Source of the DNA: Methylococcus capsulatus
Lineage (GTDB): Bacteria > Pseudomonadota > Gammaproteobacteria > Methylococcales > Methylococcaceae
Direction of reading: 5' to 3'
Assembly (NCBI RefSeq): GCF_036864975.1
Contig: NZ_CP104311.1
Span: forward strand, 124,001 to 188,000
DNA length: 64,000 bases
Shown: positions 1-64,000 of the stretch, in pieces
Numbering within the stretch: position 1 is the first letter of the stretch
Layout of the letters: each line of letters opens with the position of its first letter
Program-made: the position numbers and the translations under genes
Notes under the pieces: generated by a model
Database searches by the model: none
What the model saw: only the letters and a program-made list of their open reading frames with translations
What the model was told of the DNA's origin: nothing

Positions 1-723
1 AAGCAGGTGGCTTTCCTGGATGCGAACCCCGCAATCGGCATGTGCGGAACCGCCTACGAACTGTTCCACGAGTCGCTCCGGCAAACGATCCGCCCGCCGT
101 GTCGGCACGAGGAGATCGTTTACGGGCTGCTCGACGATAATGTGTTTCTTCACAGCTCGGTGATCGTACGTATGGAGGTCCTGAACCGCCACGGCCTCCG
201 CTACCGGGAGGACTATCGGCACGCGGAAGACTATGAGCTCTGGGCTAGGCTCGCCCGACATACGTACATCGGCAACCTGCCCCAGGTCCTGGTGCGCTAC
301 CGTTCCCATCCCGAAAACATCAGTAACACCAACAAGGGGGAACAGATAGCCACCCGCGACCGGGTAAGACTCGAACATCTGGAATCGTTCGGATTGGCGC
401 CTGCGGCCGATCAAAAGATGCTCCACATCGACCTGTTTTCCCTCGCCTTTCAGGGCTCCCCGGACCAGCTGGCCGAAGCCCGCCACTGGCTGGAAACGCT
501 GGCACGGGCAGTGTCCGACCGATGCGGCATTCCATTGGGACGGCTCCATCGCGATTTCGCCCTGCTGTGGTATTCGGCCTGCGGACGCTCCGCTCACCAT
601 GGCCCCACCGTCCTGTTGTCTTATCTGAACTCGGCGATGGCCTGGAAAGGCCCCAAAAGCTATATACTCAAGCTGCTTTTTCGCTGCCTGATGCGTCAAC
701 CCATCCCGGCTGTCACGAAGTAG
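1..723 (+). CDS. Family 2 glycosyltransferase, 5' truncated by window edge
   Basis: The frame is open from base 1, so the start codon and the nucleotide-binding N-terminal half lie outside the window. The visible 240 residues carry the GT2 acceptor-side motif HAEDYELWARLA (around residue 78), whose ED pair normally supplies the catalytic base. A helical C-terminal tail of about 130 residues follows. It presumably transfers a sugar from a nucleotide-sugar to a growing surface glycan at the cytoplasmic face of the inner membrane. It is followed after 27 bp by another glycosyltransferase on the same strand, consistent with a polysaccharide operon. Donor and acceptor cannot be read from sequence. 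Confidence 0.85.
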   Translation, partial: KQVAFLDANPAIGMCGTAYELFHESLRQTIRPPCRHEEIVYGLLDDNVFLHSSVIVRMEVLNRHGLRYREDYRHAEDYELWARLARHTYIGNLPQVLVRYRSHPENISNTNKGEQIATRDRVRLEHLESFGLAPAADQKMLHIDLFSLAFQGSPDQLAEARHWLETLARAVSDRCGIPLGRLHRDFALLWYSACGRSAHHGPTVLLSYLNSAMAWKGPKSYILKLLFRCLMRQPIPAVTK

Positions 724-750
724 CCCGACTCCCCTCCTCCGTACCCCTCG

Positions 751-2583
751 ATGCGTACCGTCCGTTTCCGGATCCGCCCGACGATCCCTCGCCATACCCT
801 GATGCCAGGATTCCTGAAGCGCTCGCGCGTGGTGAAAACCTTGCGCTACACCGCTCTGGCGATATTCGGTCTTCCGTTCATCCCCATCTACCGGCAACCC
901 CTGGGACAAGCATTGAAGCGCGCGCTGGGCATGGTGCTGGCCGGGGAGGTCAAGAAGCCAGCCATGCTGCTCCTGGGCACCTTGAATTACACTGTGTTTT
1001 ATGCCCTCTGGGTCCGCCATCCCTGGGGCGAGGCGAAGATACGCTCCAAGGTGGAGATCTCCCACACGCACACGCTGGAGATCGCATTCATCGTCGGCTC
1101 CACCGGTTCGGCGTCTCCGGAAGACATCGAGGTGACGCTGGAGTCGATCCGCACCCAGGATTTCCAGGGCCTCGTCAGCCATGTCGCCGTCGTGGAACCG
1201 GACCTGCCGCCGCTCACATTCCGGCCGGTCGTGCCGGAAGGTTCGGAATTCGTGTGTTTCCTGCAGGCGGGAGACAGACTCACCCCCGATGCAATCAGCC
1301 GGGTCGCGGCATGCATGGACGGCTATCCGAAATTCAAACTGATCTACAACGACCACGATTACTTGATCAAGGGCAAACACCGCTGTTTCGCCGAGTTCAA
1401 ACCGGATTGGAACTACGAATTTTCCCTGGCTCGGTTTTACCTCCAGACGCCGGTTTTCTTCAGCGCCGCCAGTCTGGAAAAGCTGGGGTTCTCGAAACTC
1501 TCCGGCCCCTGCTCCCTCCCCGAAGTCGTATTCAAAATCTACGAAAACCACGGCAGCGAAAGCATCGCCCACATTCCCGCGGTTCTCTGCCATCACCCGT
1601 ACTCCCGCCGCGAGGACTGCAGTGGGGAACTCGACGTCTACGGCAAGGCGGTTGCGGCCCATCTGGCACGGCGCGGGGAGCCAGCGAGGATAGAACGCAG
1701 CCGGGAAGCGACCCGCGGCCTTTCGGTCCATTTCCCGCCGACGCCGGACCGGCCGCTGGTCTCCATCATCATCCCGACCCGGAACCGGGCCGACCTGCTG
1801 CGTAATTGCATCGAAAGCATCGAAACGCGCACGGCGTACGACCACTACGAGATCCTGGTGATCGATAACGGCAGCGACGAAGCGCAGACGCTGGAATACT
1901 TCCGCGAGATCGCAGCCCACGGGGTACGGGTGATTCCAGACCCCAGCCCATTCAATTTTTCGACCATCAACAACCGGGCGGCCGAACATGCCCGGGGGCA
2001 GTATCTGGCCTTTCTGAACAACGACATCGAGGTGATCAGCCCAGAATGGCTGGGTGAGATGCTCGGCCTCGCGGCCCGGCCCGGGATCGGCGCCGTGGGC
2101 GCGCGCCTGTGGTACCCGAACGACCGTCTGCAGCATGCCGGCGTGATCCTGGTCGGGGGGGTGGCCGGGCATGCCCACAAGTTCCTGCCGCGCGGATTGC
2201 CCGGCTACTGTGACCGGGCGGTGCTGCTGCAGGAGTTCTCTGCCGTCACCGCAGCCTGCATGGTGATCCGCAAGACGAGCTTCGCCGACATCGGCGGCTT
2301 CGACCCGGACCTAGCCGTGGCGTTCAACGACGTAGACCTCTGCCTGCGCCTGAAAGCCGCCGGCTACCGGAACGTCTGGACGCCCGCCGCGGAACTTTAC
2401 CACCACGAATCCTTGAGCCGCGGCAACGACACCGCGCCGGACAAGATCGAACGGTTCCTGCGGGAATGCGCCTACATGCGCGAGCGCTGGGGCGATTTTC
2501 TGCGCAACGACCCGGCTTACAGTCCCAACCTGGCCTGGGACAACTACGACTTCTCGCTGAGCTGGGAACGGCCGAAATTCTAA
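751..2583 (+). CDS. Two-domain family 2 glycosyltransferase
   Basis: A 610-residue protein with two GT-A-like regions. The N-terminal one (about residues 110-235) has the FLQAGDRLTPDAI segment that replaces the usual DXD stretch and is probably degenerate. The C-terminal one (about 335-560) is canonical, with SIIIPTRNRADLL, FLNNDIEVISPEW as metal/donor motif, and FNDVDLCLRL as the acceptor-side acidic motif. Residues 30-90 are hydrophobic or basic and suggest membrane association. The start at 751 has no clear ribosome binding site; an in-frame ATG at 802 is an alternative. It lies in a same-strand run of glycosyltransferases. The stop codon directly abuts the left end of the repeat element that follows. 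Confidence 0.85.
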   Translation: MRTVRFRIRPTIPRHTLMPGFLKRSRVVKTLRYTALAIFGLPFIPIYRQPLGQALKRALGMVLAGEVKKPAMLLLGTLNYTVFYALWVRHPWGEAKIRSKVEISHTHTLEIAFIVGSTGSASPEDIEVTLESIRTQDFQGLVSHVAVVEPDLPPLTFRPVVPEGSEFVCFLQAGDRLTPDAISRVAACMDGYPKFKLIYNDHDYLIKGKHRCFAEFKPDWNYEFSLARFYLQTPVFFSAASLEKLGFSKLSGPCSLPEVVFKIYENHGSESIAHIPAVLCHHPYSRREDCSGELDVYGKAVAAHLARRGEPARIERSREATRGLSVHFPPTPDRPLVSIIIPTRNRADLLRNCIESIETRTAYDHYEILVIDNGSDEAQTLEYFREIAAHGVRVIPDPSPFNFSTINNRAAEHARGQYLAFLNNDIEVISPEWLGEMLGLAARPGIGAVGARLWYPNDRLQHAGVILVGGVAGHAHKFLPRGLPGYCDRAVLLQEFSAVTAACMVIRKTSFADIGGFDPDLAVAFNDVDLCLRLKAAGYRNVWTPAAELYHHESLSRGNDTAPDKIERFLRECAYMRERWGDFLRNDPAYSPNLAWDNYDFSLSWERPKF

Positions 2584-2650
2584 GAACCTGTCTTGAAAAA
2601 TCTATTCAAGCGAACTCAATCAGTTGAAATCAGGAAAATTCTCCGCTCAG

Positions 2651-2680
2651 GTAGGATGGATAAGCGTAGCGCATCCACCT
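2651..2680 (+). repeat. REP-like half element, left copy
   Basis: GTAGGATGGATAAGCG followed by TAGCGCATCCACC. It is imperfectly repeated in inverse orientation at 2986-3016, whose reverse complement reads GTAGGGCGGATAAGCGGC then AGCGCATCCGCC. Sequences of this GGATAAGCG/GCGCATCC type are typical extragenic palindromic repeats in gammaproteobacteria (general knowledge, not searched). Confidence 0.6.
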
Positions 2681-2688
2681 CCGCGCCG

Positions 2689-2982
2689 ACTCGGAGAGCG
2701 GCGGAGCCGACTCGGAAAGCGGCGGAGCCGACTCGGAAAGCGGCGGAGCCGACTCGGAAAGCGGCGGAGCCGACTCGGAGAGCGGCGGAGCCGACTCGGA
2801 GAGCGGCGGAGCCGACTCGGAAAGCGGCGGAGCCGACTCGGAGAGCGGCGGAGCCGACTCGGAAAGCGGCGGAGCCGACTCGGAAAGCGGCGGAGCCGAC
2901 TCGGAGAGCGGCGGAGCCGACTCGGAAAGCGGCGGAGCCGACTCGGAAAGCGGCGGAGCCGACTCGGAGAGCGGCGGAGCCG
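2689..2982 (+). repeat. 21-bp tandem repeat, 14 units
   Basis: Fourteen head-to-tail copies of a 21-bp unit (ACTCGGARAGCGGCGGAGCCG). Apart from the last bases, units differ only at the R position (A or G), giving two unit types in an irregular order. Because 21 is a multiple of three, every frame stays open across it, which produces long spurious reading frames (7-residue repeats such as RKAAEPT). The array lies entirely between the two REP-like halves. The near identity of units points to recent slippage or unequal exchange, so copy number is likely variable. Confidence 0.9.
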
Positions 2983-2985
2983 AAT

Positions 2986-3016
2986 TTGGCGGATGCGCTG
3001 CCGCTTATCCGCCCTA
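2986..3016 (-). repeat. REP-like half element, right copy
   Basis: Inverted partner of the left copy at 2651-2680; the two would form a stem of about 30 bp with the tandem array in the loop. It reads GGCGGATGCGCTGCCGCTTA then TCCGCCCTACG on the + strand. Confidence 0.6.
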
Positions 3017-3064
3017 CGATCCTCCATATTCTTTTTCAAGACAGACTCTAAAAATCCCGCTGCC

Positions 3065-4021
3065 ATGCGCGAAGCCACAAGCATGAAAGGCATCGATATC
3101 GTCATCGTCAACTGGAATTCCGGAACCCAGCTCCGCGAATGCCTGCGATCGATCGAGACTTCCCGAAACGAAGCCGCCCCCCTTACGGTCACCGTCGTCG
3201 ACAACGCCTCCTCCGACGGGTCAGCGGACGGCTTGCCATCGCCGTCCTATGCCTTGCGCGTCATCCGCAACCCGGCCAACCTCGGCTTCGGCCGGGCCAG
3301 CAATCTCGGCGCACGCGAAGGAAATGCCGGCTATCTGCTGTTCCTGAATCCGGATACACGCCTCCATCCTGGCGCCCTGAGCATCCCTCTGGAGTTCATG
3401 GAGTCGGAAGCGGGAAGGCAGGTCGGCATTTGCGGCGTGCAGTGCCTGGACGATGCCGGCCGCATCGCCCGATGCTGCGCCCGTTTCCCCACGGCCTGGC
3501 GGCTCATCGGCCAAGCGCTCGGGCTGGACCGCCTGTTTCCGGGCTGGATAAGTCCGCATTTCCTCAACGAGTGGCCCCACGACACCGACCGTGACGTCGA
3601 TCAAGTGATCGGCGCTTTCTTTTTCGTGCGGCGCGCCGTGTTCGATCAACTCGATGGTTTCGACGAACGCTTCTTCGTCTATTACGAAGACCTGGACTTC
3701 GCCTTGCGCGCCCGCCGTGCCGGATGGGACAGCCGTTACCTCGCCAGGGCCAAAATATTCCACCGGGGCGGTGGCGTATCCCGCCAGATCAGCGCGCGCC
3801 GCCTCTATTACCTTACGAACAGCAAATTGCTGTACGCCCGGAAGCACCTGGCCGGGATCGAAGCCTTTCTGGTCGCGGGCGCCGTCTTGCTGCTGGAACC
3901 GCTGGCGCGCTCGGCCTACGCCTTGGGCCGAGGCAGCCTGGGCGAGTTTTCCGACACCTGGAAGGCGTTCGGCTGGCTTTATGCCTCGCTCAGCCGGCTG
4001 GGGGGGGGGAACCGCCGATGA
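3065..4021 (+). CDS. Family 2 glycosyltransferase, rhamnosyltransferase-like
   Basis: About 318 residues. The N-terminal GT-A fold shows IVIVNWNSGTQLRECLRSI, then VDNASSDGS, and the donor/metal motif FLNPDTRLHPGAL. The acceptor-side motif is FFVYYEDLDFALRARRAG. This pattern is typical of WbbL-like rhamnosyltransferases, though the donor is not proven. The C-terminus is hydrophobic and may contact the membrane. I chose ATG 3065; ATG 3083 (MKGIDIVIVN) fits the family start equally well. The longer open frame upstream is an artefact of the 21-bp repeat. Its stop overlaps the start of the next gene (ATGA), so the two are translationally coupled. Confidence 0.85.
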   Translation: MREATSMKGIDIVIVNWNSGTQLRECLRSIETSRNEAAPLTVTVVDNASSDGSADGLPSPSYALRVIRNPANLGFGRASNLGAREGNAGYLLFLNPDTRLHPGALSIPLEFMESEAGRQVGICGVQCLDDAGRIARCCARFPTAWRLIGQALGLDRLFPGWISPHFLNEWPHDTDRDVDQVIGAFFFVRRAVFDQLDGFDERFFVYYEDLDFALRARRAGWDSRYLARAKIFHRGGGVSRQISARRLYYLTNSKLLYARKHLAGIEAFLVAGAVLLLEPLARSAYALGRGSLGEFSDTWKAFGWLYASLSRLGGGNRR

Positions 4022-5115
4022 GGATTCTCGCCCTCACCCGCTACGATACGCTCGGCGCCAGCAGCCGCGTGCGGTTCTATCAATACCTCCCTTATCTGGC
4101 CGAAAGTGGAATCGAGATCGAAACTTCCTTCTTCCTGTCCAACGCCTACCTGGCAGCCCTGTACGGACGGCACCGTCGGCGGCTTCGCCACATCATCGCG
4201 GCCTATTTCCAGCGTCTGTCAGCACTTTGCAAGGCCCGGCGTTTCGATCTGCTGTGGATCGAAAAGGAACTGTTCCCCTGGCTGCCGGCGCTGGCGGAGA
4301 CCCTGCTGCAACGGCTGGGCATCCCGTATGTGGCCGACTACGACGATGCCGTTTTCCACAACTACGACCGGCACCGAAATCCGCTGTTCCGAGCCTTGCT
4401 GGGCCCAAAGATCGATGAGGTGATGCGCCACGCCGCGGTTGTGGTCGCCGGTAACCCCTATCTGGGGGAACGGGCACGGCAGGCGGGCGCGAGGCGGGTG
4501 GAAATCGTCCCCAGCGTCATCGATCTCAACCGTTATCCCGAGCCGAAATTGCGGCCGCGGGACCCTGCCGAGCCGGTCCGGATCGGCTGGATCGGTACGC
4601 CCTCGACCGCCCCATTTCTGCGTCCCGTGCGTATCCCGTTACAGCGGGTCGCCGACGCGCCGGCCTTGCGCCTGGTCCTCATCGGCGCGGGCGATACGGA
4701 TGTCGGGATTTCCGGGGCCGAGCGCCCCGCCTGGTCGGAGCAGCGCGAACACGAGCTGCTCGACACGCTGGACGTCGGCATCATGCCCCTGGCCGATCTT
4801 CCCTGGGAACGGGGGAAATGCGGCTACAAGCTGGTCCAGTACATGGCCTGCGGCAAACCCGTCATCGCCTCCCCGGTGGGTGTGAACACCGAGATCGTCG
4901 AACACGGCGTCAATGGCTTTCTCGCCTCCAATGATGGCGAATGGACGGAGGCCATCACGACCCTGGCCAACGATGCCGTCCTGCGCCAGCGCCTGGGCCA
5001 GGCGGCCCGCGAAAAGGTCGTGCGCGCCTACTCCCTGCAAAGCCAGCTCCCCCGCCTGCAGGAAATTCTGGCATCCACCTGCCCACCCCCAAGCCGCCGA
5101 AGGAGCCGTTCATGA
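4018..5115 (+). CDS. Family 4 glycosyltransferase
   Basis: A 365-residue GT-B protein. The N-terminus MRILALTRYDTLGASSRVRF and the C-terminal donor-binding part, DVGIMPLADLPWERGKCGYK followed by YMACGKPVIASPVG and EIVEHGVNGFLA, match the group 1 (GT4) retaining transferases. The start is fixed by the ATGA overlap with the upstream gene, and the stop overlaps the next start the same way. Three genes here are therefore coupled without spacing. It most likely adds a sugar to the same glycan as its neighbours; specificity is unknown. Confidence 0.88.
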   Translation: MRILALTRYDTLGASSRVRFYQYLPYLAESGIEIETSFFLSNAYLAALYGRHRRRLRHIIAAYFQRLSALCKARRFDLLWIEKELFPWLPALAETLLQRLGIPYVADYDDAVFHNYDRHRNPLFRALLGPKIDEVMRHAAVVVAGNPYLGERARQAGARRVEIVPSVIDLNRYPEPKLRPRDPAEPVRIGWIGTPSTAPFLRPVRIPLQRVADAPALRLVLIGAGDTDVGISGAERPAWSEQREHELLDTLDVGIMPLADLPWERGKCGYKLVQYMACGKPVIASPVGVNTEIVEHGVNGFLASNDGEWTEAITTLANDAVLRQRLGQAAREKVVRAYSLQSQLPRLQEILASTCPPPSRRRSRS

Positions 5116-6095
5116 ACCTGGACCATGGCGTATTCACCGTTTCCCTAGACTTCGAGCTGTACTGGGGGGTAAGGGACAAATTCCGCCTCGACCAGTACCA
5201 GGACAACCTGGCCGGCGTCGCAACCGCCGTCCGGAAAATGCTCACAGTATTCGAAACCCATGGGATCCACGCCACATGGGCCACGGTGGGCTTTTTGTTT
5301 TTCGAAAACCTCGATCAGCTCAAACGGAATCTGCCGGTCTCGTTGCCGAAATATCGGCGGAAGGAACTATGCCCTTACCGATATCTGGAAAACGCCGACC
5401 GGCTGGATCCCCGCTATCATTTCGCACCGGAACTGATAGCGCATATTGCCACCCACGATGGCCAGGAAATCGCCACCCACACCTTCTCGCACTACTATTG
5501 CCTGGAGGACGGCCAGTCGGTGGATGACTTCAAGGCCGATATCGCAAGGGCGAAGGCTGTGGCACAGAGTAAAGGAATATCGGTCGAAAGCCTGGTCTTT
5601 CCCAGAAACCAATGGAATACGGACTATCTTGCCACCCTGAACGAAATGGGAATCAAATCCTATCGCGGCAATGAATCGGGCTGGATACATCGGGCCACCG
5701 GCGATTCCGGTCAACACCGGCTGAGACGTGGACTCCGGCTCCTCGATACCTATTTCAATGTTTCTGGACACCACACCTATGCAATGGCGGCGACCGTCGC
5801 CAGCCGGCCGTATAATTTCCCAGCGAGCCGGTTCCTGCGTCCTTATTCCAAAAAGCTCTCATGGCTGGACGGACTGCGCCTCAAGCGCATCACCCAAGCG
5901 ATGGACGATGCCGCTGTCCACAAGCGCATATTCCACCTCTGGTGGCATCCGCATAATTTCGGGACGAACACGGCCCAGAACATGGCGTTCCTCGAACGCA
6001 TCGCCCATCACTACGACCGTCTGCGCGAAGAGCACGGCATGCGCTCGCTGAACATGCGAGAGCTATACACCCTGGCGGAATCCGCCCATGCCTGA
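5112..6095 (+). CDS. Polysaccharide deacetylase family protein
   Basis: A 327-residue NodB-like protein. The N-terminal strand FTVSLDFELYWG supplies the catalytic and metal aspartates; HGIHATWATVGFLFF and QEIATHTFSHYY (the HxxxH-type metal site) follow; WWHPHNF near the C-terminus is the usual late histidine motif. There is no obvious signal peptide, so it may act on cytoplasmic lipid-linked or nucleotide-linked sugars, or be exported another way. The start at 5112 overlaps the upstream stop (ATGA). A role in N- or O-deacetylation of the glycan made by this locus is inferred from the family and context. Confidence 0.85.
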   Translation: MNLDHGVFTVSLDFELYWGVRDKFRLDQYQDNLAGVATAVRKMLTVFETHGIHATWATVGFLFFENLDQLKRNLPVSLPKYRRKELCPYRYLENADRLDPRYHFAPELIAHIATHDGQEIATHTFSHYYCLEDGQSVDDFKADIARAKAVAQSKGISVESLVFPRNQWNTDYLATLNEMGIKSYRGNESGWIHRATGDSGQHRLRRGLRLLDTYFNVSGHHTYAMAATVASRPYNFPASRFLRPYSKKLSWLDGLRLKRITQAMDDAAVHKRIFHLWWHPHNFGTNTAQNMAFLERIAHHYDRLREEHGMRSLNMRELYTLAESAHA

Positions 6096-6861
6096 AGGAA
6101 AAACGCGAATCGTATTTCTGTGCACCGACAGCCGTTATTCCCGCATGATGTATCACGGCCTGGCGCCCCATGCCCAGGTTGCCGCCATAATCGTCGAAAC
6201 GCCCGTTTCATTGGCCCGCCTCGCACGGAGGAGAATGGAAAAACTGGGACTGATGGCAACCATGGGCCAGATCCTATTCATTGCCTGCAATAAGCTTCTG
6301 GCGCGGTTTTCCGCCAAAAGAATCCGTGAGCTCATTTCGGCTTACGGCCTCGACGACGCGCCACTGCCCGAAGACCGGGTAATCCCGGTCGACACCGTCA
6401 ACTCGCATCGGACCATCGCCTTGCTTCGCGAATTGGCTCCCCAGGCCGTCGTCGTCAACGGCACGCGAATCATCTCGAGGGAAGTTCTCGACGCGATCGA
6501 GGTGCCCTTCCTCAACACCCACATGGGCATTACCCCACGTTACCGCGGTGTACATGGCGGCTATTGGGCGATTGCGAACGACGACCGCGAAAACTGCGGG
6601 GTGACGGTCCACCTGGTGGATGCCGGTATCGACACCGGCGGCGTCCTCTACCAGGGCATCATAGAAGTCGACGAGAAAGACGATTTCAACACCTATCCCC
6701 TGCACCAGATCGCCAAGGCCATCCCCCTGATGCAATCGGCGCTGGAAGACGTGCGTGCCCACAACTTGCGGACCGTGCCGGGCGTTTTTCCTTCACGCCT
6801 GTGGCATCATCCGACCCTGTTCGAATATCTCAGGAACCGGCTGTTGCTGGCGGCAAAATAG
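6088..6861 (+). CDS. Formyltransferase-family protein
   Basis: A 257-residue protein whose central part fits the formyl transferase fold of Fmt, PurN and sugar N-formyltransferases: VVVNGTRIIS, then NTHMGITPRYRGVHGGYWA (the asparagine and histidine of the N-H-D triad) and LVDAGIDTGGVL (the aspartate). It overlaps the deacetylase gene by 8 bp. In this setting a sugar N-formyltransferase is attractive: the deacetylase could expose an amine that this enzyme formylates. The N-terminal 85 residues do not look like a standard folate-binding start, so the activity is an inference. Confidence 0.75.
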   Translation: MPEGKTRIVFLCTDSRYSRMMYHGLAPHAQVAAIIVETPVSLARLARRRMEKLGLMATMGQILFIACNKLLARFSAKRIRELISAYGLDDAPLPEDRVIPVDTVNSHRTIALLRELAPQAVVVNGTRIISREVLDAIEVPFLNTHMGITPRYRGVHGGYWAIANDDRENCGVTVHLVDAGIDTGGVLYQGIIEVDEKDDFNTYPLHQIAKAIPLMQSALEDVRAHNLRTVPGVFPSRLWHHPTLFEYLRNRLLLAAK

Positions 6862-6873
6862 CATCGGACACAT

Positions 6874-7920
6874 TCAGCGAGCCGCCATCTTCCTCATCTC
6901 CCCGGCGATGACTTCGCCCAGGACCCGATACCCTTTCGTACTGACATGGGTATCATCCGGCAGATAGAAATCGGCTTCTTTTTCCGCATGCTCGCTAAAC
7001 GGCGCCAATACATCAACGGCCCCCACTCCCATATCACGCAGCCTCCGAACGATGGGGGTATACCGCTCCACGTCCGGTCTCCCTACGATGAAACGGGCGT
7101 AAACACTCGACTTATTCGGCACCAGCACAAACAGAAACCGCCCTCCCGCCGCCTCGATACGGCGTTGGATGGCTAATATAGAGAAGACGGCCTTGCCGAT
7201 CTGCTCATCGCTCCAGGTGCTCTCCGCATCATCTTCGTAATAATAAAGAATACGATCAGAACGACGATTGGAAAAAAGATCGCGTGAAGCAAGCGGCGCG
7301 TTGACGGCCAACCCTGAAATAGATCGCCGACCTCCCCCCATCTCCAATAGCAAAGAATTCATAGCGACCTTCAACAGATAAACAACATCAGTTGGAATCG
7401 TTCTTCCAGTTCGCTTATAAGTCGGAACTTCCCTGTTCGCCGAAACATCGAATGGCTGAACTGCAAGCGCTTCACTCGATCTGGACCCACGGCAATCCTC
7501 GACCTCACTAAACCGGCTTACGAACAGGCGCTCGATACTTTCAACGATCACTTCCTTTCCCGCCACGTGCCCACCCCTGACGAGCATTTCCAACCAGTCA
7601 GCAATACAGTTGAATTGCACATAGTTATGCGAGGCGACTCGACGGCTGAGAGATCTTCCAAGCACGGATTGCCACATATTGGCCCAAGAGAATGAATCGC
7701 CCAGCACGAGTATGTCTGCGGACCCAACATCCTTGACATTGTCATCGACCGGTATCTCTGGCAATATATTTACCCAGCCGTAATCTCTTTCCGCCCAGCC
7801 TCCTACCCGCGTCAAATCCCCAGTAACGGGTTCAACATAAAACCCGAACGAAATAATCAACAGCAAACCTGCCACAAGCGCCGAAAAAAAATATAAAATA
7901 TATTTCTGATCGTAATACAT
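6874..7920 (-). CDS. SGNH-hydrolase-like acyltransferase (AlgJ/AlgX type)
   Basis: A 348-residue protein with one N-terminal membrane anchor (about residues 8-27) and a periplasmic domain. The nucleophile motif is ADILVLGDSFSWANMW and the DxxH motif is YLPDDTHVSTKGYRVL, together giving the Ser-Asp-His set of SGNH enzymes that O-acetylate exopolysaccharides. It lies just downstream of a membrane-bound O-acyltransferase on the same strand, the standard pairing in alginate-type acetylation: MBOAT moves the acyl group across the membrane and the SGNH protein transfers it to the glycan. Local codon use is slightly more AT-rich than the neighbours. Confidence 0.8.
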   Translation of the reverse strand: MYYDQKYILYFFSALVAGLLLIISFGFYVEPVTGDLTRVGGWAERDYGWVNILPEIPVDDNVKDVGSADILVLGDSFSWANMWQSVLGRSLSRRVASHNYVQFNCIADWLEMLVRGGHVAGKEVIVESIERLFVSRFSEVEDCRGSRSSEALAVQPFDVSANREVPTYKRTGRTIPTDVVYLLKVAMNSLLLEMGGGRRSISGLAVNAPLASRDLFSNRRSDRILYYYEDDAESTWSDEQIGKAVFSILAIQRRIEAAGGRFLFVLVPNKSSVYARFIVGRPDVERYTPIVRRLRDMGVGAVDVLAPFSEHAEKEADFYLPDDTHVSTKGYRVLGEVIAGEMRKMAAR

Positions 7921-7953
7921 TAATCTTGACTTAATAACTTCGATTCACTCACA

Positions 7954-9510
7954 TCAAAACTGATAGTACAAAAATGCACTTACTCTACTGACGCTAGTCA
8001 ACGCAACGGCCGCCATCAAACCTGCCGATACCGCAAGCCCCAGCATGGCCTGACGGCTCGAGAATATCGATCTTTCGCTACGATATTCGGGCAGAACCAT
8101 GGATTGGCTGTTCGGAAGCGTCCAAACCAAAACAAAACCGGTGAGCACCATGATTACCAGTTTCAGCGGACCAGGAACGTTAAGCGCAGCATTTCCCTCA
8201 AACCATCCCGTCAAAACAACGAACCCCTCATATTCCTTGGAATAAAGACCCCATGCTTCCGCAACAGCGCCGAGGCTTGGCGATAACGCAATACCAGACA
8301 TACCGAAACAACCCTTGATTATGACCAAACCGGAAGCCAGGGAATCGGCCCGGAACATTATCCAGGCAATGACCACGCAGAAAAATGTGACTAAAACCCC
8401 TGCTATTCTAGCCGCACCGGTCGGTTCGCCCGGAGTAAACCCGAACCGCCTGCGCAACCCGTGCCAGACATGATTCACAACCAGGAATAAGCCATGTAAC
8501 CCGCCCCAGACGACGAAAGTCCAGTTGGCGCCGTGCCACAACCCGCCGAGCAGCATCGTGATCATCAGGTTGACGTGGCGTCTCGCCGGTCCCAGGCGGT
8601 TACCCCCCAGCGGAATATACAAATAATCCCGCAAAAAGGCCGACAAGGTCATGTGCCAGCGCCGCCAGAATTCGATGACGTTCCACGCTTTGTAGGGCGA
8701 ATTGAAGTTCACCGGGAGTTGGACACCGAACATCCGTGACAGACCAACCGCCATGTCGGAATATCCTGAAAAATCGAAATACAATTGGAACGTGTAAGCC
8801 AGAGCTCCGGTCCAGGCCATGACGAGCCTGGGTTCGAAGCCCTCCTTTGCCGCGGCGAACACGGGATCCGCATATTCCCCGAAGGAATCGGCCAGCAGCA
8901 CTTTCTTGGCCAGACCGATCGTGAACAGGGTCAGTCCTATCCCCATGTTCGAATACTGCGGCCTGTAGATGGAAGCCGATGCGAACTGGGGCATCATCTG
9001 TTTATGATGTAATACCGGTCCCGCGATAAGATGCGGAAAATAGGTTACGAACAGCACGTAGTGAATAAAGTCGTACTCTTTGGCGATACCGCGAAAAACA
9101 TCGACGAGAAAAGCAATTTGCGTGAATGTAAAAAAGGAAATACCCAAAGGCAGGACGATTCTTGCCAGCTCGATGTTGAGGCCAAGAACATCATTGATGC
9201 TGCCTATGAAAAAATTGGCGTACTTGAACACCCCAAGTAGCAGCAGGTTCGCGACGATACCGCCGGCCAGAAGATGCCTCGCTGTCCGGGGATCACTGGC
9301 ATGTCCGATGGCATAGCCCACCGCGTAATTGAATGCAATCGACGCGAGCAACAGCGGTAGGAACTTGACATTCCACCAGCCATAAAAGAACAACGATGCC
9401 GCGGCGAGCCATAGGGCGGCCAGCTTATGGCTGTGTCTTGCGATAAGAAAAAAGCCACCCCAGACCAGGGGCAGATAGCCAAAAATGAATCCGTAGGAAT
9501 TGAACAGCAT
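7954..9510 (-). CDS. MBOAT-family O-acyltransferase
   Basis: A 518-residue multi-pass membrane protein starting MLFNSYGFIFGYLPLVW. The MBOAT core is clear: WNVIEFWRRWHMTLSAFLRD, DYLYIPLGGNR, and MLLGGLWHGANWTFVVWGG with the invariant histidine. ATG 9510 was chosen because family members begin with exactly this N-terminus; the open frame upstream is nonsense. It is homologous to AlgI-type alginate acetylases and is followed 33 bp later by the SGNH partner. It probably moves acetyl groups to the periplasm for glycan acylation. Confidence 0.9.
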   Translation of the reverse strand: MLFNSYGFIFGYLPLVWGGFFLIARHSHKLAALWLAAASLFFYGWWNVKFLPLLLASIAFNYAVGYAIGHASDPRTARHLLAGGIVANLLLLGVFKYANFFIGSINDVLGLNIELARIVLPLGISFFTFTQIAFLVDVFRGIAKEYDFIHYVLFVTYFPHLIAGPVLHHKQMMPQFASASIYRPQYSNMGIGLTLFTIGLAKKVLLADSFGEYADPVFAAAKEGFEPRLVMAWTGALAYTFQLYFDFSGYSDMAVGLSRMFGVQLPVNFNSPYKAWNVIEFWRRWHMTLSAFLRDYLYIPLGGNRLGPARRHVNLMITMLLGGLWHGANWTFVVWGGLHGLFLVVNHVWHGLRRRFGFTPGEPTGAARIAGVLVTFFCVVIAWIMFRADSLASGLVIIKGCFGMSGIALSPSLGAVAEAWGLYSKEYEGFVVLTGWFEGNAALNVPGPLKLVIMVLTGFVLVWTLPNSQSMVLPEYRSERSIFSSRQAMLGLAVSAGLMAAVALTSVSRVSAFLYYQF

Positions 9511-9769
9511 GAAATCACTGCCGAGGGATGGGTTTGCCAGCACGGCTGCCCGAATCGGCCGGTATGCTGGGGGGCAAAACGTAAGGATTCTAGCGATACG
9601 CCGCCGACCGGTGCAAATCCAGGGGCGAAAGCGGCCCCTTCGGGCTTGCATCCCACAAACTCGGTGTCGCCGTGTAGAATCGCGACCCGGACTGCATCCG
9701 CCCAGGCCGGCCCACAGCTCCGGTCTCTTCTGACAGGTCTTCGAAGATTCTTGAGGAAAACGAATTCCC
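9511..9769. promoter_or_regulatory. Divergent intergenic region, MBOAT / glycosyltransferase
   Basis: 259 bp between two divergent genes; both transcription units must start here. I see no confident -35/-10 pair or operator and no coding potential. Confidence 0.4.
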
Positions 9770-10900
9770 ATGCCCCGCCCATACCTTCTGTTCGTCGTTA
9801 CCGAAGACTGGTTCTTCTGCCTCCATCGACTATCCCTGGCAGTGGCAGCCAAACAGGCCGGCTTCGAGGTGAGCGTCGCGACCCGCGTCGCCGAACATGG
9901 ACAGGTGATCGAATCCGCCGGACTGCGCCTGATCCCGCTGAGGTTGTCACGGCGCAGCAGGAATCCGCTGACCGAAGTCCGGCTGATCACCGACCTGGTG
10001 GGCCTGTACAGGCGTGAGCACCCGGACATCGTCCACCACGTTGCCATGAAGCCGGTGATCTACGGCTCACTCGCCGCGCGCTTGACGGGCCGGCGCGCAG
10101 TGGTCAATGCGCTGACCGGCCTCGGCTTTCTGTTCACTTCGGATCGGATGAGCGCGAGGCTGCTGCGGCCGGCGGTGGAAACCGCCTTCCGCGGTTTGCT
10201 GAATGCGCCGTGCTGCCGGACCATCGTGGAAAATCCCGACGACCTGCGCCAGCTCACCGAAGACGGCGTGGTCGAACCCGAATGCATCCGCCTAATCCGG
10301 GGCTCGGGCGTGGACTTGGAGAAATTCTCGCCGACTCCGGAACCGGAGGGTCCGCCGCTCGTGGTACTGCCTGCCCGTATGCTGTGGGACAAGGGTGTCG
10401 GCGAATTCGTGGAAGCCGCCCGTCGGCTGCGTGAGGAGGGGGTACAGGCCCGCTTCGCCCTGGTGGGTCAGCGCGACGCAGAGAACCCGTCGGCCATAGC
10501 GGAGGCGCAGTTGCGGGAATGGGAGCATTCGGGCGTGGTCGAATATTGGGGTTTTCGGAGCGACATGCCGAAGGTGCTCGCGCAGTGCCACATCGTCTGC
10601 CTGCCGTCCTACCGGGAAGGTCTGCCGGTATCCCTCCTCGAAGCCGCCGCCTGCAGCCGGGCCATCGTCACTACCGACGTGCCCGGCTGCCGAGAGGCGG
10701 TCCGCCACGAGGAAAACGGACTGCTGGTTCCGCGCGGTGATCCGGCGGAGCTCGCCGCCGCCCTGAAACGCTTGATCGCCGATCCGGCACTGCGCCGGAC
10801 CCTGGGCACCCGCGGCAGGACCCGCGCGGAAGAAGAGTTTTCGCTAGACAGCGTCGTGGCCCAGACGTTGTCACTGTACCGTGAGATGCTGGCGCGATGA
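9770..10900 (+). CDS. Family 4 glycosyltransferase
   Basis: A 376-residue GT-B enzyme. The N-terminal domain has HHVAMKPVIYGSLAARLTG, typical of transferases acting early on undecaprenyl-linked sugars. The C-terminal domain has VVLPARMLWDKGVGEFVEA, then CHIVCLPSYREGLPVSLLEA and GCREAVRHEENGLLVP, the E-x7-E region of GT4. GAGGA lies about 12 bp before the ATG. It overlaps the next gene by 4 bp (ATGA) and forms with it a two-gene unit divergent from the acyltransferases. Confidence 0.9.
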   Translation: MPRPYLLFVVTEDWFFCLHRLSLAVAAKQAGFEVSVATRVAEHGQVIESAGLRLIPLRLSRRSRNPLTEVRLITDLVGLYRREHPDIVHHVAMKPVIYGSLAARLTGRRAVVNALTGLGFLFTSDRMSARLLRPAVETAFRGLLNAPCCRTIVENPDDLRQLTEDGVVEPECIRLIRGSGVDLEKFSPTPEPEGPPLVVLPARMLWDKGVGEFVEAARRLREEGVQARFALVGQRDAENPSAIAEAQLREWEHSGVVEYWGFRSDMPKVLAQCHIVCLPSYREGLPVSLLEAAACSRAIVTTDVPGCREAVRHEENGLLVPRGDPAELAAALKRLIADPALRRTLGTRGRTRAEEEFSLDSVVAQTLSLYREMLAR

Positions 10901-11871
10901 ACGTTCTGGTCACTGGCGCAAACGGTTTCGTCGGCTGCCACCTCGTGCAGGCACTGGTCGAACGTGGGCATCGGGTGATCGCCGCCGTCCGCCGCGACGA
11001 CGTCGCATTGCCGGCGGGAATCGCCGGCGTCCGCACCATCGGCGATATCGGCCCGGCCACCGACTGGACCGGCATGGTCGAAGGCATCGACGCGGTCGTC
11101 CATCTGGCTGCCCGGGTCCATGTCATGCGCGAGACCGACCCCGACCCCTCGAGCCGGTTCCGCCAGGTCAACGTGCTCGGCACGGCATGCCTCGCCAGGG
11201 CTGCGGCGCAAGCCGGTGTAAGACATTTGGTCTATCTGAGTTCGGTCAAGGTCCACGGCGAAACCAGTCCGGAAGGCTTACCCTTCACCGAAGCCATGAC
11301 CCCAGCGCCGGAAGATACTTACGGATGGTCGAAATGGGAGGCCGAACAGGCGCTCGCCGGGATCGCGTCCGAAACCGGGCTGGGCTTGACCGTCTTCCGG
11401 CCGCCGCTGGTGTATGGCCCCGGCGTCCGGGCCAATTTCGGGCGGCTGGTCGAAATGGTGCGACGCGGCATTCCGCTGCCCTTCGGCGCCGTGCGGAACC
11501 GCCGCAGCCTGGTCTATGTCGGCAATCTGACCGATGCCATCGCCAGCAGCCTGCTGAGCACCGAGGCTATCGGCCAGACCTTCCTGATCAGCGATGGCGC
11601 GCCCCTTTCCACGGCGGAACTGATCCGGAGCATCGCACGGGCAATGCACCGCAAACCCAGACTACTGGCCATTCCGCCGGCGCTGCTGCGACTGGCCGGT
11701 ATTGTGACGGGAAAGCGCGCAGAAACCAGCCGTCTGCTGGGCGATCTCGCCGTCGACGACTCGCGCCTGCGCAGCCGCCTCGGCTGGCAGCCGCCCTACG
11801 ACCTGGAGGAAGGCCTCGCGGCGACGGTTCCGGCGACACACCGGCGCTCCCGCCGGATGCATCGGATATAA
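10897..11871 (+). CDS. NAD-dependent epimerase/dehydratase (extended SDR)
   Basis: A 324-residue short-chain dehydrogenase. The Rossmann start is MNVLVTGANGFVGCHLVQAL (TGxxGFxG); the catalytic part has YLSSVKVHGE (Ser) and DTYGWSKWEAEQAL (YxxxK). It resembles UDP-glucose/UDP-N-acetylhexosamine 4-epimerases and the 4-keto reductases paired with glycan-initiating transferases. It probably makes the nucleotide sugar used by the co-transcribed glycosyltransferase. Substrate is unassigned. Confidence 0.85.
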   Translation: MNVLVTGANGFVGCHLVQALVERGHRVIAAVRRDDVALPAGIAGVRTIGDIGPATDWTGMVEGIDAVVHLAARVHVMRETDPDPSSRFRQVNVLGTACLARAAAQAGVRHLVYLSSVKVHGETSPEGLPFTEAMTPAPEDTYGWSKWEAEQALAGIASETGLGLTVFRPPLVYGPGVRANFGRLVEMVRRGIPLPFGAVRNRRSLVYVGNLTDAIASSLLSTEAIGQTFLISDGAPLSTAELIRSIARAMHRKPRLLAIPPALLRLAGIVTGKRAETSRLLGDLAVDDSRLRSRLGWQPPYDLEEGLAATVPATHRRSRRMHRI

Positions 11872-11925
11872 TCGCGGACTATCCGGACGACCCGGCCATC
11901 CCTCTCATCTCACACGGAGACCACC

Positions 11926-12132
11926 ATGGCTACCATCCAGCTTCAAGTCACCGGCATGAAATGCAGCGGCTGCGAAAACACCGTCATCAAAGCCGTCACC
12001 GCGCTCGCCGGCGTCACCTCAGTGACGGCCTCGCATAAGGAAAACCGGGTCGACGTCGAATATGATCCGGCCCGGACCGATCCCGAGGCCATCCGCCAGG
12101 CGATTGCCGGCCAGGGATACACGGTGGCCTGA
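11926..12132 (+). CDS. CopZ-like heavy-metal-associated protein
   Basis: A complete 68-residue HMA domain with the metal-binding loop GMKCSGCENTV (CxxC at residues 13 and 16) and the normal beta-alpha-beta-beta-alpha-beta length. Such proteins carry Cu(I) in the cytoplasm and hand it to P-type ATPases or regulators. No copper ATPase is adjacent here. GGAGA lies about 7 bp before the ATG. A copper chaperone would suit a methanotroph that needs copper for particulate methane monooxygenase, but the metal is not shown by sequence. Confidence 0.88.
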   Translation: MATIQLQVTGMKCSGCENTVIKAVTALAGVTSVTASHKENRVDVEYDPARTDPEAIRQAIAGQGYTVA

Positions 12133-12342
12133 ACCATCTCGGCGCGGCGGCGAAACATGCACCTGGAATATTGATTTTCAAGGCGGGATGCCTTCCAATA
12201 ACCGGCCACCGCATGAACCTTGGCGGTGCCTTCGCCGGACATCCATCCCGAGTGTCCGATCCGCAGCGGCTACTCGTGCATCAGGGCGATATCGAATGAG
12301 GACGGCCCTTATCCCAAGTACAGAATTCGGAAAGGTGATGGA

Positions 12343-13320
12343 ATGAAAACACCGGTGCACGTCGCGGTCACGGGAGCCGCGGGACAGATCGCATATTCCC
12401 TGCTGTTCCGGATCGCCGCGGGCGATCTGTTCGGACCGCACCAGCCGGTGGTTCTGAAGCTGCTCGACGTTCCCTCCGCAGAGCGCGTACTGGAAGGCGT
12501 GGCCATGGAACTGGACGACTGCGCATCGCCTCTGCTTCATGGAATCAGGGTGTCCAGCGACGCCGGCGAGGTGTTCGACGGCGCCGAGGCAGTCTTCATG
12601 CTCGGCGCCACGCCGCGCGGGCCGGGGATGGAAAGGCGGGACCTGCTGCAGGTGAATGCGGACATCTTTTCGGCCCAGGGCCGCGCACTGAACGAGGCGG
12701 CGAGCCGCAGGGTGAAGATCCTGGTCGTGGGCAACCCGGCCAATACCAATGCCCTCATCGCCCAGCGCAACGCGCCGGATCTCGCTCCGGAATGCTTCTC
12801 CGCCATGAGCCGGCTCGACCACAACCGCGCCACCAGTCTGTTGGCCAGACACTGCGGCTGCAACGTCGCGGAAATTTCCCGCATCGCCATCTGGGGCAAC
12901 CACTCGCCCACCCAGTACCCCGACCTCCATCATGCCCTGGTCAAGGGCAGACCGGCGCTGTCCCTGGTGGATCCGGCCTGGTATGTCGAGGTATTCATCC
13001 CCACCGTGCAGCAGCGGGGCGCCTCGGTCATAGCGATCCGGGGCAAATCCAGTGCGGCGTCCGCGGCCAACGCGGCGCTGGATCACATGCGGAGCTGGCT
13101 TGTGGGAACGCCGAAGGACGACTGGGTTAGCATGACCGTCGCCAGCGACGGCAGCTACGGGATTGCGGAAGGTCTGATGTTCTCGTTCCCGGTCACCATC
13201 GAAAACGGCCGTTTCCGAATCGTGCAGAATCTGCCGCTCAACACCTTCAGCCGCGAACGGCTGCGGCTCACCGAAGCAGAGCTTCTGGAAGAGCGCGCCA
13301 TGGTGAGCCACCTCATCTGA
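12343..13320 (+). CDS. mdh: Malate dehydrogenase
   Basis: A 325-residue NAD-dependent malate dehydrogenase. [19 protein letters not shown] is the nucleotide-binding loop, [15 protein letters not shown] the substrate loop with its arginines, [13 protein letters not shown] and [11 protein letters not shown] hold the catalytic aspartate, and [12 protein letters not shown] the catalytic histidine. It interconverts malate and oxaloacetate in the TCA and serine-pathway reactions. The upstream open frame is not coding; ATG 12343 fits the family N-terminus. It converges with uup, whose stop lies 6 bp beyond the mdh stop. Confidence 0.95.
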
Positions 13321-13326
13321 GGCGCC

Positions 13327-15225
13327 TCACGACGCCTCCGCCACCCGCGCTTCCAGGGCCTCCCAACGCCGGTAACCTTCTTCCAGAGAGACCTGCAGGG
13401 CTTCCAGCTCCTCCAGAACCCGTTTGACTTCACAGGCATCGCGACGATAGAAATCCGGCTCGTTCACCCGGGCCGTCAGCTCCGCCTGCCGGCTTTCCCA
13501 GCTTTCGATCGCCGCCGGGAGACTCTCCAGCTCCCGCTGCTCCTTGTAACTGAGCCGGGTACGTGACCCGGCCGGCTTCGGCGCGGATGAACTGGCCGCA
13601 GCCGGCTGCGCCGCCGGCGTCCGCTCGACCTCGGCGGGATGCCGGGCCAGCCAGTCGGAATAACCCCCGACGTATTCGGCGACGACGCCGTTGCCTTCGA
13701 ACACCCATACACTGGTCACCACGTTGTCCACGAAGGCCCGGTCGTGGCTGACCAGGAGTACGGTGCCGTCGAATTCACCCAGCAGTTCCTCCAGCAGTTC
13801 GAGGGTTTCCAGGTCAAGGTCGTTGGTGGGCTCATCCAGCACCAGCACGTTGCAGGGCTGGCTGAACAGACGCGCCAGCAGCACCCGGTTCTTCTCTCCG
13901 CCGGACAGGCTGCGCACCGGCGCGCGGGCGCGCTCCGGGGAAAACAGGAAATTGCCGAGGTAGGACATGACATGGATCTGCTGACCATTCAGGCTGATCC
14001 ACTCCTTGCCATCGCCGACCGCCTCGACGATGGTCTGGTCGGGATCGAGCTGCGCGCGCAGCTGGTCGAAATAGGCGACTTTGAGATGCGTCCCGGTCCG
14101 GATCATCCCCGCATCGGGCTGCAGCTCCCCCAGCAGCAGCCGCAGCAGAGTGGACTTGCCGGCACCGTTCGGGCCGATGAGGCCCACCCGGTCGCCGCGC
14201 GCCACCAGGGCGGAGAAATCCTTGACCACCGGCACACCGCCGAAGGCGATGGAGAGGTGTTCGGCCTCGAACACCAGCTTGCCACTGCGCTCGGCCTGCT
14301 CCAGCTCGAGTTTTGCGACCCCCTGGCGCAAGCGGCGCTCGGCGCGCTCGCTGCGCATCCGCTCGAGCGCCCGCACCCTGCCTTCGTTGCGGGTCCGCCT
14401 CGCCTTGATGCCCTGCCGGATCCAGCTCTCCTCGATCGCCAGCTTGCGATCGAACTCGGCGTTGCGCTTTTCCTCTTCCTCCAGCGCCGCCGCCTTCTTC
14501 ACCAGGTAGTCCCGGTAATCGCCGGGCCAGGAGGTCAGCTTGCCGCGGTCCAGATCGACGATGCGGGTAGCGACCCGCTGCAGGAAGGCACGGTCATGGG
14601 TGATGAGCACGACGGCGCCGGCAAACTGGAGCAACTGCTGCTCCAGCCAGACGATGGTTTCGAGATCGAGATGGTTGGTGGGTTCGTCCAAGAGCAGCAG
14701 GTCCGGCTCGATCACCAAAGCGCGGGCCAGCGCGACCCGGCGCTGCCAGCCGCCGGACAACCCTTCGACCGGTTTGTCGGGCGGCAGATCGAGACGCTGG
14801 AGCACCAGATCCACCCTCTGGCGCAGGCTCCAGCCATCCGCTGCTTCCAGCGCCTGCTGCAAGACTCCGAGCCGCTCCAGACTGGCGCTGTCACCATCCG
14901 CGACACGTTCAGACAGGCGGTGGTATTCGGCGATCTGCCGGCCGGTCCCGCCCAGACCGTCGGCTACGGCATCATAGATCGTCGCCGAGGCCGGCAGCAC
15001 AGGCATCTGCTCCAGGAAGCCGGTGCGCAGACCCGGCTGCTGCCAGACGTCACCGCTGTCGGGTGCGATCTGCCCGGCCAGGATTTTCAGCAGGGTCGAC
15101 TTGCCTTCGCCGTTGCGGCCGATGATGCCGATCCGCTCGCCCGGATCGACTTGAAAGTGGGCGGATTCGAGCAAGGGTTTGACGCCGAAGGCGATACCGA
15201 TAGCCGAGAGTCGGACGAGAGGCAT
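13327..15225 (-). CDS. uup: ABC-F ATPase Uup
   Basis: A 632-residue soluble protein with two ABC domains and no membrane part. Walker A motifs are GRNGEGKSTLLK and GPNGAGKSTLLR; signatures are EGLSGGWQRRVALARAL and RSLSGGEKNRVLLARLF; both Walker B motifs end DEPTN. An inter-domain linker rich in arginine and glutamate and a C-terminal coiled coil (about residues 560-632) identify Uup rather than EttA or YheS. Members act on ribosomes or on DNA/branched intermediates. Start 15225 (MPLVRLSAIGIAFG) was chosen from family N-termini; the ORF extends further upstream without homology. Confidence 0.92.
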   Translation of the reverse strand: MPLVRLSAIGIAFGVKPLLESAHFQVDPGERIGIIGRNGEGKSTLLKILAGQIAPDSGDVWQQPGLRTGFLEQMPVLPASATIYDAVADGLGGTGRQIAEYHRLSERVADGDSASLERLGVLQQALEAADGWSLRQRVDLVLQRLDLPPDKPVEGLSGGWQRRVALARALVIEPDLLLLDEPTNHLDLETIVWLEQQLLQFAGAVVLITHDRAFLQRVATRIVDLDRGKLTSWPGDYRDYLVKKAAALEEEEKRNAEFDRKLAIEESWIRQGIKARRTRNEGRVRALERMRSERAERRLRQGVAKLELEQAERSGKLVFEAEHLSIAFGGVPVVKDFSALVARGDRVGLIGPNGAGKSTLLRLLLGELQPDAGMIRTGTHLKVAYFDQLRAQLDPDQTIVEAVGDGKEWISLNGQQIHVMSYLGNFLFSPERARAPVRSLSGGEKNRVLLARLFSQPCNVLVLDEPTNDLDLETLELLEELLGEFDGTVLLVSHDRAFVDNVVTSVWVFEGNGVVAEYVGGYSDWLARHPAEVERTPAAQPAAASSSAPKPAGSRTRLSYKEQRELESLPAAIESWESRQAELTARVNEPDFYRRDACEVKRVLEELEALQVSLEEGYRRWEALEARVAEAS

Positions 15226-15297
15226 GGGGGCAATTGGACGGACGAGGAAAGACCTCATAGTATAACGTGAGCTTTTCTCCCTGGAGTTTTCCGCCCG

Positions 15298-15771
15298 ATG
15301 CCATTGCCCTGCCCCAGCGAAGACAACGCGTTTCTGGCTTCCCACATTGCAGTCCTGCGCCGCAGTTTCCGTCACTTCACCGGACAGGATCTGGTACCTG
15401 CGCGTATGACCGATCCGGAAGCCGCGCGCCATCTGTTCCGGGCGCCGCTGGCACTGCTGTCACACGACACCGCGCCCGATCCCGTCTTCACCTACGCCAA
15501 CCAGACGGCGATGGCGCTGTTCGGCCTGAGCTGGGAGGAAATCACCGCCCTGCCTTCACGGCTTTCCGCCGAGGCCGGTAACCGGGAGGCACGGGAAGCG
15601 CTGTTGGCAAAAGTGGAGGCTCAGGGCTATGTCGACAGCTATTCCGGCGTGCGGATCAACCGCGAGGGACGCCGATTCCGCATCCAAGACGCCGTGGTCT
15701 GGAACCTGCTCGACGAGCTCGGCGCCCCCGCCGGACAGGCTGCAGTGTTCGAGCACTGGCAGTGGCTTTGA
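15298..15771 (+). CDS. MEKHLA-domain protein
   Basis: A 157-residue PAS-related protein: DPVFTYANQTAMALFGLSWE, then an SRLSAE stretch and GVRINREGRRFRIQDAVVWN, closing with an aromatic HWQWL end. This is the complete stand-alone MEKHLA domain found in plants and bacteria, presumed to bind a small ligand. Nothing about the ligand can be read. It is divergent from uup with 72 bp between the starts, so a shared promoter region lies at 15226-15297. Confidence 0.8.
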   Translation: MPLPCPSEDNAFLASHIAVLRRSFRHFTGQDLVPARMTDPEAARHLFRAPLALLSHDTAPDPVFTYANQTAMALFGLSWEEITALPSRLSAEAGNREAREALLAKVEAQGYVDSYSGVRINREGRRFRIQDAVVWNLLDELGAPAGQAAVFEHWQWL

Positions 15772-15845
15772 GGTAAAACAATGCCGTGTGGATGCGCTTA
15801 GCTTGGTCACCCTGCCTGTAGGTTCCGGGCAACGATCCGCTGCAC

Positions 15846-17495
<1,650 letters not shown>

Positions 17496-17626
17496 TTAAG
17501 TGTGGGGGACCTGATTGTTGTTATTGCCGGCCGCCAAAGCATTCTCCGGAAACTCGAAACGCATTTTGATTGCTGAGATTTTTCGCTAGTATTCTACCGT
17601 TTGCTTCACTGAGGAGAACAGAAAAG

Positions 17627-18184
17627 GTGTTCAAGCGTTTCCATCCATCGATGCTTTTCCTGTTACTGTCACTGGCCCCTGGTGCGGCGCAGAGCGAAAA
17701 TTCGGACCCCTGGCTGCTGGTGGAAACCAAGCCCCACGTCCTGAAAGTGATGCAGGGCGACACGCCGCTGGAAGTGTTCACCAAGATCGCCATCGGGCAG
17801 CACGGCGCGGGCGTCGACAAGCGCCGCAACGACAACAAGACGCCGTTGGGCGAATACCGCATCGGCTGGATCAACGAAAACAGCAAGTTCCACCGCTTCT
17901 TCGGACTGACCTATCCGAATCCCGAGATCGCCAAGCGCGGCTTCATCCGCGGCCTCATCGACGAGCACCTGGTGCGCCATATCCTCCGCGCCCATCTGGT
18001 GGATGCGACGCCGCCCCAGGATACCCCACTGGGCGGGCAGATCGGCATACACGGCGTCGGCGCAGGCAACCGGCAGGTGCATGAGATGTTCGACTGGACC
18101 CACGGCTGCATCGCCCTGACCAACGAACAAATCGACCAGCTCACCCCATGGGTCAGAAAAGGCACCCTGGTGGTCATACGCTGA
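17627..18184 (+). CDS. L,D-transpeptidase (YkuD family)
   Basis: About 185 residues from a GTG start at 17627, preceded at 10 bp by GAGGAG. The N-terminus FHPSMLFLLLSLAPGAAQSE is a signal peptide. The YkuD core follows: TPLGEYRIGWIN, HRFFGLTYPNPEIAKRG, GGQIGIHGVGAG with the active-site histidine, and DWTHGCIALTNEQID with the catalytic cysteine. Such periplasmic enzymes form 3-3 peptidoglycan cross-links or attach Lpp to meso-diaminopimelate. The next gene encodes an Lpp-like lipoprotein. An ATG at 17570 is in frame but would spoil the signal peptide. Confidence 0.88.
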   Translation: MFKRFHPSMLFLLLSLAPGAAQSENSDPWLLVETKPHVLKVMQGDTPLEVFTKIAIGQHGAGVDKRRNDNKTPLGEYRIGWINENSKFHRFFGLTYPNPEIAKRGFIRGLIDEHLVRHILRAHLVDATPPQDTPLGGQIGIHGVGAGNRQVHEMFDWTHGCIALTNEQIDQLTPWVRKGTLVVIR

Positions 18185-18324
18185 CGGGATTGAAAGCCTT
18201 CCAAGAAACTCAAAAAACACTGGAAAGGCTTGCGATTTCGCGGCAAACTACGCCGCGGGATCACTCCCTCCGGAATGGATACTCGTGTATTAAATTTCGT
18301 TCACCGCAAAAGAAGGAAAGCGAC

Positions 18325-18603
18325 ATGATGAAAGCAACCAAGTTCGCAGTGGTTCTGATGGCCGCCGGTCTGACCGTCGGGTGCGCTTCGAAGTCTGATA
18401 TCACCAACCTGCAGACCCAGATCGACGGTCTGAAGGCCGAGCAGGCTTCCATCAAGAGCACGGCTGACGAGGCTCTTTCCGCTGCTCAGGCAGCTGAATC
18501 CAAGGCCGGTGCTGCAGAAGCCGCTGCTCGCCGCGCTGCAGCCGCAGCAGAAGAAACCAACAGCAAGCTGGACCGCATGTTCAAGAAATCGATGATGAAA
18601 TAA
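18325..18603 (+). CDS. Lpp-like alanine-rich outer-membrane lipoprotein
   Basis: A 92-residue lipoprotein: MMKATKFAVVLMAAGLTVGC is the signal peptide ending in a lipobox (LTVGC), followed by a heptad coiled coil with alanine at many core positions, and a terminal lysine (FKKSMMK) as in Braun lipoprotein. AGAAGGA precedes the ATG. It probably forms a trimeric rod tethering the outer membrane to peptidoglycan, like E. coli Lpp or Pseudomonas OprI. A strong terminator follows, as expected for an abundant transcript. The upstream open frame is not coding. Confidence 0.88.
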   Translation: MMKATKFAVVLMAAGLTVGCASKSDITNLQTQIDGLKAEQASIKSTADEALSAAQAAESKAGAAEAAARRAAAAAEETNSKLDRMFKKSMMK

Positions 18604-18633
18604 TCATCGACCTCTTGAAGACGTAAGACCGAA

Positions 18634-18667
18634 TAAAACCCCGGCGGCATCCGCTGCCGGGGTTTTA
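18634..18667 (+). terminator. Intrinsic terminator after the lipoprotein gene
   Basis: A perfect inverted repeat TAAAACCCCGGC...GCCGGGGTTTTA with a GGCATCCGCT-type loop region, 31 bp after the stop. The A-tract before and T-tract after the stem make it usable in both directions, so it may also end ksgA transcription. Confidence 0.9.
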
Positions 18668-18705
18668 TTATGCCCGCAGGAAATGCGGACGGGTGAGTTG
18701 CGCCT

Positions 18706-19479
18706 TTACGGATGCAACTGCCGGCTCAGGCCGACATAGTCGGCCAGCGACAGTTCCTCGGCACGCGCACGGGGATCGATTCCGGCACGGGCCAGCGCCG
18801 ATTCATCCAATAATCCTTTGAGCGCGTTCCGCAGCGTCTTCCGGCGCTGGCCGAACGCCGCCGCGACTACCGCGGACACCTGCTTCACCAAGCCGGCATC
18901 GGGCAGGACGGTGTGCGGCACCAGCCGCACCACCGCCGATACCACCCTGGGCCGCGGGTAGAAGCACTCCGGTCCCACATTGAACAAATGCTGTGCCTGG
19001 CAATAGAGCGCGGCCATGACGCTCAGCCGGCCGTAATCGTCGTCACCCGCCCCCGCGCACAATCGGTCGACCACTTCCTTCTGCAGCATGAAGTGCATGT
19101 CTTCGATCACATCGAGTTGTTCGAACAAACGGAACAGCAGCGGGGTGGAAATGTTGTAAGGCAGATTGCCCACAACCCGGAGCCTCGCCTCTGAGGCGAT
19201 GGTGCGAAGATCGAACTTCAAGGCATCGCCTGCGTGTATCCGCAGCCTCCCTGCACCGGCAAACCGCTGTTGCAACGCCGCGACCAGATCACGATCCAAC
19301 TCGATCACATCCAGATGCGCTCCGGACTGCAGCAGCTCGCGGGTCAGCACCCCTTCGCCGGGGCCGATTTCCAAAAGCCGGTCCGACAGCCTGGGACCGA
19401 TGGCGGCGACGATCTCACGAATGACGCAGTGATCGCGCAGAAAATTCTGGCCGAAACGCTTACGCGGAATGTGCATCAT
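18706..19479 (-). CDS. rsmA: 16S rRNA dimethyladenosine transferase KsgA/RsmA
   Basis: A 257-residue SAM-dependent methyltransferase. RKRFGQNFLRD is the family N-terminus, LLEIGPGEGVLTREL the SAM site, VIELDRDLVAAL motif II, and VGNLPYNISTPLLFRL the catalytic NLPY motif. It dimethylates two adenines near the 3' end of 16S rRNA. The start overlaps the pdxA stop (ATGA), giving the familiar lptD-surA-pdxA-ksgA order of gammaproteobacteria. Confidence 0.96.
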   Translation of the reverse strand: MMHIPRKRFGQNFLRDHCVIREIVAAIGPRLSDRLLEIGPGEGVLTRELLQSGAHLDVIELDRDLVAALQQRFAGAGRLRIHAGDALKFDLRTIASEARLRVVGNLPYNISTPLLFRLFEQLDVIEDMHFMLQKEVVDRLCAGAGDDDYGRLSVMAALYCQAQHLFNVGPECFYPRPRVVSAVVRLVPHTVLPDAGLVKQVSAVVAAAFGQRRKTLRNALKGLLDESALARAGIDPRARAEELSLADYVGLSRQLHP

Positions 19480-20468
19480 GCCTTCACACCGCGCCGAGCT
19501 TCGGCCATTTCCGCAGCGACCCGGACCGCCTCTTCCAGGCTGCCGGTGTCGATCCGGCCGGTGCCGGCCAAATCCAGCGCCGTCCCGTGGTCCACCGAGG
19601 TGCGGATGATGGGGAGGCCTAGGGTGATGTTCACCGCTCGGCCGAATCCCGCATATTTCAATACCGGCAGCCCCTGGTCGTGATACATCGCCAACACCAC
19701 GTCGGCGCGCGCGAGATTTCGGGGAAGAAACAGTGTATCGGCCGGCAACGGGCCGGTCAGATCCATCCCTTCCTGCCGCAGCCGCGCGAGCACCGGTTCG
19801 ATCACGGTGATCTCCTCGCCTCCCAGATGCCCACCCTCGCCCGCATGCGGATTGAGCCCGCAGACCAGGATACGGGGTCTGGGGAGGCCGAAGCAGTAGG
19901 CCATGTCATGATGGAGGACTTTGAGCGTCCGCGTCAGCCGTTCGCCGGTAATGGCCCGGCTCACCTCGGCCAGAGGCAGATGGGTAGTGACCAGCGCAAC
20001 CCGCAGACCTTCGGTGGCCAGCATCATCACCGGCCAGCCGCCAGTGATCTCCGCAATGAATTCGGTGTGGCCGGTGAAGGCGACGCCGGCATCGTTGATG
20101 ACCGACTTCTGCACCGGAGCCGTGACCAGGGCATCGTAATGCCTCGCCAGACAGGCTCGCGCACCTTCGGCGATGGTTTCGAGCACGTAGGCGGCATTGG
20201 CCGCATCGAGCGTGCCGGGCACCGTTCCCGCCCGCCGGCGGGTCGGCTGGACGTGCAGCACGCCTGGTTCATGCGGCGGCACGACATCGCCGGGGGCGAC
20301 CTGGCGCAGTTCCAGTGAGACACCGAGCAGGCGCGCCCGGCTTTCCAGTAGCGCCGGGTCGCCCAGCACCGTGATACTGTAGGGAAGCAGACGCCCGGCC
20401 AGCAGCACGCACAAATCCGGGCCGATACCGGCCGGTTCTCCGCTGGTCAGCAACAGGCGGGAAGACAT
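19476..20468 (-). CDS. pdxA: 4-hydroxythreonine-4-phosphate dehydrogenase
   Basis: A 330-residue protein of the PdxA family: SRLLLTSGEPAGIGPDLC at the N-terminus, TAPVQKSVINDAGVAFTGHT with a metal histidine, NPHAGEGGHLGGEE and AMYHDQGLPVLKYAGFGRAV supplying further metal histidines. It oxidises 4-phosphohydroxy-L-threonine in pyridoxal phosphate synthesis. I chose ATG 20468; a TTG at 20486 is possible. It follows surA by 14 bp and overlaps rsmA by 4. Confidence 0.95.
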   Translation of the reverse strand: MSSRLLLTSGEPAGIGPDLCVLLAGRLLPYSITVLGDPALLESRARLLGVSLELRQVAPGDVVPPHEPGVLHVQPTRRRAGTVPGTLDAANAAYVLETIAEGARACLARHYDALVTAPVQKSVINDAGVAFTGHTEFIAEITGGWPVMMLATEGLRVALVTTHLPLAEVSRAITGERLTRTLKVLHHDMAYCFGLPRPRILVCGLNPHAGEGGHLGGEEITVIEPVLARLRQEGMDLTGPLPADTLFLPRNLARADVVLAMYHDQGLPVLKYAGFGRAVNITLGLPIIRTSVDHGTALDLAGTGRIDTGSLEEAVRVAAEMAEARRGVKA

Positions 20469-20482
20469 GAAAAATCGCCGTT

Positions 20483-21847
20483 TCAACGCATGAAGGTTTC
20501 AGGCGAATCTTCACCGCCAGGCGTCTCTTCGCCCGAGGATGCCGGCGTCTCGTCGAGGCGGATTTCGACGTAGGCCTCATCGCGGATCTTCCGCAGCCAC
20601 AGTTCCGTTTCTTCATCCACCTTGCGCTTGAACAGCTCTTCGCGCGCCCGGTTTTTCAGAACCTCATTGGTGTCGCTCGACTCCTGCCGCTCCAGCACCT
20701 GGATGAGATGCCAGCCGAACTGGGTCTGGACCGGATCGCTGAGCTGGTTTTCGTCCATCGCATTCATCGCCTCCTCGAACGGCGGCACCAAGGCGCCCGG
20801 CTTGACCCAGCCCAGATCCCCGCCCTTGATCGCCGAACCCTTATCATCGGAGTGGCCGCGTGCCAGCTCGGCAAAATCGTCACCGTTCTCGATCCGGGTC
20901 TTCAGGGCCATGAGCTTGTTCTTGGCATCCTCGTCGGACAGCACTTCGTTCGGCTTGATCAAAATGTGTCTGACGTGGGTTTTGGTCAATTTGGCCTCGC
21001 CCACGCCGCGCATAGCCATCATTTTGACGATGTGGTAACCGCCTGGACCGCGAATGGGATCGCTCACCTCGCCCTCCTTCATGCTGCCCACCACCTCGGC
21101 GATATCGCTGGGAATCTCGCTGAGCTTGCGCCAGCCGAGGTCACCGCCTTCCAGCGCCTGCGGATCGTCGGAATAGCGGATCGAAGCATCCTTGAAATCG
21201 AGGCCGGCCTTCAATTCCTTGACGACCTTGTCGGCGCGATCCCTGGCTTTCTTGACTTCGTCCGGTGACGCTTCGCGCGGGGTCGCGATGAGAATATGGC
21301 CCAGCCGGTATTCGCGGTCCGAAAGAGCCCCCGAACTGCCTTGAGCCTCCAGGTAATGCTCGACCTCCCGGTCGCTGATCTTGATCTGGTTGTTGATCTG
21401 GCTGGCGCGGAGCCGGCCCATGGCGATTTCGCCCCGCACCTGTTCCAGGAAATCGCCGTAATCGAGCCCCTCACGGGCGAGGGAACGGCGGAACTGGTCG
21501 GGTGTGAGGTTGTTGCGCTGGGCGATCTGGCTCACCGCCATGCGCAAGGTCTCGTCGTCCACCTGGATGCCCATCTTTTCGGCCATCTGGATCTGGATCT
21601 TGTCGACGATCATGCGCTCGAGCACCTGCCGGACCAGGATCGCATCGGGCGGCAAGGAAGTTCGGCTGGCACGGAGGCTGCGCTTGATCTCCTCGACTTT
21701 GCGGACCAGTTCACTCTCGAGGATGACACCGTCATCCACCACCGCCACGATACGGTCGACGGCTGCATCCGCCATCGACCAGCAAACCACGGCAAACAAG
21801 GCGAGGGAGGCCAGCCGCCGCCCTTTTTCGAAACTAGAAATCTTCAT
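20483..21847 (-). CDS. surA: Periplasmic chaperone/peptidyl-prolyl isomerase SurA
   Basis: A 454-residue secreted protein. A signal peptide (LASLALFAVVCWSMADA) precedes the SurA N-terminal domain (VDRIVAVVDDGVILESEL). Two parvulin domains follow, starting YRLGHILIATPRE and THVRHILIKPNEV, with the conserved GGDLGW blocks. It escorts outer-membrane beta-barrels, including LptD, to the BAM complex. The start (ATG 21847) lies inside the end of lptD (14-bp overlap), consistent with co-expression. Confidence 0.95.
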   Translation of the reverse strand: MKISSFEKGRRLASLALFAVVCWSMADAAVDRIVAVVDDGVILESELVRKVEEIKRSLRASRTSLPPDAILVRQVLERMIVDKIQIQMAEKMGIQVDDETLRMAVSQIAQRNNLTPDQFRRSLAREGLDYGDFLEQVRGEIAMGRLRASQINNQIKISDREVEHYLEAQGSSGALSDREYRLGHILIATPREASPDEVKKARDRADKVVKELKAGLDFKDASIRYSDDPQALEGGDLGWRKLSEIPSDIAEVVGSMKEGEVSDPIRGPGGYHIVKMMAMRGVGEAKLTKTHVRHILIKPNEVLSDEDAKNKLMALKTRIENGDDFAELARGHSDDKGSAIKGGDLGWVKPGALVPPFEEAMNAMDENQLSDPVQTQFGWHLIQVLERQESSDTNEVLKNRAREELFKRKVDEETELWLRKIRDEAYVEIRLDETPASSGEETPGGEDSPETFMR

Positions 21848-24800
21848 TCGGCATCCGGTAACCAGTGATGGCTCGATACAGGAAGCGGTCGACCTGATCA
21901 CCGAGTCGGGTCAGACCCTTGAGTTCCATCTGGACGAAAATCGCGGTATTGGTCGTGGGGGCATTGGATTGATTGACGCCGTTGAGATATTCACGGCCCA
22001 GCAAGGTGAAGCGCCAACAACAGGTTTCATGCTCCAGCCCGACCAGACTCTCGAGCGTCCGATTGTAGAGCAGCGAATACTGCCAACGGCCGATCACATG
22101 CCAATCCTTCAAGAAGGGTATCCGGAAAGATATGTCCGTATTGTTGAGGGCAGTCGTGTTCTGACCTATCGTGGCCGCCTGTTCTATTGCCGGCTGGTTG
22201 GGAAGCGGCACACGGTAACGGTAGCTCAGATTCATCAGGTTGTTCTGCCGGTCGTTGTATTGCAAGCCGACCGAACCTCGCTCGAAGCGGCCGGTATAAG
22301 GCGAGAGCTGAGTTTCCCCGCCGAGGGAAAAGGTTTCCGTCAGCCGGGTATCGACCCTCCCGATGATGTTGGCGTAACTCTTGTTGTAGTTTTCGTAGAC
22401 GAACTGTCCTTGATCTGGCCCCAACACCACGCCAAGCGGGTTGGCACCGTAAGGATTGACCAGCGTCACCGAAGGGTCGGTGATGAAAAATACCTTGCCC
22501 AGACTCGCTGTCAGGCGCTCCCAGCCGGTGTCGCGATCGATGAAACGGGAAGTCAGACCGAGTGTCACCTGATTCATGTCAGCCAGGCGGTCGGCGCCTG
22601 CGAAACGGTTGGTACGGAACAGCTGGTAATACGTGAAGTCGTAGTAATTACTGTCGAAGATCGGATAGTCGTTCTGGTTGATCTTCGGCACATAGGTATA
22701 GAACACGCGGGGTTCGAGCGTCTGCCGCAACGAGGCGGACCCCAGCTCGAAATCCCGGTCGAAAACCAGACCGCTGTCCACCGAGAAGATGGGAGCGACA
22801 CGATTCAGGCTGCTGTTGGTGCCCGCCGCCTGGTTCTGCAGCATGTAGGTCGTGTTCTGCAAAGCGACGCTGGGAACGAGGAAACTGCCCGTGGACTGGA
22901 TGGGATAGGAGATCTGCGGGCGGATGTTCAGACGCTGGCCTTTGACGTTGCTCCCGCCATGACCGAAATTCACGACCTCTGCATTGGTCTGGAAATGGAA
23001 CCCGGAATCACCGATCTGCGCGCTGTAATTTCCCCGCAGGCTCGGCAGACGGTAATAAGGGGTCTGTTCGGCAGGAATCGAGGGATCGATGTTCTGGTAA
23101 TAGTCGCCCAGCAGCCGGACCGACCCGTTCGAATACATGTAATCGGCATACGCTTGGCTCTGGACGAAGGTGTTTGACACCAGACCCAGCGTATTGTTCA
23201 ACTGGTTCAGATATTGGCTGTCGGAAACATAGTTCAAATCGACCAGGGTGAAGAGACTGTCGGTCCACCGCCCCATCGCGTCGAAGCCGGCTTGACCACG
23301 GGTCGTCTTCGTCTGACTGTCTTCCGGGATGATTTCTCCCAGCAGGCGGAGGCGCTGGTGCTCCGTCAGCCAGCGGAAATCGCCGCCGAACAGCGGCCCG
23401 CGGCTGGTCATCTCCCGGGCCTGCACCGTCAGATCGTAATTGGGCGCGAGATTGAAATAATACGGAACGGACAGGTTGAAGCCGTTGACCTTGGACTGAC
23501 CGAAGGTCGGCGACAGGAATCCGGATTGCCGCCGGTCATCCACTGGGAAATCCATGTAGGGGGTGTAGAACATCGGCACCCCCTTGAACTCCATCCAAGC
23601 GTGGGTGGCGCCCCCCCGTCCAGTCTCCTTGTCGATCGTGACTTCGTCGGCGTGCAGCATCCAGTCCGTATTGCCCGGCGGACAGGTGGTATAGGTGGCG
23701 GTTTCATAGCGCGAACGGGTGTCGCTGTCCATGTGGGCAACCCGGGCGACCCCGCGCGAAGGCATGGTCTCGACGATGAACTGACTGTTGCGCAGCACAC
23801 CCTTGTCTTCTTCCATCCGCAGGAAGGCGGTATCGCTCGCAAAGGCCAGACCTTTTTCGCGGTAGAACACACTGCCGCGGGCATTCACGACGTCGGCCTC
23901 GGTGTTGAGACTCAGGAAATCGCCCTTGATGTGCTGGTCGTAACGCGTCACCTCGGCGTTGCCAGTGAAAGTCGCAACCTCCTGGTCATCCATTTCACCG
24001 TAATTGCCGTGGACTTCCACTGGCGCCCGTTTACGGGCGAGCCGGTCTTTCGAGGAGAGGAGGAAATCCTTGGCGGCATCGGACTCGCGCTTTCCGCGGG
24101 CGCAGGTTCCGGCCCACGGGTTGCTCGGCATCATGCCGAGCAGGCGGTCGAAGCGCTGCTCGTCGTATTCGGTAATCGTCGCCGCCTGGGCCCAGTCCTC
24201 GGGTGACGCTTCCGCAGCGCCGACCGGTCGTGCGACCCCACGAGGGTCCGGCCCCACCAGATTGCAGTCCCAGCTCCTGCTCTCCTTATTCGGCTTACAG
24301 GTCCAGCCGGGGGGCGCGGCCGTAGCCTGAGCGGCTACGGACGGAGGCAGGACGGGCTCCGGCCGCACAGACACGGTTCCGGAGGAGATGAAACGCGAGG
24401 CGGCTAGCGCCGTCGCCGGACGGGACGCCCGGGCCGGCGCGGCACCTTCCTGGTCGCCAGCGGATTCGCTTTCAGCCACCTCGGGTGCCGCAGCCGGCGC
24501 TGCCTTTTCGGTTTCCACCGACTCGCTTTCCTCGTCCTTGGCAGGGCTGCCCGCGCTCATGACGGGCGATACCGGCTCGGTGGAAGGCTCCGGCGGCGGC
24601 CTGGAAGCGGTTCCGGCCACCGGCGCCATCCCGGTCGGCGTAGAGGAAAGGGACGTCGCAGGTGCGGCACGGCCAGGTTGTGGCAAGGCGGCCTCCCCCG
24701 GCGCTGCCAGCGGGGCAGGCGGTGCCTTGGGCGCGGGCGCCGCCGGCGTGTCCGCGCCGCCGGCCTTTCTATTGGCTACGCACTCCCACTGCTTGTTGTC

Positions 24801-25019
24801 GGTACTGCGTGCGCAGTTCCAATTGCCCACCGCGACGGCTGATTGTTGCCAGCTCGCAGCCAGCGCAACGAACACCGCAGTGCGCAGCGGGACGGACGCA
24901 CGCGCGGCAGCGGACGAATCTTCCGGATTCGCAGAAGCCAGTCCCGACCCGCGCACGATCAAACCTGCACTCCTGCGAAGGAGCCGGGCCAGAAAACCGG
25001 AACGGCGATGAGGAACCAC
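21834..25019 (-). CDS. lptD: LPS-assembly outer-membrane protein LptD
   Basis: About 1061 residues. The OstA/jellyroll part begins near YDEQRFDRLLGMM and includes VHGNYGEMDDQEVATFTGNA; the C-terminal beta-barrel has PMFYTPYMDFPVDDRRQSGF and ends with LLGREYLNGVN and LKGLTRLGDQVD. It inserts LPS into the outer leaflet with LptE. It is much longer than E. coli LptD because of an Ala/Pro/Glu-rich segment of roughly 150 residues after the signal region, containing two WxC motifs (NWNCARS, WTCKPNKESRSWDCN). The start is uncertain: GTG 25019 is proposed, with the signal sequence some 45 residues in. Confidence 0.92.
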   Translation of the reverse strand: MVPHRRSGFLARLLRRSAGLIVRGSGLASANPEDSSAAARASVPLRTAVFVALAASWQQSAVAVGNWNCARSTDNKQWECVANRKAGGADTPAAPAPKAPPAPLAAPGEAALPQPGRAAPATSLSSTPTGMAPVAGTASRPPPEPSTEPVSPVMSAGSPAKDEESESVETEKAAPAAAPEVAESESAGDQEGAAPARASRPATALAASRFISSGTVSVRPEPVLPPSVAAQATAAPPGWTCKPNKESRSWDCNLVGPDPRGVARPVGAAEASPEDWAQAATITEYDEQRFDRLLGMMPSNPWAGTCARGKRESDAAKDFLLSSKDRLARKRAPVEVHGNYGEMDDQEVATFTGNAEVTRYDQHIKGDFLSLNTEADVVNARGSVFYREKGLAFASDTAFLRMEEDKGVLRNSQFIVETMPSRGVARVAHMDSDTRSRYETATYTTCPPGNTDWMLHADEVTIDKETGRGGATHAWMEFKGVPMFYTPYMDFPVDDRRQSGFLSPTFGQSKVNGFNLSVPYYFNLAPNYDLTVQAREMTSRGPLFGGDFRWLTEHQRLRLLGEIIPEDSQTKTTRGQAGFDAMGRWTDSLFTLVDLNYVSDSQYLNQLNNTLGLVSNTFVQSQAYADYMYSNGSVRLLGDYYQNIDPSIPAEQTPYYRLPSLRGNYSAQIGDSGFHFQTNAEVVNFGHGGSNVKGQRLNIRPQISYPIQSTGSFLVPSVALQNTTYMLQNQAAGTNSSLNRVAPIFSVDSGLVFDRDFELGSASLRQTLEPRVFYTYVPKINQNDYPIFDSNYYDFTYYQLFRTNRFAGADRLADMNQVTLGLTSRFIDRDTGWERLTASLGKVFFITDPSVTLVNPYGANPLGVVLGPDQGQFVYENYNKSYANIIGRVDTRLTETFSLGGETQLSPYTGRFERGSVGLQYNDRQNNLMNLSYRYRVPLPNQPAIEQAATIGQNTTALNNTDISFRIPFLKDWHVIGRWQYSLLYNRTLESLVGLEHETCCWRFTLLGREYLNGVNQSNAPTTNTAIFVQMELKGLTRLGDQVDRFLYRAITGYRMPNEDF

Positions 25020-25167
25020 CTGATCATAGGTGAGGAAAAAGCAGGGGAAAGATGGTCCAGGAAATGCTTGTATCCAGGTCGATAGAACCGACAGCCATGC
25101 AACGCGCAAATCCTATATCATTAGGAGCCATGGAAAATCGAATCATTGTAACCCAAGGTTTGGACAT
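25020..25167. promoter_or_regulatory. Divergent promoter region lptD / amgK
   Basis: 148 bp between the proposed start codons of the divergent envelope operons. It is relatively AT-rich (ATCATAGG, TCCTATATCATTAGG). No operator was recognised. Confidence 0.4.
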
Positions 25168-26193
25168 TTGATTAACTCTCCCGGCATTGCCACCGACAAC
25201 CGCTCTGAAGCACTTCTGCACTGGCTTCCAGGCGTACTGGGACACCGTCCCGGCGACATCCGGCCGGTCTCGGGAGATGCCAGTTTTCGCCGTTATTTCC
25301 GGGTCAGAGCCGGCGAGTCCAGTTTTATCGCGATGGACGCCCCGCCGGAGCTGGAAAAGCTTCGTCCTTTCATTCACGCCGCCGGGCTGCTGCAACAAGC
25401 CGGGGTCAACGTTCCCCGCATCTTCGCCGTCGATGAGGCGCAAGGCTTCCTGTTGATGTCCGATTTCGGCGACGTCAGCTACCTGCAGCAACTGGCAGCG
25501 GGGGACGCCGACGCCCTGTACGCCGATGCGCTGGAAACGCTGGTACGGATGCAACGCGGAATCGACGCCGCCGGCTGCGGCCTGCCTGCCTACGACCAAG
25601 CCCTGCTCCAGCGGGAACTGGAACTTTTCCCCGTCTGGTTCCTGGCGGGACTGCTGGGGCTGGAACTGAGCCGGGGAGAGCAGACGCTGTACCAGCGGCT
25701 CTCCCTGAACCTCATGGCCTCGGCTTTGCAGCAGCCTGCGGTCGTCGTCCATCGCGACTTCCATTCCCGCAACCTCATGGTCACCGGCGAATGCAATCCC
25801 GGCGTGCTCGACTTCCAGGATGCCGTCGTGGGCCCCGTGACGTACGATCTCGTGTCCCTGCTCCGGGACTGCTACATCGCCTGGCCCGACACCCGCGTCA
25901 GACGCTGGCTGGACGACTACCGACAGCGCCTCGCCGACGGCGGCGCATGCCCCGCGACCGACGGCGAAACCTTCCAGCGCTGGTTCGATCTGATGGGTCT
26001 GCAGCGCCATCTCAAGGCCGTGGGCATCTTCGCCCGGCTCCATCTGCGCGACGGCAAGAGCGGCTACCTGCCGCACATCCCCCGAACCCTCCGCTACATC
26101 CTGGATGTCGCCGGCAGATATCCGGAAACGGCGGAATTCCGCCGTTTCCTCGACCTCCGGGTCTGCCCCCTCCTCAACGAGGCCGCCGCGTGA
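25168..26193 (+). CDS. amgK: Anomeric sugar kinase AmgK (APH fold)
   Basis: About 341 residues with the aminoglycoside-phosphotransferase fold: DASFRRYFRV in the N-lobe, VVVHRDFHSRNLMVT (catalytic loop, HRDFHxxN) and VLDFQDAVVGPVTYDLVSLL (metal aspartate). Paired with a nucleotidyltransferase it matches AmgK of the MurNAc/GlcNAc recycling pathway, which makes the sugar 1-phosphate. The start is uncertain: TTG 25168 fits the family length; the ORF is open to an ATG at 25030 that runs into the lptD promoter. Its stop overlaps murU (GTGA). Confidence 0.88.
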   Translation: MINSPGIATDNRSEALLHWLPGVLGHRPGDIRPVSGDASFRRYFRVRAGESSFIAMDAPPELEKLRPFIHAAGLLQQAGVNVPRIFAVDEAQGFLLMSDFGDVSYLQQLAAGDADALYADALETLVRMQRGIDAAGCGLPAYDQALLQRELELFPVWFLAGLLGLELSRGEQTLYQRLSLNLMASALQQPAVVVHRDFHSRNLMVTGECNPGVLDFQDAVVGPVTYDLVSLLRDCYIAWPDTRVRRWLDDYRQRLADGGACPATDGETFQRWFDLMGLQRHLKAVGIFARLHLRDGKSGYLPHIPRTLRYILDVAGRYPETAEFRRFLDLRVCPLLNEAAA

Positions 26194-26888
26194 AAGCCAT
26201 GATCCTCGCAGCGGGCCGCGGCGAGCGCCTGCGCCCCTTGACCGACCACACCCCGAAGCCGCTCCTGCCCGCAGGCGGCCGCCCGCTGATCGAACATACC
26301 TTGGAAGCGCTGGTACGGGCCGGATTCATGGAGATCGTCGTCAACCTCGCCCATCTCGGCCGGCAGATCCGCGAACGGCTGGGTGATGGCGGACGCTTCG
26401 GCGCCCGCATCCGCTATTCCGACGAGGGCGACCATGCGCTCGAAACCGCCGGCGGGATCCGCCAGGCCCTGGCGCTGCTCGGCCCGGAGCCGTTCATCGT
26501 CGTCAATGGCGACATCGGCACGGACTACGACTTCGCCCGGCTGCACCGCGCACCGGCCGGCGACGCCCACCTGGTGCTCGTACCCAACCCGCCCCATCAT
26601 CCGCAAGGCGATTTCGTACTGAAGGGGGACCAGGTGACGCCGCCCGGCGACGGCGCCTGCACCTGCACATTCGCCGGGATCGGTCTGTACCGCGCGGAAT
26701 TGTTCGCCTCGCTCCAGCCCGGGCGGGTCCCCTTGGCGCCGCTGCTCCGGCAGGCCATGACCGCCGGACGTGTCAGCGGCGAGCTGCACGCCGGCTTCTG
26801 GCTCGACATCGGCACCGCGGAGCGACTCGAAACCTACGACTGCTGGATCCAGGAACGGCGACGGGCACGGTCCGTACCGACCGTTTGA
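26190..26888 (+). CDS. murU: N-acetylmuramate 1-phosphate uridylyltransferase MurU
   Basis: A 232-residue nucleotidyltransferase: MILAAGRGERLRPLTDHTPK is the nucleotide-binding loop with its Lys/Arg, FIVVNGDIGTDYDF the metal aspartate, and GFWLDIGTAERL the closing motif. Following amgK with overlapping stop/start (GTG 26190, or ATG 26199), it would turn MurNAc 1-phosphate into UDP-MurNAc. This route bypasses de novo synthesis and the fosfomycin target in Pseudomonas. The function is by homology and gene pairing. Confidence 0.88.
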   Translation: MKAMILAAGRGERLRPLTDHTPKPLLPAGGRPLIEHTLEALVRAGFMEIVVNLAHLGRQIRERLGDGGRFGARIRYSDEGDHALETAGGIRQALALLGPEPFIVVNGDIGTDYDFARLHRAPAGDAHLVLVPNPPHHPQGDFVLKGDQVTPPGDGACTCTFAGIGLYRAELFASLQPGRVPLAPLLRQAMTAGRVSGELHAGFWLDIGTAERLETYDCWIQERRRARSVPTV

Positions 26889-26993
26889 CATGTGCGGCGC
26901 CGGCCGGTAACGTTGGGCGTTTTTTCCGGATTTCCGGCTCAGCTTGCGAAGACCGGTCCCGATTCGAGGCACAACCCCCAGCCAGGCCCCAGG

Positions 26994-28178
26994 ATGGAAG
27001 AATTTCAGCGCATCAAACGCCTGCCCCCTTACGTCTTCAACATCGTCAACGAACTCAAGGCGAAGGAACGGGCGCAGGGCAAAGACGTCATCGATTTCGG
27101 CATGGGCAATCCGGATCAGGCCACGCCGCAGCACATCGTCGACAAACTGATCGAATCTTCGCGTAAAGGCTCCAACCACCGTTATTCGGTGTCCAAAGGC
27201 ATCCCCCGTCTGCGGCGGGCCATCTGCAATTGGTATTTGAGCCGCTACGGCGTCGAGCTCGACCCGGACTCCCAGGCCATCGTGACGATCGGCTCGAAGG
27301 AGGGCCTGGCGCATCTGGCACTCGCCACGGTGGGGCCGGGCGATGCCGTTCTGGTGCCGAACCCGGCCTATCCGATCCACCCTTATGGTTTCGTCCTGGC
27401 CGGCGCCGACGTCCGACACGTGCCGCTGCTGCCCGGCATCGATTTCTTTGCGGAACTGGAAATGGCGATCAAGACCTCCTGGCCCAAGCCCAAGATGCTG
27501 ATCCTGAATTTCCCGGCCAATCCCACGGCGCAATGCGTGGAGCTGGAATTTTTCGAGAAGGTCGTGGAAATCGCCCGCGAGTACAAAATCTGGGTGGTGC
27601 ACGACCTCGCCTATGCCGATCTGGTGTTCGACGGCTACATCGCCCCTTCGATCCTGCAGGTGCCGGGCGCGGAGGACATCGCCGTGGAGTTCTTCACGCT
27701 GTCCAAGAGCTATAACATGCCTGGCTGGCGAGTGGGCTTCATGTGCGGCAACCGCGAGCTGGTCTCGGCCTTGGGACGCATCAAGTCTTACCTGGACTAC
27801 GGCACTTTCACACCGATCCAGGTGGCCGCGATCACGGCACTGGAAGGCCCGCAGGACTGTGTCGAGAACATCCGGCTGATGTACCAGAACCGCCGCGACG
27901 TCCTGTGCAAGGGCCTCAACGACATCGGCTGGCCGGTGGAGAAACCCAAGGGCACCATGTTCGTCTGGGCCAGGATTCCCGAACGCTACCAGAACCTGGG
28001 CTCGCTGGAATTCGCAAAAAAGATGCTGCTCGACGCCCATGTCGCAGTTTCCCCCGGCATCGGCTTCGGCGAATTCGGCGACGACCACGTGCGCTTCGGC
28101 CTGATCGAAAACGAGCACCGCACCCGTCAGGCCATTCGCGGCATCCGCGATATGATGCGCAAGGACAACGCCGTATAA
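26994..28178 (+). CDS. alaC: PLP-dependent aminotransferase, AlaC-like
   Basis: A 394-residue class I aminotransferase: [20 protein letters not shown], then [41 protein letters not shown] and [15 protein letters not shown] with the PLP lysine. The N-terminus and length match AlaC (YfdZ), a glutamate-pyruvate transaminase. In many bacteria it precedes hom and thrC, as here, and may serve aspartate-family or alanine synthesis. ATG 26994 has AGG just upstream. Confidence 0.88.
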
Positions 28179-28213
28179 TTTATGCTTTTTCCCCTAGTCT
28201 TGAGGAGCGCAGC

Positions 28214-29524
28214 TTGAACCCGGTAAAAATCGGCATCCTCGGCCTCGGCACGGTCGGCGGTGGCACGGTCAACGTGTTGCGACGCAATGCCGACGAAATC
28301 ACCCGCCGCGCCGGCCGCGAAATCCAGGTCTGCCGCGCCTCGACCCGCGACCTGACGCGCTCCCGCATCTGCGACACCACCGGCATCGCCTTGACCTCCG
28401 ACCCCTACGAGATCGTTGCCGACCCCGACATCCAGATCGTGGTCGAAACCATCGGCGGCGAAACCCCGGCGCGGGATCTGGTCATGAAGGCGCTGGCAAA
28501 CGGCAAGCATGTCGTCACCGCCAACAAAATGCTGATCGCCCTGCACGGCAACGAAATCTTCGCCGCCGCCCGCAAGCATGGCCTGATGGTCGCTTTCGAA
28601 GCTGCCGTGGCCGGGGGGATCCCCATCATCAAGACCATCCGCGAAGGTCTGGCCGGCAACAAAGTCGAATGGCTGGCCGGCATCATCAACGGTACCAGCA
28701 ATTTTATCCTCACCGAGATGTGGGAAAAGGGCCGGGACTTCGCCGACGTCCTGCAGGAAGCCCAGAGGCTGGGCTATGCCGAGGCCGATCCGACCTTCGA
28801 CATCGAAGGGGTGGACGCCGCCCACAAGCTCACCATCCTGGCCTCGATCGCCTTCGGCATCCCCCTCCAGTTCGGCAAGGTGTACATCGAGGGCATCACC
28901 GGGATCACCGCGGCCGACGTCAAATACGCCGAAGCCTTGGGGTATCGCATCAAACTGCTCGGGATCGCCCGCCGCACCCCCAAGGGCATCGAACTGCGGG
29001 TCCATCCCACCCTGATTCCGGCGCGGAGGCTGATCGCCAACGTCAACGGGGTGATGAATGCCGTGCTGGTCAAGGGCGACGCGGTCGGGCCGACGCTTTC
29101 TTACGGCGCCGGCGCCGGGGCCGAACCGACCGCCTCCGCGGTGGTCGCCGACATCGTCGACGTGGTCCGCACCCTGACCTCCGACCCCGAGAACCGGGTG
29201 CCGCACCTGGCCTTCCAGCCCGCTGCGATATCCGAGATCCCGATCCTGCCGATCGAAGAGGTCGAGACCGCCTATTACCTGCGGCTCTCCGCCGAGGACA
29301 AGCCCGGCGTGCTGGCCGACGTGACCCGCATCCTCGCCAGCCACCAAATCAGCATCGAGGCCGTGCTGCAGAAGGAAATGCCGGAGGGCGAGAGCCATCT
29401 CCCGGTGATCATGCTGACGCAGAAGGTCACCGAGCGCGAGCTGAACGCCGCCGTGCGGGAAATCGAGGCACTGCCTACGGTCAAGGGTGCGGTCAAACGC
29501 ATCCGGCTCGAAACTCTGGGTTAA
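28214..29524 (+). CDS. hom: Homoserine dehydrogenase
   Basis: A 436-residue protein beginning at TTG 28214, with GAGGA 7 bp upstream. The NAD(P)-binding start is KIGILGLGTVGGGTVNVL; TANKMLIALHGNEIF, VAGGIPIIKTIREGLAGN, GIINGTSNFILTEM and GYAEADPTFDIEGVDAAHK form the catalytic domain; the C-terminal ACT domain (YYLRLSAEDKPGVLADVTRI) is the site of threonine feedback in relatives. It reduces aspartate semialdehyde to homoserine. thrC follows 133 bp later. Confidence 0.95.
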   Translation: MNPVKIGILGLGTVGGGTVNVLRRNADEITRRAGREIQVCRASTRDLTRSRICDTTGIALTSDPYEIVADPDIQIVVETIGGETPARDLVMKALANGKHVVTANKMLIALHGNEIFAAARKHGLMVAFEAAVAGGIPIIKTIREGLAGNKVEWLAGIINGTSNFILTEMWEKGRDFADVLQEAQRLGYAEADPTFDIEGVDAAHKLTILASIAFGIPLQFGKVYIEGITGITAADVKYAEALGYRIKLLGIARRTPKGIELRVHPTLIPARRLIANVNGVMNAVLVKGDAVGPTLSYGAGAGAEPTASAVVADIVDVVRTLTSDPENRVPHLAFQPAAISEIPILPIEEVETAYYLRLSAEDKPGVLADVTRILASHQISIEAVLQKEMPEGESHLPVIMLTQKVTERELNAAVREIEALPTVKGAVKRIRLETLG

Positions 29525-29580
29525 CGATCATGGCGACCAGTCGCCCTCGATGATGAAAGCAACGGTTTGCCATGATAGTT

Positions 29581-29645
29581 TCCCTCACCCCAGCCCTCTC
29601 CCGCTCGCGGGAGAGGTGGACGAAGAAACGCTTCGCGTTGTTTCA
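29581..29645. repeat. Intergenic palindromic repeats between hom and thrC
   Basis: CTCTCCCGCTCGCGGGAGAG (29599-29618) is a near-perfect palindrome in the common CCCTCACCCCAGCCCTCTCC extragenic repeat context, followed by a second small hairpin AACGC-TTC-GCGTT at 29629-29642. There is no T-run, so I do not call it a terminator. Confidence 0.5.
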
Positions 29646-29657
29646 CGTTGAAAAACC

Positions 29658-30800
29658 ATGACTACGACGACACGCTACACCGGCCTCATCGAACGCTACC
29701 GCGACCGCCTCCCGGTCGGCGCGGACACCCGCGTCATCAGCCTGGGCGAAGGCAATACGCCGCTGATCCGGCTGGAAAACATCCCCCGCCTGCTGGGCCG
29801 GAGCATCGAACTCTACGCGAAGTATGAGGGCCTCAATCCGACCGGCTCTTTCAAGGACCGCGGCATGACCATGGCCGTGACCCGCGCGGTCGAAGAAGGC
29901 AGCCGGGCCATCATCTGCGCCTCCACTGGCAATACCAGCGCCGCCGCGGCCGCCTATGCCGCGCGCGCCGGCATCACCGCCTTCGTACTGATTCCGGACG
30001 GCAAGATCGCCATGGGCAAGCTGGCCCAGGCCATGATGTACGGCTCGGCGGTGATCCAGATCAAGGGCAATTTCGACGACGGCATGCGGCTAGTCAAGGA
30101 AGTGGCCGGCGAAGCGCCCGTCACCATCGTCAACTCAATCAACCCGTACCGGCTGCAGGGTCAGAAGACCGCGGCCTTCGAGATCGTCGACGAACTCGGC
30201 CGGGCGCCGGACTACCACTGCCTGCCGGTCGGCAATGCCGGCAACATCACGGCGCACTGGATCGGCTACAGCGAATACGCCTGCGGCGGCCGCGACTGCG
30301 TGACTGAGTCCTGCACCTTCTGCAACGGCGACTGCCGCTTCGTGAGCGGCGGCCCGGTCTCGGCCAGCCGACCGAAGATGGTCGGCTATCAGGCCGGCGG
30401 CGCGGCACCGTTCGTGCGTGGCCACATGGTGGACCATCCGGAGACGGTGGCGACCGCCATCCGCATCGGCCACCCGCAAAGCTGGGATCAGGCTTGGCAG
30501 GTCAGCCGCGAATCCGGCGGCTGGTTCGACGAGTGCAGCGACGAGGAAATCCTCGCCGCGCAGAAAATGCTGACCGAGCACGAAGGCATCTTCTGCGAGC
30601 CGGCCTCCGCCACCTCCCTGGCCGGCGCCCTGCGCGACATCCGGAACGGCAAGATCCCCGAAGGCAGCACGGTGGTGCTGACCTTGACCGGCAACGGCCT
30701 GAAGGATCCCGACACCGCCATCGCCCAGTGCACCCAGAAGCCGCTCACCATCGAAGCCGAGCTGGATTCGGTCAAGCGCGCCATCCTCGACGTCCTCTGA
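29658..30800 (+). CDS. thrC: Threonine synthase with a cysteine-rich insertion
   Basis: A 380-residue PLP enzyme of the short threonine synthase type: [29 protein letters not shown] with PLP lysine 66, [30 protein letters not shown] and [11 protein letters not shown]. It converts O-phosphohomoserine to threonine. Between GYSEY and [16 protein letters not shown] there is an extra segment (about residues 208-238) with cysteines at 209, 214, 219, 222 and 226 (CX4CX4CX2CX3C), absent from the B. subtilis-type sequences I know. It might bind a metal or a redox switch. Confidence 0.93.
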
Positions 30801-30808
30801 CGACACCA

Positions 30809-30833
30809 GCCGCCGCCCGCAACGGGCGGCGGC
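30809..30833 (+). terminator. GC-rich hairpin after thrC
   Basis: A perfect GCCGCCGCCCG-CAA-CGGGCGGCGGC hairpin 8 bp after the thrC stop. It lacks a following T-run, so it may be a processed end or a weak terminator. Confidence 0.5.
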
Positions 30834-30924
30834 CTCCCCGTTCCGAGACGCCGATTTTTTGACATCCGGCGCCGTCACCGTCATACACTAGCCCCAACGG
30901 ATCAGGCCGCTCGCGGGTTATCTC

Positions 30925-31710
30925 ATGAAGCTGACGTTCATCGGTGTCGGTTCTGCCTTTGCCCTGCAAAACTATCAGTCGAATGTCCTGATCGAGAGCC
31001 AGGGCAGGAAACTCCTGATCGATTGCGGCAGCGATGCGCGCTTTGCCCTGCACCGGCTGGGACTCGGGGCGGAAGACATCGACGCCCTCTACGTCAGTCA
31101 TCTGCATGCCGATCATATCGGCGGCATCGAATGGCTGGGCTTTTCGCGTTATTTTTCCGGCGGGATGCGGCCGGAACTCTTCATCGAGAAGCGGCTGGCG
31201 GAGCATCTCTGGGAACGATCGCTGCGAGGGGGCATGGCGTCCGTCCAGGGAAGGTCGATGCGTCTGGACGACTTCTTCTCTACGGTCCACCGCCTTTCCC
31301 CCGGCGGGGCATTCCGGTTCGGGAGCCTCGGCTTACGTCTTTTCTCGACGCTGCATTATTTCGACTGCCGTGAGCTCGCTCCGAGCTACGGTCTGGTGAT
31401 CGACGTTCATCCGGAAGCCGCGGCGCCGGAAATGACCGAGCCTCGTTGCAGAATCGTGCTGACGACCGATACCCAATTTTGCCCCGACCGCCTCGCCGGA
31501 CTCTACGACAGCGCGGACGTCATTTTCCAGGACTGCGAGACGGCCCCGCGGCGATCCGGCATCCACGCGCACTACGATGAGCTTTGCGGACTTCCGGCGT
31601 CGATCCGGAAAAAAATGTGGCTATACCACTACCAGGACGGGCCCCTGCCCGATGCAGCCGGTGCGGGTTTCCACGGCTTCGTCCGGCAGGGACAGGTTTT
31701 CGAATTCTGA
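30925..31710 (+). CDS. MBL-fold metallo-hydrolase
   Basis: A 261-residue metallo-beta-lactamase-fold protein: MKLTFIGVGSAFALQNYQSN, then YVSHLHADHIGGIEWLG (HxHxDH), LTTDTQFCP carrying the metal aspartate, and GIHAHYDEL supplying a late histidine. The layout resembles RNase Z/cyclic phosphodiesterase-like members, with no exosite arm recognisable. It sits upstream of and convergent with a receiver/kinase pair and near two nucleotide cyclases, so a cyclic-nucleotide phosphodiesterase role is possible but unproven. Confidence 0.8.
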   Translation: MKLTFIGVGSAFALQNYQSNVLIESQGRKLLIDCGSDARFALHRLGLGAEDIDALYVSHLHADHIGGIEWLGFSRYFSGGMRPELFIEKRLAEHLWERSLRGGMASVQGRSMRLDDFFSTVHRLSPGGAFRFGSLGLRLFSTLHYFDCRELAPSYGLVIDVHPEAAAPEMTEPRCRIVLTTDTQFCPDRLAGLYDSADVIFQDCETAPRRSGIHAHYDELCGLPASIRKKMWLYHYQDGPLPDAAGAGFHGFVRQGQVFEF

Positions 31711-31731
31711 ACTCCGAAAGCCGGGTGACGG

Positions 31732-32103
31732 TCAGGTCCGCGGGACGAGCAGGGCTTCGATCTTGGCCAGCAGGCGGTCGAATTCGACCGGCTTGGTGTC
31801 GTAGTCGTCGCAACCGGCTTCGATGGCCTTGTCGCGGTCGCCGGACATGGCGTGGGCCGTCAGTGCGATGACCGGAATGCCGCGGGTCGCTTCTTCGGCC
31901 TTCAGTTTCCGGGTCGCCTCCCATCCGTCCATGACCGGCAGGCTCATGTCCATCAGGACGACATCCGGCATTTCGGCCTGGGCCACCGCCACACCTTCCG
32001 CACCATCGACTGCGATGACCAGCTCGTAGCCGCGCCGCAGCAGACGCCGGCTGAGCATGTCCCGATTCATCTCGTTGTCTTCCACCAGCAATATCTTCGC
32101 CAT
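31732..32103 (-). CDS. Single-domain response regulator (CheY-like)
   Basis: A 123-residue receiver with no output domain: KILLVEDNEMNRDML (acidic pocket), VVLMDMSLPVMDGWEAT (phosphoacceptor Asp around residue 53), IALTAHAM (Thr switch) and DDYDTKPVEF (conserved Lys). ATG 32103 gives the normal receiver N-terminus. It lies 11 bp downstream of the hybrid kinase on the same strand and is very likely its phospho-relay partner. Stand-alone receivers of this kind often act through protein contact, for example on a cyclase. Confidence 0.9.
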   Translation of the reverse strand: MAKILLVEDNEMNRDMLSRRLLRRGYELVIAVDGAEGVAVAQAEMPDVVLMDMSLPVMDGWEATRKLKAEEATRGIPVIALTAHAMSGDRDKAIEAGCDDYDTKPVEFDRLLAKIEALLVPRT

Positions 32104-32114
32104 GGCCGATTCTC

Positions 32115-34211
32115 CTAGGCTGTGATCCCAAGGCACGCGCCGATCCGGTCGCCGAGCTCCTGCAGCAGCTCCTCCCTTCCCCGCGTCCCTTTGTTGACCA
32201 CGTATTCTACGTAGCCGTTCAGGCGCTGGCGATCTTCGGCGGTGAGATCCTTGGCGGTGACGACGATCACGGGTATCGAACGCCAGGCTTCCTGCTGGCG
32301 CAATTCCTCCAGGAAACTGAAGCCGTCCATTTCCGGCATCATCAGGTCGAGAACGATCAATTCGGGCCGGTTCTCCGCCACCCGTTCGAGCGCCACCCGC
32401 CCGTTTTCGGCCTCCTCGACCACCCAGCCCTCGTGCTCCAGCATACGCCGCATCAGCTCCCGGAGGTCGGCGTGGTCTTCCACCAGCAGCACGGGACAAG
32501 GCGGATGGGCGCAGCGGTACTTCTGCAGCACCTTGGCCAAATAGTCCCTATCGATGGGCTTGGTCAGAAAATCGGTGGCGCCGAGGGCGAATCCCAGATT
32601 CCTCTCGTCCAGAATGGTGGCCATGATGACCGGAATCGGCGCCAGTTCCGAATCGGCCTTCAGCGCCGTCAATACCGCCCAGCCGCCCATTCCCGGCATC
32701 ATGACGTCCAGAATGATCGCCCCCGGCCTCAATTCCCTGGCGAGTTTCAGCCCTTCCTGGCCGCTGTCCGCCTCCGCCATACGCAGACCCTGCTTCTCCA
32801 GGAAGCGCCGCATCAGGTCGCGTGCCGCCGGATCGTCGTCGATCACCAGCACGGTGGGAATCCCCTTGGCCAAAGCCGATCCGGACTCCGCGGCCGGCAC
32901 CTTTTCCGGCACGCCGCCGTCTACGGGCAGGTGAATCGTGAAGGTCGAGCCGGCCCCTGCCTCGCTCTCCACGGTGATGTCCCCGCCCATCATCTGGCAG
33001 AAACGGCGGCTCAGGACCAGCCCCAGGCCGGTGCCGCCGAAATTCCGTGTGGTCGATGCATCGGCCTGCGAAAACGCCTGGAACAAACGGCTCATCTGTT
33101 CCGGGGTGATGCCGATCCCGGTGTCGTGGACCGCGAAATGCAGCCATTCCCTTCCATCGACGCTTTCCCTGTCGACGGCCAGGGTGATGACGCCGTCCCG
33201 GGTGAACTTGGAGGCATTGCTCAGCAGGTTGAACAGCGCCTGCCGCACCTTGGTCAGGTCGGCCCGGATCGAACCCATGCCTTCGGCGCATCGGACCTCG
33301 AGGCGGTTGTTGTTCTTGGCGACCACCGGCGCAATGGTCGCCACCACGTCGTCGAGCATGGGAACCACCTCGAAGGTCTCCAGGTAGACCTCCATTTTCC
33401 CCGCCTCGATCTTCGAAAGATCCAGCACGTCGTTGATCAGCGCCAACAGATGCTTGCCGGAAGCGCGGATCTTGTTCAGGTCGGCCAGTTCCTCCTCGCG
33501 CCCCGCGTCTTCGGCATCCTCCGCCAGGATCTCGCTGTAGCCGATGATGGCGTTGAGCGGCGTGCGCAGCTCATGCGACATGTTGGCGAGGAATTCCGAT
33601 TTGAGTCGCGTCGCTTCGAGGGCCGCATCGCGCGCTTCCGCCAGCTCGATGTGGGCGGCTTCCAGTTGCGTCTTCCGCTGTTCCGACAGCTTCACGGCCT
33701 CGACCAGGCTCAGGACCTTGGGAACCTGCAGCGGCAGCACCAGCGCGGTGGCGACCGAAACCACGGCGGTCAGGAGCTTGGTGTATCCGGACAGCCAGTA
33801 GCTCGCGTTCCAGATCGTCCACGCCCCCATGAAATGGGTGACCGCGCAGGCGACGATGAAGAGTCCGAAGGCCAGGAATATCCAGGAAAACGGTATGTCG
33901 CGACGGGCCCGATGGATGAGATAGACCAGGGTCGCCGAGATGCAGACATAGGAGAGCCCGATCAGGAGATCGGTGCTCAGGTGCAGCCACCACAGTTGCG
34001 GCACCCAGAGGTAGCACATGCCGTGCGGCATGAAGGACTGGCCGCTGACGCCGGTCGCGAACAGGTTCGCCGCCAGTCTCGGCCAGGACAACAACAGCAT
34101 CGCGGCTATCGCCACGAGCACGAGCCCGTAGGAGAACCAGCGCAGCTGCGAGACCTGCTCGATACTCTCCGGATTGGGCGGACTTGCCGGGGAAATCTCT
34201 CGACTTGACAT
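32115..34211 (-). CDS. Hybrid histidine kinase with ethylene-receptor-like membrane domain
   Basis: A 698-residue sensor kinase. Residues 27-43 are a membrane segment. Residues 65-165 match the plant ETR1 / Synechocystis ethylene-binding domain: D81 and Y88, then AFGLFIVACAVTHFMGAWT with I119, C122 and H126 (the Cu(I) ligands of ETR1 are Cys65 and His69), and KLLTAVVSVATALVL. Then come HisKA (NMSHELRTPLN, H213), HATPase (GTGLGLVLSRR) and two receivers (VLVIDDDPAARDLM; VLLVEDHADLRELM). It likely senses a small ligand through a copper centre. The partner receiver follows by 11 bp. Confidence 0.88.
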   Translation of the reverse strand: MSSREISPASPPNPESIEQVSQLRWFSYGLVLVAIAAMLLLSWPRLAANLFATGVSGQSFMPHGMCYLWVPQLWWLHLSTDLLIGLSYVCISATLVYLIHRARRDIPFSWIFLAFGLFIVACAVTHFMGAWTIWNASYWLSGYTKLLTAVVSVATALVLPLQVPKVLSLVEAVKLSEQRKTQLEAAHIELAEARDAALEATRLKSEFLANMSHELRTPLNAIIGYSEILAEDAEDAGREEELADLNKIRASGKHLLALINDVLDLSKIEAGKMEVYLETFEVVPMLDDVVATIAPVVAKNNNRLEVRCAEGMGSIRADLTKVRQALFNLLSNASKFTRDGVITLAVDRESVDGREWLHFAVHDTGIGITPEQMSRLFQAFSQADASTTRNFGGTGLGLVLSRRFCQMMGGDITVESEAGAGSTFTIHLPVDGGVPEKVPAAESGSALAKGIPTVLVIDDDPAARDLMRRFLEKQGLRMAEADSGQEGLKLARELRPGAIILDVMMPGMGGWAVLTALKADSELAPIPVIMATILDERNLGFALGATDFLTKPIDRDYLAKVLQKYRCAHPPCPVLLVEDHADLRELMRRMLEHEGWVVEEAENGRVALERVAENRPELIVLDLMMPEMDGFSFLEELRQQEAWRSIPVIVVTAKDLTAEDRQRLNGYVEYVVNKGTRGREELLQELGDRIGACLGITA

Positions 34212-34514
34212 GATCGGCTCTCCGATGGGCAGTGACCGGCGTCTGGGAGCACGGCGCACACGGCACGGCGCACACGGCCCGGCGGCCCACCCCCGTTGAC
34301 AGCGTTTACGGAAATCGGTGGAATGTCAAGGCGCCTTCCAGAGACCAGCCTGGCAGGGTCGGCAGGGATATCCGACCTGCGCCGGACGGCAATGAGGTCG
34401 CTCGAAACCCCTTCGAAGCCTTACCGGGCATGGATTTTCGAAGCCGACCCTTAAGTCTTTGCGAGGCACCATGGACCCCACGGACTCGACGCCGATTCAT
34501 CGGCCGCCAGCGCC
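34212..34514. promoter_or_regulatory. Divergent region, hybrid kinase / cyclase
   Basis: 303 bp between the divergent signalling genes. It contains short direct copies of CGGCGCACACGGC (34252-34280) near the kinase start, which could be slippage. There are no convincing promoter boxes and no coding capacity. Confidence 0.35.
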
Positions 34515-36098
34515 ATGACCGGCACGACGGCGCCGCCTCCCGACAACCGGGGGAAACTGGGCCTGGCTAAAATCCGCCATGGCCTGCGGACGCCCATCAA
34601 CCATATTATCGGCTATGCCGAAATCCTCCGGGAGGAAACCGCCGACACCCTGCCCGCCGCTTTCGTCACAGACCTGGAAAAGATTCACAGCAGCGGCTAC
34701 ATCCTGCTGGCGCTGATCAACCGGCATCTGGGCGAGGATTGCACGCCCAACGCGGAACCCGATCTCCACGCCCTCAGCCACGAGCTGCGCACCCCGGTCA
34801 ATCACATCATCGGCTACGGCGAACTGCTGGCCGAACAGTGCGACGAACTGGGCCAGCCGGACCTGAAGCCGGACCTCGCCAGGATCGTTTCCGCCGCCCA
34901 CACCTGGCTGGAGATGATGGAGGAACATTTCGGCAAGCGCTCGAATCCGCCTCCCGAACCACCCTCGAACCCACCGCCTCCGGCCGCGAATTCCCCGAGC
35001 CTGCGGGAACACTGGGTCAGCATCCCTCCCACCGAAGCCCCCTCCCGCAACCTTTGCACCGGTCATCTGTTGCTGGCGGACGACGACGAACCCAATCGCG
35101 ACCTGCTGCGCAGAAGGCTGGAAAAGCTGGGCTACCGCATCACGACGTGCGGGGACGGCCTGGAAGCGCTGGCGCTGGTCCGCGACACCCTGCCGGACCT
35201 GGTACTGCTGGACATGCTGATGCCCGAACTCAACGGCGACGAAGTCCTGGTCCGCATCAAATCCGACGAGGCCCTGAGCCACGTGCCGGTCATCATGATC
35301 TCGGCGCTGGACCAGGTGGAGGGCATCGCCCATTGCATCGAGCTCGGTGCGGAAGACTACCTCGCCAAGCCCTTCAATCCGATCGTGCTGCGCGCGCGCA
35401 TCGGCGCCGTGCTGGAGAAAAAGCGGCTGCGCGACCTCGAGCAGGTTTACCTGAAGCAGATCGACGGGGAACGGGCGCGTTCCGAACGGCTGCTGCTGAA
35501 CATCCTCCCTCAGCCCATCGCCGACCGGTTGAAAAAGGGCGAAGGCCATATCGTGAACACCTTCGACGAGGTCACGGTGATGTTCGCGGACCTGGTGGGT
35601 TTCACGGCCTTGTCCGCGGCTATGCCGCCCACCCAGCTGGTGCGCCTGCTCGACCGGATATTTTCGGCCTTCGACGAACTGGCGGACCGGCACGGGCTGG
35701 AGAAGATCAAGACCATCGGCGACGCCTACATGGCCGCCGCCGGCCTGCCGTTCCCGCTCCAGGACCACGCGGCCGCCGCCGCCCGCATGGCGCAGGACAT
35801 GCACCAGACCATCGACCGGATCAGCGCCCAGTACCCGGCCGAACTGAAAATGCGGATCGGCATCTGCACCGGTCCCGTCATCGCCGGCACCATCGGCCAG
35901 AAGAAGTTCATCTACGACCTCTGGGGCGATACGGTCAACACGGCGAGCCGCATGGAATCGCACGGCCTACCCGGCCGTACGCAGGTGGCCGCCAGCACCT
36001 ACGGACTGCTCCGCGGCCGTTTCGAGTTCGAAGAACGCGGCACCATCGACGTCCGGGGTAAAGGCCCGATGAAGGCTTATCTCCTTGGCTCAGCATGA
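34515..36098 (+). CDS. Class III adenylate cyclase with two HisKA motifs and a receiver
   Basis: A 527-residue soluble protein. Two histidine-phosphoacceptor motifs stand in tandem: RHGLRTPINHIIGYAEIL (H22) and SHELRTPVNHIIGYGELL (H89), with no HATPase domain. After a Pro-rich linker (145-160) a receiver follows (LLLADDDEPNRDLL, D233 in LLDMLMPELNGDE, K285), then a signalling helix and the cyclase (about 350-500): VMFADLVGFTALS (D359), EKIKTIGDAYMAA (D403, lysine for ATP), YDLWGDTVNTASRM (D472, N475, R479). All catalytic positions for cAMP synthesis are present. It is divergent from the hybrid kinase and a plausible target of its phosphoryl groups. Confidence 0.9.
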   Translation: MTGTTAPPPDNRGKLGLAKIRHGLRTPINHIIGYAEILREETADTLPAAFVTDLEKIHSSGYILLALINRHLGEDCTPNAEPDLHALSHELRTPVNHIIGYGELLAEQCDELGQPDLKPDLARIVSAAHTWLEMMEEHFGKRSNPPPEPPSNPPPPAANSPSLREHWVSIPPTEAPSRNLCTGHLLLADDDEPNRDLLRRRLEKLGYRITTCGDGLEALALVRDTLPDLVLLDMLMPELNGDEVLVRIKSDEALSHVPVIMISALDQVEGIAHCIELGAEDYLAKPFNPIVLRARIGAVLEKKRLRDLEQVYLKQIDGERARSERLLLNILPQPIADRLKKGEGHIVNTFDEVTVMFADLVGFTALSAAMPPTQLVRLLDRIFSAFDELADRHGLEKIKTIGDAYMAAAGLPFPLQDHAAAAARMAQDMHQTIDRISAQYPAELKMRIGICTGPVIAGTIGQKKFIYDLWGDTVNTASRMESHGLPGRTQVAASTYGLLRGRFEFEERGTIDVRGKGPMKAYLLGSA

Positions 36099-36151
36099 AG
36101 AACGCCTTCTTTCAGCCTATCGGGCGGTGCCCCAAAGACGAGTGAAGCCGT

Positions 36152-37471
36152 ATGCCTAAGGTCACGTATTTTCATGAAATCACTTTCGAGGACATCCCGG
36201 AAGGACAGACCCTGCTCGATGTTTCGATTCATCACAGGATTCCCCATCTTCACCAGTGCGGCGGCCAGGCGCGCTGCACCACCTGCCGCATCCAAATTCT
36301 CGACGGACTTTCCAATGTCTCACCGCGAAGCCCTCTGGAAGAGAAAGTGGCGTCCGAACGCGGGTGGGACGAATTTACCCGGCTGGCCTGTCAGACCCAT
36401 GTGCACGGGGACGTGGTCGTTCGCCGGCTGCTCGACAACTCCCAGGACATCATCGTGCTCGACCTGGAAGAACTTCATGGGGGAAGCGCCGGCGAAGGGA
36501 AGGAGCTCGATTTGGCCGTGCTTTTCTCCGACATTAGGGACTTTACGACCCACAGCGAACAAAACCTGCCCTACGACATCGTGCACATGCTGAACCGCTA
36601 TTTCACCGCGGCGGCCGAGCCGGTGCTCAACAACAACGGCTTCATCGACAAGTACATCGGGGACGGCATCCTGGCGGCGTTCGGCACCCGCGACGAATCC
36701 CCGGAAACCGCCTGCCGGAATGCGGTCCGCGCAGCGCTCGGAATGCTGGAGGCCGCACGCCGGCTTGCGCCGACGCTCGAACAGCAATTCCATGTTCCCT
36801 TGCATATCGGCATCGGCATCCATTTCGGAACCGCCATCCTGGGCCGCATCGGCCACCCCGGCAAGCGGCAGATCACGGTGATCGGCGATACGGTCAACAC
36901 GGCGAGCCGGATCGAGAGCATGACCAAGCAGTTCGCCACCCCGATCCTGCTCAGCGACAGCGTAGTCAGCCAGCTCCCCGGAGCGCTTCAGCTCGATCCG
37001 CCGTTTGCGGTTCCACTCAAAGGCAAGACCACGCCCATGCAGCTCTACCCCTGCCGGGGTTTCACCGCTCCCGACACGATCTTCCTGGTGCAGTCGTCCT
37101 TCGACAATCTTGTGCCACGCGCGGCCGCATTCGGCGACCGCTTTTACGCTAACCTCTTCGACACTTACCCTGAACTGCGGCCGATGTTCCGCAGCGACCT
37201 CACGGCACAGAGCAAAATGCTCATGTCCATCCTGAGTTCCGCCGTGAAAGGGTTGAACCGGATGCCCGAGATCGTCGGCGGCCTGCGCGCGCTCGGAAAA
37301 CGCCACCACGAATACGGCGTCAGCCGTATCGATTACGACAAGGTGTCGCGCGTGCTGATCGGAACCCTGGAAGAATTCCTCGCCGAGGAATTCACGCCGG
37401 AAGTCCAGCATGCCTGGAGAACCGTATACGGCATGATCGCGGAAACGATGATCGAAGCCGCTGAAAACTGA
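36152..37471 (+). CDS. Ferredoxin-adenylate cyclase-globin fusion
   Basis: A 439-residue, three-domain soluble protein. Residues 1-95 are a plant-type [2Fe-2S] ferredoxin: CGGQARCTTC (C36, C42, C45) with a distal C80 (LACQTH). Residues 115-300 are a class III cyclase: LAVLFSDIRDFT (D127), FIDKYIGDGILAAF (K167, D171), VIGDTVNTASRIE (D246, N249, R253), complete for cAMP. Residues 305-439 are a single-domain globin: FYANLFDTYPELRPMF in the CD region and LGKRHHEYGV with proximal histidine H385. It should couple redox state and O2, NO or CO binding to cAMP. It follows the other cyclase after 53 bp. Confidence 0.9.
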   Translation: MPKVTYFHEITFEDIPEGQTLLDVSIHHRIPHLHQCGGQARCTTCRIQILDGLSNVSPRSPLEEKVASERGWDEFTRLACQTHVHGDVVVRRLLDNSQDIIVLDLEELHGGSAGEGKELDLAVLFSDIRDFTTHSEQNLPYDIVHMLNRYFTAAAEPVLNNNGFIDKYIGDGILAAFGTRDESPETACRNAVRAALGMLEAARRLAPTLEQQFHVPLHIGIGIHFGTAILGRIGHPGKRQITVIGDTVNTASRIESMTKQFATPILLSDSVVSQLPGALQLDPPFAVPLKGKTTPMQLYPCRGFTAPDTIFLVQSSFDNLVPRAAAFGDRFYANLFDTYPELRPMFRSDLTAQSKMLMSILSSAVKGLNRMPEIVGGLRALGKRHHEYGVSRIDYDKVSRVLIGTLEEFLAEEFTPEVQHAWRTVYGMIAETMIEAAEN

Positions 37472-37575
37472 AGCGAATCGACGGCGTCGGTGTAACCGTC
37501 TGGCCTCCGGAGCCGGAGGATCTCAAGCAAAAGAATGCCGTGAATGCATCCACCCAGAGCAGCCGAGAAGAGCAG

Positions 37576-39657
37576 ATGAAAAGCCCAGCGGAACACACCG
37601 AAACCCAGCGCGTCATGGTCGGGACCGACAGGTCCGAAACGGCGGATCAAGCGGTCCGATGGGCCGCATCGTTCGCCGAACGGTACGGCGCCGAACTCTT
37701 CGTGGCACAGGTGATTTCGCCCGAGAATCCCGCATCCACGGAATACGGCGCTGCCGAACGCACCCGGGCCGCGCTGGCGGGCGAGGAACTCGCCGCCTAC
37801 GCCCGCCAGCTCGCCGGTGCGCGCGGCCACGGACGGGTTCTCATCGACCCGGATCCCGCCGCGGCGATCGTCCTCGCGGCCGAGCAGGAGAAAATCGACG
37901 TGCTGGTCGTCGGCAATCTGGGCATGGCGGGGCGGAAGGAATTCCTGCTGGGCAACGTCCCGAACCGCATCAGTCACAACGCCCGCTGCACCGTGGTAAT
38001 CGTGAATACCATGCCGACCGGGGACCAGCCCTCCAAACCCTCCCAGACTTTCGTCCGCGGCAGAGAGCCGGCGCCCACCGAGCCTCGATTGATGGCACGT
38101 GGCTCCCAGATCGCGGCGGTGATGGCAAGGCACGGATTGAAGGAGCTGTTCGGACGTCCGGACGAGGAAGGATCGACCGGCCGGCGGCGGCAGGCCAAAC
38201 GGCTGCGTTCGGCGCTCGAGGAACTCGGCCCCACCTTTTCCAAGCTCGGCCAGATCCTGTCGACTCGGCCCGACCTGCTGCCCGCCGAGTACATCGAGGA
38301 GCTGGAGAAGCTGCAGGACCACGTGCCGCCGTTGACCGAGCGGGAAGTCGTCGGAGTGTTCGAGCGGGAACTCGGCGTGCCCTGGGAGGACGTGTTCGAG
38401 TCGATCGAGCCGAAACCGCTGGCCGCCGGCACCATCGCCCAGGTTCACCGCGCCACGCTGGTGGGGGGAAACCGGATCGTCGTCAAGGCGCAGCGGCCCA
38501 ACGCCCGGGAAGAGATTGAACAGGACCTAGCCCTGCTGGAGGTGTTCGCCGAAAAGGTCGGAGAGCGTCCGGCCCTGAAGAAAGTCATCGACATGGAAGC
38601 GGTATTCAAGCACCTCTCCTCGTCGCTGCACCGCGAGCTCGACTTCCGGCAGGAGGCCGAGAACATCGCGCGGATGCGGGAGGTCCTCATGGGCTACGAT
38701 CGTCTCAGCGTCCCCGCGATCTATAACGACTTGTCGACCTCGCGCATCCTGGTGATGGAAGAAATCCAGGGCGTGCCGGTGGTGGAAGCACCGGAAGGCC
38801 CGGAGCGGTCGAAAGCCGCCCGGCAACTGCTGGAAAGCTACTACAAGCAGATTCTCGTCGACGGCTTCTTTCACGCCGACCCGCACCCCGGCAACCTGAA
38901 ATGGTGGAACGAGCGGATCTATTTTCTCGATTTCGGGATGGTCGGAGACGTCGGCCCCGAGGTCCGCGAAAACCTCATGCTACTGCTGATGGCGTTCTGG
39001 CAGGGCGATGCCGTGTTCCTCAGCGAAGTCACGCTGATGCTGGCCGGCTCCACCGATCGCAGCGACCTGGACATCGCCCGCTTCCAGGCCGAAATCGGCG
39101 AGCTGATGGCGAAATACCGCACTGCAGCGCTGGCGGACATGCAGATCGGCGTGATTCTCCAGGAAATGTGCGAGATCGCGCTGCGTTACGAGGTCCCGAT
39201 GCCGGCGTCCCTGACACTGATCGGCAAGGCGCTGGCCCAGGTCCAGATGGCCACGGCGCGGCTGGACCCCACGCTCGATCCTTTCGACATCGCCGGCCAT
39301 TTCCTGATGCGGTCGATGTTCAAGGGCATGCGTTCCCGGCTCGATCCGAAGGCTCTGCTTTACCAATCCCAGAAGCTGCAGGTGCGCGCCACGCGGGTGA
39401 TCGACGCGCTGGAGCGGCTGGTCGGCGCACGGCCGGGACCCAAGCTCGAGGTGAAATTCCGCGCCAACACGCTCGAAGACGTCGTGCACCGAACCGGACA
39501 CCGTGTGGCCTTGGGGCTGACGGCCGCCGCCAGTCTGCTCGCCGCCGGACTCACGGCCGGCTCGGCGGCGGTCGCTGAATGGATCCCCGCGGGCTTTGGC
39601 GTCGGAGGCGCTGTGCTGACCCTCGGCTTGATCGCCGATGCGATGCGCCGGCACTGA
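37576..39657 (+). CDS. UspA-UbiB/ABC1 kinase fusion protein
   Basis: About 693 residues. Residues 10-150 are a universal stress protein domain (VMVGTDRSETADQAVRWA; VVGNLGMAGRKEFLLGNVP). From about 190 an ABC1/UbiB atypical kinase follows: FSKLGQILSTRPDLLP (KxGQ), PLAAGTIAQVHRA (Ala-rich loop), VVKAQRP (Lys), FFHADPHPGNLKWW and YFLDFGMVG (catalytic and metal aspartates). Two hydrophobic helices lie at the C-terminus (LGLTAAASLLAAGLTAG; VGGAVLTLGLIADAM). UbiB proteins support ubiquinone synthesis or lipid handling at membranes. The start is ATG 37576 or GTG 37540. Confidence 0.88.
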   Translation: MKSPAEHTETQRVMVGTDRSETADQAVRWAASFAERYGAELFVAQVISPENPASTEYGAAERTRAALAGEELAAYARQLAGARGHGRVLIDPDPAAAIVLAAEQEKIDVLVVGNLGMAGRKEFLLGNVPNRISHNARCTVVIVNTMPTGDQPSKPSQTFVRGREPAPTEPRLMARGSQIAAVMARHGLKELFGRPDEEGSTGRRRQAKRLRSALEELGPTFSKLGQILSTRPDLLPAEYIEELEKLQDHVPPLTEREVVGVFERELGVPWEDVFESIEPKPLAAGTIAQVHRATLVGGNRIVVKAQRPNAREEIEQDLALLEVFAEKVGERPALKKVIDMEAVFKHLSSSLHRELDFRQEAENIARMREVLMGYDRLSVPAIYNDLSTSRILVMEEIQGVPVVEAPEGPERSKAARQLLESYYKQILVDGFFHADPHPGNLKWWNERIYFLDFGMVGDVGPEVRENLMLLLMAFWQGDAVFLSEVTLMLAGSTDRSDLDIARFQAEIGELMAKYRTAALADMQIGVILQEMCEIALRYEVPMPASLTLIGKALAQVQMATARLDPTLDPFDIAGHFLMRSMFKGMRSRLDPKALLYQSQKLQVRATRVIDALERLVGARPGPKLEVKFRANTLEDVVHRTGHRVALGLTAAASLLAAGLTAGSAAVAEWIPAGFGVGGAVLTLGLIADAMRRH

Positions 39658-39710
39658 GTCCCGAGGGGTCGATCATGATGCACCGGATCGGTTTGCCCAA
39701 ACCGGCCGGT

Positions 39711-39869
39711 TCAAAGTTCTGATGTGTCGCAGGACGGGCTCTTGGCACCGCCGCTGCGGATCGAACGCAGGATGGATTTCTCGAGCCCGTAAGCCATGAT
39801 GGCCATGACCAGCCCGACCAGCCGGCGCTCCAGCCGCTGAAAGAAAGACCTCCGAGATCGACCGTTCAT
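39711..39869 (-). CDS. Small hypothetical protein with a membrane helix
   Basis: A 52-codon frame starting MNGRSRRSFFQRLERRLVGL, then a hydrophobic stretch (VMAIMAYG), and a basic end. GGGGGAG lies 5 bp before the ATG. Basic N-terminus plus one hydrophobic segment suggest a small membrane-associated protein. I do not recognise a family. Confidence 0.45.
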   Translation of the reverse strand: MNGRSRRSFFQRLERRLVGLVMAIMAYGLEKSILRSIRSGGAKSPSCDTSEL

Positions 39870-39923
39870 GCCTTCTCCCCCGCCCGATGGGCAAACCCAA
39901 GGCGCTGCCTAACCGGCGAGTCC

Positions 39924-40409
39924 TCAGGGAATGTCAAACTCCCGCTCATCCTCCGGCGTGCCGGACCCTTGAAAGAAGTCCGGACCGAGTTCGGAAACCG
40001 GAGCGCCCTTGCAGCGGAAATTCGCGATGAGCTTGCCGCCTTTGTCAACGACGACGCCGTCCTTTTTCCAGCCCTTGCCGCTGCCGGTATAGACCACGTA
40101 GTTGTACTCGCCCTTGCTGAATCGCAGAAAGGCGCCGCCGCCGGAATACATCAGGGTTTCGCCTTTGACGGCTGTCGCCGGATGGGCGGCCGGATCGGGC
40201 AACTTGATTTCCGGATGGCCTTCCGGGCCGAATCGGTACTGGATGAAACCCGCCGTCGGCGACAGCTCCTTCGACGCGCAGACCGATACGATCTTCTCGC
40301 CCACTCCGCAGGAAAACACCGTCTCCTCCTCGGCGGTACAGTGACTGGCCCCTGGGTATGAAACAGCCGGAACCAGGCCGAGCGTCAACAAACCCGCAAT
40401 TCTTTTCAT
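39924..40409 (-). CDS. Hypothetical secreted protein
   Basis: A 161-residue protein with a signal peptide (MKRIAGLLTLGLVPAVSYPG) and a small beta-rich domain containing three or four cysteines (SHCTAEEET, FSCGVGEKIVSVC, FRCKGAP). Repeated aromatic/Gly strands (FIQYRFGPEG; YNYVVYTGSG) suggest a periplasmic beta-sandwich. No family assigned. It has its own intergenic spaces and reads as a monocistronic gene. Confidence 0.75.
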   Translation of the reverse strand: MKRIAGLLTLGLVPAVSYPGASHCTAEEETVFSCGVGEKIVSVCASKELSPTAGFIQYRFGPEGHPEIKLPDPAAHPATAVKGETLMYSGGGAFLRFSKGEYNYVVYTGSGKGWKKDGVVVDKGGKLIANFRCKGAPVSELGPDFFQGSGTPEDEREFDIP

Positions 40410-40563
40410 TTGCCCCCCCTTACGAGCCGGAAATGCCGATCTTACTTCAGATGACCGACTGCCGGGATACTTGCGGCCTGTCTGGGACAGCGGCCACCAT
40501 CTTTAAAAAAACCGGCGCCATCGCAGCGGATTGCATGAGCAGCTCAACCCGGCTTCGCCAAAG

Positions 40564-40835
40564 TCAGGCGGGGGAATGACGTCCATCTCCACCAAGACCA
40601 CGTCTGCTCCCGCCCCGCGTCAGAGCCATGATCTCATCCGTACTCATCTTGACCGTGGCGGCTCCGCGGAGGAAGGCAAAGGGGTTTGCGGGCCGCTTGG
40701 TTTCCGTAGGCAAGCGCAGCACTTGTCCATCCTCCGGGAGCTTGAATCCACCACGCTTCCCGCCCCCAACCCGAGCACGACATGAACGACTCTGGGAATG
40801 GTGACCTGCCCTTTGCTGGCCAGTGTGCCAGTCAT
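40564..40835 (-). pseudogene. Frameshifted AbrB/MazE-type antitoxin remnant
   Basis: It begins TGTLASKGQVTIPRVVHVVL and LGLGAGSVVD, the swapped-hairpin AbrB DNA-binding fold. A one-base deficit near 40742 breaks the frame; in the next frame the expected tail continues as KLPEDGQVLRLPTETKRPAN, then FLRGAATVKMSTDEIMALTR, ending at 40564. Just beyond, in a third frame, VVLVEMDVI resembles a VapC PIN-toxin start (VVLVDTNVI), with nothing toxin-like after it. Most simply this is a decayed vapBC-like pair. A sequencing error could explain only the first shift. Confidence 0.6.
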
Positions 40836-41093
40836 GTGCCCTGCCTCAAGGTAATAGTATTCAAAACAATGCCGTTACCTTGCAGAAGGCGGCGTAGGAA
40901 GGGCCGGTCCGGATCGCCCGGTATGAATGGACAACGGACCGGCGCTTCCTGCCAGCGAACCGGATTTTCTGCCTCATTTCGATGCGCTGTGTTCCACAAT
41001 TGCACTTCATCCTGTCGCAAACGATTCTGCGCGGCGTCTCCTTTTGAGTAATTTACCTTTTTAAATCAATCTTATACACACTAAACCCAAATA
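40836..41093. other. Intergenic stretch without recognised genes
   Basis: 258 bp between the antitoxin remnant and the nitrate-transporter promoter. A 62-codon frame on the minus strand (41020-40832) has no recognisable motif. The last 60 bp become AT-rich (TTTAAATCAATCTTATACAC), as expected upstream of a regulated promoter, and could hold activator sites; no clear NtrC dyad was found. Confidence 0.4.
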
Positions 41094-41109
41094 TGGTACA
41101 GATCATGCT
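41094..41109 (+). promoter_or_regulatory. Sigma-54-like promoter of the nitrate transporter operon
   Basis: TGGTACAGATCATGCT keeps the GG-N10-GC spacing of -24/-12 promoters (consensus TGGCAC-N5-TTGC). It would start transcription near 41120, just before the first leader hairpin. A similar box stands in the same place before the porin gene. Confidence 0.6.
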
Positions 41110-41127
41110 TATCTCTTTTTGAAGCCT

Positions 41128-41167
41128 GCGCCAACGGCGGCGCGGCACCAGGACAAAGGCGTCTTGG
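41128..41167 (+). promoter_or_regulatory. ANTAR-target double-hexaloop leader, nitrate transporter
   Basis: P1 is GCGCC-AACGGC-GGCGC (41128-41143); four bases later P2 is CCAGGAC-AAAGGC-GTCTTGG (41148-41167). Both loops are hexanucleotides with A at position 1 and G at position 4, the signature of RNAs bound by ANTAR antiterminators. The 3' arm of P2 is also the 5' part of the terminator, so the two structures exclude each other. NasT, encoded at 51152, is the expected ligand: when freed from NasS by nitrate it should stabilise P1/P2 and allow read-through. Confidence 0.8.
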
Positions 41168-41214
41168 GCTTTTGCGGAAAAACACCTTCTGCGAAGCCTA
41201 AGGCGTTTTTTTTT
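41159..41214 (+). terminator. Regulated leader terminator before the nitrate transporter
   Basis: GCGTCTTGGGCTTTTGCGGA pairs (with G-U pairs) to TCTGCGAAGCCTAAGGCG, followed by nine T residues. Its 5' arm overlaps hairpin P2 of the ANTAR leader, giving an attenuation switch 57 bp before the start codon. Confidence 0.85.
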
Positions 41215-41270
41215 GCCTCGGGACCCACCCCGACATGGCACCGTAAGGCCCAAGACCCGGAGCAGCAGTC

Positions 41271-42545
41271 ATGAACTTCAAAGAATTCAAGCAGGCAGGA
41301 CATTGGCCTACCCTGCTTTCCGCCTTTCTCTATTTCGACGTGTCCTTCATGGTCTGGGTGATGCTCGGACCGCTTTCCCTCTACATCACCAAGGACTTGG
41401 CGCTGCCGCTCGAGGAGAAGTTCACCATCGTCGCCGTACCCATCCTCTCCGGCGCGGTGTTCCGCATTATCCTGGGCTCCATGGCCGACCACATCGGCCC
41501 CAAGCTGACCGGCATCCTGGCCCAGCTGCTGGTGATCCTGGGCCTCGCCTATGTGTTCGTGTTCGGCCTGCACTCCAAACTGGAGGTCGAAATCCTGGGG
41601 CTGCTGCTGGGCGTGGCCGGCGCCAGTTTCGCCGTGGCCCTGCCGCAGGCCAGCCGCTGGTATCCACCCAAGTTCCAGGGCGTGGTGATGGGCATCGCCG
41701 GGGCCGGCAACATGGGCGTGGTGCTCGATTCCATGATCGTGCCTTGGCTGGCCGAGAAGTTCGGCTGGCAGGCGGTGTTCGGCTTTCTGCTCATCCCATT
41801 GGTGATCGTCCTGATCGTCTATGCGGTGCTGGTGAAGGATGCTCCGGACAAACGGACGCCGGTCACCCTGGCGAACTACGTCGCGGTCATGAAAGACCCG
41901 GACGCCTGGTGGTTCATGTTCTTCTATTCCATCACCTTCGGTGGCTTCGTCGGTCTCGGCAATGCCCTGCCGCTTTACTTCACCAACTGGTATCACGTCT
42001 CCGGCATCGCGGCCGGCATGATGGTCGCCATCGTGGTGTTCGCCGGCTCGATGTTCCGTCCGGTCGGCGGCTATCTGGCCGACCGCATCGGCGGTATCCG
42101 CGCTCTTCAGGTGCTGTTCGTGGTGGTGTCGCTGGCTTACCTGGCCATCTCGTTCATGCCCGAAGGGCCGGCGCCAGAGGCCTTGGGCACTGCCAAGGTG
42201 GCCGGCTGGAGCTTGGGGGAACTGCCGGCGCAAGGCTGGGGAGCGGTCGCCATCTTCTTCGCCGGTACCCTGGCGCTGGGGATGGGCAACGGTTCGGTGT
42301 TCCAACTGGTGCCGCTGCGCTTCCGCAAGGAAATCGGGGTGGTCACCGGCCTGGTCGGCTGCGCCGGCGGTGTGGGCGGCTTCTTCTTGGCGAAGACCCT
42401 CGGCCTGTCGTGGGAAATACAGCATGGCTTCGCGCTCGGGTTCAGCGTGTTCGCCGTCCTCCCGCTGCTCGGCCTGGGCGGGCTCGTGCTGGTGAGGAAA
42501 CGTTGGCGCACGACCTGGGGCGCAGTTTCCGGAGCACAGGTCTGA
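41271..42545 (+). CDS. MFS nitrate/nitrite transporter (NarK/NasA type)
   Basis: A 424-residue, 12-helix major facilitator protein. Landmarks of the nitrate/nitrite porter family are FDVSFMVWVMLGPLSLYI in helix 1, GSMADHIGPKLTG in loop 2-3, the Gly-rich nitrate signature GVAGASFAVALPQASRWYP, GIAGAGNMGVVLDSMIV, and the second signature VGCAGGVGGFFLAKTLG. It imports nitrate across the inner membrane for assimilation. It is first in the nitrate operon and preceded by the ANTAR leader. Confidence 0.94.
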   Translation: MNFKEFKQAGHWPTLLSAFLYFDVSFMVWVMLGPLSLYITKDLALPLEEKFTIVAVPILSGAVFRIILGSMADHIGPKLTGILAQLLVILGLAYVFVFGLHSKLEVEILGLLLGVAGASFAVALPQASRWYPPKFQGVVMGIAGAGNMGVVLDSMIVPWLAEKFGWQAVFGFLLIPLVIVLIVYAVLVKDAPDKRTPVTLANYVAVMKDPDAWWFMFFYSITFGGFVGLGNALPLYFTNWYHVSGIAAGMMVAIVVFAGSMFRPVGGYLADRIGGIRALQVLFVVVSLAYLAISFMPEGPAPEALGTAKVAGWSLGELPAQGWGAVAIFFAGTLALGMGNGSVFQLVPLRFRKEIGVVTGLVGCAGGVGGFFLAKTLGLSWEIQHGFALGFSVFAVLPLLGLGGLVLVRKRWRTTWGAVSGAQV

Positions 42546-42570
42546 CCGCGAGCCGGATCCCGACAGCGCC

Positions 42571-44346
42571 ATGACCATTTCCGGCCAACCCGTCCTCCGC
42601 GCTGCCATCGTCACCCTGCAAGGGCGGCGCGAAGACAATCAGGACTTTGCCGCTATCGCCGAACCACCGCTGCGGGATGCCGCTGCGCGCGGCTTCGTAG
42701 CGGCCGTGGCCGATGGCATCGGCGGCGCCCGCGGCGGCCGGGTCGCGGCAGAAGTGTCGGTGCGCGGTTTCATGGAAGCCTACTACGGCCTGCCCGAAAC
42801 CTTGGGAATGGAACAGTTGCTGGACCGTTGCCTGGGCTCGGTCAACCGCTGGGTGCATGCCATGGGCCGGGTGGATCCCGAGCTGGCGCACATGGGCACG
42901 ACCTTCAGCGGATTGATCTTCCGCGGCCGCCGGGCTTACCTCGCACATGTGGGCGACTCGCGCATCTACCGCCTGCGTGGCGACGATCCAGAGCTGCTGA
43001 CCTTGGATCACACCCTGAGTGGGCCGGGGCTGGATCATGTCCTGTACCGCGCGGTCGGACTCGATCCCGGCCTCCGGATCGATTACAGCGTGTACCCGCT
43101 GGAACCGCACGACCGTTTTCTGCTGTGCAGCGACGGCCTGCACGGCAGCCTCGAACAGGAACAGATCAAGGCGATCCTGCAGGAACGGGCCACCCCCGAA
43201 ACCACGGCCGAGGCGCTGGCGCTCCGGGCGTTCGAACAGGGCAGCCAGGACAATATCACGGCCCTGGTGGTGGATGTCATCGCCCTGCCACCGGCCGAAC
43301 GGCAGACTCTGCGTCTCGCCATCGAGACTTTACCCCTGCTGGAACTGCCCAAGACCGGTGAAATGATGGACGGCTACCGCATGGAGCGGCTGCTTTCCTC
43401 CGGACGCTACAGCGCATTGTTCCTCGCCGCCGATACCCTGAGCCAGGGCAAGCCGGTGGTGGTGAAGTTTCCGCATCCGCGGGTCGCCAGCGAACGGGAA
43501 TATTACGATGCCTTCGTGCGTGAGGCATGGATCGGGGCCCGAGTGAAGAGCCCCTGGGTCGGCGAGGTCCTCGAGCAGCCCCCCGGACGCCAGACCCGGC
43601 TCTATTCGGTGATGCCTTTCTATCCCGGCGTCACCCTGGAATACGCCCTGGTGCAGCGGCCGCGCATCGACCTGGAAGCCGGGATCGATCTCGCCTTGAA
43701 GCTGTGCAAAGCGGTGCATGCCCTGCACCGGCAACAGATCGTCCACCGCGACATCAAACCGGACAATGTTCTGCTGGAGCCGGGAGGCGGCCTCAAACTG
43801 CTGGACCTCGGCATCGCCCGGCTGCCGGCCTGGGACGAGGACCAGGCCGATCCCGTCCCCGGCACCCCCAGCTACATGGCGCCGGAAATGTTTCAGGGCG
43901 AACGTGGCAGCATCGCCACCGATGTGTTCGCGCTCGGCGTGACCCTGTACCGGATGTTCGCTGGCGGCGCCTACCCCTATGGCGAGGTCGAACCGTTCAG
44001 CAGACCGCGTTTCAGCGTTCCGAAACCGCTGACCGCCCATCGGCCGGATCTGCCGGCCTGGCTGGACGCAGTGCTGACCCGGGCCATCGCGGCCGATCCG
44101 GCGCAGCGCCCGGCCGATGCCGTGGAACTGGCTTACGAGCTGGAGGCCGGGCTGGAAAAAGGCGGCGGCAGGCGCAGCCCGCGGCGGCGCCTGCCGCTGT
44201 ACGAGCGCAATCCCCTGCAATTCTGGAAAGCCGTCGCGGCGCTGCTGCTGACCCTGCTGACCGTGGCCGGCCTGCGCCTGTCGCTGCCGTCCTGCCGACC
44301 CGCCGGCGCGGCATTACATCTTAAAAAAACCCTTGAATCACGATAA
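42571..44346 (+). CDS. Bifunctional PP2C phosphatase / Ser-Thr kinase
   Basis: A 591-residue fusion. Residues 1-240 are a PP2C phosphatase: GRREDNQDFAAI, AVADGIGGARGG, AHVGDSRIYRL and GSQDNITALVV carry the metal aspartates. Residues 265-530 are a Hanks-type kinase: VVVKFPHPR (Lys), IVHRDIKPDNVLLE, LLDLGIARLP (DLG) and TPSYMAPEMF. Near the C-terminus is a membrane helix (KAVAALLLTLLTVAGL). It sits between the transporter and nirB, a position such fusions hold in other assimilatory nitrate operons, and probably adjusts transport or reduction by reversible phosphorylation. The substrate is unknown. Confidence 0.9.
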   Translation: MTISGQPVLRAAIVTLQGRREDNQDFAAIAEPPLRDAAARGFVAAVADGIGGARGGRVAAEVSVRGFMEAYYGLPETLGMEQLLDRCLGSVNRWVHAMGRVDPELAHMGTTFSGLIFRGRRAYLAHVGDSRIYRLRGDDPELLTLDHTLSGPGLDHVLYRAVGLDPGLRIDYSVYPLEPHDRFLLCSDGLHGSLEQEQIKAILQERATPETTAEALALRAFEQGSQDNITALVVDVIALPPAERQTLRLAIETLPLLELPKTGEMMDGYRMERLLSSGRYSALFLAADTLSQGKPVVVKFPHPRVASEREYYDAFVREAWIGARVKSPWVGEVLEQPPGRQTRLYSVMPFYPGVTLEYALVQRPRIDLEAGIDLALKLCKAVHALHRQQIVHRDIKPDNVLLEPGGGLKLLDLGIARLPAWDEDQADPVPGTPSYMAPEMFQGERGSIATDVFALGVTLYRMFAGGAYPYGEVEPFSRPRFSVPKPLTAHRPDLPAWLDAVLTRAIAADPAQRPADAVELAYELEAGLEKGGGRRSPRRRLPLYERNPLQFWKAVAALLLTLLTVAGLRLSLPSCRPAGAALHLKKTLESR

Positions 44347-44358
44347 CGGAGACTCGCG

Positions 44359-46821
44359 ATGAGCAAGCCCAAACTCGTCCTCATCGGCAACGGCATGGCC
44401 GGCGTCCGCACGCTGGAAGAGCTGCTGAAGCTGGCGCCCGGCAAATACGACATCACCGTGTTTGGCGCCGAACCCCATCCCAACTACAACCGCATCCTGC
44501 TCTCGCCGGTCCTGGCCGGCGAAAAGACCCTGGACGACATCGTCCTCAACGACGATGCCTGGTATACCGGACACGGTATCACTCTGCACAAAGGCAAGAA
44601 AGTCGTCGCCATCGACCGGGTCCGCCGCTGCGTCCGCACCGAAGACGGGACCGTAGCGGGCTATGATCGCCTGTTGCTGGCGACCGGCTCGACGCCTTTC
44701 ATCCTACCGGTACCGGGCAGAGACCTGGAAGGCGTGGTCGGCTTCCGCGACATCCGCGACGTCGAGCGGATGCTGGAAGCCTCGGAAAAGCACCGTTACG
44801 CCGTGGTCATCGGCGGCGGGCTGCTGGGACTGGAAGCCGCCAACGGCCTCAAGAAGCGCGGCATGAACGTCACCGTGGTGCACCTGCTCGATACCCTGAT
44901 GGAGCGGCAGCTCGACAAACCGGCAGCGGGCCTGCTGCAACGGGCACTGGAAAACAGCGGCCTCAACTTCAAGCTGGAAGCCCAGACCGAGGCTTTGCTG
45001 GGCGAAGGCCGGGTCCGCGCCGTCCGTTTCAAGGACGGCTCGGAAATCCCCGCCGATCTGGTGGTCATGGCAGTGGGCATCCGCCCCAATATAGAACTGG
45101 CCAAAGCCGCCGGCATCCATTGCGAGCGCGGCATCCTGGTCAGCGACACGATGCAGACCTTCGATCCTCAGGTCTATGCGGTCGGTGAATGCGTGCAGCA
45201 CCGCGGTGAACTGTTCGGCCTGGTCGCGCCGCTGTTCGAACAGGCCAAGGTCTGCGCCAACCATCTGGCCGAATTCGGCATCGCCCGCTATCAAGGATCG
45301 GTCACCTCGACCAAGCTCAAAGTGACCGGCATCGACCTCTTCTCCGCCGGGGAATACCAGGGTGGACCCGGTTGCGAGGAACTGCTGTTCCAGGACCCTT
45401 CGCGCGGCGTCTACAAGAAACTGGTGGTCCGCGACAACAAGGTTACCGGCGCGGTGCTGTACGGCGACACCGTGGATGGTGCTTGGTATTTCCAGATGAT
45501 GCGTGACGGTACCGACATCTCCGCCTTCCGCGAGCACATCCTGTTCGGCCAGGCCCACATGGGCGATTCCGGCCACGGCGCCGAAAGCCATGCCGTCCGG
45601 CTGGCGGAGGACGCCGAGGTCTGCGGCTGCAACGGGGTCTGCAAAAAGACCATCGTCGATGCCATCATCCAGAAGAAACTGTTTACGCTGGATGAAGTGC
45701 GCACCCATACCAAGGCCTCGGCCTCTTGCGGTTCCTGCACCGGTCTGGTCGAACAGATCCTGCAGAGCACCCTGGGCAGCGATTACTCGGTCAGTCCCGC
45801 CAAAAAGCCCCTCTGCAAATGCACAGACCTCACCCACGAGGAGGTGCGGGAAGCCGCGCGCACCCAGGGTCTGAAAACCATCCCGGAACTCATGGGTGCG
45901 CTGGGCTGGCGAACGCCAGACGGCTGCCACACCTGCCGCCCGGCGCTCAATTACTACCTGCTGTGCCAATGGCCGGACGAATACCGGGACGACCCGCAAT
46001 CCCGCTTCATCAACGAACGTGTCCATGCCAACATTCAGAAGGATGGCACCTATTCCGTTGTTCCCCGGATCTGGGGCGGCGTGACCAATCCGCGCGAACT
46101 GCGGGCCATCGCCGATGTGGCCGAGAAATTCCAGGTCCCCTGCGTCAAGATCACTGGCGGCCAGCGCATCGACCTGCTGGGCGTACCCAAGGCACGGCTA
46201 CCGGCCATTTGGGCGGAGTTGGGCAAGCACGGCCTGGTGTCCGGCCATGCCTACGGGAAATCGCTGCGGACGGTGAAGACCTGCGTCGGTAAGGAATGGT
46301 GCCGTTTCGGCACGCAGGATTCGACCACCCTGGGCATCGAGCTGGAGAAGATGACCTGGGGCTCCTGGACGCCGGCCAAGGTCAAGATGGCGGTGTCCGG
46401 CTGTCCCCGCAACTGCGCCGAAGCCACGATCAAGGATTTCGGAGTGGTGGCGGTCGACTCCGGCTGGGAATTACATGTCGGAGGCAACGGCGGCGTGAAA
46501 GTGCGGGCGACCGATTTCCTGTGCAAGGTACAGACGGATGAGGATGTCATGGAATACGCCGCAGCCTACCTGCAACTATACCGGGAAGAAGCCCGCTACC
46601 TGGAACGCACGGCGCACTGGATCGAAAGGGTGGGATTGCCGTACGTACACAGCCGCCTCGTCGACGACGCCGAAGGCCGCAAGGCGCTATGTGCCCGCTT
46701 CCTGGCGTCACAGCGCAAAGCACAGACCGATCCCTGGGCCGAGCGCGCACAAGGTGCGGAAAAACACGAGTTCGAGCCGCTGACACCCCAGGAGCGGAAT
46801 AACCATGCCTGCATCGCCTGA
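44359..46821 (+). CDS. nirB: Assimilatory nitrite reductase, large subunit
   Basis: An 820-residue NirB. The FAD/NAD(P)H part starts KLVLIGNGMAGVRTLEEL and includes VIGGGLLGLEAANGL. BFD-like [2Fe-2S] cysteines follow in CGCNGVCKKTIVDAI and CGSCTGLVEQIL, with a second set at CKCTDLTHEEV and CHTCRPALNYY. The siroheme/4Fe-4S half has CVGKEWCRFGTQDS (CX5C) and SGCPRNCAEATIKD (CX3C). It reduces nitrite to ammonium in the cytoplasm with NirD. SD GGAG lies before ATG 44359. Confidence 0.96.
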   Translation: MSKPKLVLIGNGMAGVRTLEELLKLAPGKYDITVFGAEPHPNYNRILLSPVLAGEKTLDDIVLNDDAWYTGHGITLHKGKKVVAIDRVRRCVRTEDGTVAGYDRLLLATGSTPFILPVPGRDLEGVVGFRDIRDVERMLEASEKHRYAVVIGGGLLGLEAANGLKKRGMNVTVVHLLDTLMERQLDKPAAGLLQRALENSGLNFKLEAQTEALLGEGRVRAVRFKDGSEIPADLVVMAVGIRPNIELAKAAGIHCERGILVSDTMQTFDPQVYAVGECVQHRGELFGLVAPLFEQAKVCANHLAEFGIARYQGSVTSTKLKVTGIDLFSAGEYQGGPGCEELLFQDPSRGVYKKLVVRDNKVTGAVLYGDTVDGAWYFQMMRDGTDISAFREHILFGQAHMGDSGHGAESHAVRLAEDAEVCGCNGVCKKTIVDAIIQKKLFTLDEVRTHTKASASCGSCTGLVEQILQSTLGSDYSVSPAKKPLCKCTDLTHEEVREAARTQGLKTIPELMGALGWRTPDGCHTCRPALNYYLLCQWPDEYRDDPQSRFINERVHANIQKDGTYSVVPRIWGGVTNPRELRAIADVAEKFQVPCVKITGGQRIDLLGVPKARLPAIWAELGKHGLVSGHAYGKSLRTVKTCVGKEWCRFGTQDSTTLGIELEKMTWGSWTPAKVKMAVSGCPRNCAEATIKDFGVVAVDSGWELHVGGNGGVKVRATDFLCKVQTDEDVMEYAAAYLQLYREEARYLERTAHWIERVGLPYVHSRLVDDAEGRKALCARFLASQRKAQTDPWAERAQGAEKHEFEPLTPQERNNHACIA

Positions 46822-46831
46822 GGAAAGTGCT

Positions 46832-47161
46832 ATGAACTCATGGACTCCCATCGCCAGCCTGGAAGACATTCCCCGCCAGGGCGCCCGCATCGTCGCGACG
46901 CCGGAAGGCGCCATTGCCGTTTTCCGCACCCTCGATGACCGGGTCTTTGCCCTGCTCGACCGCTGTCCGCACAAGGGCGGACCGCTGTCGGAAGGCATCG
47001 TCCACGGCGCTCGCGTCACCTGCCCCCTGCACAACTGGGTGATCGAGCTCGATTCCGGCCAGGCGGTCGCACCGGACGAAGGCTGTGTCCGCCGTTTCCC
47101 CGTCCGCATCGAGGACGGCATGGTGGCGATCGTCCTCCCGGATACACTGGTGGGAACCTGA
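46832..47161 (+). CDS. nirD: Nitrite reductase small subunit (Rieske type)
   Basis: A 109-residue NirD with Rieske-like ligands DRCPHKGGPLSEG and CPLHNWVIEL. I chose ATG 46832 because AGGAAAG precedes it and NirD proteins begin this way; an ATG at 46805 would overlap the end of nirB. It completes the NirBD enzyme. The stop is immediately followed by the nitrate reductase start. Confidence 0.92.
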   Translation: MNSWTPIASLEDIPRQGARIVATPEGAIAVFRTLDDRVFALLDRCPHKGGPLSEGIVHGARVTCPLHNWVIELDSGQAVAPDEGCVRRFPVRIEDGMVAIVLPDTLVGT

Positions 47162-47162
47162 C

Positions 47163-49811
47163 ATGAACCCTCAGTTCCGGCGGACCGTCCAAACCACCTG
47201 TCCTTACTGCGGCGTAGGCTGCGGCGTACTGGCCACGGTCACCGCTGCGGGCGTGGAAATCCAGGGCGACCCGGATCATCCGGCCAATTTCGGCCGCCTG
47301 TGCTCCAAAGGCTCGGCGCTGGGGGAGACATTGTCGCTCGACACCCGCCTGCTCCATCCCGAAATCGGCGGCATCCGTACCGGCTGGGACCAGGCGCTGG
47401 ACACGGTCGCCGACCGGTTCCGCGAAACCCTCGATCGGCACGGCCCCGATTCGATCGCCTTCTACGTTTCCGGGCAATTGCTGACCGAGGACTATTACGT
47501 CGCCAACAAACTGATGAAAGGCTTCATCGGTTCGGCTAACATCGACACCAACTCCCGGCTGTGCATGTCTTCCACCGTCGCGGGCCACAAGCGCGCCTTC
47601 GGCGAGGATCTGGTGCCGGGCTGCTATGAGGACCTGGAACTGGCCGATCTGGTGGTGCTGGTCGGCTCGAACACGGCATGGTGCCACCCCGTGCTGTTCC
47701 AGCGCATCCTGGCGGCGCGGCGCGCCGAGCCGAAACGCCGCATCGTCTGCATCGACCCGCGCCGGACGGCGACCGCGGAAGCGGCCGACCTCCACCTCCC
47801 CATCCGGCCGGGCAGCGACGTGCTGCTGTTCAACGGGCTGCTGCACCATCTGCGGCACAACGACTGCCTCGACTTCGAATTCATCGAACGGCATACCGAA
47901 GGCTATGCCGCAGCCTTGGGCACGGCGAAGGAAACCGCGCCCACCCTTCCGGCCGTCGCCGCCGGCTGCGGGCTTGCGGAAAGCGACGTGGCACGGTTCT
48001 TCCGGATGTTCGCCGCGACCGAACGGACGGTGACGCTGTGGTCGCAGGGCGTCAATCAGTCGACCCAAGGCACCGACAAGGTCAATGCCATCCTCAATGT
48101 GCATCTCGCCACCGGCCGTATCGCCAAGCCCGGAGCGGGCCCGTTGTCGCTGACCGGCCAGCCCAACGCCATGGGCGGCCGCGAGGTCGGCGGACTGGCC
48201 AATCAGCTCGCCGCCCACCTCGACCTCGACGATCCCCGCCACCGCCGGCAAGTGCAGGAATTCTGGCGCTCTCCCCGTATCGCCGACCGGCCCGGCTATC
48301 TTGCCGTCGATCTGTTCAGGGCCATCGGCGAAGGCAAGATACGCGCGGTCTGGATCATGGCCACCAACCCGGCGGTGAGCCTTCCAGACGCCCATGCCGT
48401 GCGCCGCGCCTTGAGCGCCTGTCCCTTCGTCGTGGTGTCCGACTGCGAACGCGACACCGATCTGGCCCGCTTCGCCCATGTTCAGCTTCCAGCGCTGGCC
48501 TGGGGCGAGAAAGACGGCACGGTCACCAATTCGGAACGGCGCATCTCACGCCAGCGCGCCTTTCTCGATGGCCCCGGCGAAGCCCGGCCGGACTGGTGGA
48601 TCATCGCCGAGGTGGCCAAACGCATGGGTTTTGGCGCCGCCTTCGACTACCGGAGCGCTGCCGACATATTCGCCGAACACGCCAGGCTCTCTGCAATCGC
48701 CGGCGCCGGACAACGCCGTTTCGACCTGTCCGGGCTGCAAACCGCTTACGACGACCTGGCGCCGACCCAGTGGCCGGTCGATGCCGGACATCCTCAAGGC
48801 ACGCCCCGACTCACTTTCGACAGCAGGCGTGGCAGGCTGAAATTCGTCGCCGTCCGGCCACAACCCCCGGCCCATGCACCCGATGCCGACTATCCGCTGG
48901 TCCTCAACACCGGCCGCATTCGCGACCAATGGCACACCATGACCCGGACCGGCAAGACCCCGCGCCTCACCGGACACATGCCCGAGCCTTTCGCCGAGTG
49001 CCACCCCGCCGACGGCGAGCGCCTGGAACTCACCGACGGCGCCCTAGCTCGGCTGGAAAGCCGCTACGGCAGTGCCCTGGCGCGGGTCCGGTTCAGTGCC
49101 GGCCAGCAGCCGGGCACGGTGTTCATCCCCATGCACTGGAGCGAGAGCAATAGCCGGCACAGCTTGGCCAACGCCCTGGTGAACCCGGCGGTCGACCCCA
49201 TTTCCGGCGAACCCGAGTTCAAGCACACCCCGGTGCAGCTCATGCCTTACCGGCCCCGATGGTACGGATTCGCCATCGCCCGGCGGCGGATCGAATTCCC
49301 CGAGGCCGCCTATCGAGTGGTGATTCCCGCCCGCAACTGCTGGCGCCACGAACTGGCCGGCGAAGCCCTCCCGGAAGACTGGCGGCGCTGGACGCGGGAA
49401 CGGCTCGGCCTGGAAAGCGATGACTGGGACGACTGGCTGGAATTCGCCGACCCGCGCGCCGGCCGCTACCGCTGCGCATGGATCGTGCAGGGCCGGATCG
49501 AGTTCGCCCTGTTCGTGAGCCCCAGCCATGAATTGCCGCCCCGCGACTGGCTGGCCGGGCTGTTCGACCAGGAAGCCCTGGCCGAGACAGCGCGTGCCAG
49601 CCTGCTGGCGGGACGGCCGCTTTCGGCCGAAGACGATCGGGGCAGGATCGTTTGTGCTTGCTTCGGAGTCGGCGACAAGACGCTTTGCCGGGTCATCGCT
49701 TCGGAAGGACTGAGGACACCGGAGCAAGTCGGAGCGGCACTCAAAGCCGGCACCCAATGCGGTTCCTGTCTGCCGGAAATCCGCTCCCTCCTTGCCGAAG
49801 CGCAGCGCTGA
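47163..49811 (+). CDS. nasA: Assimilatory nitrate reductase, catalytic subunit
   Basis: An 882-residue molybdopterin oxidoreductase. The N-terminal 4Fe-4S motif is TCPYCGVGCGV with the later cysteine in GRLCSKGSALG. Molybdopterin regions include SRLCMSSTVAGHKRAFGED, the coordinating-residue region, and GQPNAMGGREVGGLAN. The C-terminus adds a BFD-like 2Fe-2S domain (IVCACFGVGDKTLCRVI, GTQCGSCLPEIR), as in Klebsiella NasA. It reduces nitrate to nitrite in the cytoplasm. No nasB-type electron-transfer gene is present in the cluster. Confidence 0.95.
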   Translation: MNPQFRRTVQTTCPYCGVGCGVLATVTAAGVEIQGDPDHPANFGRLCSKGSALGETLSLDTRLLHPEIGGIRTGWDQALDTVADRFRETLDRHGPDSIAFYVSGQLLTEDYYVANKLMKGFIGSANIDTNSRLCMSSTVAGHKRAFGEDLVPGCYEDLELADLVVLVGSNTAWCHPVLFQRILAARRAEPKRRIVCIDPRRTATAEAADLHLPIRPGSDVLLFNGLLHHLRHNDCLDFEFIERHTEGYAAALGTAKETAPTLPAVAAGCGLAESDVARFFRMFAATERTVTLWSQGVNQSTQGTDKVNAILNVHLATGRIAKPGAGPLSLTGQPNAMGGREVGGLANQLAAHLDLDDPRHRRQVQEFWRSPRIADRPGYLAVDLFRAIGEGKIRAVWIMATNPAVSLPDAHAVRRALSACPFVVVSDCERDTDLARFAHVQLPALAWGEKDGTVTNSERRISRQRAFLDGPGEARPDWWIIAEVAKRMGFGAAFDYRSAADIFAEHARLSAIAGAGQRRFDLSGLQTAYDDLAPTQWPVDAGHPQGTPRLTFDSRRGRLKFVAVRPQPPAHAPDADYPLVLNTGRIRDQWHTMTRTGKTPRLTGHMPEPFAECHPADGERLELTDGALARLESRYGSALARVRFSAGQQPGTVFIPMHWSESNSRHSLANALVNPAVDPISGEPEFKHTPVQLMPYRPRWYGFAIARRRIEFPEAAYRVVIPARNCWRHELAGEALPEDWRRWTRERLGLESDDWDDWLEFADPRAGRYRCAWIVQGRIEFALFVSPSHELPPRDWLAGLFDQEALAETARASLLAGRPLSAEDDRGRIVCACFGVGDKTLCRVIASEGLRTPEQVGAALKAGTQCGSCLPEIRSLLAEAQR

Positions 49812-49850
49812 CGGGCAGGATATCCGGGGACACCGCTTCGATCGAATCGT

Positions 49851-51155
49851 ATGGACAACGCTCAGGAAACCGCCTTCGGCAACGACATCGAGAAACCCCG
49901 GCTGACACTGGGTTTCATTCCACTCACAGACTGCGCCCCGTTCGTCATCGCCCTGGAAAAAGGTTACTTTCGACGACACGGCCTGGACGTCGTACTGTCA
50001 CGCCAGCCATCCTGGGCGGCCATCCGCGACAAGGTCGCGACCGGCCTGCTGGACGGTGCCCACATGCTCGCACCGATGCCGATCGCCACCACCCTTGGCC
50101 TGGGTGGGGTACGGAAGGCCACCATCGCGCCGATGTCGCTGGATCTCAACGGGAACGCCGTGACGGTATCCAACGCGCTGTACCAGCGCCTCACCGCCGT
50201 AGGAGGCGCCGAGCCTGCCCAGCGGCCGGTTTCGGCCCGCTGCCTTCGGCGTTTGCTGGAACTGGACTCCGGCGGCGAGGCCGTGCGGTTCGCCACGGTA
50301 TTCCCCTTCTCCTCGCACAACTACCTGCTGCGCTATTGGCTGGCATGTGCCGGCGTGGACCCCGACCGCCACATCGGCATGACAGTCATTCCGCCGCCGC
50401 AGATGCCACGCTGCCTGGCGGCGGGGGAGATTTCCGGCTACTGCGCGGGTGAACCCTGGAATGCCTATGCCGTGGCCCAGAGGATCGGCCGGGTGCTGAT
50501 CACCGGCCATGAAATCTGGAACAACAGTCCCGAAAAAGTGTTGGGCGTCAACCAGGATTGGGCCGAACGCCATCCCAATACCCTGCGGGCCCTCCTCATG
50601 GCGCTCCTCGAAGCGGCGCAATGGCTCGATCGGCCCGAAAACCGGACGGAAGCCGCTGCCCTCCTTGCGAATCCCGACTATGTCGGCGTTCCGGCGGAGA
50701 TCCTCCAGATGTCGATGACGGGTTCGTTTCAATACGCGACGGGCGAAAAGACCGTCTCCCTGCCCGACTTCAACGTGTTTCACCGCTACGCCGCGACCTT
50801 CCCCTGGCGCTCCCACGCGGTGTGGTTCCTGACCCAGATGTTGCGCTGGGGGCAGATCGCCGAACCCCTCGACCTGCACGCGGTTGCGGCGCAAGTGTAT
50901 CGCCCCGACCTCTATCGGGAGGCCGCGACGGCCCTGGGCCTGCCCTGCCCGTCCGGCGATTACAAGCGCGAGGGCATCCATACCGAGCATTGGACCCTGG
51001 ACGCCGGCACCTCATCCCTGGTCATGGGGCCGGACCTGTTCTGCGATGGAACCGCCTTCGACCCGGCGGACCCCATCGCTTATCTCGCCGGCTTCGGGCT
51101 TCACCGCATGGGGTTGAAGGCCGACTATCTCGCACAAGGGGTGAATTCGCAGTGA
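49851..51155 (+). CDS. nasS: Nitrate sensor NasS (NrtA-like binding protein)
   Basis: A 434-residue protein without a signal peptide, so cytoplasmic despite its NrtA/CmpA-type solute-binding fold: LTLGFIPLTDCAPFVIALEK, YFRRHGLDVVLSRQPSWA, DGAHMLAPMPIATTLGLGG, GYCAGEPWNAYAVAQRIG. NasS binds nitrate and, when empty, holds NasT inactive. Start/stop overlap with nasT (GTGA) supports equimolar synthesis. Confidence 0.92.
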   Translation: MDNAQETAFGNDIEKPRLTLGFIPLTDCAPFVIALEKGYFRRHGLDVVLSRQPSWAAIRDKVATGLLDGAHMLAPMPIATTLGLGGVRKATIAPMSLDLNGNAVTVSNALYQRLTAVGGAEPAQRPVSARCLRRLLELDSGGEAVRFATVFPFSSHNYLLRYWLACAGVDPDRHIGMTVIPPPQMPRCLAAGEISGYCAGEPWNAYAVAQRIGRVLITGHEIWNNSPEKVLGVNQDWAERHPNTLRALLMALLEAAQWLDRPENRTEAAALLANPDYVGVPAEILQMSMTGSFQYATGEKTVSLPDFNVFHRYAATFPWRSHAVWFLTQMLRWGQIAEPLDLHAVAAQVYRPDLYREAATALGLPCPSGDYKREGIHTEHWTLDAGTSSLVMGPDLFCDGTAFDPADPIAYLAGFGLHRMGLKADYLAQGVNSQ

Positions 51156-51727
51156 GCCTGCGCATCATGCTGGTCGACGAGGACGACGAACGCAGCGCCG
51201 TCCTGCAGGAGGCACTGGCCGAAGCCGGCTACCGCGTCGTGGCCCGCTTGCGAAACGAGGAAAACCTGGCGCTCGCGGTCGGCGAATACAAACCGGACAT
51301 GGTGATCATCGACATGGAAGCCCCCGGCCGCGATACACTGGAACAAATGCGCGAAGTCAGCCGGGACAACCCCAAACCCATCGTGCTGTTTTCCAACAAC
51401 CGCGACAGCGAATTCATCCGCCAGGCGGTGCGGGCGGGCGTCAGCGCCTACGTCGTCGATGGACTGAGCCGGGAACGGATACTACCCATCGTCGAGGTCG
51501 CCATGGCTCGCTTCAGCGAATTCCAGGTGCTGCGGCGCGAACTCGAAGACACCCGCGCCCAGCTCGCCGACCGCAAGCTGGTGGAGAAAGCCAAGGGCCT
51601 GCTCATGAAGCACCGCGGCCTCAGTGAAGACGAGGCCTACCAGTCGTTACGCAAGACCGCGATGGCGCGGAACCAGCGTATCGTCGATGTCGCCCGCACT
51701 CTGCTGGCGCTAGAAGATTTTCTCTGA
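51152..51727 (+). CDS. nasT: ANTAR antiterminator NasT
   Basis: A 191-residue two-domain regulator starting at GTG 51152. A receiver-like domain (IMLVDEDDERSAVLQEA, then DMVIIDMEAPGRDTLEQM) is joined by a coiled helix to the ANTAR RNA-binding domain (about 130-190): ADRKLVEKAKGLLMKHRGLS, EDEAYQSLRKTAM, RIVDVARTLL. Family members bind paired hexaloop hairpins and prevent terminator formation. The two matching RNAs in this window lie at 41128 and 52498. It overlaps nasS. Confidence 0.93.
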   Translation: MSLRIMLVDEDDERSAVLQEALAEAGYRVVARLRNEENLALAVGEYKPDMVIIDMEAPGRDTLEQMREVSRDNPKPIVLFSNNRDSEFIRQAVRAGVSAYVVDGLSRERILPIVEVAMARFSEFQVLRRELEDTRAQLADRKLVEKAKGLLMKHRGLSEDEAYQSLRKTAMARNQRIVDVARTLLALEDFL

Positions 51728-51811
51728 TGCGTAGGACCGCTCGCGTACCCGACAGTCGGTGCCGGAACCGCCCCATGGTAAACTGCGGCTCCCAGACTCC
51801 CCGGGGCGACC

Positions 51812-52246
51812 ATGAGCGTAGCGTTACGACTGTACGAACAACTGACCGAGGCGGGCGAGGACAAGACGCGCGCCAAACTGATCGCGGAAGCCTTCGAGCA
51901 TCTGGAGGACCGCTATCCCCAGTTGAAGGACGTGGCGACCGCCGGCCAGGTGCGCGAGACCGAATTGCGGCTGCAGAAGGAGATCAAGGAAGTCGAAGGG
52001 AAACTGCAGAAGGAGATCAAGGAAGTCGAAGCGAGACTGCAGAAGGAGATCAAGGAAGTCGAAGCGAGACTGCAGAAGGAGATCAAGGAAGTCGAATTGA
52101 AGCTCCAGAAAGAGATCAAGGAGGTGGAAGTGCGTCTGACCCAGGCCATCCATCGCCAGACCCTCTGGGTGGTCGGTTCCGTCGGTGCGGTCGTGGGAAT
52201 GATCCGGCTGCTGGAATGGTTCCTCGCCCACATGCCAAATCCCTAG
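51812..52246 (+). CDS. Coiled-coil membrane protein (DUF1640-like)
   Basis: A 144-residue protein. Residues 1-50 (SVALRLYEQLTEAGEDKTRA, then AEAFEHLEDRYP) match the head of CCDC90/DUF1640 proteins. A coiled coil is built from five near-identical 11-residue units (LQKEIKEVExx), and a single C-terminal membrane helix follows (WVVGSVGAVVGMIRLL). A short spacer separates it from nasT. The partner and function are unknown; whether it belongs to the nitrate regulon is open. Confidence 0.75.
   Translation: MSVALRLYEQLTEAGEDKTRAKLIAEAFEHLEDRYPQLKDVATAGQVRETELRLQKEIKEVEGKLQKEIKEVEARLQKEIKEVEARLQKEIKEVELKLQKEIKEVEVRLTQAIHRQTLWVVGSVGAVVGMIRLLEWFLAHMPNP
51971..52135 (+). repeat. 33-bp tandem repeat, 5 units, inside the coiled-coil gene
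   Basis: Five in-frame units starting CTGCAGAAGGAGATCAAGGA; the middle two are identical and the outer ones diverge slightly. Each encodes one 11-residue (hendecad) turn, so changes in unit number would lengthen or shorten the coiled coil without a frameshift. Confidence 0.85.
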
Positions 52247-52453
52247 CGCAGATAGCTCCTCCTCTCGGAGTTTCTACCCCCTTTCCCCCGGCACCAAGCC
52301 TGCACAAGCAAAAGACCGTTCACTTCCTGGGAACGGTGATCGCCACAAATGGCGGCGCGACGCCCCGATATCGTGCTCCAGTCGCGCGCGGCGATTCTGC
52401 CCTGCCACTCTAACCCCATTAAAAAACATATAGTTATATCTATTCGACTCCAT
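52247..52453. other. Intergenic stretch upstream of the porin promoter
   Basis: 207 bp between the coiled-coil gene and the sigma-54-like box. It becomes AT-rich at 52420-52445 (TTAAAAAACATATAGTTATA). Activator sites for a sigma-54 promoter would be expected here; no convincing dyad was identified. Confidence 0.35.
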
Positions 52454-52469
52454 TGGCATCGATAGTGCT
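52454..52469 (+). promoter_or_regulatory. Sigma-54-like promoter of the porin gene
   Basis: TGGCATCGATAGTGCT with GG-N10-GC spacing, close to TGGCAC-N5-TTGC. It lies 29 bp before the first ANTAR hairpin, as in the transporter leader. Confidence 0.65.
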
Positions 52470-52497
52470 TTGGTAATGACTGGATAAAGCGGTATCC

Positions 52498-52538
52498 CGC
52501 GCCAACGGCGGCGCGGACCTTTGAGACAAAGGCGTCTT
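52498..52538 (+). promoter_or_regulatory. ANTAR-target double-hexaloop leader, porin gene
   Basis: P1 is CGCGCC-AACGGC-GGCGCG (52498-52515) and P2 is GAGAC-AAAGGC-GTCTT (52523-52538). Both loops are identical in sequence to those of the transporter leader (A1, G4). P2 overlaps the 5' arm of the terminator that follows. This makes the porin a second predicted NasT-controlled transcript. Confidence 0.8.
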
Positions 52539-52581
52539 GCGGTTTTCGGAATGTTCCGGAAATCGCAGACGCCTTTTTTTG
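52528..52581 (+). terminator. Regulated leader terminator before the porin gene
   Basis: AAAGGCGTCTTGCGGTTTTC plus GGA pairs with TCC plus GGAAATCGCAGACGCCTTT, ending in a T-run at 52574-52580. Its 5' arm includes the P2 loop and 3' arm, so P2 and terminator are mutually exclusive. Confidence 0.88.
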
Positions 52582-52620
52582 TGCGCCAACGTCACGCATC
52601 CAATCCGAGGGGACACGAAA

Positions 52621-54189
52621 ATGGCTCAGATGAATTCGAACCAGGACCAGACCAAGGCAGAGCCCGCAGCGGCCGCCGCCATCACCCGCCGGTCGAAGAC
52701 CGCCGGCACCGCCCTGTTCAGTGCCTTGCTGGCCTTGTCTGAGGCCGCTTGGGGCGCGGAGGCGGACAAACAGACCAAGCCCCCGAGCACCTTGCCCACC
52801 GAATGGGCCGGGCCGGCGGACACCCGAATCAAACTGGAAGTATTCGACCGCGCCCGTGGCGAATTCGCCGACTGGTTCGGCAATCCTTGGGTCAAGGGAA
52901 AGCCCCTTCCTAAGGACTACAACTACAGCTTCGTGGGCAACAAGTTCCAGTTGGGCCTGCGAGTGACCGCCGAACCCTTCGAAGCCTTCGCCCAGTTCCA
53001 GGACACCTATATCGGCGGCCTGCCGACCCATGGCGTCGGCATAGGCGCCGCGTATTACACCAGCACCCCCTTGAGCACCCAAAACGGTGCCTTTCTGCGG
53101 CAAGGTTGGCTGCGGCTGAAGGACATGTTCGGCGTCAATGGCCTGTATCTCAACGGCGGCCGCCAATTGTTTTCCGACGGCCAGCAGGGCCTCGCCCGCC
53201 ACAAGAATCTGCGCTGGATCCAGGACTACCGCATCGCCCAGCGTCTTATCGGCCCCTTCGAGTACACCCACGCCGGCCGCAGCTTCGACGGCGGCAGCAT
53301 CGGCTTTCTGACGGATGACCTGGAGGTCACCGGTTTCGGCTTCATGCCTACCTTCGGCGGCTTCGAGTCCAACGGCATGCCGACCATCGGCAAAGTCAAC
53401 GTGGCCGGTGCGAGCCTCAGCCTCCGGGATTCGGAAAACGTCGGCAATACCATAGGGCGCCTGTCCTGGTACTACTACTCGGACGACAGGGACATCCTAT
53501 TCGTCGACAACCGCCCCCTCGCGGCGCGCAAAAAAGCAGTGGGCCAAGGCTCGGCGATCCACACCATCGGCGGCCACTTGGCGCATATCGAGGAAATCGG
53601 CCCCGGCGTAGCGGACGGGACGGTCTATGCCTTCGGCCAGGTCGGCAATTGGCAGAGCCAGAATCAGCGGGCCTGGGCCTTCGGGATCGAGGCTGGCTAC
53701 CAGTTCAAGGAGGTGTGGGCATCCCCCTGGCTGCGGGCGGGCATCAACAGCGGCTCGGGCGACGACAATCCAGGTGACGATACCCACGGCACCTTTTTCC
53801 AGATGCTGCCCACGGCCTGGCTGTATGCCCAGTTCCCGTTCTACAACATGATGAACAACCAGGACATCTTCGTGCAGGGCATGCTGACCCCCGACCCCAA
53901 GCTCAGCTTGAAGCTGGACTTCCACGCGCTACGGGTCAATGCTCCCCAGGACTTCGTTTATTCAGGCTCGGGCGCGACCAACGACACCGTGTTCGGTTAT
54001 GTGGGCACACCGACGGGCGGTGCCAGCAACCTGGCCTATCTCACCCACGTGATGATCAACCTGAAGCCGATCGACCATCTGGCCTTCAACCTGTTTTACG
54101 GCCATGCTTTCGGCCAGAGCATCATCAACAACCAGTACGACGGTAAACAGGGCAACTACGGTTTCCTGGAAACCATCGTTTCGTTCTGA
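52621..54189 (+). CDS. Outer-membrane porin, alginate-export (AlgE-like) family
   Basis: A 522-residue exported beta-barrel. A basic, extended N-region precedes the signal core (TALFSALLALSEAAWGAEA). The barrel shows alternating aromatic strands (RIKLEVFDRARGEFADWFGN, LNGGRQLFSDGQQG, RLSWYYYSDDRD) and ends in phenylalanine (LETIVSF), the BAM signal. Alginate-export-family barrels also occur in nitrate gene clusters; with the ANTAR leader upstream this one is probably a nitrate porin rather than an alginate exporter. ATG 52621 follows GAGGGG. Confidence 0.88.
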   Translation: MAQMNSNQDQTKAEPAAAAAITRRSKTAGTALFSALLALSEAAWGAEADKQTKPPSTLPTEWAGPADTRIKLEVFDRARGEFADWFGNPWVKGKPLPKDYNYSFVGNKFQLGLRVTAEPFEAFAQFQDTYIGGLPTHGVGIGAAYYTSTPLSTQNGAFLRQGWLRLKDMFGVNGLYLNGGRQLFSDGQQGLARHKNLRWIQDYRIAQRLIGPFEYTHAGRSFDGGSIGFLTDDLEVTGFGFMPTFGGFESNGMPTIGKVNVAGASLSLRDSENVGNTIGRLSWYYYSDDRDILFVDNRPLAARKKAVGQGSAIHTIGGHLAHIEEIGPGVADGTVYAFGQVGNWQSQNQRAWAFGIEAGYQFKEVWASPWLRAGINSGSGDDNPGDDTHGTFFQMLPTAWLYAQFPFYNMMNNQDIFVQGMLTPDPKLSLKLDFHALRVNAPQDFVYSGSGATNDTVFGYVGTPTGGASNLAYLTHVMINLKPIDHLAFNLFYGHAFGQSIINNQYDGKQGNYGFLETIVSF

Positions 54190-54201
54190 GCGTCAGCACC
54201 A

Positions 54202-54380
54202 ATGACCCTGCAATCCCTTCTGCCCTGCCCGCGCTGCGGCACTGCCAAACCGGAAACCATGCCGACCGAGACGTCTGCCAAGGTACCGGCTTTGGCACAG
54301 TGCCGCGCCCCAAACCGGGCGATTGCTGTGTATTCTGTTCCTACGGTTCGGTGAAATCGCCGCCGATACAGGACCTGGGG
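54202..54380 (+). pseudogene. Disrupted small Cys-rich protein gene (GDCCVFCSYG family)
   Basis: One frame starts MTLQSLLPCPRCGTAKPETM and PTET; another, two bases on, continues DVCQGTGFGTVPRPKPGDCC and VFCSYGSVKSPPIQ. Intact homologues known to me read PTDACQ, then CKGCG, then RPKPGDCCVFCSYGSVPCPP as one frame of about 65-75 residues. Here the middle metal-type CxxC is lost and the frame is broken, so the gene looks dead. It has no obvious role in the surrounding regulon. Confidence 0.6.
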
Positions 54381-54387
54381 TTGCGGC

Positions 54388-54753
54388 TCAGACACCTGAC
54401 ACGTCCACTTGCACCATGCCGTTCTCGATCCGCATCGGATATTCCTTCATGCACCAGCCGGCGGGCTGCAGGCACTGGCCGCTACGGCCGTCGAAAACCC
54501 AGCCGTGGGCGATGCAGTAAAGAATCCGGCCGTTGAAGTCCCCACGCCCCAGCGACACCCCCTCGTGGGGACAACGGGCATCGTAAGCGTTCGGCACCCC
54601 GCCGTCGGGCCACAGGATGACGATTTCCTTCTTGCCCACGGTCAAGGGCACCAGCTCGCCCTCGCCGAGCAGACTTTGTTTACAGACGTCTTCGAAAGCC
54701 ACGGGCGTTTCCTCTTTGCACGGTTTGGTCAGAAATTCTGGCTGAGCCGACAT
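54388..54753 (-). CDS. Rieske [2Fe-2S] ferredoxin
   Basis: A 121-residue soluble Rieske protein: ARCPHEGVSLGRGDF and YCIAHGWVFDGRSGQC give the Cys-His/Cys-His cluster ligands, and FEDVCKQSLLGEGELVPLTV is the usual start of oxygenase-type ferredoxins. It probably carries electrons to a monooxygenase or dioxygenase not encoded nearby. It is transcribed toward the nitrate regulon and seems unrelated to it. ATG 54753 gives a normal length. Confidence 0.85.
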   Translation of the reverse strand: MSAQPEFLTKPCKEETPVAFEDVCKQSLLGEGELVPLTVGKKEIVILWPDGGVPNAYDARCPHEGVSLGRGDFNGRILYCIAHGWVFDGRSGQCLQPAGWCMKEYPMRIENGMVQVDVSGV

Positions 54754-54798
54754 CCGTAGGGGGCAGCGGTACCTTGGTTGGCTGCGCGGCCCCGACTC

Positions 54799-56313
54799 TC
54801 ACGAGGAGCAGCTCACCTCGATGTTGCGCATGTAGTCCGGCGGCTCGGCGGCATAGGCTTCCATGCCGGGCTGCTCGTCGTAGGGCCGGCGCAGCAGCTC
54901 GGCCAGCCTGGCGATCTCGGAATAGTCTCCCAGCATGGCGTTGTCGATGGCGATCTGCGCCAGATGATTGCGCAGCACGTATTTCGGATTCACCCGGTTC
55001 ATGCGCCTGGCCCTCGCTTCGTCATCGGTATTCTGCTCGCCGCGCAGCCTGGCCCGGTAGTCTGCCGCCCAGGCATCGAAGGCCTTGATGTCGGCGAACT
55101 CCTCCCGCACCCCCCTGGCGGGCGCGTCGCTGCCGGCGCGGATCCGGGCGAGCAGCCGGAAGCTGCGGGTGAAATCACCCCGGCCTCTTTGCAGCAGCCC
55201 CAGAAATTCCTCGATCAGTCTGGCATCGGTTTCGCGGAACTCCCGGAGACCCAGCTTGTCGGCCCAGCCGCGCATCACCGACCGGTGATAGACGGACGTA
55301 TAGCGCCGCAGCAAGTCCGGGCCGATTTCCGCCGCCTGCTCCGGATCGTCTGATAAGAGTGGCGACACCGCCTGCAACAAGCGCTCGCAATTCCAGCGAC
55401 CAATCTCGGGCTGAGCATGGTAGGCATAACGCCCTTCGTAATCGGAATGGTTGCAGACGTGGTACCAGCGGAATCGGTCCATGAAGCCGAACGGGCCGTA
55501 ATCCAGAGTCAGACCAAGCACCGAGAAGTTGTCGGTGTTCATCACCCCGTGGCAGAAGCCCAGCAACTGCCATTGCGCGATGAGGCGGGCGGTGCGTTCG
55601 ACCACCTCGCCCAGCCAGGCGGCATAGCGGTCCGGGCGGCCTTGCAGATGCGGGAAGTGCTCGGCGATCACGTGATCCGCCAGCTTGGCCATCGGTTCCA
55701 TCTGTCCCCGCCCGGCGAAGTATTCGAACTGGCCGAAGCGCACGAAACTGGCGGCGGCGCGGCAGACCACGGCGGCGCTCTCCACGGTTTCCCGCACCAC
55801 CGCTTGCGGCGATGCCACCAGGCTCAAACAGCGGGTGGTCGGGACTCCCAAGGCGTGCATGGCCTCCGACGCCAAGTATTCCCGGATCGACGAACGCAGC
55901 ACAGCGCGACCGTCCAGCCCGCGCGAATAGGGCGTCGGCCCCGCGCCCTTGAGCTGCAGCTCCACCCGCTCCTTGGCCGGCGTGCGCACTTCCGCGATCA
56001 GCAGGGCGCGGCCGTCGCCCAACTGTGGCACCCAAGCGCCGAACTGATGGCCGGCATAGACGGAAGCCGAAGACGCGTATCCCGGCCAGGGCCGGTTGCC
56101 GGCCAGGATTTCGAGGCATTGGGTCACTATCTCCGGGCCGAAACCCAGTTCACCGGCCAGCGCGGCATTGAAGTGCACCATCCTAGGTTCCGGCAAGGGC
56201 GTGGCCGTGACCGGCTGGTGGAATGGTCTTCCCAGCCGCGCATAGACAGGACAAAGCGGCAGATCGGCCAGACCAGCCGGCGCGGGGAGTGCTCTTGGCA
56301 TCACGGTGGACAT
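54799..56313 (-). CDS. selO: SelO-family protein AMPylase (YdiU)
   Basis: A 504-residue pseudokinase-fold protein. GHQFGAWVPQLGDGRALLIA is the glycine-rich region, VELQLKGAGPTPYSRGLDGR carries the family Lys/Arg, and GVMNTDNFSVLGLTLDYGPF holds the catalytic Asn and Asp of the inverted active site. The C-terminal region has NPKYVLRNHLAQIAI and the end has PDYMRNIEVSCSS; a terminal Cys-Ser-Ser is typical of Cys-ending bacterial SelO. It AMPylates proteins during redox stress in E. coli. ATG 56313 fits family starts. Confidence 0.93.
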   Translation of the reverse strand: MSTVMPRALPAPAGLADLPLCPVYARLGRPFHQPVTATPLPEPRMVHFNAALAGELGFGPEIVTQCLEILAGNRPWPGYASSASVYAGHQFGAWVPQLGDGRALLIAEVRTPAKERVELQLKGAGPTPYSRGLDGRAVLRSSIREYLASEAMHALGVPTTRCLSLVASPQAVVRETVESAAVVCRAAASFVRFGQFEYFAGRGQMEPMAKLADHVIAEHFPHLQGRPDRYAAWLGEVVERTARLIAQWQLLGFCHGVMNTDNFSVLGLTLDYGPFGFMDRFRWYHVCNHSDYEGRYAYHAQPEIGRWNCERLLQAVSPLLSDDPEQAAEIGPDLLRRYTSVYHRSVMRGWADKLGLREFRETDARLIEEFLGLLQRGRGDFTRSFRLLARIRAGSDAPARGVREEFADIKAFDAWAADYRARLRGEQNTDDEARARRMNRVNPKYVLRNHLAQIAIDNAMLGDYSEIARLAELLRRPYDEQPGMEAYAAEPPDYMRNIEVSCSS

Positions 56314-56619
56314 ACGCTCAGTCCTCCGCGCTGGCGGGAGACACTGCGTCATCCGCCCGGGCAGGGCAATCATGGTACGCATCGGGAGCGGTGACCGGCG
56401 CCCGGTGGAAATCCGGGCAGGCGTCCCAAGCGGTTGCAGCCATGCTCATCGTCTATTCGCTTCCGGATAAGGGTGGAGGGATTTCCTTATCCTAAGCAAT
56501 TCGCACGCCAACGAGAGCTAACGATAACTAATTGATTTAGTGCGTAAATCGGAAGGAGAACTTGTCTCGAACCGGACAAAAAGCCGACCCGGCGCAGCCG
56601 GCTGGCTCGTCCTCCCTGC

Positions 56620-57180
56620 TCATACGACGACGCCTTCGAGCTGCAGCATTCGGGCCTTGGTGGCGACGCCGCCATGCGCGGAAAATCCGCCGAGCTTCCC
56701 GCCCGCCCCCAGAATCCGGTGGCAGGGAATGATAAGGGGGATGGGGTTACGTCCGAGCGCCTGGCCGACCGCACGGGCGGCGGCAGGGCGGTTCAAGGCG
56801 CGGGCCAGTTCGCCGTAAGTGCGGACCTGACCGGCGGGGACATCCCGCGCGGCCAAGTAGACGGCCCTGGCGAACGGGCCCGCGCCCTCCGGTTCCACCG
56901 GAACCATGCTGAAGTCCTGGAGATCACCCCGGAAGTGCCGCCGGACCCTCTCGATCACCTCCGCGATCGCCGGTGGCGGCACCGCCGGCGATCGCCCACA
57001 CCGCCGGGCCATGGCCGCACCGGTTTCTGCCGCCGTCGCCTCGGGAAGCTGGAACAGGGTGACCACCGGCGCCTCGTCTTTTCCCTCGACCGCGCGCCAG
57101 GCGATCCCGCAGACACCGAAACCGGTATCGAACAGGCAATGGCCCTGGGACCCTGCGTATGTCAGCCTGGGGTTACGCAT
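56620..57180 (-). CDS. ogt: Methylated-DNA-protein-cysteine methyltransferase
   Basis: A 186-residue O6-alkylguanine-DNA alkyltransferase. The C-terminal domain has VPAGQVRTYGELARALNRP, AVGQALGRNPIPLIIPCHR (acceptor cysteine in PCHR) and GKLGGFSAHGGVATKARML. The N-terminal ribonuclease-like domain (1-95) is short and lacks the Ada metal centre. It removes alkyl groups from guanine in one suicidal step. It is followed after 30 bp upstream by the CBS gene stop on the same strand. Confidence 0.92.
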   Translation of the reverse strand: MRNPRLTYAGSQGHCLFDTGFGVCGIAWRAVEGKDEAPVVTLFQLPEATAAETGAAMARRCGRSPAVPPPAIAEVIERVRRHFRGDLQDFSMVPVEPEGAGPFARAVYLAARDVPAGQVRTYGELARALNRPAAARAVGQALGRNPIPLIIPCHRILGAGGKLGGFSAHGGVATKARMLQLEGVVV

Positions 57181-57210
57181 ACTGTCTCGTGTCCTTCAGG
57201 CGGCTCTCCT

Positions 57211-57663
57211 TCAAGCGCCGCGCCTCTGCTCCTCCTTTCCCTTTTCCCGCACCAGCAGCTTAGCCAGTTCCCCCAGTTCGGCGGAAAGGATTTCCAGATA
57301 GTCGTCGGCGCTGATGATACCCGCCAGCAGCCCCCGCTCATCGACCACGGGAATGCGCCGCACGCCATTCACACGCATGCGCTGCAGCGTCTCCCAAAAG
57401 CCGTCCTGTTCGCGCACCGTGACAAGCTCGAAACTCATGATGTCGCCGACCGTTACGGCCTCGGGGGCGACTTCTTCCGCCAAAATCTCGACCACCAGAT
57501 CCCGGTCGGTCAGGATGCCGAGGGGTTTGCAACCGCCCTCCGCCTCTTCCACCACCACCACGCTGCCGACATGATGCTCACGCATCACCTTGGCGGCCTC
57601 CACGATCGTATCGTCCTTGTTGACGATGACGGTATCCCGAATGCAGAACTGACCGATGGACAT
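57211..57663 (-). CDS. CBS-pair domain protein
   Basis: A 150-residue stand-alone Bateman module: FCIRDTVIVNKDDTIVEAAK, then GILTDRDLVVEILAE (first CBS), and LVTVREQDGFWETLQRMRVN, RRIPVVDERGLLAGIISADD (second CBS). A Lys/Glu-rich tail ends the protein. Such pairs bind adenosine nucleotides and regulate a partner; none is evident here. ATG 57663 was chosen; the longer frame upstream is not conserved-looking. Confidence 0.85.
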   Translation of the reverse strand: MSIGQFCIRDTVIVNKDDTIVEAAKVMREHHVGSVVVVEEAEGGCKPLGILTDRDLVVEILAEEVAPEAVTVGDIMSFELVTVREQDGFWETLQRMRVNGVRRIPVVDERGLLAGIISADDYLEILSAELGELAKLLVREKGKEEQRRGA

Positions 57664-57851
57664 ACTTGCTCCTCGCTGAGTCGCTGTAGTGAAACTGCCT
57701 GAAAAAAGAGGAGGCAAACGCCCCTTTCCGAAACCGATTGTCGGCGATTCCCATCCGAAGGAGCAACCGTCGGATTCGGAAAAAGATACGGCACGCATCC
57801 TGCATCCATGCCGTCATGCCGGACACCCGGACAGACAACCGAAGGTACGAT

Positions 57852-58103
57852 ATGGACTCAGTCAAAACAGCACCTTACATCATCAGCCGACCGGAAAGCG
57901 AGGGCGCATCGCCCGTTGATGATGCGGCAAATGGCCCTTCAAGCGTTCCCGGAAGCACCTTTTGCGCCGGCCAGGATCTGTCGCGAATCATCCAGGATTC
58001 GCTGTCCGACCTGACCGAAGCGATCAGCCCGGTACCGCCGGCCACCGGAACGGCCAAGCCGGCCGACCCCGCCAGGCGACACCCCCGACGGCGGAGCCGG
58101 TGA
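57852..58103 (+). CDS. Hypothetical protein
   Basis: An 83-residue frame starting MDSVKTAPYIISRPESEG, with an amphipathic middle (LSRIIQDSLSDLTEAISPVP) and Pro/Arg-rich end. In the +1 frame the coding-like text continues past this stop (DTPDGGAGEAAPQFASPKP, KAKRPSPLPQ), so the gene may be longer and frameshifted near 58065. No family recognised. Divergent from the CBS gene. Confidence 0.45.
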   Translation: MDSVKTAPYIISRPESEGASPVDDAANGPSSVPGSTFCAGQDLSRIIQDSLSDLTEAISPVPPATGTAKPADPARRHPRRRSR

Positions 58104-58239
58104 AGCCGCCCCGCAGTTTGCTTCGCCCAAGCCGCACCACCGCGTGGCGAAGGCGAAACGCCCGTCACCGCTGCCGCAAAGGGTGCGTGGGCAGCCTATC
58201 ACAGGTCTCCGCGATTTATGCCCGGCTGGACCTAGCCCC

Positions 58240-58773
58240 GGTATGCCAGTCCGTGGCCTCCGCCACGGCGGCGATGTTTGCCGCCGGCGGCTTCGAGGAG
58301 CCGGCGCAAATCATCGCCATTCGACGGAAGGTAAGCCCATCAACGCACGGCTTCATGATGAAGACTTCCATACCTGGACCGGCACTCAAGCCGGCCTGCT
58401 GCGGCAAGGGCGACGTGCTGAACTGGACACGGCGCAATTGCTCGAGGCGCTTGAAGCGAGGGGCGCACGGGAGCGGCGCGAACTGGCAAACGGGCTGACC
58501 GTGCTGCTGGCGCACCTGCTGGAATGGACCCGCCAGCCCGACTGGCGCGGTAACGGTTGGTGGCGGACGATCCAGATTCAGCGGAGCGACGCGGCGGACG
58601 TTTTGGACGACAACCACGGCTTGCGGCCGGAGCCGGGGGCGATCTTCGGCAAAGCCTACGCCAAGCCCCGGCTGCCGGCAGCCAACCAAGCCGGCCTCGG
58701 CGAACGCGCCTTTCCGGCCAATCCGCCTTGCAGCGTCGACCAGGTCATGAGTCCGGGTTACCGGCCGGAATGA
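58240..58773 (+). CDS. DUF29-family protein, 5' end unclear
   Basis: The part from about 58339 is a clear DUF29 domain: LHDEDFHTWTGTQAGLLRQG, ELANGLTVLLAHLLEWTRQP, WWRTIQIQRSDAADVLDDN and a C-terminal Pro-rich end. No start codon lies directly before the domain; the nearest in-frame ones are ATG 58240 and GTG 58144, and the residues they would add look out of frame, while a coding-like stretch (VSQVSAIYARLDLAPVCQSV) occurs in another frame over the same bases. A frameshifted or truncated gene is likely. Confidence 0.5.
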   Translation, partial: GMPVRGLRHGGDVCRRRLRGAGANHRHSTEGKPINARLHDEDFHTWTGTQAGLLRQGRRAELDTAQLLEALEARGARERRELANGLTVLLAHLLEWTRQPDWRGNGWWRTIQIQRSDAADVLDDNHGLRPEPGAIFGKAYAKPRLPAANQAGLGERAFPANPPCSVDQVMSPGYRPE

Positions 58774-58980
58774 CCGAGTGAGGATGAACCATCGGAACCC
58801 CCATCACCATAGAGCCCGGTAAGCGGGCGGAAGCGCTTGCATCCGGGGGGTGCGCGAGTGAGCGTGCCCGTCGTGTAGGGTTGCACATGACCGCGGCACC
58901 CGCCCCGAAGAATATGGCCGTGAGTTCCACGGTATCAGCTTGTGGAGAGGAAGACTCTCCGGTCGCTGGTGCCAGACGGC
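58774..58980. other. Intergenic stretch between DUF29 gene and tRNA
   Basis: About 207 bp with no recognised gene, site or repeat; minus-strand open frames here carry no motif. Confidence 0.4.
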
Positions 58981-58984
58981 GGTG

Positions 58985-59013
58985 AAAAAAAGCACCTTGC
59001 TTTCGCATAAGTG
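58985..59013 (-). terminator. Terminator downstream of tRNA-Thr
   Basis: On the minus strand AAGCAC-(15 nt)-GTGCTT followed by seven T residues, placed 11 bp after the tRNA 3' end. Confidence 0.8.
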
Positions 59014-59023
59014 CTTGATTCAT

Positions 59024-59099
59024 TGGAGCCGGTGATAGGATTTGAACCTACGACCCGCACATTACGAATGTGCTGCTCTACCGACTGAGCTACACCGGC
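59024..59099 (-). tRNA. tRNA-Thr (anticodon CGT)
   Basis: A 76-nt cloverleaf on the minus strand: acceptor GCCGGTG...CACCGGC, D arm GTAGCTCAGTCGGTAGAGC, anticodon arm CACAT-TCGTAAT-GTG region with anticodon CGT, T arm GGTTCAAATCC, and an encoded CCA end (TGG at 59024-59026 on the + strand). It reads ACG threonine codons. Confidence 0.97.
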
Positions 59100-59190
59100 T
59101 TCGTCCGCTGGGAGGCGCATTATAGGCGCAGAAGCCAGCCGACACAACCAGGACAGGACCGGAAGCATCCCGCTGCAAGGCTCATCGGCG

Positions 59191-59568
59191 TTACCGGACC
59201 TCGGCATCGAGGTCTTCGTAGGCCGCCGGCGTGAATCTCGGCGTGCAGATGGCGAGAAATACCAGGTCGCCGGCGCCCGTGTTGGCGATACGCTGGGATA
59301 CACCCGGCGGTATGAGCACCGCGTCCCCCGGCCCGACCGCCGAAGGCGCCAGCCCTTCGATTTCGACCCGGCCTTGCCCCTCCAGGATCAGGTAGCGCTC
59401 CGTAGTGTCGCGGAGTCGGTGCAGCCGGGTGGTGACGCCGGGTTCGACGCGGGCGCGGGCGACGGAAACCTCGGCATCGGCGGCGGAATTCCACCATTCG
59501 GTGATATAGCAGCGTTCGTCGAAATAGTATTCGCGCGCAGATCGGTGATGGATACCTGCCTGAGTCAT
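59191..59568 (-). CDS. Cupin-domain protein
   Basis: A 125-residue single cupin: VARARVEPGVTTRLHRLRDT, then TERYLILEGQGRVEIEG (motif 1 with His and Glu) and GDAVLIPPGVSQRIANTG (motif 2, where the usual metal His is replaced by Gln). Substrate unknown. It lies upstream (in tRNA direction) of tRNA-Thr on the same strand, with about 90 bp between. Confidence 0.8.
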   Translation of the reverse strand: MTQAGIHHRSAREYYFDERCYITEWWNSAADAEVSVARARVEPGVTTRLHRLRDTTERYLILEGQGRVEIEGLAPSAVGPGDAVLIPPGVSQRIANTGAGDLVFLAICTPRFTPAAYEDLDAEVR

Positions 59569-59698
59569 GACAGTTGCTCTCAGCGTGAAACGAAGCGAAG
59601 CATTGCTTTACCCCTCCCCCGGAAGGCGGCGCCGCAGACCATCGCGGGTTCCCGCCCCCCGCAGGAAGAAGACCACATTGTAGCAGGCGGGGTCGTCT

Positions 59699-60089
59699 CT
59701 ACTGCCCGGTTACGGAGGACTCCAGACGATACCACGCCTCCAGCACCAGCCGGCGCGTGCGGTATTCGCCGAAGGCGCGGATTTCGTTGTGCTTGAGCAT
59801 CCGGAAGGTTTCGGAAGGATAGTCCCCGCCCATCACCTCGGCCGGATCGAGGATGTAGCGCAGCTCGTCGCGGGTCAGGCCGTAGAGGCGGGCGTAGGAG
59901 GCGTCCAGCTCGGCGCGCAGTATGGCACGGCGCTCCGTGTCCCAGGCGAAGGGTGGGCCGGCGTGGCCGAGGTCGGCCGCCCAGGGCTGAAGGTCGTGGG
60001 CTGTGTAGCTCAGTTCCAGAACGCGGGGAACGATGTAGGCGAGATCGGCGGCGGTGTAGCGGTCGGGCGGAAAAATCGGGAACTGCTAG
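59699..60089 (-). pseudogene. C-terminal fragment of an Eco57I-like DNA methylase
   Basis: About 125 residues ending at 59699: FPPDRYTAADLAYIVPRVLE, LSYTAHDLQPWAADLGH, GPPFAWDTERRAILRAELDA and SYARLYGLTRDELRYILDP, then EIRAFGEYRTRRLVLEAW. This is the characteristic tail of Eco57I-type restriction-modification methylases found in defence islands. The frame stops being homologous exactly where the insertion sequence begins (60090), so the catalytic part is gone. It cannot be functional. Confidence 0.7.
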
Positions 60090-61447
60090 TTGTGTATCGT
60101 TCTTTCTGTAAATTCCAGTTTGCCCGTTGCTTGCTGGGCGGGGAGCGCAGGCGCATAGCGCCGGAGGTTCCCGCCCAGCAGGCGGCGCGATGGCGAGTCT
60201 GACGCCATGACTTCGAGAAAGGAGTGTATCCCTCATGGCGATGCGAGTCGAAACGAACCCTCTGGAGGCAGCCTATGCGGTATTGCTCGAGCACGGGCTG
60301 GATGGCGCGGGCGAGGCCTTGCGCATCCTCGTCAATGAAGCGGCCAAGATCGAGCGGGCCGAGTTCCTGGGCGCCGCACCCTACGAGCGCACGGCAACCC
60401 GGCGTGATTATGCCAATGGTTTCAAGCCCAAGACCCTGCTCACCCGCCTGGGTGAAGTGACCTTTGAGGTGCCGCAAGTGCGTTCCGGCGACTTTTACCC
60501 CGCTGCCCTGGAGAAGGGGACGCGCACCGATCAGGCGGTCCATCTCGCTCTGGCCGAGTGTATGTCCAGGGCATCTCCACCCGCCACGTCATCGACCTCC
60601 TGCAACGCCTGCTCGGCCCCGAGATTGCCCTCTCCAGCGCCCAGGTCAGCCGTGCCGCCCAAAAGCTCGACGAGGGACTCAAAGCTTGGCGTGAGCGGCC
60701 CTTGGGCGAGACGCCCTACCTCTTCTTGGATGCCCGCTACGAGAAGGTGAGGCTCAAGGGCAGGATCGTCGATTGCGCCGTGCTCATCGCGGTGGGGATC
60801 AAGGCATCAAACAAGCGCCGGGTGCTGGGCTGTGACATTGCCACCGCGGAGGCCGAGACAAAAAAGCGGCGCTTTCTGGAAAGCCTCCTGGCTCGTGGCC
60901 TGAAAGGGGTCAGGCTCATCGTCGCCGACGATCACGCCGGCTCAAGGCTGCCCGCCGGGCGGTATTGCCCGCGGCGCCCTGGCAGCGCTGCCAGTTCCAT
61001 CCGCAGCAGAATGCCGGCCAGTTCGTCACCCCCAGGAGGCGAAGAAAACGGTGGCCGCCCAGATGCGCGCCCTCTTCAATGCCCCGGACAAGATGGAAGC
61101 CGGGCGGCTGCTCAAGGCCGCCTTGGAAGCCTGGCGCAAGGAACGCCCCAAGCTCGCCCACTGGGCCGAGGAGTCCATTCCCGAGAGCCTCACGGTGTTC
61201 GACTTCCCGGCGGTGCACCGCATCCGGCTGCGCACCCCATGGCCTGGAGCGCTATCCGCCGGGAATTGCGACGACGCACCTGCGTGGCGAGCATCTTCCC
61301 GAATGCTGCATCCTGCCTGCGCCTGGTCTCGGCTCTGCTTGCCGAACTCGATGATGAGTCAGACCCACAAGGTCTATCTCAACCTCAACCCGTAACCCCG
61401 GCGTCATGACACCCGCCACGAAAATTTACAGAAAAGGGGTTGCACAA
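60090..61447 (+). mobile_element. Decayed IS256-family insertion sequence
   Basis: An element of about 1.36 kb bounded by imperfect 25-bp terminal inverted repeats: left 60090-60114 (TTGTG then TTCTGTAAATT at its inner end), right 61423-61447, which has the same ends in inverse orientation. It contains one mutator-type transposase with several frameshifts. No target duplication is visible and the flanks come from different genes, suggesting that an adjacent deletion followed the insertion. Confidence 0.8.
60235..61395 (+). pseudogene. Mutator-type transposase, multiply frameshifted
   Basis: The fragments together cover a whole IS256 transposase of about 390 residues. 60235-60560: KPKTLLTRLGEVTFEVPQVR. 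60558-60950: LFLDARYEKVRLKGRIVDCA and VRLIVADDHAG, which carry two of the DDE acids. About 60940-61020 in a third frame: PAAPWQRCQFHPQQNAG. 61051-61240: KMEAGRLLKAALEAWRKERP. Then RRELRRRTCVASIFPNAASC and KVYLNLNP in two more frames. At least four frameshifts separate these pieces, so no active enzyme can be made from this copy. GAAAGGAG precedes the ATG. Confidence 0.88.
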
Positions 61448-61614
61448 TCCTCAAAATTCGGGTTGACCTGGATGAGAGGGGCTGGCCAGTATCTTTGCGA
61501 CTGGTATTCCGACTCGACATACTTTCCGATATCCGGCGCCTTGATGCGGGTGAAGCTGCATGTGAAAGTCGAATAGTCGGCGACCAGTTTTTTCCTGAAT
61601 TCGAAGACGTTCAT
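61448..61614 (-). pseudogene. N-terminal fragment of a defence-type DEAD/DEAH helicase
   Basis: From ATG 61614: MNVFEFRKKLVADYSTFTCS, FTRIKAPDIGKYVESEYQSQ, RYWPAPLIQVNPNFE, the conserved start of large DEAD/DEAH helicases found next to Eco57I-like methylases. Homology ends abruptly at the right end of the insertion sequence. About 54 residues remain of a protein normally over 1000. Together with the methylase tail on the other side it marks a lost restriction or defence operon. Confidence 0.65.
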
Positions 61615-61958
61615 TCTCGATTTGTTTCAGCGGTTTCGAGCCCAAGAAGTTTACCAGTCTTCGTAGATGTCAAGGCTAGGATTCCCCGGCCGCTTTACGA
61701 TCGCCCTTGGGCTCACCCTTCCGACCGACCGCGCTGGAGGGGGGGCCGATTGCCGGGCTCGACTGCTCATACGCCGGCCCCATTCCAAAACCGTGACCTT
61801 TTCCTCGATGTCGCACTTCAGGCCAGAGCCTACAACCCCGATTGCGGGTCCCAAAGAATCGCCGGCGAGGCTGAAACCAGCCATGACCTTATGATTCGGT
61901 TAGAATCCCCGGTTTGGCTCTACTCCAAGGCGCTTTGCCCCGCCGGAAGTTCCATCCG
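61615..61958. other. Intergenic stretch upstream of mutS
   Basis: 344 bp. It must hold the mutS promoter and once the promoter of the decayed helicase. Open frames on both strands (for example 61884-61651 minus) show no family motif and I do not call them. GATTCGGTTAGAATCC (61891-61906) is a small palindrome of unknown role. Confidence 0.4.
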
Positions 61959-64000
61959 ATGAACGATCTATCCGACTTGTCCCGACACACGCCGATGATG
62001 CAGCAGTATCTGCGCATCAAGGCGGAGCATCCGGACCGGCTGCTGTTTTACCGGATGGGCGATTTCTATGAATTGTTCTTCGAAGACGCTCGGCGGGCAG
62101 CAAAGCTGCTGGATCTGACCCTCACCAGCCGGGGCGAATCAGGCGGCGAACGCATCGCCATGGCGGGCATTCCTTACCATGCAGTCGACGGCTATCTGGC
62201 GCGCCTCATCCGGCTGGGCGAGTCGGTGGCTATCTGCGAGCAGGTTGGCGATCCGGCCACATCGAAAGGGCCGGTGGAGCGCAAGGTGGTGCGGATCGTG
62301 ACACCCGGCACGGTGACCGACGAGGCGCTGCTGGAAGAGCGCCGCGACAACCTGCTGGCGGCGGTCGCCCGCGATGGCTCCGTGTTCGGGCTGGCGGTGC
62401 TGGATCTGTCCGGCGGGCGTTTCACTCTGCAACAGCCGGAGTCGGCGGCGCAGCTTCTGAACGAGCTGGATCGGTTGAATCCGGCCGAGCTCCTGGTCAG
62501 CGAGGACGAACCGCTGGCGGAGGAGCTGGCCGGACGGCAGAGCCTGACCCGGCGCCCCCCCTGGCATTTCGACCCGGAGAGCGGCCGCCGCCAGTTGCTG
62601 AACCAGTTCGGCACCCAAGACCTGGCGGGCTTTGGCTGCGAGCATCTGAGCCTGGCGCAGGGCGCCGCCGGCTGTCTGCTGCAATACCTGCGCGACACCC
62701 AACGCAGCGCCCTGCCTCACATCCGCAGCATCCGTGCCGAGACCGGCTCGGACTACATCGGCCTGGACGCCGCCAGCCGGCGCAATCTGGAGCTGGACTG
62801 GCATCCTTCCGGCCGCACCGAGTTCACCCTGCTGGGCCTGCTGGACCGCACCGGATCGGCGATGGGGGGGAGGCTACTGCGGCGTTGGCTGCATCAGCCT
62901 TTGCGCGACCGGACGAGCCTACGGCTGCGCCAGCAAGCGATCGGCGAGCTGCTGGCGGACCGCCGCTTCGAAGCTCTGCATGAGCTGTTGCGTGGCGTGG
63001 GCGACGTCGAGCGGATCGCCGCCCGGATCGCTCTGAAATCGGCCAGACCTCGCGATCTTTCCACATTGCGCCAGACTCTCAGGACCCTGCCCGCCGTGCA
63101 GGCCAGCCTTGACGGCACCGACAGCGCACTGCTGGATGAACTGAGGCGGCGCCTCGTCGACCAGCCCGAGCTGAGCGACCTGCTGCGGAGAGCCATCGTC
63201 GATGACCCACCGCTGCTGATCCGCGACGGCGGTGTGATCGCCGAGGGCTACCACGCCGGGCTCGATGAACTGCGCCTCCTGAGTGAAAACGCCGACCGGT
63301 TCCTGGTCGATCTGGAGGAGAAGGAGCGTGAGCGCACCGGCCTCGGCACTCTCAAGGTCGGTTACAACCGCGTGCAGGGCTTCTACATCGAACTGCCGCG
63401 GAGTCAGGCCGACCGGGCGCCGGCGCACTACACTCGGCGTCAGACGCTGAAAAACGCCGAGCGCTACGTCACACTGGAGTTGAAAGCCTTCGAGGACAAA
63501 GTGTTGAGCGCCCGCGAAAAAGCGCTCTCCTGCGAAAAAGCCCTCTACGAGGAATTACTGGAAACGCTTGCGACCTGGCTGCCCGCGCTGCAAGACTGCG
63601 CGGCGGGGCTGGCCGAACTGGACGTGTTGGCGACTCTGGCGGAGCGCGCCGAGCGGCTGAACTGGGTGGCGCCGCGACTGGCGGACGCCCCGGGCATCCG
63701 CATCGTCGGTGGACGCCATCCCGTGGTCGAGCAGGTCGGCGGCACACCGTTCGTGCCCAATGACCTGGCATTCGGTCCGGACCGGCGCATGCTGGTCATC
63801 ACCGGCCCAAACATGGGCGGCAAATCGACCTACATGCGGCAGGCCGCGATCATCGTGCTGATGGCTCACATCGGGAGCCATGTCCCGGCGGCGGAAGCCG
63901 AAATCGGCCCGATCGACCGCATCTACACCCGTATCGGTGCTTCCGACGACCTGGCCGGTGGCCGTTCCACCTTCATGGTGGAAATGACCGAGACCGCCAA
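61959..64000 (+). CDS. mutS: DNA mismatch repair protein MutS, 3' truncated by window edge
   Basis: The first 680 residues of MutS. The mismatch-binding domain has [20 protein letters not shown] with the Phe-x-Glu motif; the connector, lever and clamp follow ([48 protein letters not shown]), then the ATPase with Walker [16 protein letters not shown] and Walker B region [19 protein letters not shown]. It recognises mismatches and recruits MutL. CGGAAG lies about 8 bp before ATG 61959. The last part of the ATPase and the dimerisation helices lie outside the window. Confidence 0.97.

Follow-up and report, generated by a model that had tools for sequence, protein, structure and literature searches.

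The window—i.e. the whole 64,000-nucleotide stretch of Methylococcus capsulatus DNA analysed here—encodes a 439-aa chain in which a [2Fe-2S] ferredoxin domain (Fer2), a class III nucleotidyl cyclase, and a globin are joined in one reading frame. Judged from its sequence, this chain most likely belongs to the Fer2-cyclases and works as a soluble, homodimeric adenylate cyclase, its activity being predicted. We tentatively propose that Fer2-cyclases form a cross-phylum "redox-port" family, in which a conserved [2Fe-2S]-cyclase switch would be combined with a swappable cofactor domain that chooses the electron source or sink; the globin form found in the window would then be its gas-reading branch.

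A ferredoxin-cyclase-globin chain in a single reading frame

The coordinates and strand given for this gene in the earlier note are exact: it starts with an ATG at 36152, ends with a stop codon at 37469-37471, and has no internal stops. The claimed order of Fer2, class III cyclase, and globin in one chain is likewise borne out by a Pfam domain search, in which all three matches (Fer2, Guanylate_cyc, and Globin) exceed the gathering cut-off. The features of the gene are as follows.

36152..37471, + strand: Fer2-cyclase-globin gene, intact ORF of 439 aa (Pfam; AlphaFold2 model)
36191..36403, + strand: Fer2 [2Fe-2S] domain, residues 14-84 (Pfam PF00111, 1.2e-8)
36512..37030, + strand: class III nucleotidyl cyclase domain, residues 121-293 (Pfam PF00211, Guanylate_cyc, 7.5e-20)
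37061..37075, + strand: cyclase-globin junction, residues 304-308 (DSSP on the model; homologue alignments)
37139..37450, + strand: F-type (flavohaemoglobin-like) globin domain, residues 330-433 (Pfam PF00042, 2.7e-13)

The chain thus holds a contiguous Fer2 and class III cyclase core. Its AlphaFold2 model (55 aligned rows) has a mean pLDDT of 90.5 and a pTM of 0.77, and pLDDT falls below 50 only at residues 109-113, between Fer2 and the cyclase. The alignment used for this prediction was A4, and A3 was dropped for single-domain globins that were apparently mis-set (identities lower than in A2). Each of the 50 Foldseek matches listed for this model is either a cyclase or a cyclase fusion, with Spirulina CyaC (1wc3, E 4.1e-16) in first place, so that Fer2 and globin are assigned here by sequence profiles together with predicted secondary structure. 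No hydrophobic window is present in the chain, and Pfam finds no NAD(P)H-binding module in it. A gene-prediction artefact is ruled out by a 98%-identical copy in another species, by purifying selection on the gene (dN/dS 0.09), and by full-length homologues in other groups, a pattern that goes beyond chance.

Conservation of the cofactor and catalytic sites

The cluster cysteines that had been named, C36, C42, C45, and C80, are all present, and they are invariant in the 29 Fer2-cyclase rows and the five three-domain rows that cover them (29/29 and 5/5). Together with the Fer2 profile, these four ligands place the domain among Fer2 [2Fe-2S] domains, with a predicted cluster. The site is, however, not of the plant type as had been claimed: plant-type ferredoxins have a CX4CX2C spacing, whereas the window chain has CX5CX2CX34C, and the best NCBIfam ferredoxin matches of the domain are the ISC ferredoxin (fdx_isc) and NqrF (nqrF) models, both far under their own cut-offs.

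The class III catalytic residues D127, K167, D171, T242, N249, and R253 are also present; by CyaB1/CyaC numbering, they would be two metal-binding Asp, a Lys/Thr base pair, an Asn, and an Arg. This residue set and the PF00211 domain identify the chain, by sequence, as a putative class III adenylate cyclase. Specificity for adenylate over guanylate cyclase activity is predicted from the same presumed roles, and we take the base-specifying Lys/Thr pair to fit a purine cyclase. Six three-domain rows are available, namely the source genome, a second genome of the genus (G002), two near-identical Bradyrhizobium sequences, Thioploca, and the downstream piece of locus L125. Among these, D127 is kept in all five rows that cover it, K167, D171, N249, and R253 in 6/6, and T242 in 5/6, with one Ser. 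Across all rows, D127 is conserved in the 34 that cover it (34/34), and D171, N249, and R253 in 35/35. By contrast, K167 is present in 6/6 globin-fused rows vs 14 of the 29 other Fer2-cyclase rows, which suggests that some relatives may differ in substrate.

The proximal His385 of the globin is present at the position claimed for it. In a 37-row alignment that holds one duplicate (L212 and L087), B10 Tyr332 and E7 Gln353 are found in 36 rows, while CD1 Phe346 and F8 His385 are found in all 37; the only distal-pocket exception is Thioploca, with Phe at B10 and Lys at E7. The Globin profile, B10 Tyr, E7 Gln, and F8 His mark the domain, by sequence, as an F-type globin, and no Protoglobin match appears in the chain with Pfam up to E 1. 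The best-matching solved globin sequences are 3s1i, 3ubc, and 3wfw, a set that includes the Hell's Gate globin (HGbI; 3s1i and 3ubc) and thermoglobin. The best NCBIfam match of the globin is the NO-inducible flavohaemoprotein model (55 bits vs a cut-off of 432), and the domain is the sole PF00042 match in the genome.

The passage from cyclase to globin is nearly direct, with the last cyclase strand spanning residues 296-304 and the first globin helix starting at 309 (DSSP on the model). This junction aligns gap-free with Bradyrhizobium (L105) and, at the junction itself, with Thioploca (L107), and by eye its length is equal in the Pseudomonadales piece of L125. F-type globins also occur in other settings; for example, two gammaproteobacterial loci (L197 and L213) have one near the N-terminus of long PAS/HAMP sensors, with an MCP domain in L213.

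A widespread Fer2-cyclase core with varied partner domains

The earlier note had described ferredoxin-linked cyclases as rare, and this is not supported. Specifically, at least 56 of 398 phylum genomes, the source not counted, carry a Fer2-cyclase match, by our own count of listed matches with E <= 1e-30 that span Fer2 and most of the cyclase. We surveyed 117 loci pooled from the class, plasmid, phylum, and species-genome searches, a set with some duplicates and with a bias, since similarity to P0001 decided which loci entered it; L031-L054 from the class search and L009-L025 from the relatives search, whose matches were cyclase-only, were dropped before partners were counted. In 116 of the 117 loci, a single ORF contains both Fer2 and the cyclase, the exception being L125.

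Partner labels were assigned with phmmer, using one or two example domains per kind at E 1e-3, and are distributed over the 117 loci as follows.

CyaC-like N-terminus: 44/117
No recognised partner: 36/117
Rieske: 15/117
CDGSH and Rieske: 5/117
CDGSH: 1/117
Ferredoxin-reductase: 5/117
Globin: 3/117 in one ORF, plus the frameshifted L125
L117-type N-terminus (DUF2769 in Pfam): 3/117
Haem peroxidase: 2/117
Match to own query only: 2/117

Pfam confirmed examples of every partner kind except the CyaC-like N-terminus, a label that denotes similarity of the N-terminus and does not imply orthology to Sinorhizobium meliloti CyaC; of the 42 such N-termini that are long enough, 34 have 4-6 hydrophobic windows. 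The Rieske motif C-x-H...C-x2-H is kept in 18/20 Rieske rows. When partner labels are placed on the core tree, 31 labelled rows need 5 changes vs 17 in shuffles. One globin-less Fer2-cyclase (G464) lies between two single-domain globin genes, and it is the sole such case, as the flanks searched at the other globin-less loci (1.5-6 kb where the contig allowed) contain no globin gene.

Several of the fusions have features of their own. In L108 (5971-7599) and L130 (5794-7659), the Fer2-cyclase shares its chain with a haem peroxidase (PF00141) whose distal and proximal His motifs were recognised by eye, and from sequence these are possible peroxide-reading cyclases. Spirochaete Fer2-cyclases (L110 and L113-L116; Pfam on L114 only) have a C-terminal ferredoxin-reductase part. 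Fer2 and FNR parts form an electron path in NqrF, so the spirochaete forms have the two components of such a path on either side of the cyclase. Alphaproteobacterial chains (L161-L163, L182, and L184; Pfam on L161) hold CDGSH, Fer2, cyclase, and Rieske domains together.

Globin-fused homologues and their distribution

The three-part order is not unique, as it recurs in two Bradyrhizobium genomes, a Thioploca MAG, and, in frameshifted form, a Pseudomonadales MAG; a fusion unique to the genus is thereby ruled out. No full-length match outside the genus was seen among 101 relatives, 369 class genomes, and 398 phylum genomes, sets that overlap and are partly sampled. A pattern scan of named species genomes gave at least 596 stretches, including at least 523 relatives, of which the best 80 loci were taken. 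Among these 80, Bradyrhizobium altum and B. oropedii have all three domains at 61% identity, and the Thioploca MAG has all three at 37%, while the three domains of the Pseudomonadales MAG (L125) are split by a frameshift that lies either in the gene or in the assembly. A search of viral contigs gave three pattern matches with no relative among them. Of 648 plasmid records matched, 0 cover 80% of the query, and in the 30 rows listed the match is confined to Fer2 and cyclase.

In Bradyrhizobium, 24 nt separate the end of cydB from the start of the gene, and ccoN, ccoO, and ccoP (fixNOP) are located downstream of it. Among 80 loci, cydAB and ccoNOP are found only in the flanks of these two; the two loci are 98% identical over 13.3 kb, and the link to an oxidase cluster therefore amounts to about one observation. 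FNR boxes at the Bradyrhizobium locus (5 vs 2.8 expected) show no significant excess.

A quick tree was built from 119 cores. In it, a group with a support of 91 (not starred) unites the globin forms from this genus, Bradyrhizobium, and Pseudomonadales, and the Thioploca core falls apart from them, next to L026, which has no globin (support 100). A single clade of globin forms is not rejected by an AU test (P = 0.55). Given this result and the equal junction spacing, we set aside two separate gains and lean towards a single, unproved origin of the globin fusion.

Within the genus, the gene is intact in two of six genomes, the source genome and G002, which are 98% identical over it and both keep the functional residues. 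A third genome (G004) has lost part of the gene:

36975..37301, + strand: in-frame deletion in G004, which removes the cyclase end and the greater part of the globin

The deletion reaches the haem pocket, and the remaining chain has no His in place of His385. In G003, the gene is absent and both neighbouring genes are kept, while G001 (87% complete) and G005 are without the gene and also without orthologues of both neighbours. Between the source genome and G002, dN/dS is 0.089 for the whole gene; the globin part, with 13 synonymous and 5 non-synonymous changes, has a value of 0.108. Comparison with the deleted copy of G004 gives 0.04 for residues 1-274.

How the three parts may work together

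Based on sequence and analogy, we see about an even chance that the N-terminal [2Fe-2S] domain is the switch and the C-terminal F-type globin a port that sets the redox state of the cluster. One chain holds complete Fer2, cyclase, and globin sites. The globin haem would bind O2 or NO, cycle between ferrous and ferric states as in flavohaemoglobin, and swap electrons with the [2Fe-2S] domain; oxidation of the cluster would, by analogy with CyaC, raise cyclase activity, and cAMP would thus report O2/NO supply against reductant. We infer that the cluster is the switch from the constant presence of Fer2 beside the cyclase, from recognised partners that, DUF2769 apart, are redox domains, haem domains, or a CyaC-like anchor, and from the reductase form. 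The port looks interchangeable because the same core is seen joined elsewhere to other cofactor domains. In the wider and more speculative redox-port reading, a membrane haem anchor might serve quinones, a ferredoxin reductase NAD(P)H, a haem peroxidase H2O2, and the F-globin O2/NO, with Rieske and CDGSH as further ports.

The domains and their residues, the recurrence of the three-part order with a gap-free junction, the Bradyrhizobium oxidase cluster, the globin neighbours of G464, the partner survey, and the constraint on the globin part count for the redox-port model. Against it we count the 36 of 117 loci without a recognised partner, partner labels drawn from one or two example domains per kind, the finding of a nearby globin gene at just one globin-less locus (G464), a gene that is patchy and once disrupted in the genus, the different distal pocket of Thioploca, and the lack of a CRP-box excess or a clear FNR-box excess. 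The proposal of the earlier note that redox state and gas both feed into cAMP is plausible and is strengthened by the conserved sites, the Bradyrhizobium oxidase cluster, and the CyaC precedent, and it is still a link that we infer.

The main rival to the redox-port model is a mechanical gas sensor, in which a haem ligand shifts the globin helices and a short rigid junction passes the change to the cyclase dimer, Fer2 being mainly structural or a separate input. The junction of about five residues between the last cyclase strand and the first globin helix, with its conserved spacing, and the conserved flavohaemoglobin-type pocket would suit such a device. However, no row that covers the four cluster cysteines has lost any of them, and Fer2-cyclases persist without any globin, so that Fer2 presumably serves the cyclase itself; we regard the mechanical sensor as rather unlikely. 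The existence of a core common to many globin-free cyclases also speaks against NO dioxygenation or detoxification, where Fer2 would reduce the globin as the FNR part does in flavohaemoglobin and the cyclase would be a by-product or a feedback output. The flavohaemoprotein model as best NCBIfam globin match and the lack of a second PF00042 match in the genome would favour this explanation, but the chain is without an NAD(P)H-binding module, and we hold it to be improbable. We judge it just as doubtful that this is a decaying accessory gene that now does little in the genus. It is indeed intact in two of six genomes, internally deleted in one, and absent in three (one only 87% complete), and no CRP-like receptor was found in the genome. 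Yet the functional residues retained in both intact copies argue otherwise, and so does dN/dS, which between these copies is 0.09 overall and 0.11 for the globin, and which is 0.04 for residues 1-274 vs G004.

Relation to known systems

The principle of a cyclase regulated by haem or [2Fe-2S], and the single pieces, are already known. PMC10463352 describes S. meliloti CyaC as a class III cyclase that carries both haem B and [2Fe-2S] and is redox-regulated. The window chain resembles it in combining a class III cyclase, [2Fe-2S], and haem (the haem predicted), but the CyaC haem sits in a hexahelical membrane anchor whereas the window chain has a soluble C-terminal globin; it starts with Fer2, has no N-terminal hexahelical di-haem membrane domain, and is thus not of the CyaC type. 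HemAc-Lm of Leishmania major, a soluble adenylate cyclase, is called an O2 gasoreceptor in PMC12755159. Like the window chain, as read from sequence, it combines a haem O2-binding part and an adenylate cyclase in one soluble chain. The globin of HemAc-Lm is N-terminal, with no ferredoxin domain known, and the protein is eukaryotic, which sets it apart from the window chain.

Haemoglobin domains occur in multi-domain regulators including guanylate cyclases, according to PMC3820574. Globin-coupled sensors of the S family similarly join a haem globin to a signalling output. They have an N-terminal globin of the S/protoglobin type; by contrast, the globin of the window is F-type and C-terminal (PF00042 at 330-433, no Protoglobin match), and the output is a class III cyclase with Fer2, which places the chain outside that family. 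Flavohaemoglobin and single-domain F globins (3s1i and 3ubc; Vitreoscilla haemoglobin, 1vhb) share the globin family and pocket residues with the window chain but have no cyclase, and the reductant module of flavohaemoglobin is FAD/NAD rather than Fer2. The class III cyclase fold is shared with Pycsar PycC (PADLOC best E 1.1e-24); a Pycsar defence cyclase was rejected, as PADLOC gave no effector match among the five locus proteins scanned.

No account of the globin-tailed architecture or of the breadth of partner exchange was found in the open-access literature searched, with subscription literature mostly outside this search, and novelty is accordingly unproved; the passages seen of PMC10463352, PMC3820574, PMC12755159, and PMC3287990 do not describe the architecture. 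Should the cluster be a switch shared across the family, the rule linking electron state and cAMP could be tested directly on a single assayable core whose partners are swapped in nature. If true, the model would account for how quinone, NAD(P)H, peroxide, and O2/NO status might all be conveyed by the same messenger in bacteria, and the globin form would be a soluble cyclase reading both O2/NO and redox, its Bradyrhizobium copy lying beside bd and cbb3 oxidase genes.

Genomic neighbourhood and cAMP signalling

The genes around the fusion include the following.

34515..36098, + strand: second class III cyclase of 527 aa, with HisKA stretches, a receiver, and the cyclase, 53 nt upstream (Pfam)
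37540..39657, + strand: fusion of universal-stress and ABC1/UbiB-like (kinase domain) parts, 68 nt downstream at its first listed start (Pfam)
32115..34259, - strand: hybrid histidine kinase with two receivers, divergent from the cyclase pair (ETR1_N, PF25487, 1.2e-31, at the N-terminus)
30925..31710, + strand: Apyc1-related MBL-fold protein, a candidate for a cyclic-nucleotide phosphodiesterase (Pfam PF23023, 5e-31, over half of the profile)

The two neighbouring cyclases are the only PF00211 matches in the genome, which has no match to class I cyclases (PF01295). The MBL-fold protein matches 7u2r over residues 2-259 of 261 (4.8e-32); with NCBIfam it scores 18.6 of 400 bits to cyc_nuc_deg_phdiest, and RNase Z models give higher scores that likewise stay below cut-off. 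Two cyclases and an Apyc1-like phosphodiesterase candidate make a locus for cyclic-nucleotide turnover likely, as judged from sequence. The stress/UbiB-like fusion has orthologues in three other genomes of the genus, and the N-terminal domain of the histidine kinase is ethylene-receptor-like.

In the sole PF00027 protein of the genome, a cysteine cluster of the FNR kind can be recognised by eye, and the protein reaches 216 bits to Fnr (cut-off 228) vs 50 to CRP (cut-off 266); a CRP-like cAMP receptor was thus not found in the genome by the PF00027 search. Consistent with a methanotroph host, the genome has two PF02461 (pmoA family) genes. The suggestion that the chain is a central sensor of a methane oxidiser is unsupported, because the gene is intact in only two of six genomes of the genus and the PF00027 protein is FNR-like rather than CRP-like. 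In the window, CRP boxes (6 vs 15.1 expected) show no excess, FNR boxes (18 vs 12.7 expected, with 10 of 100 shuffles as high) no clear excess. A promoter scan gave 0 promoter-like sites vs 0.6 expected. Further along, a gene at 42571-44346 (+) encodes a PP2C phosphatase and a protein kinase in one chain, and it is followed at 44359-46821 by a nitrite/sulfite reductase-type gene (NIR_SIR, BFD).
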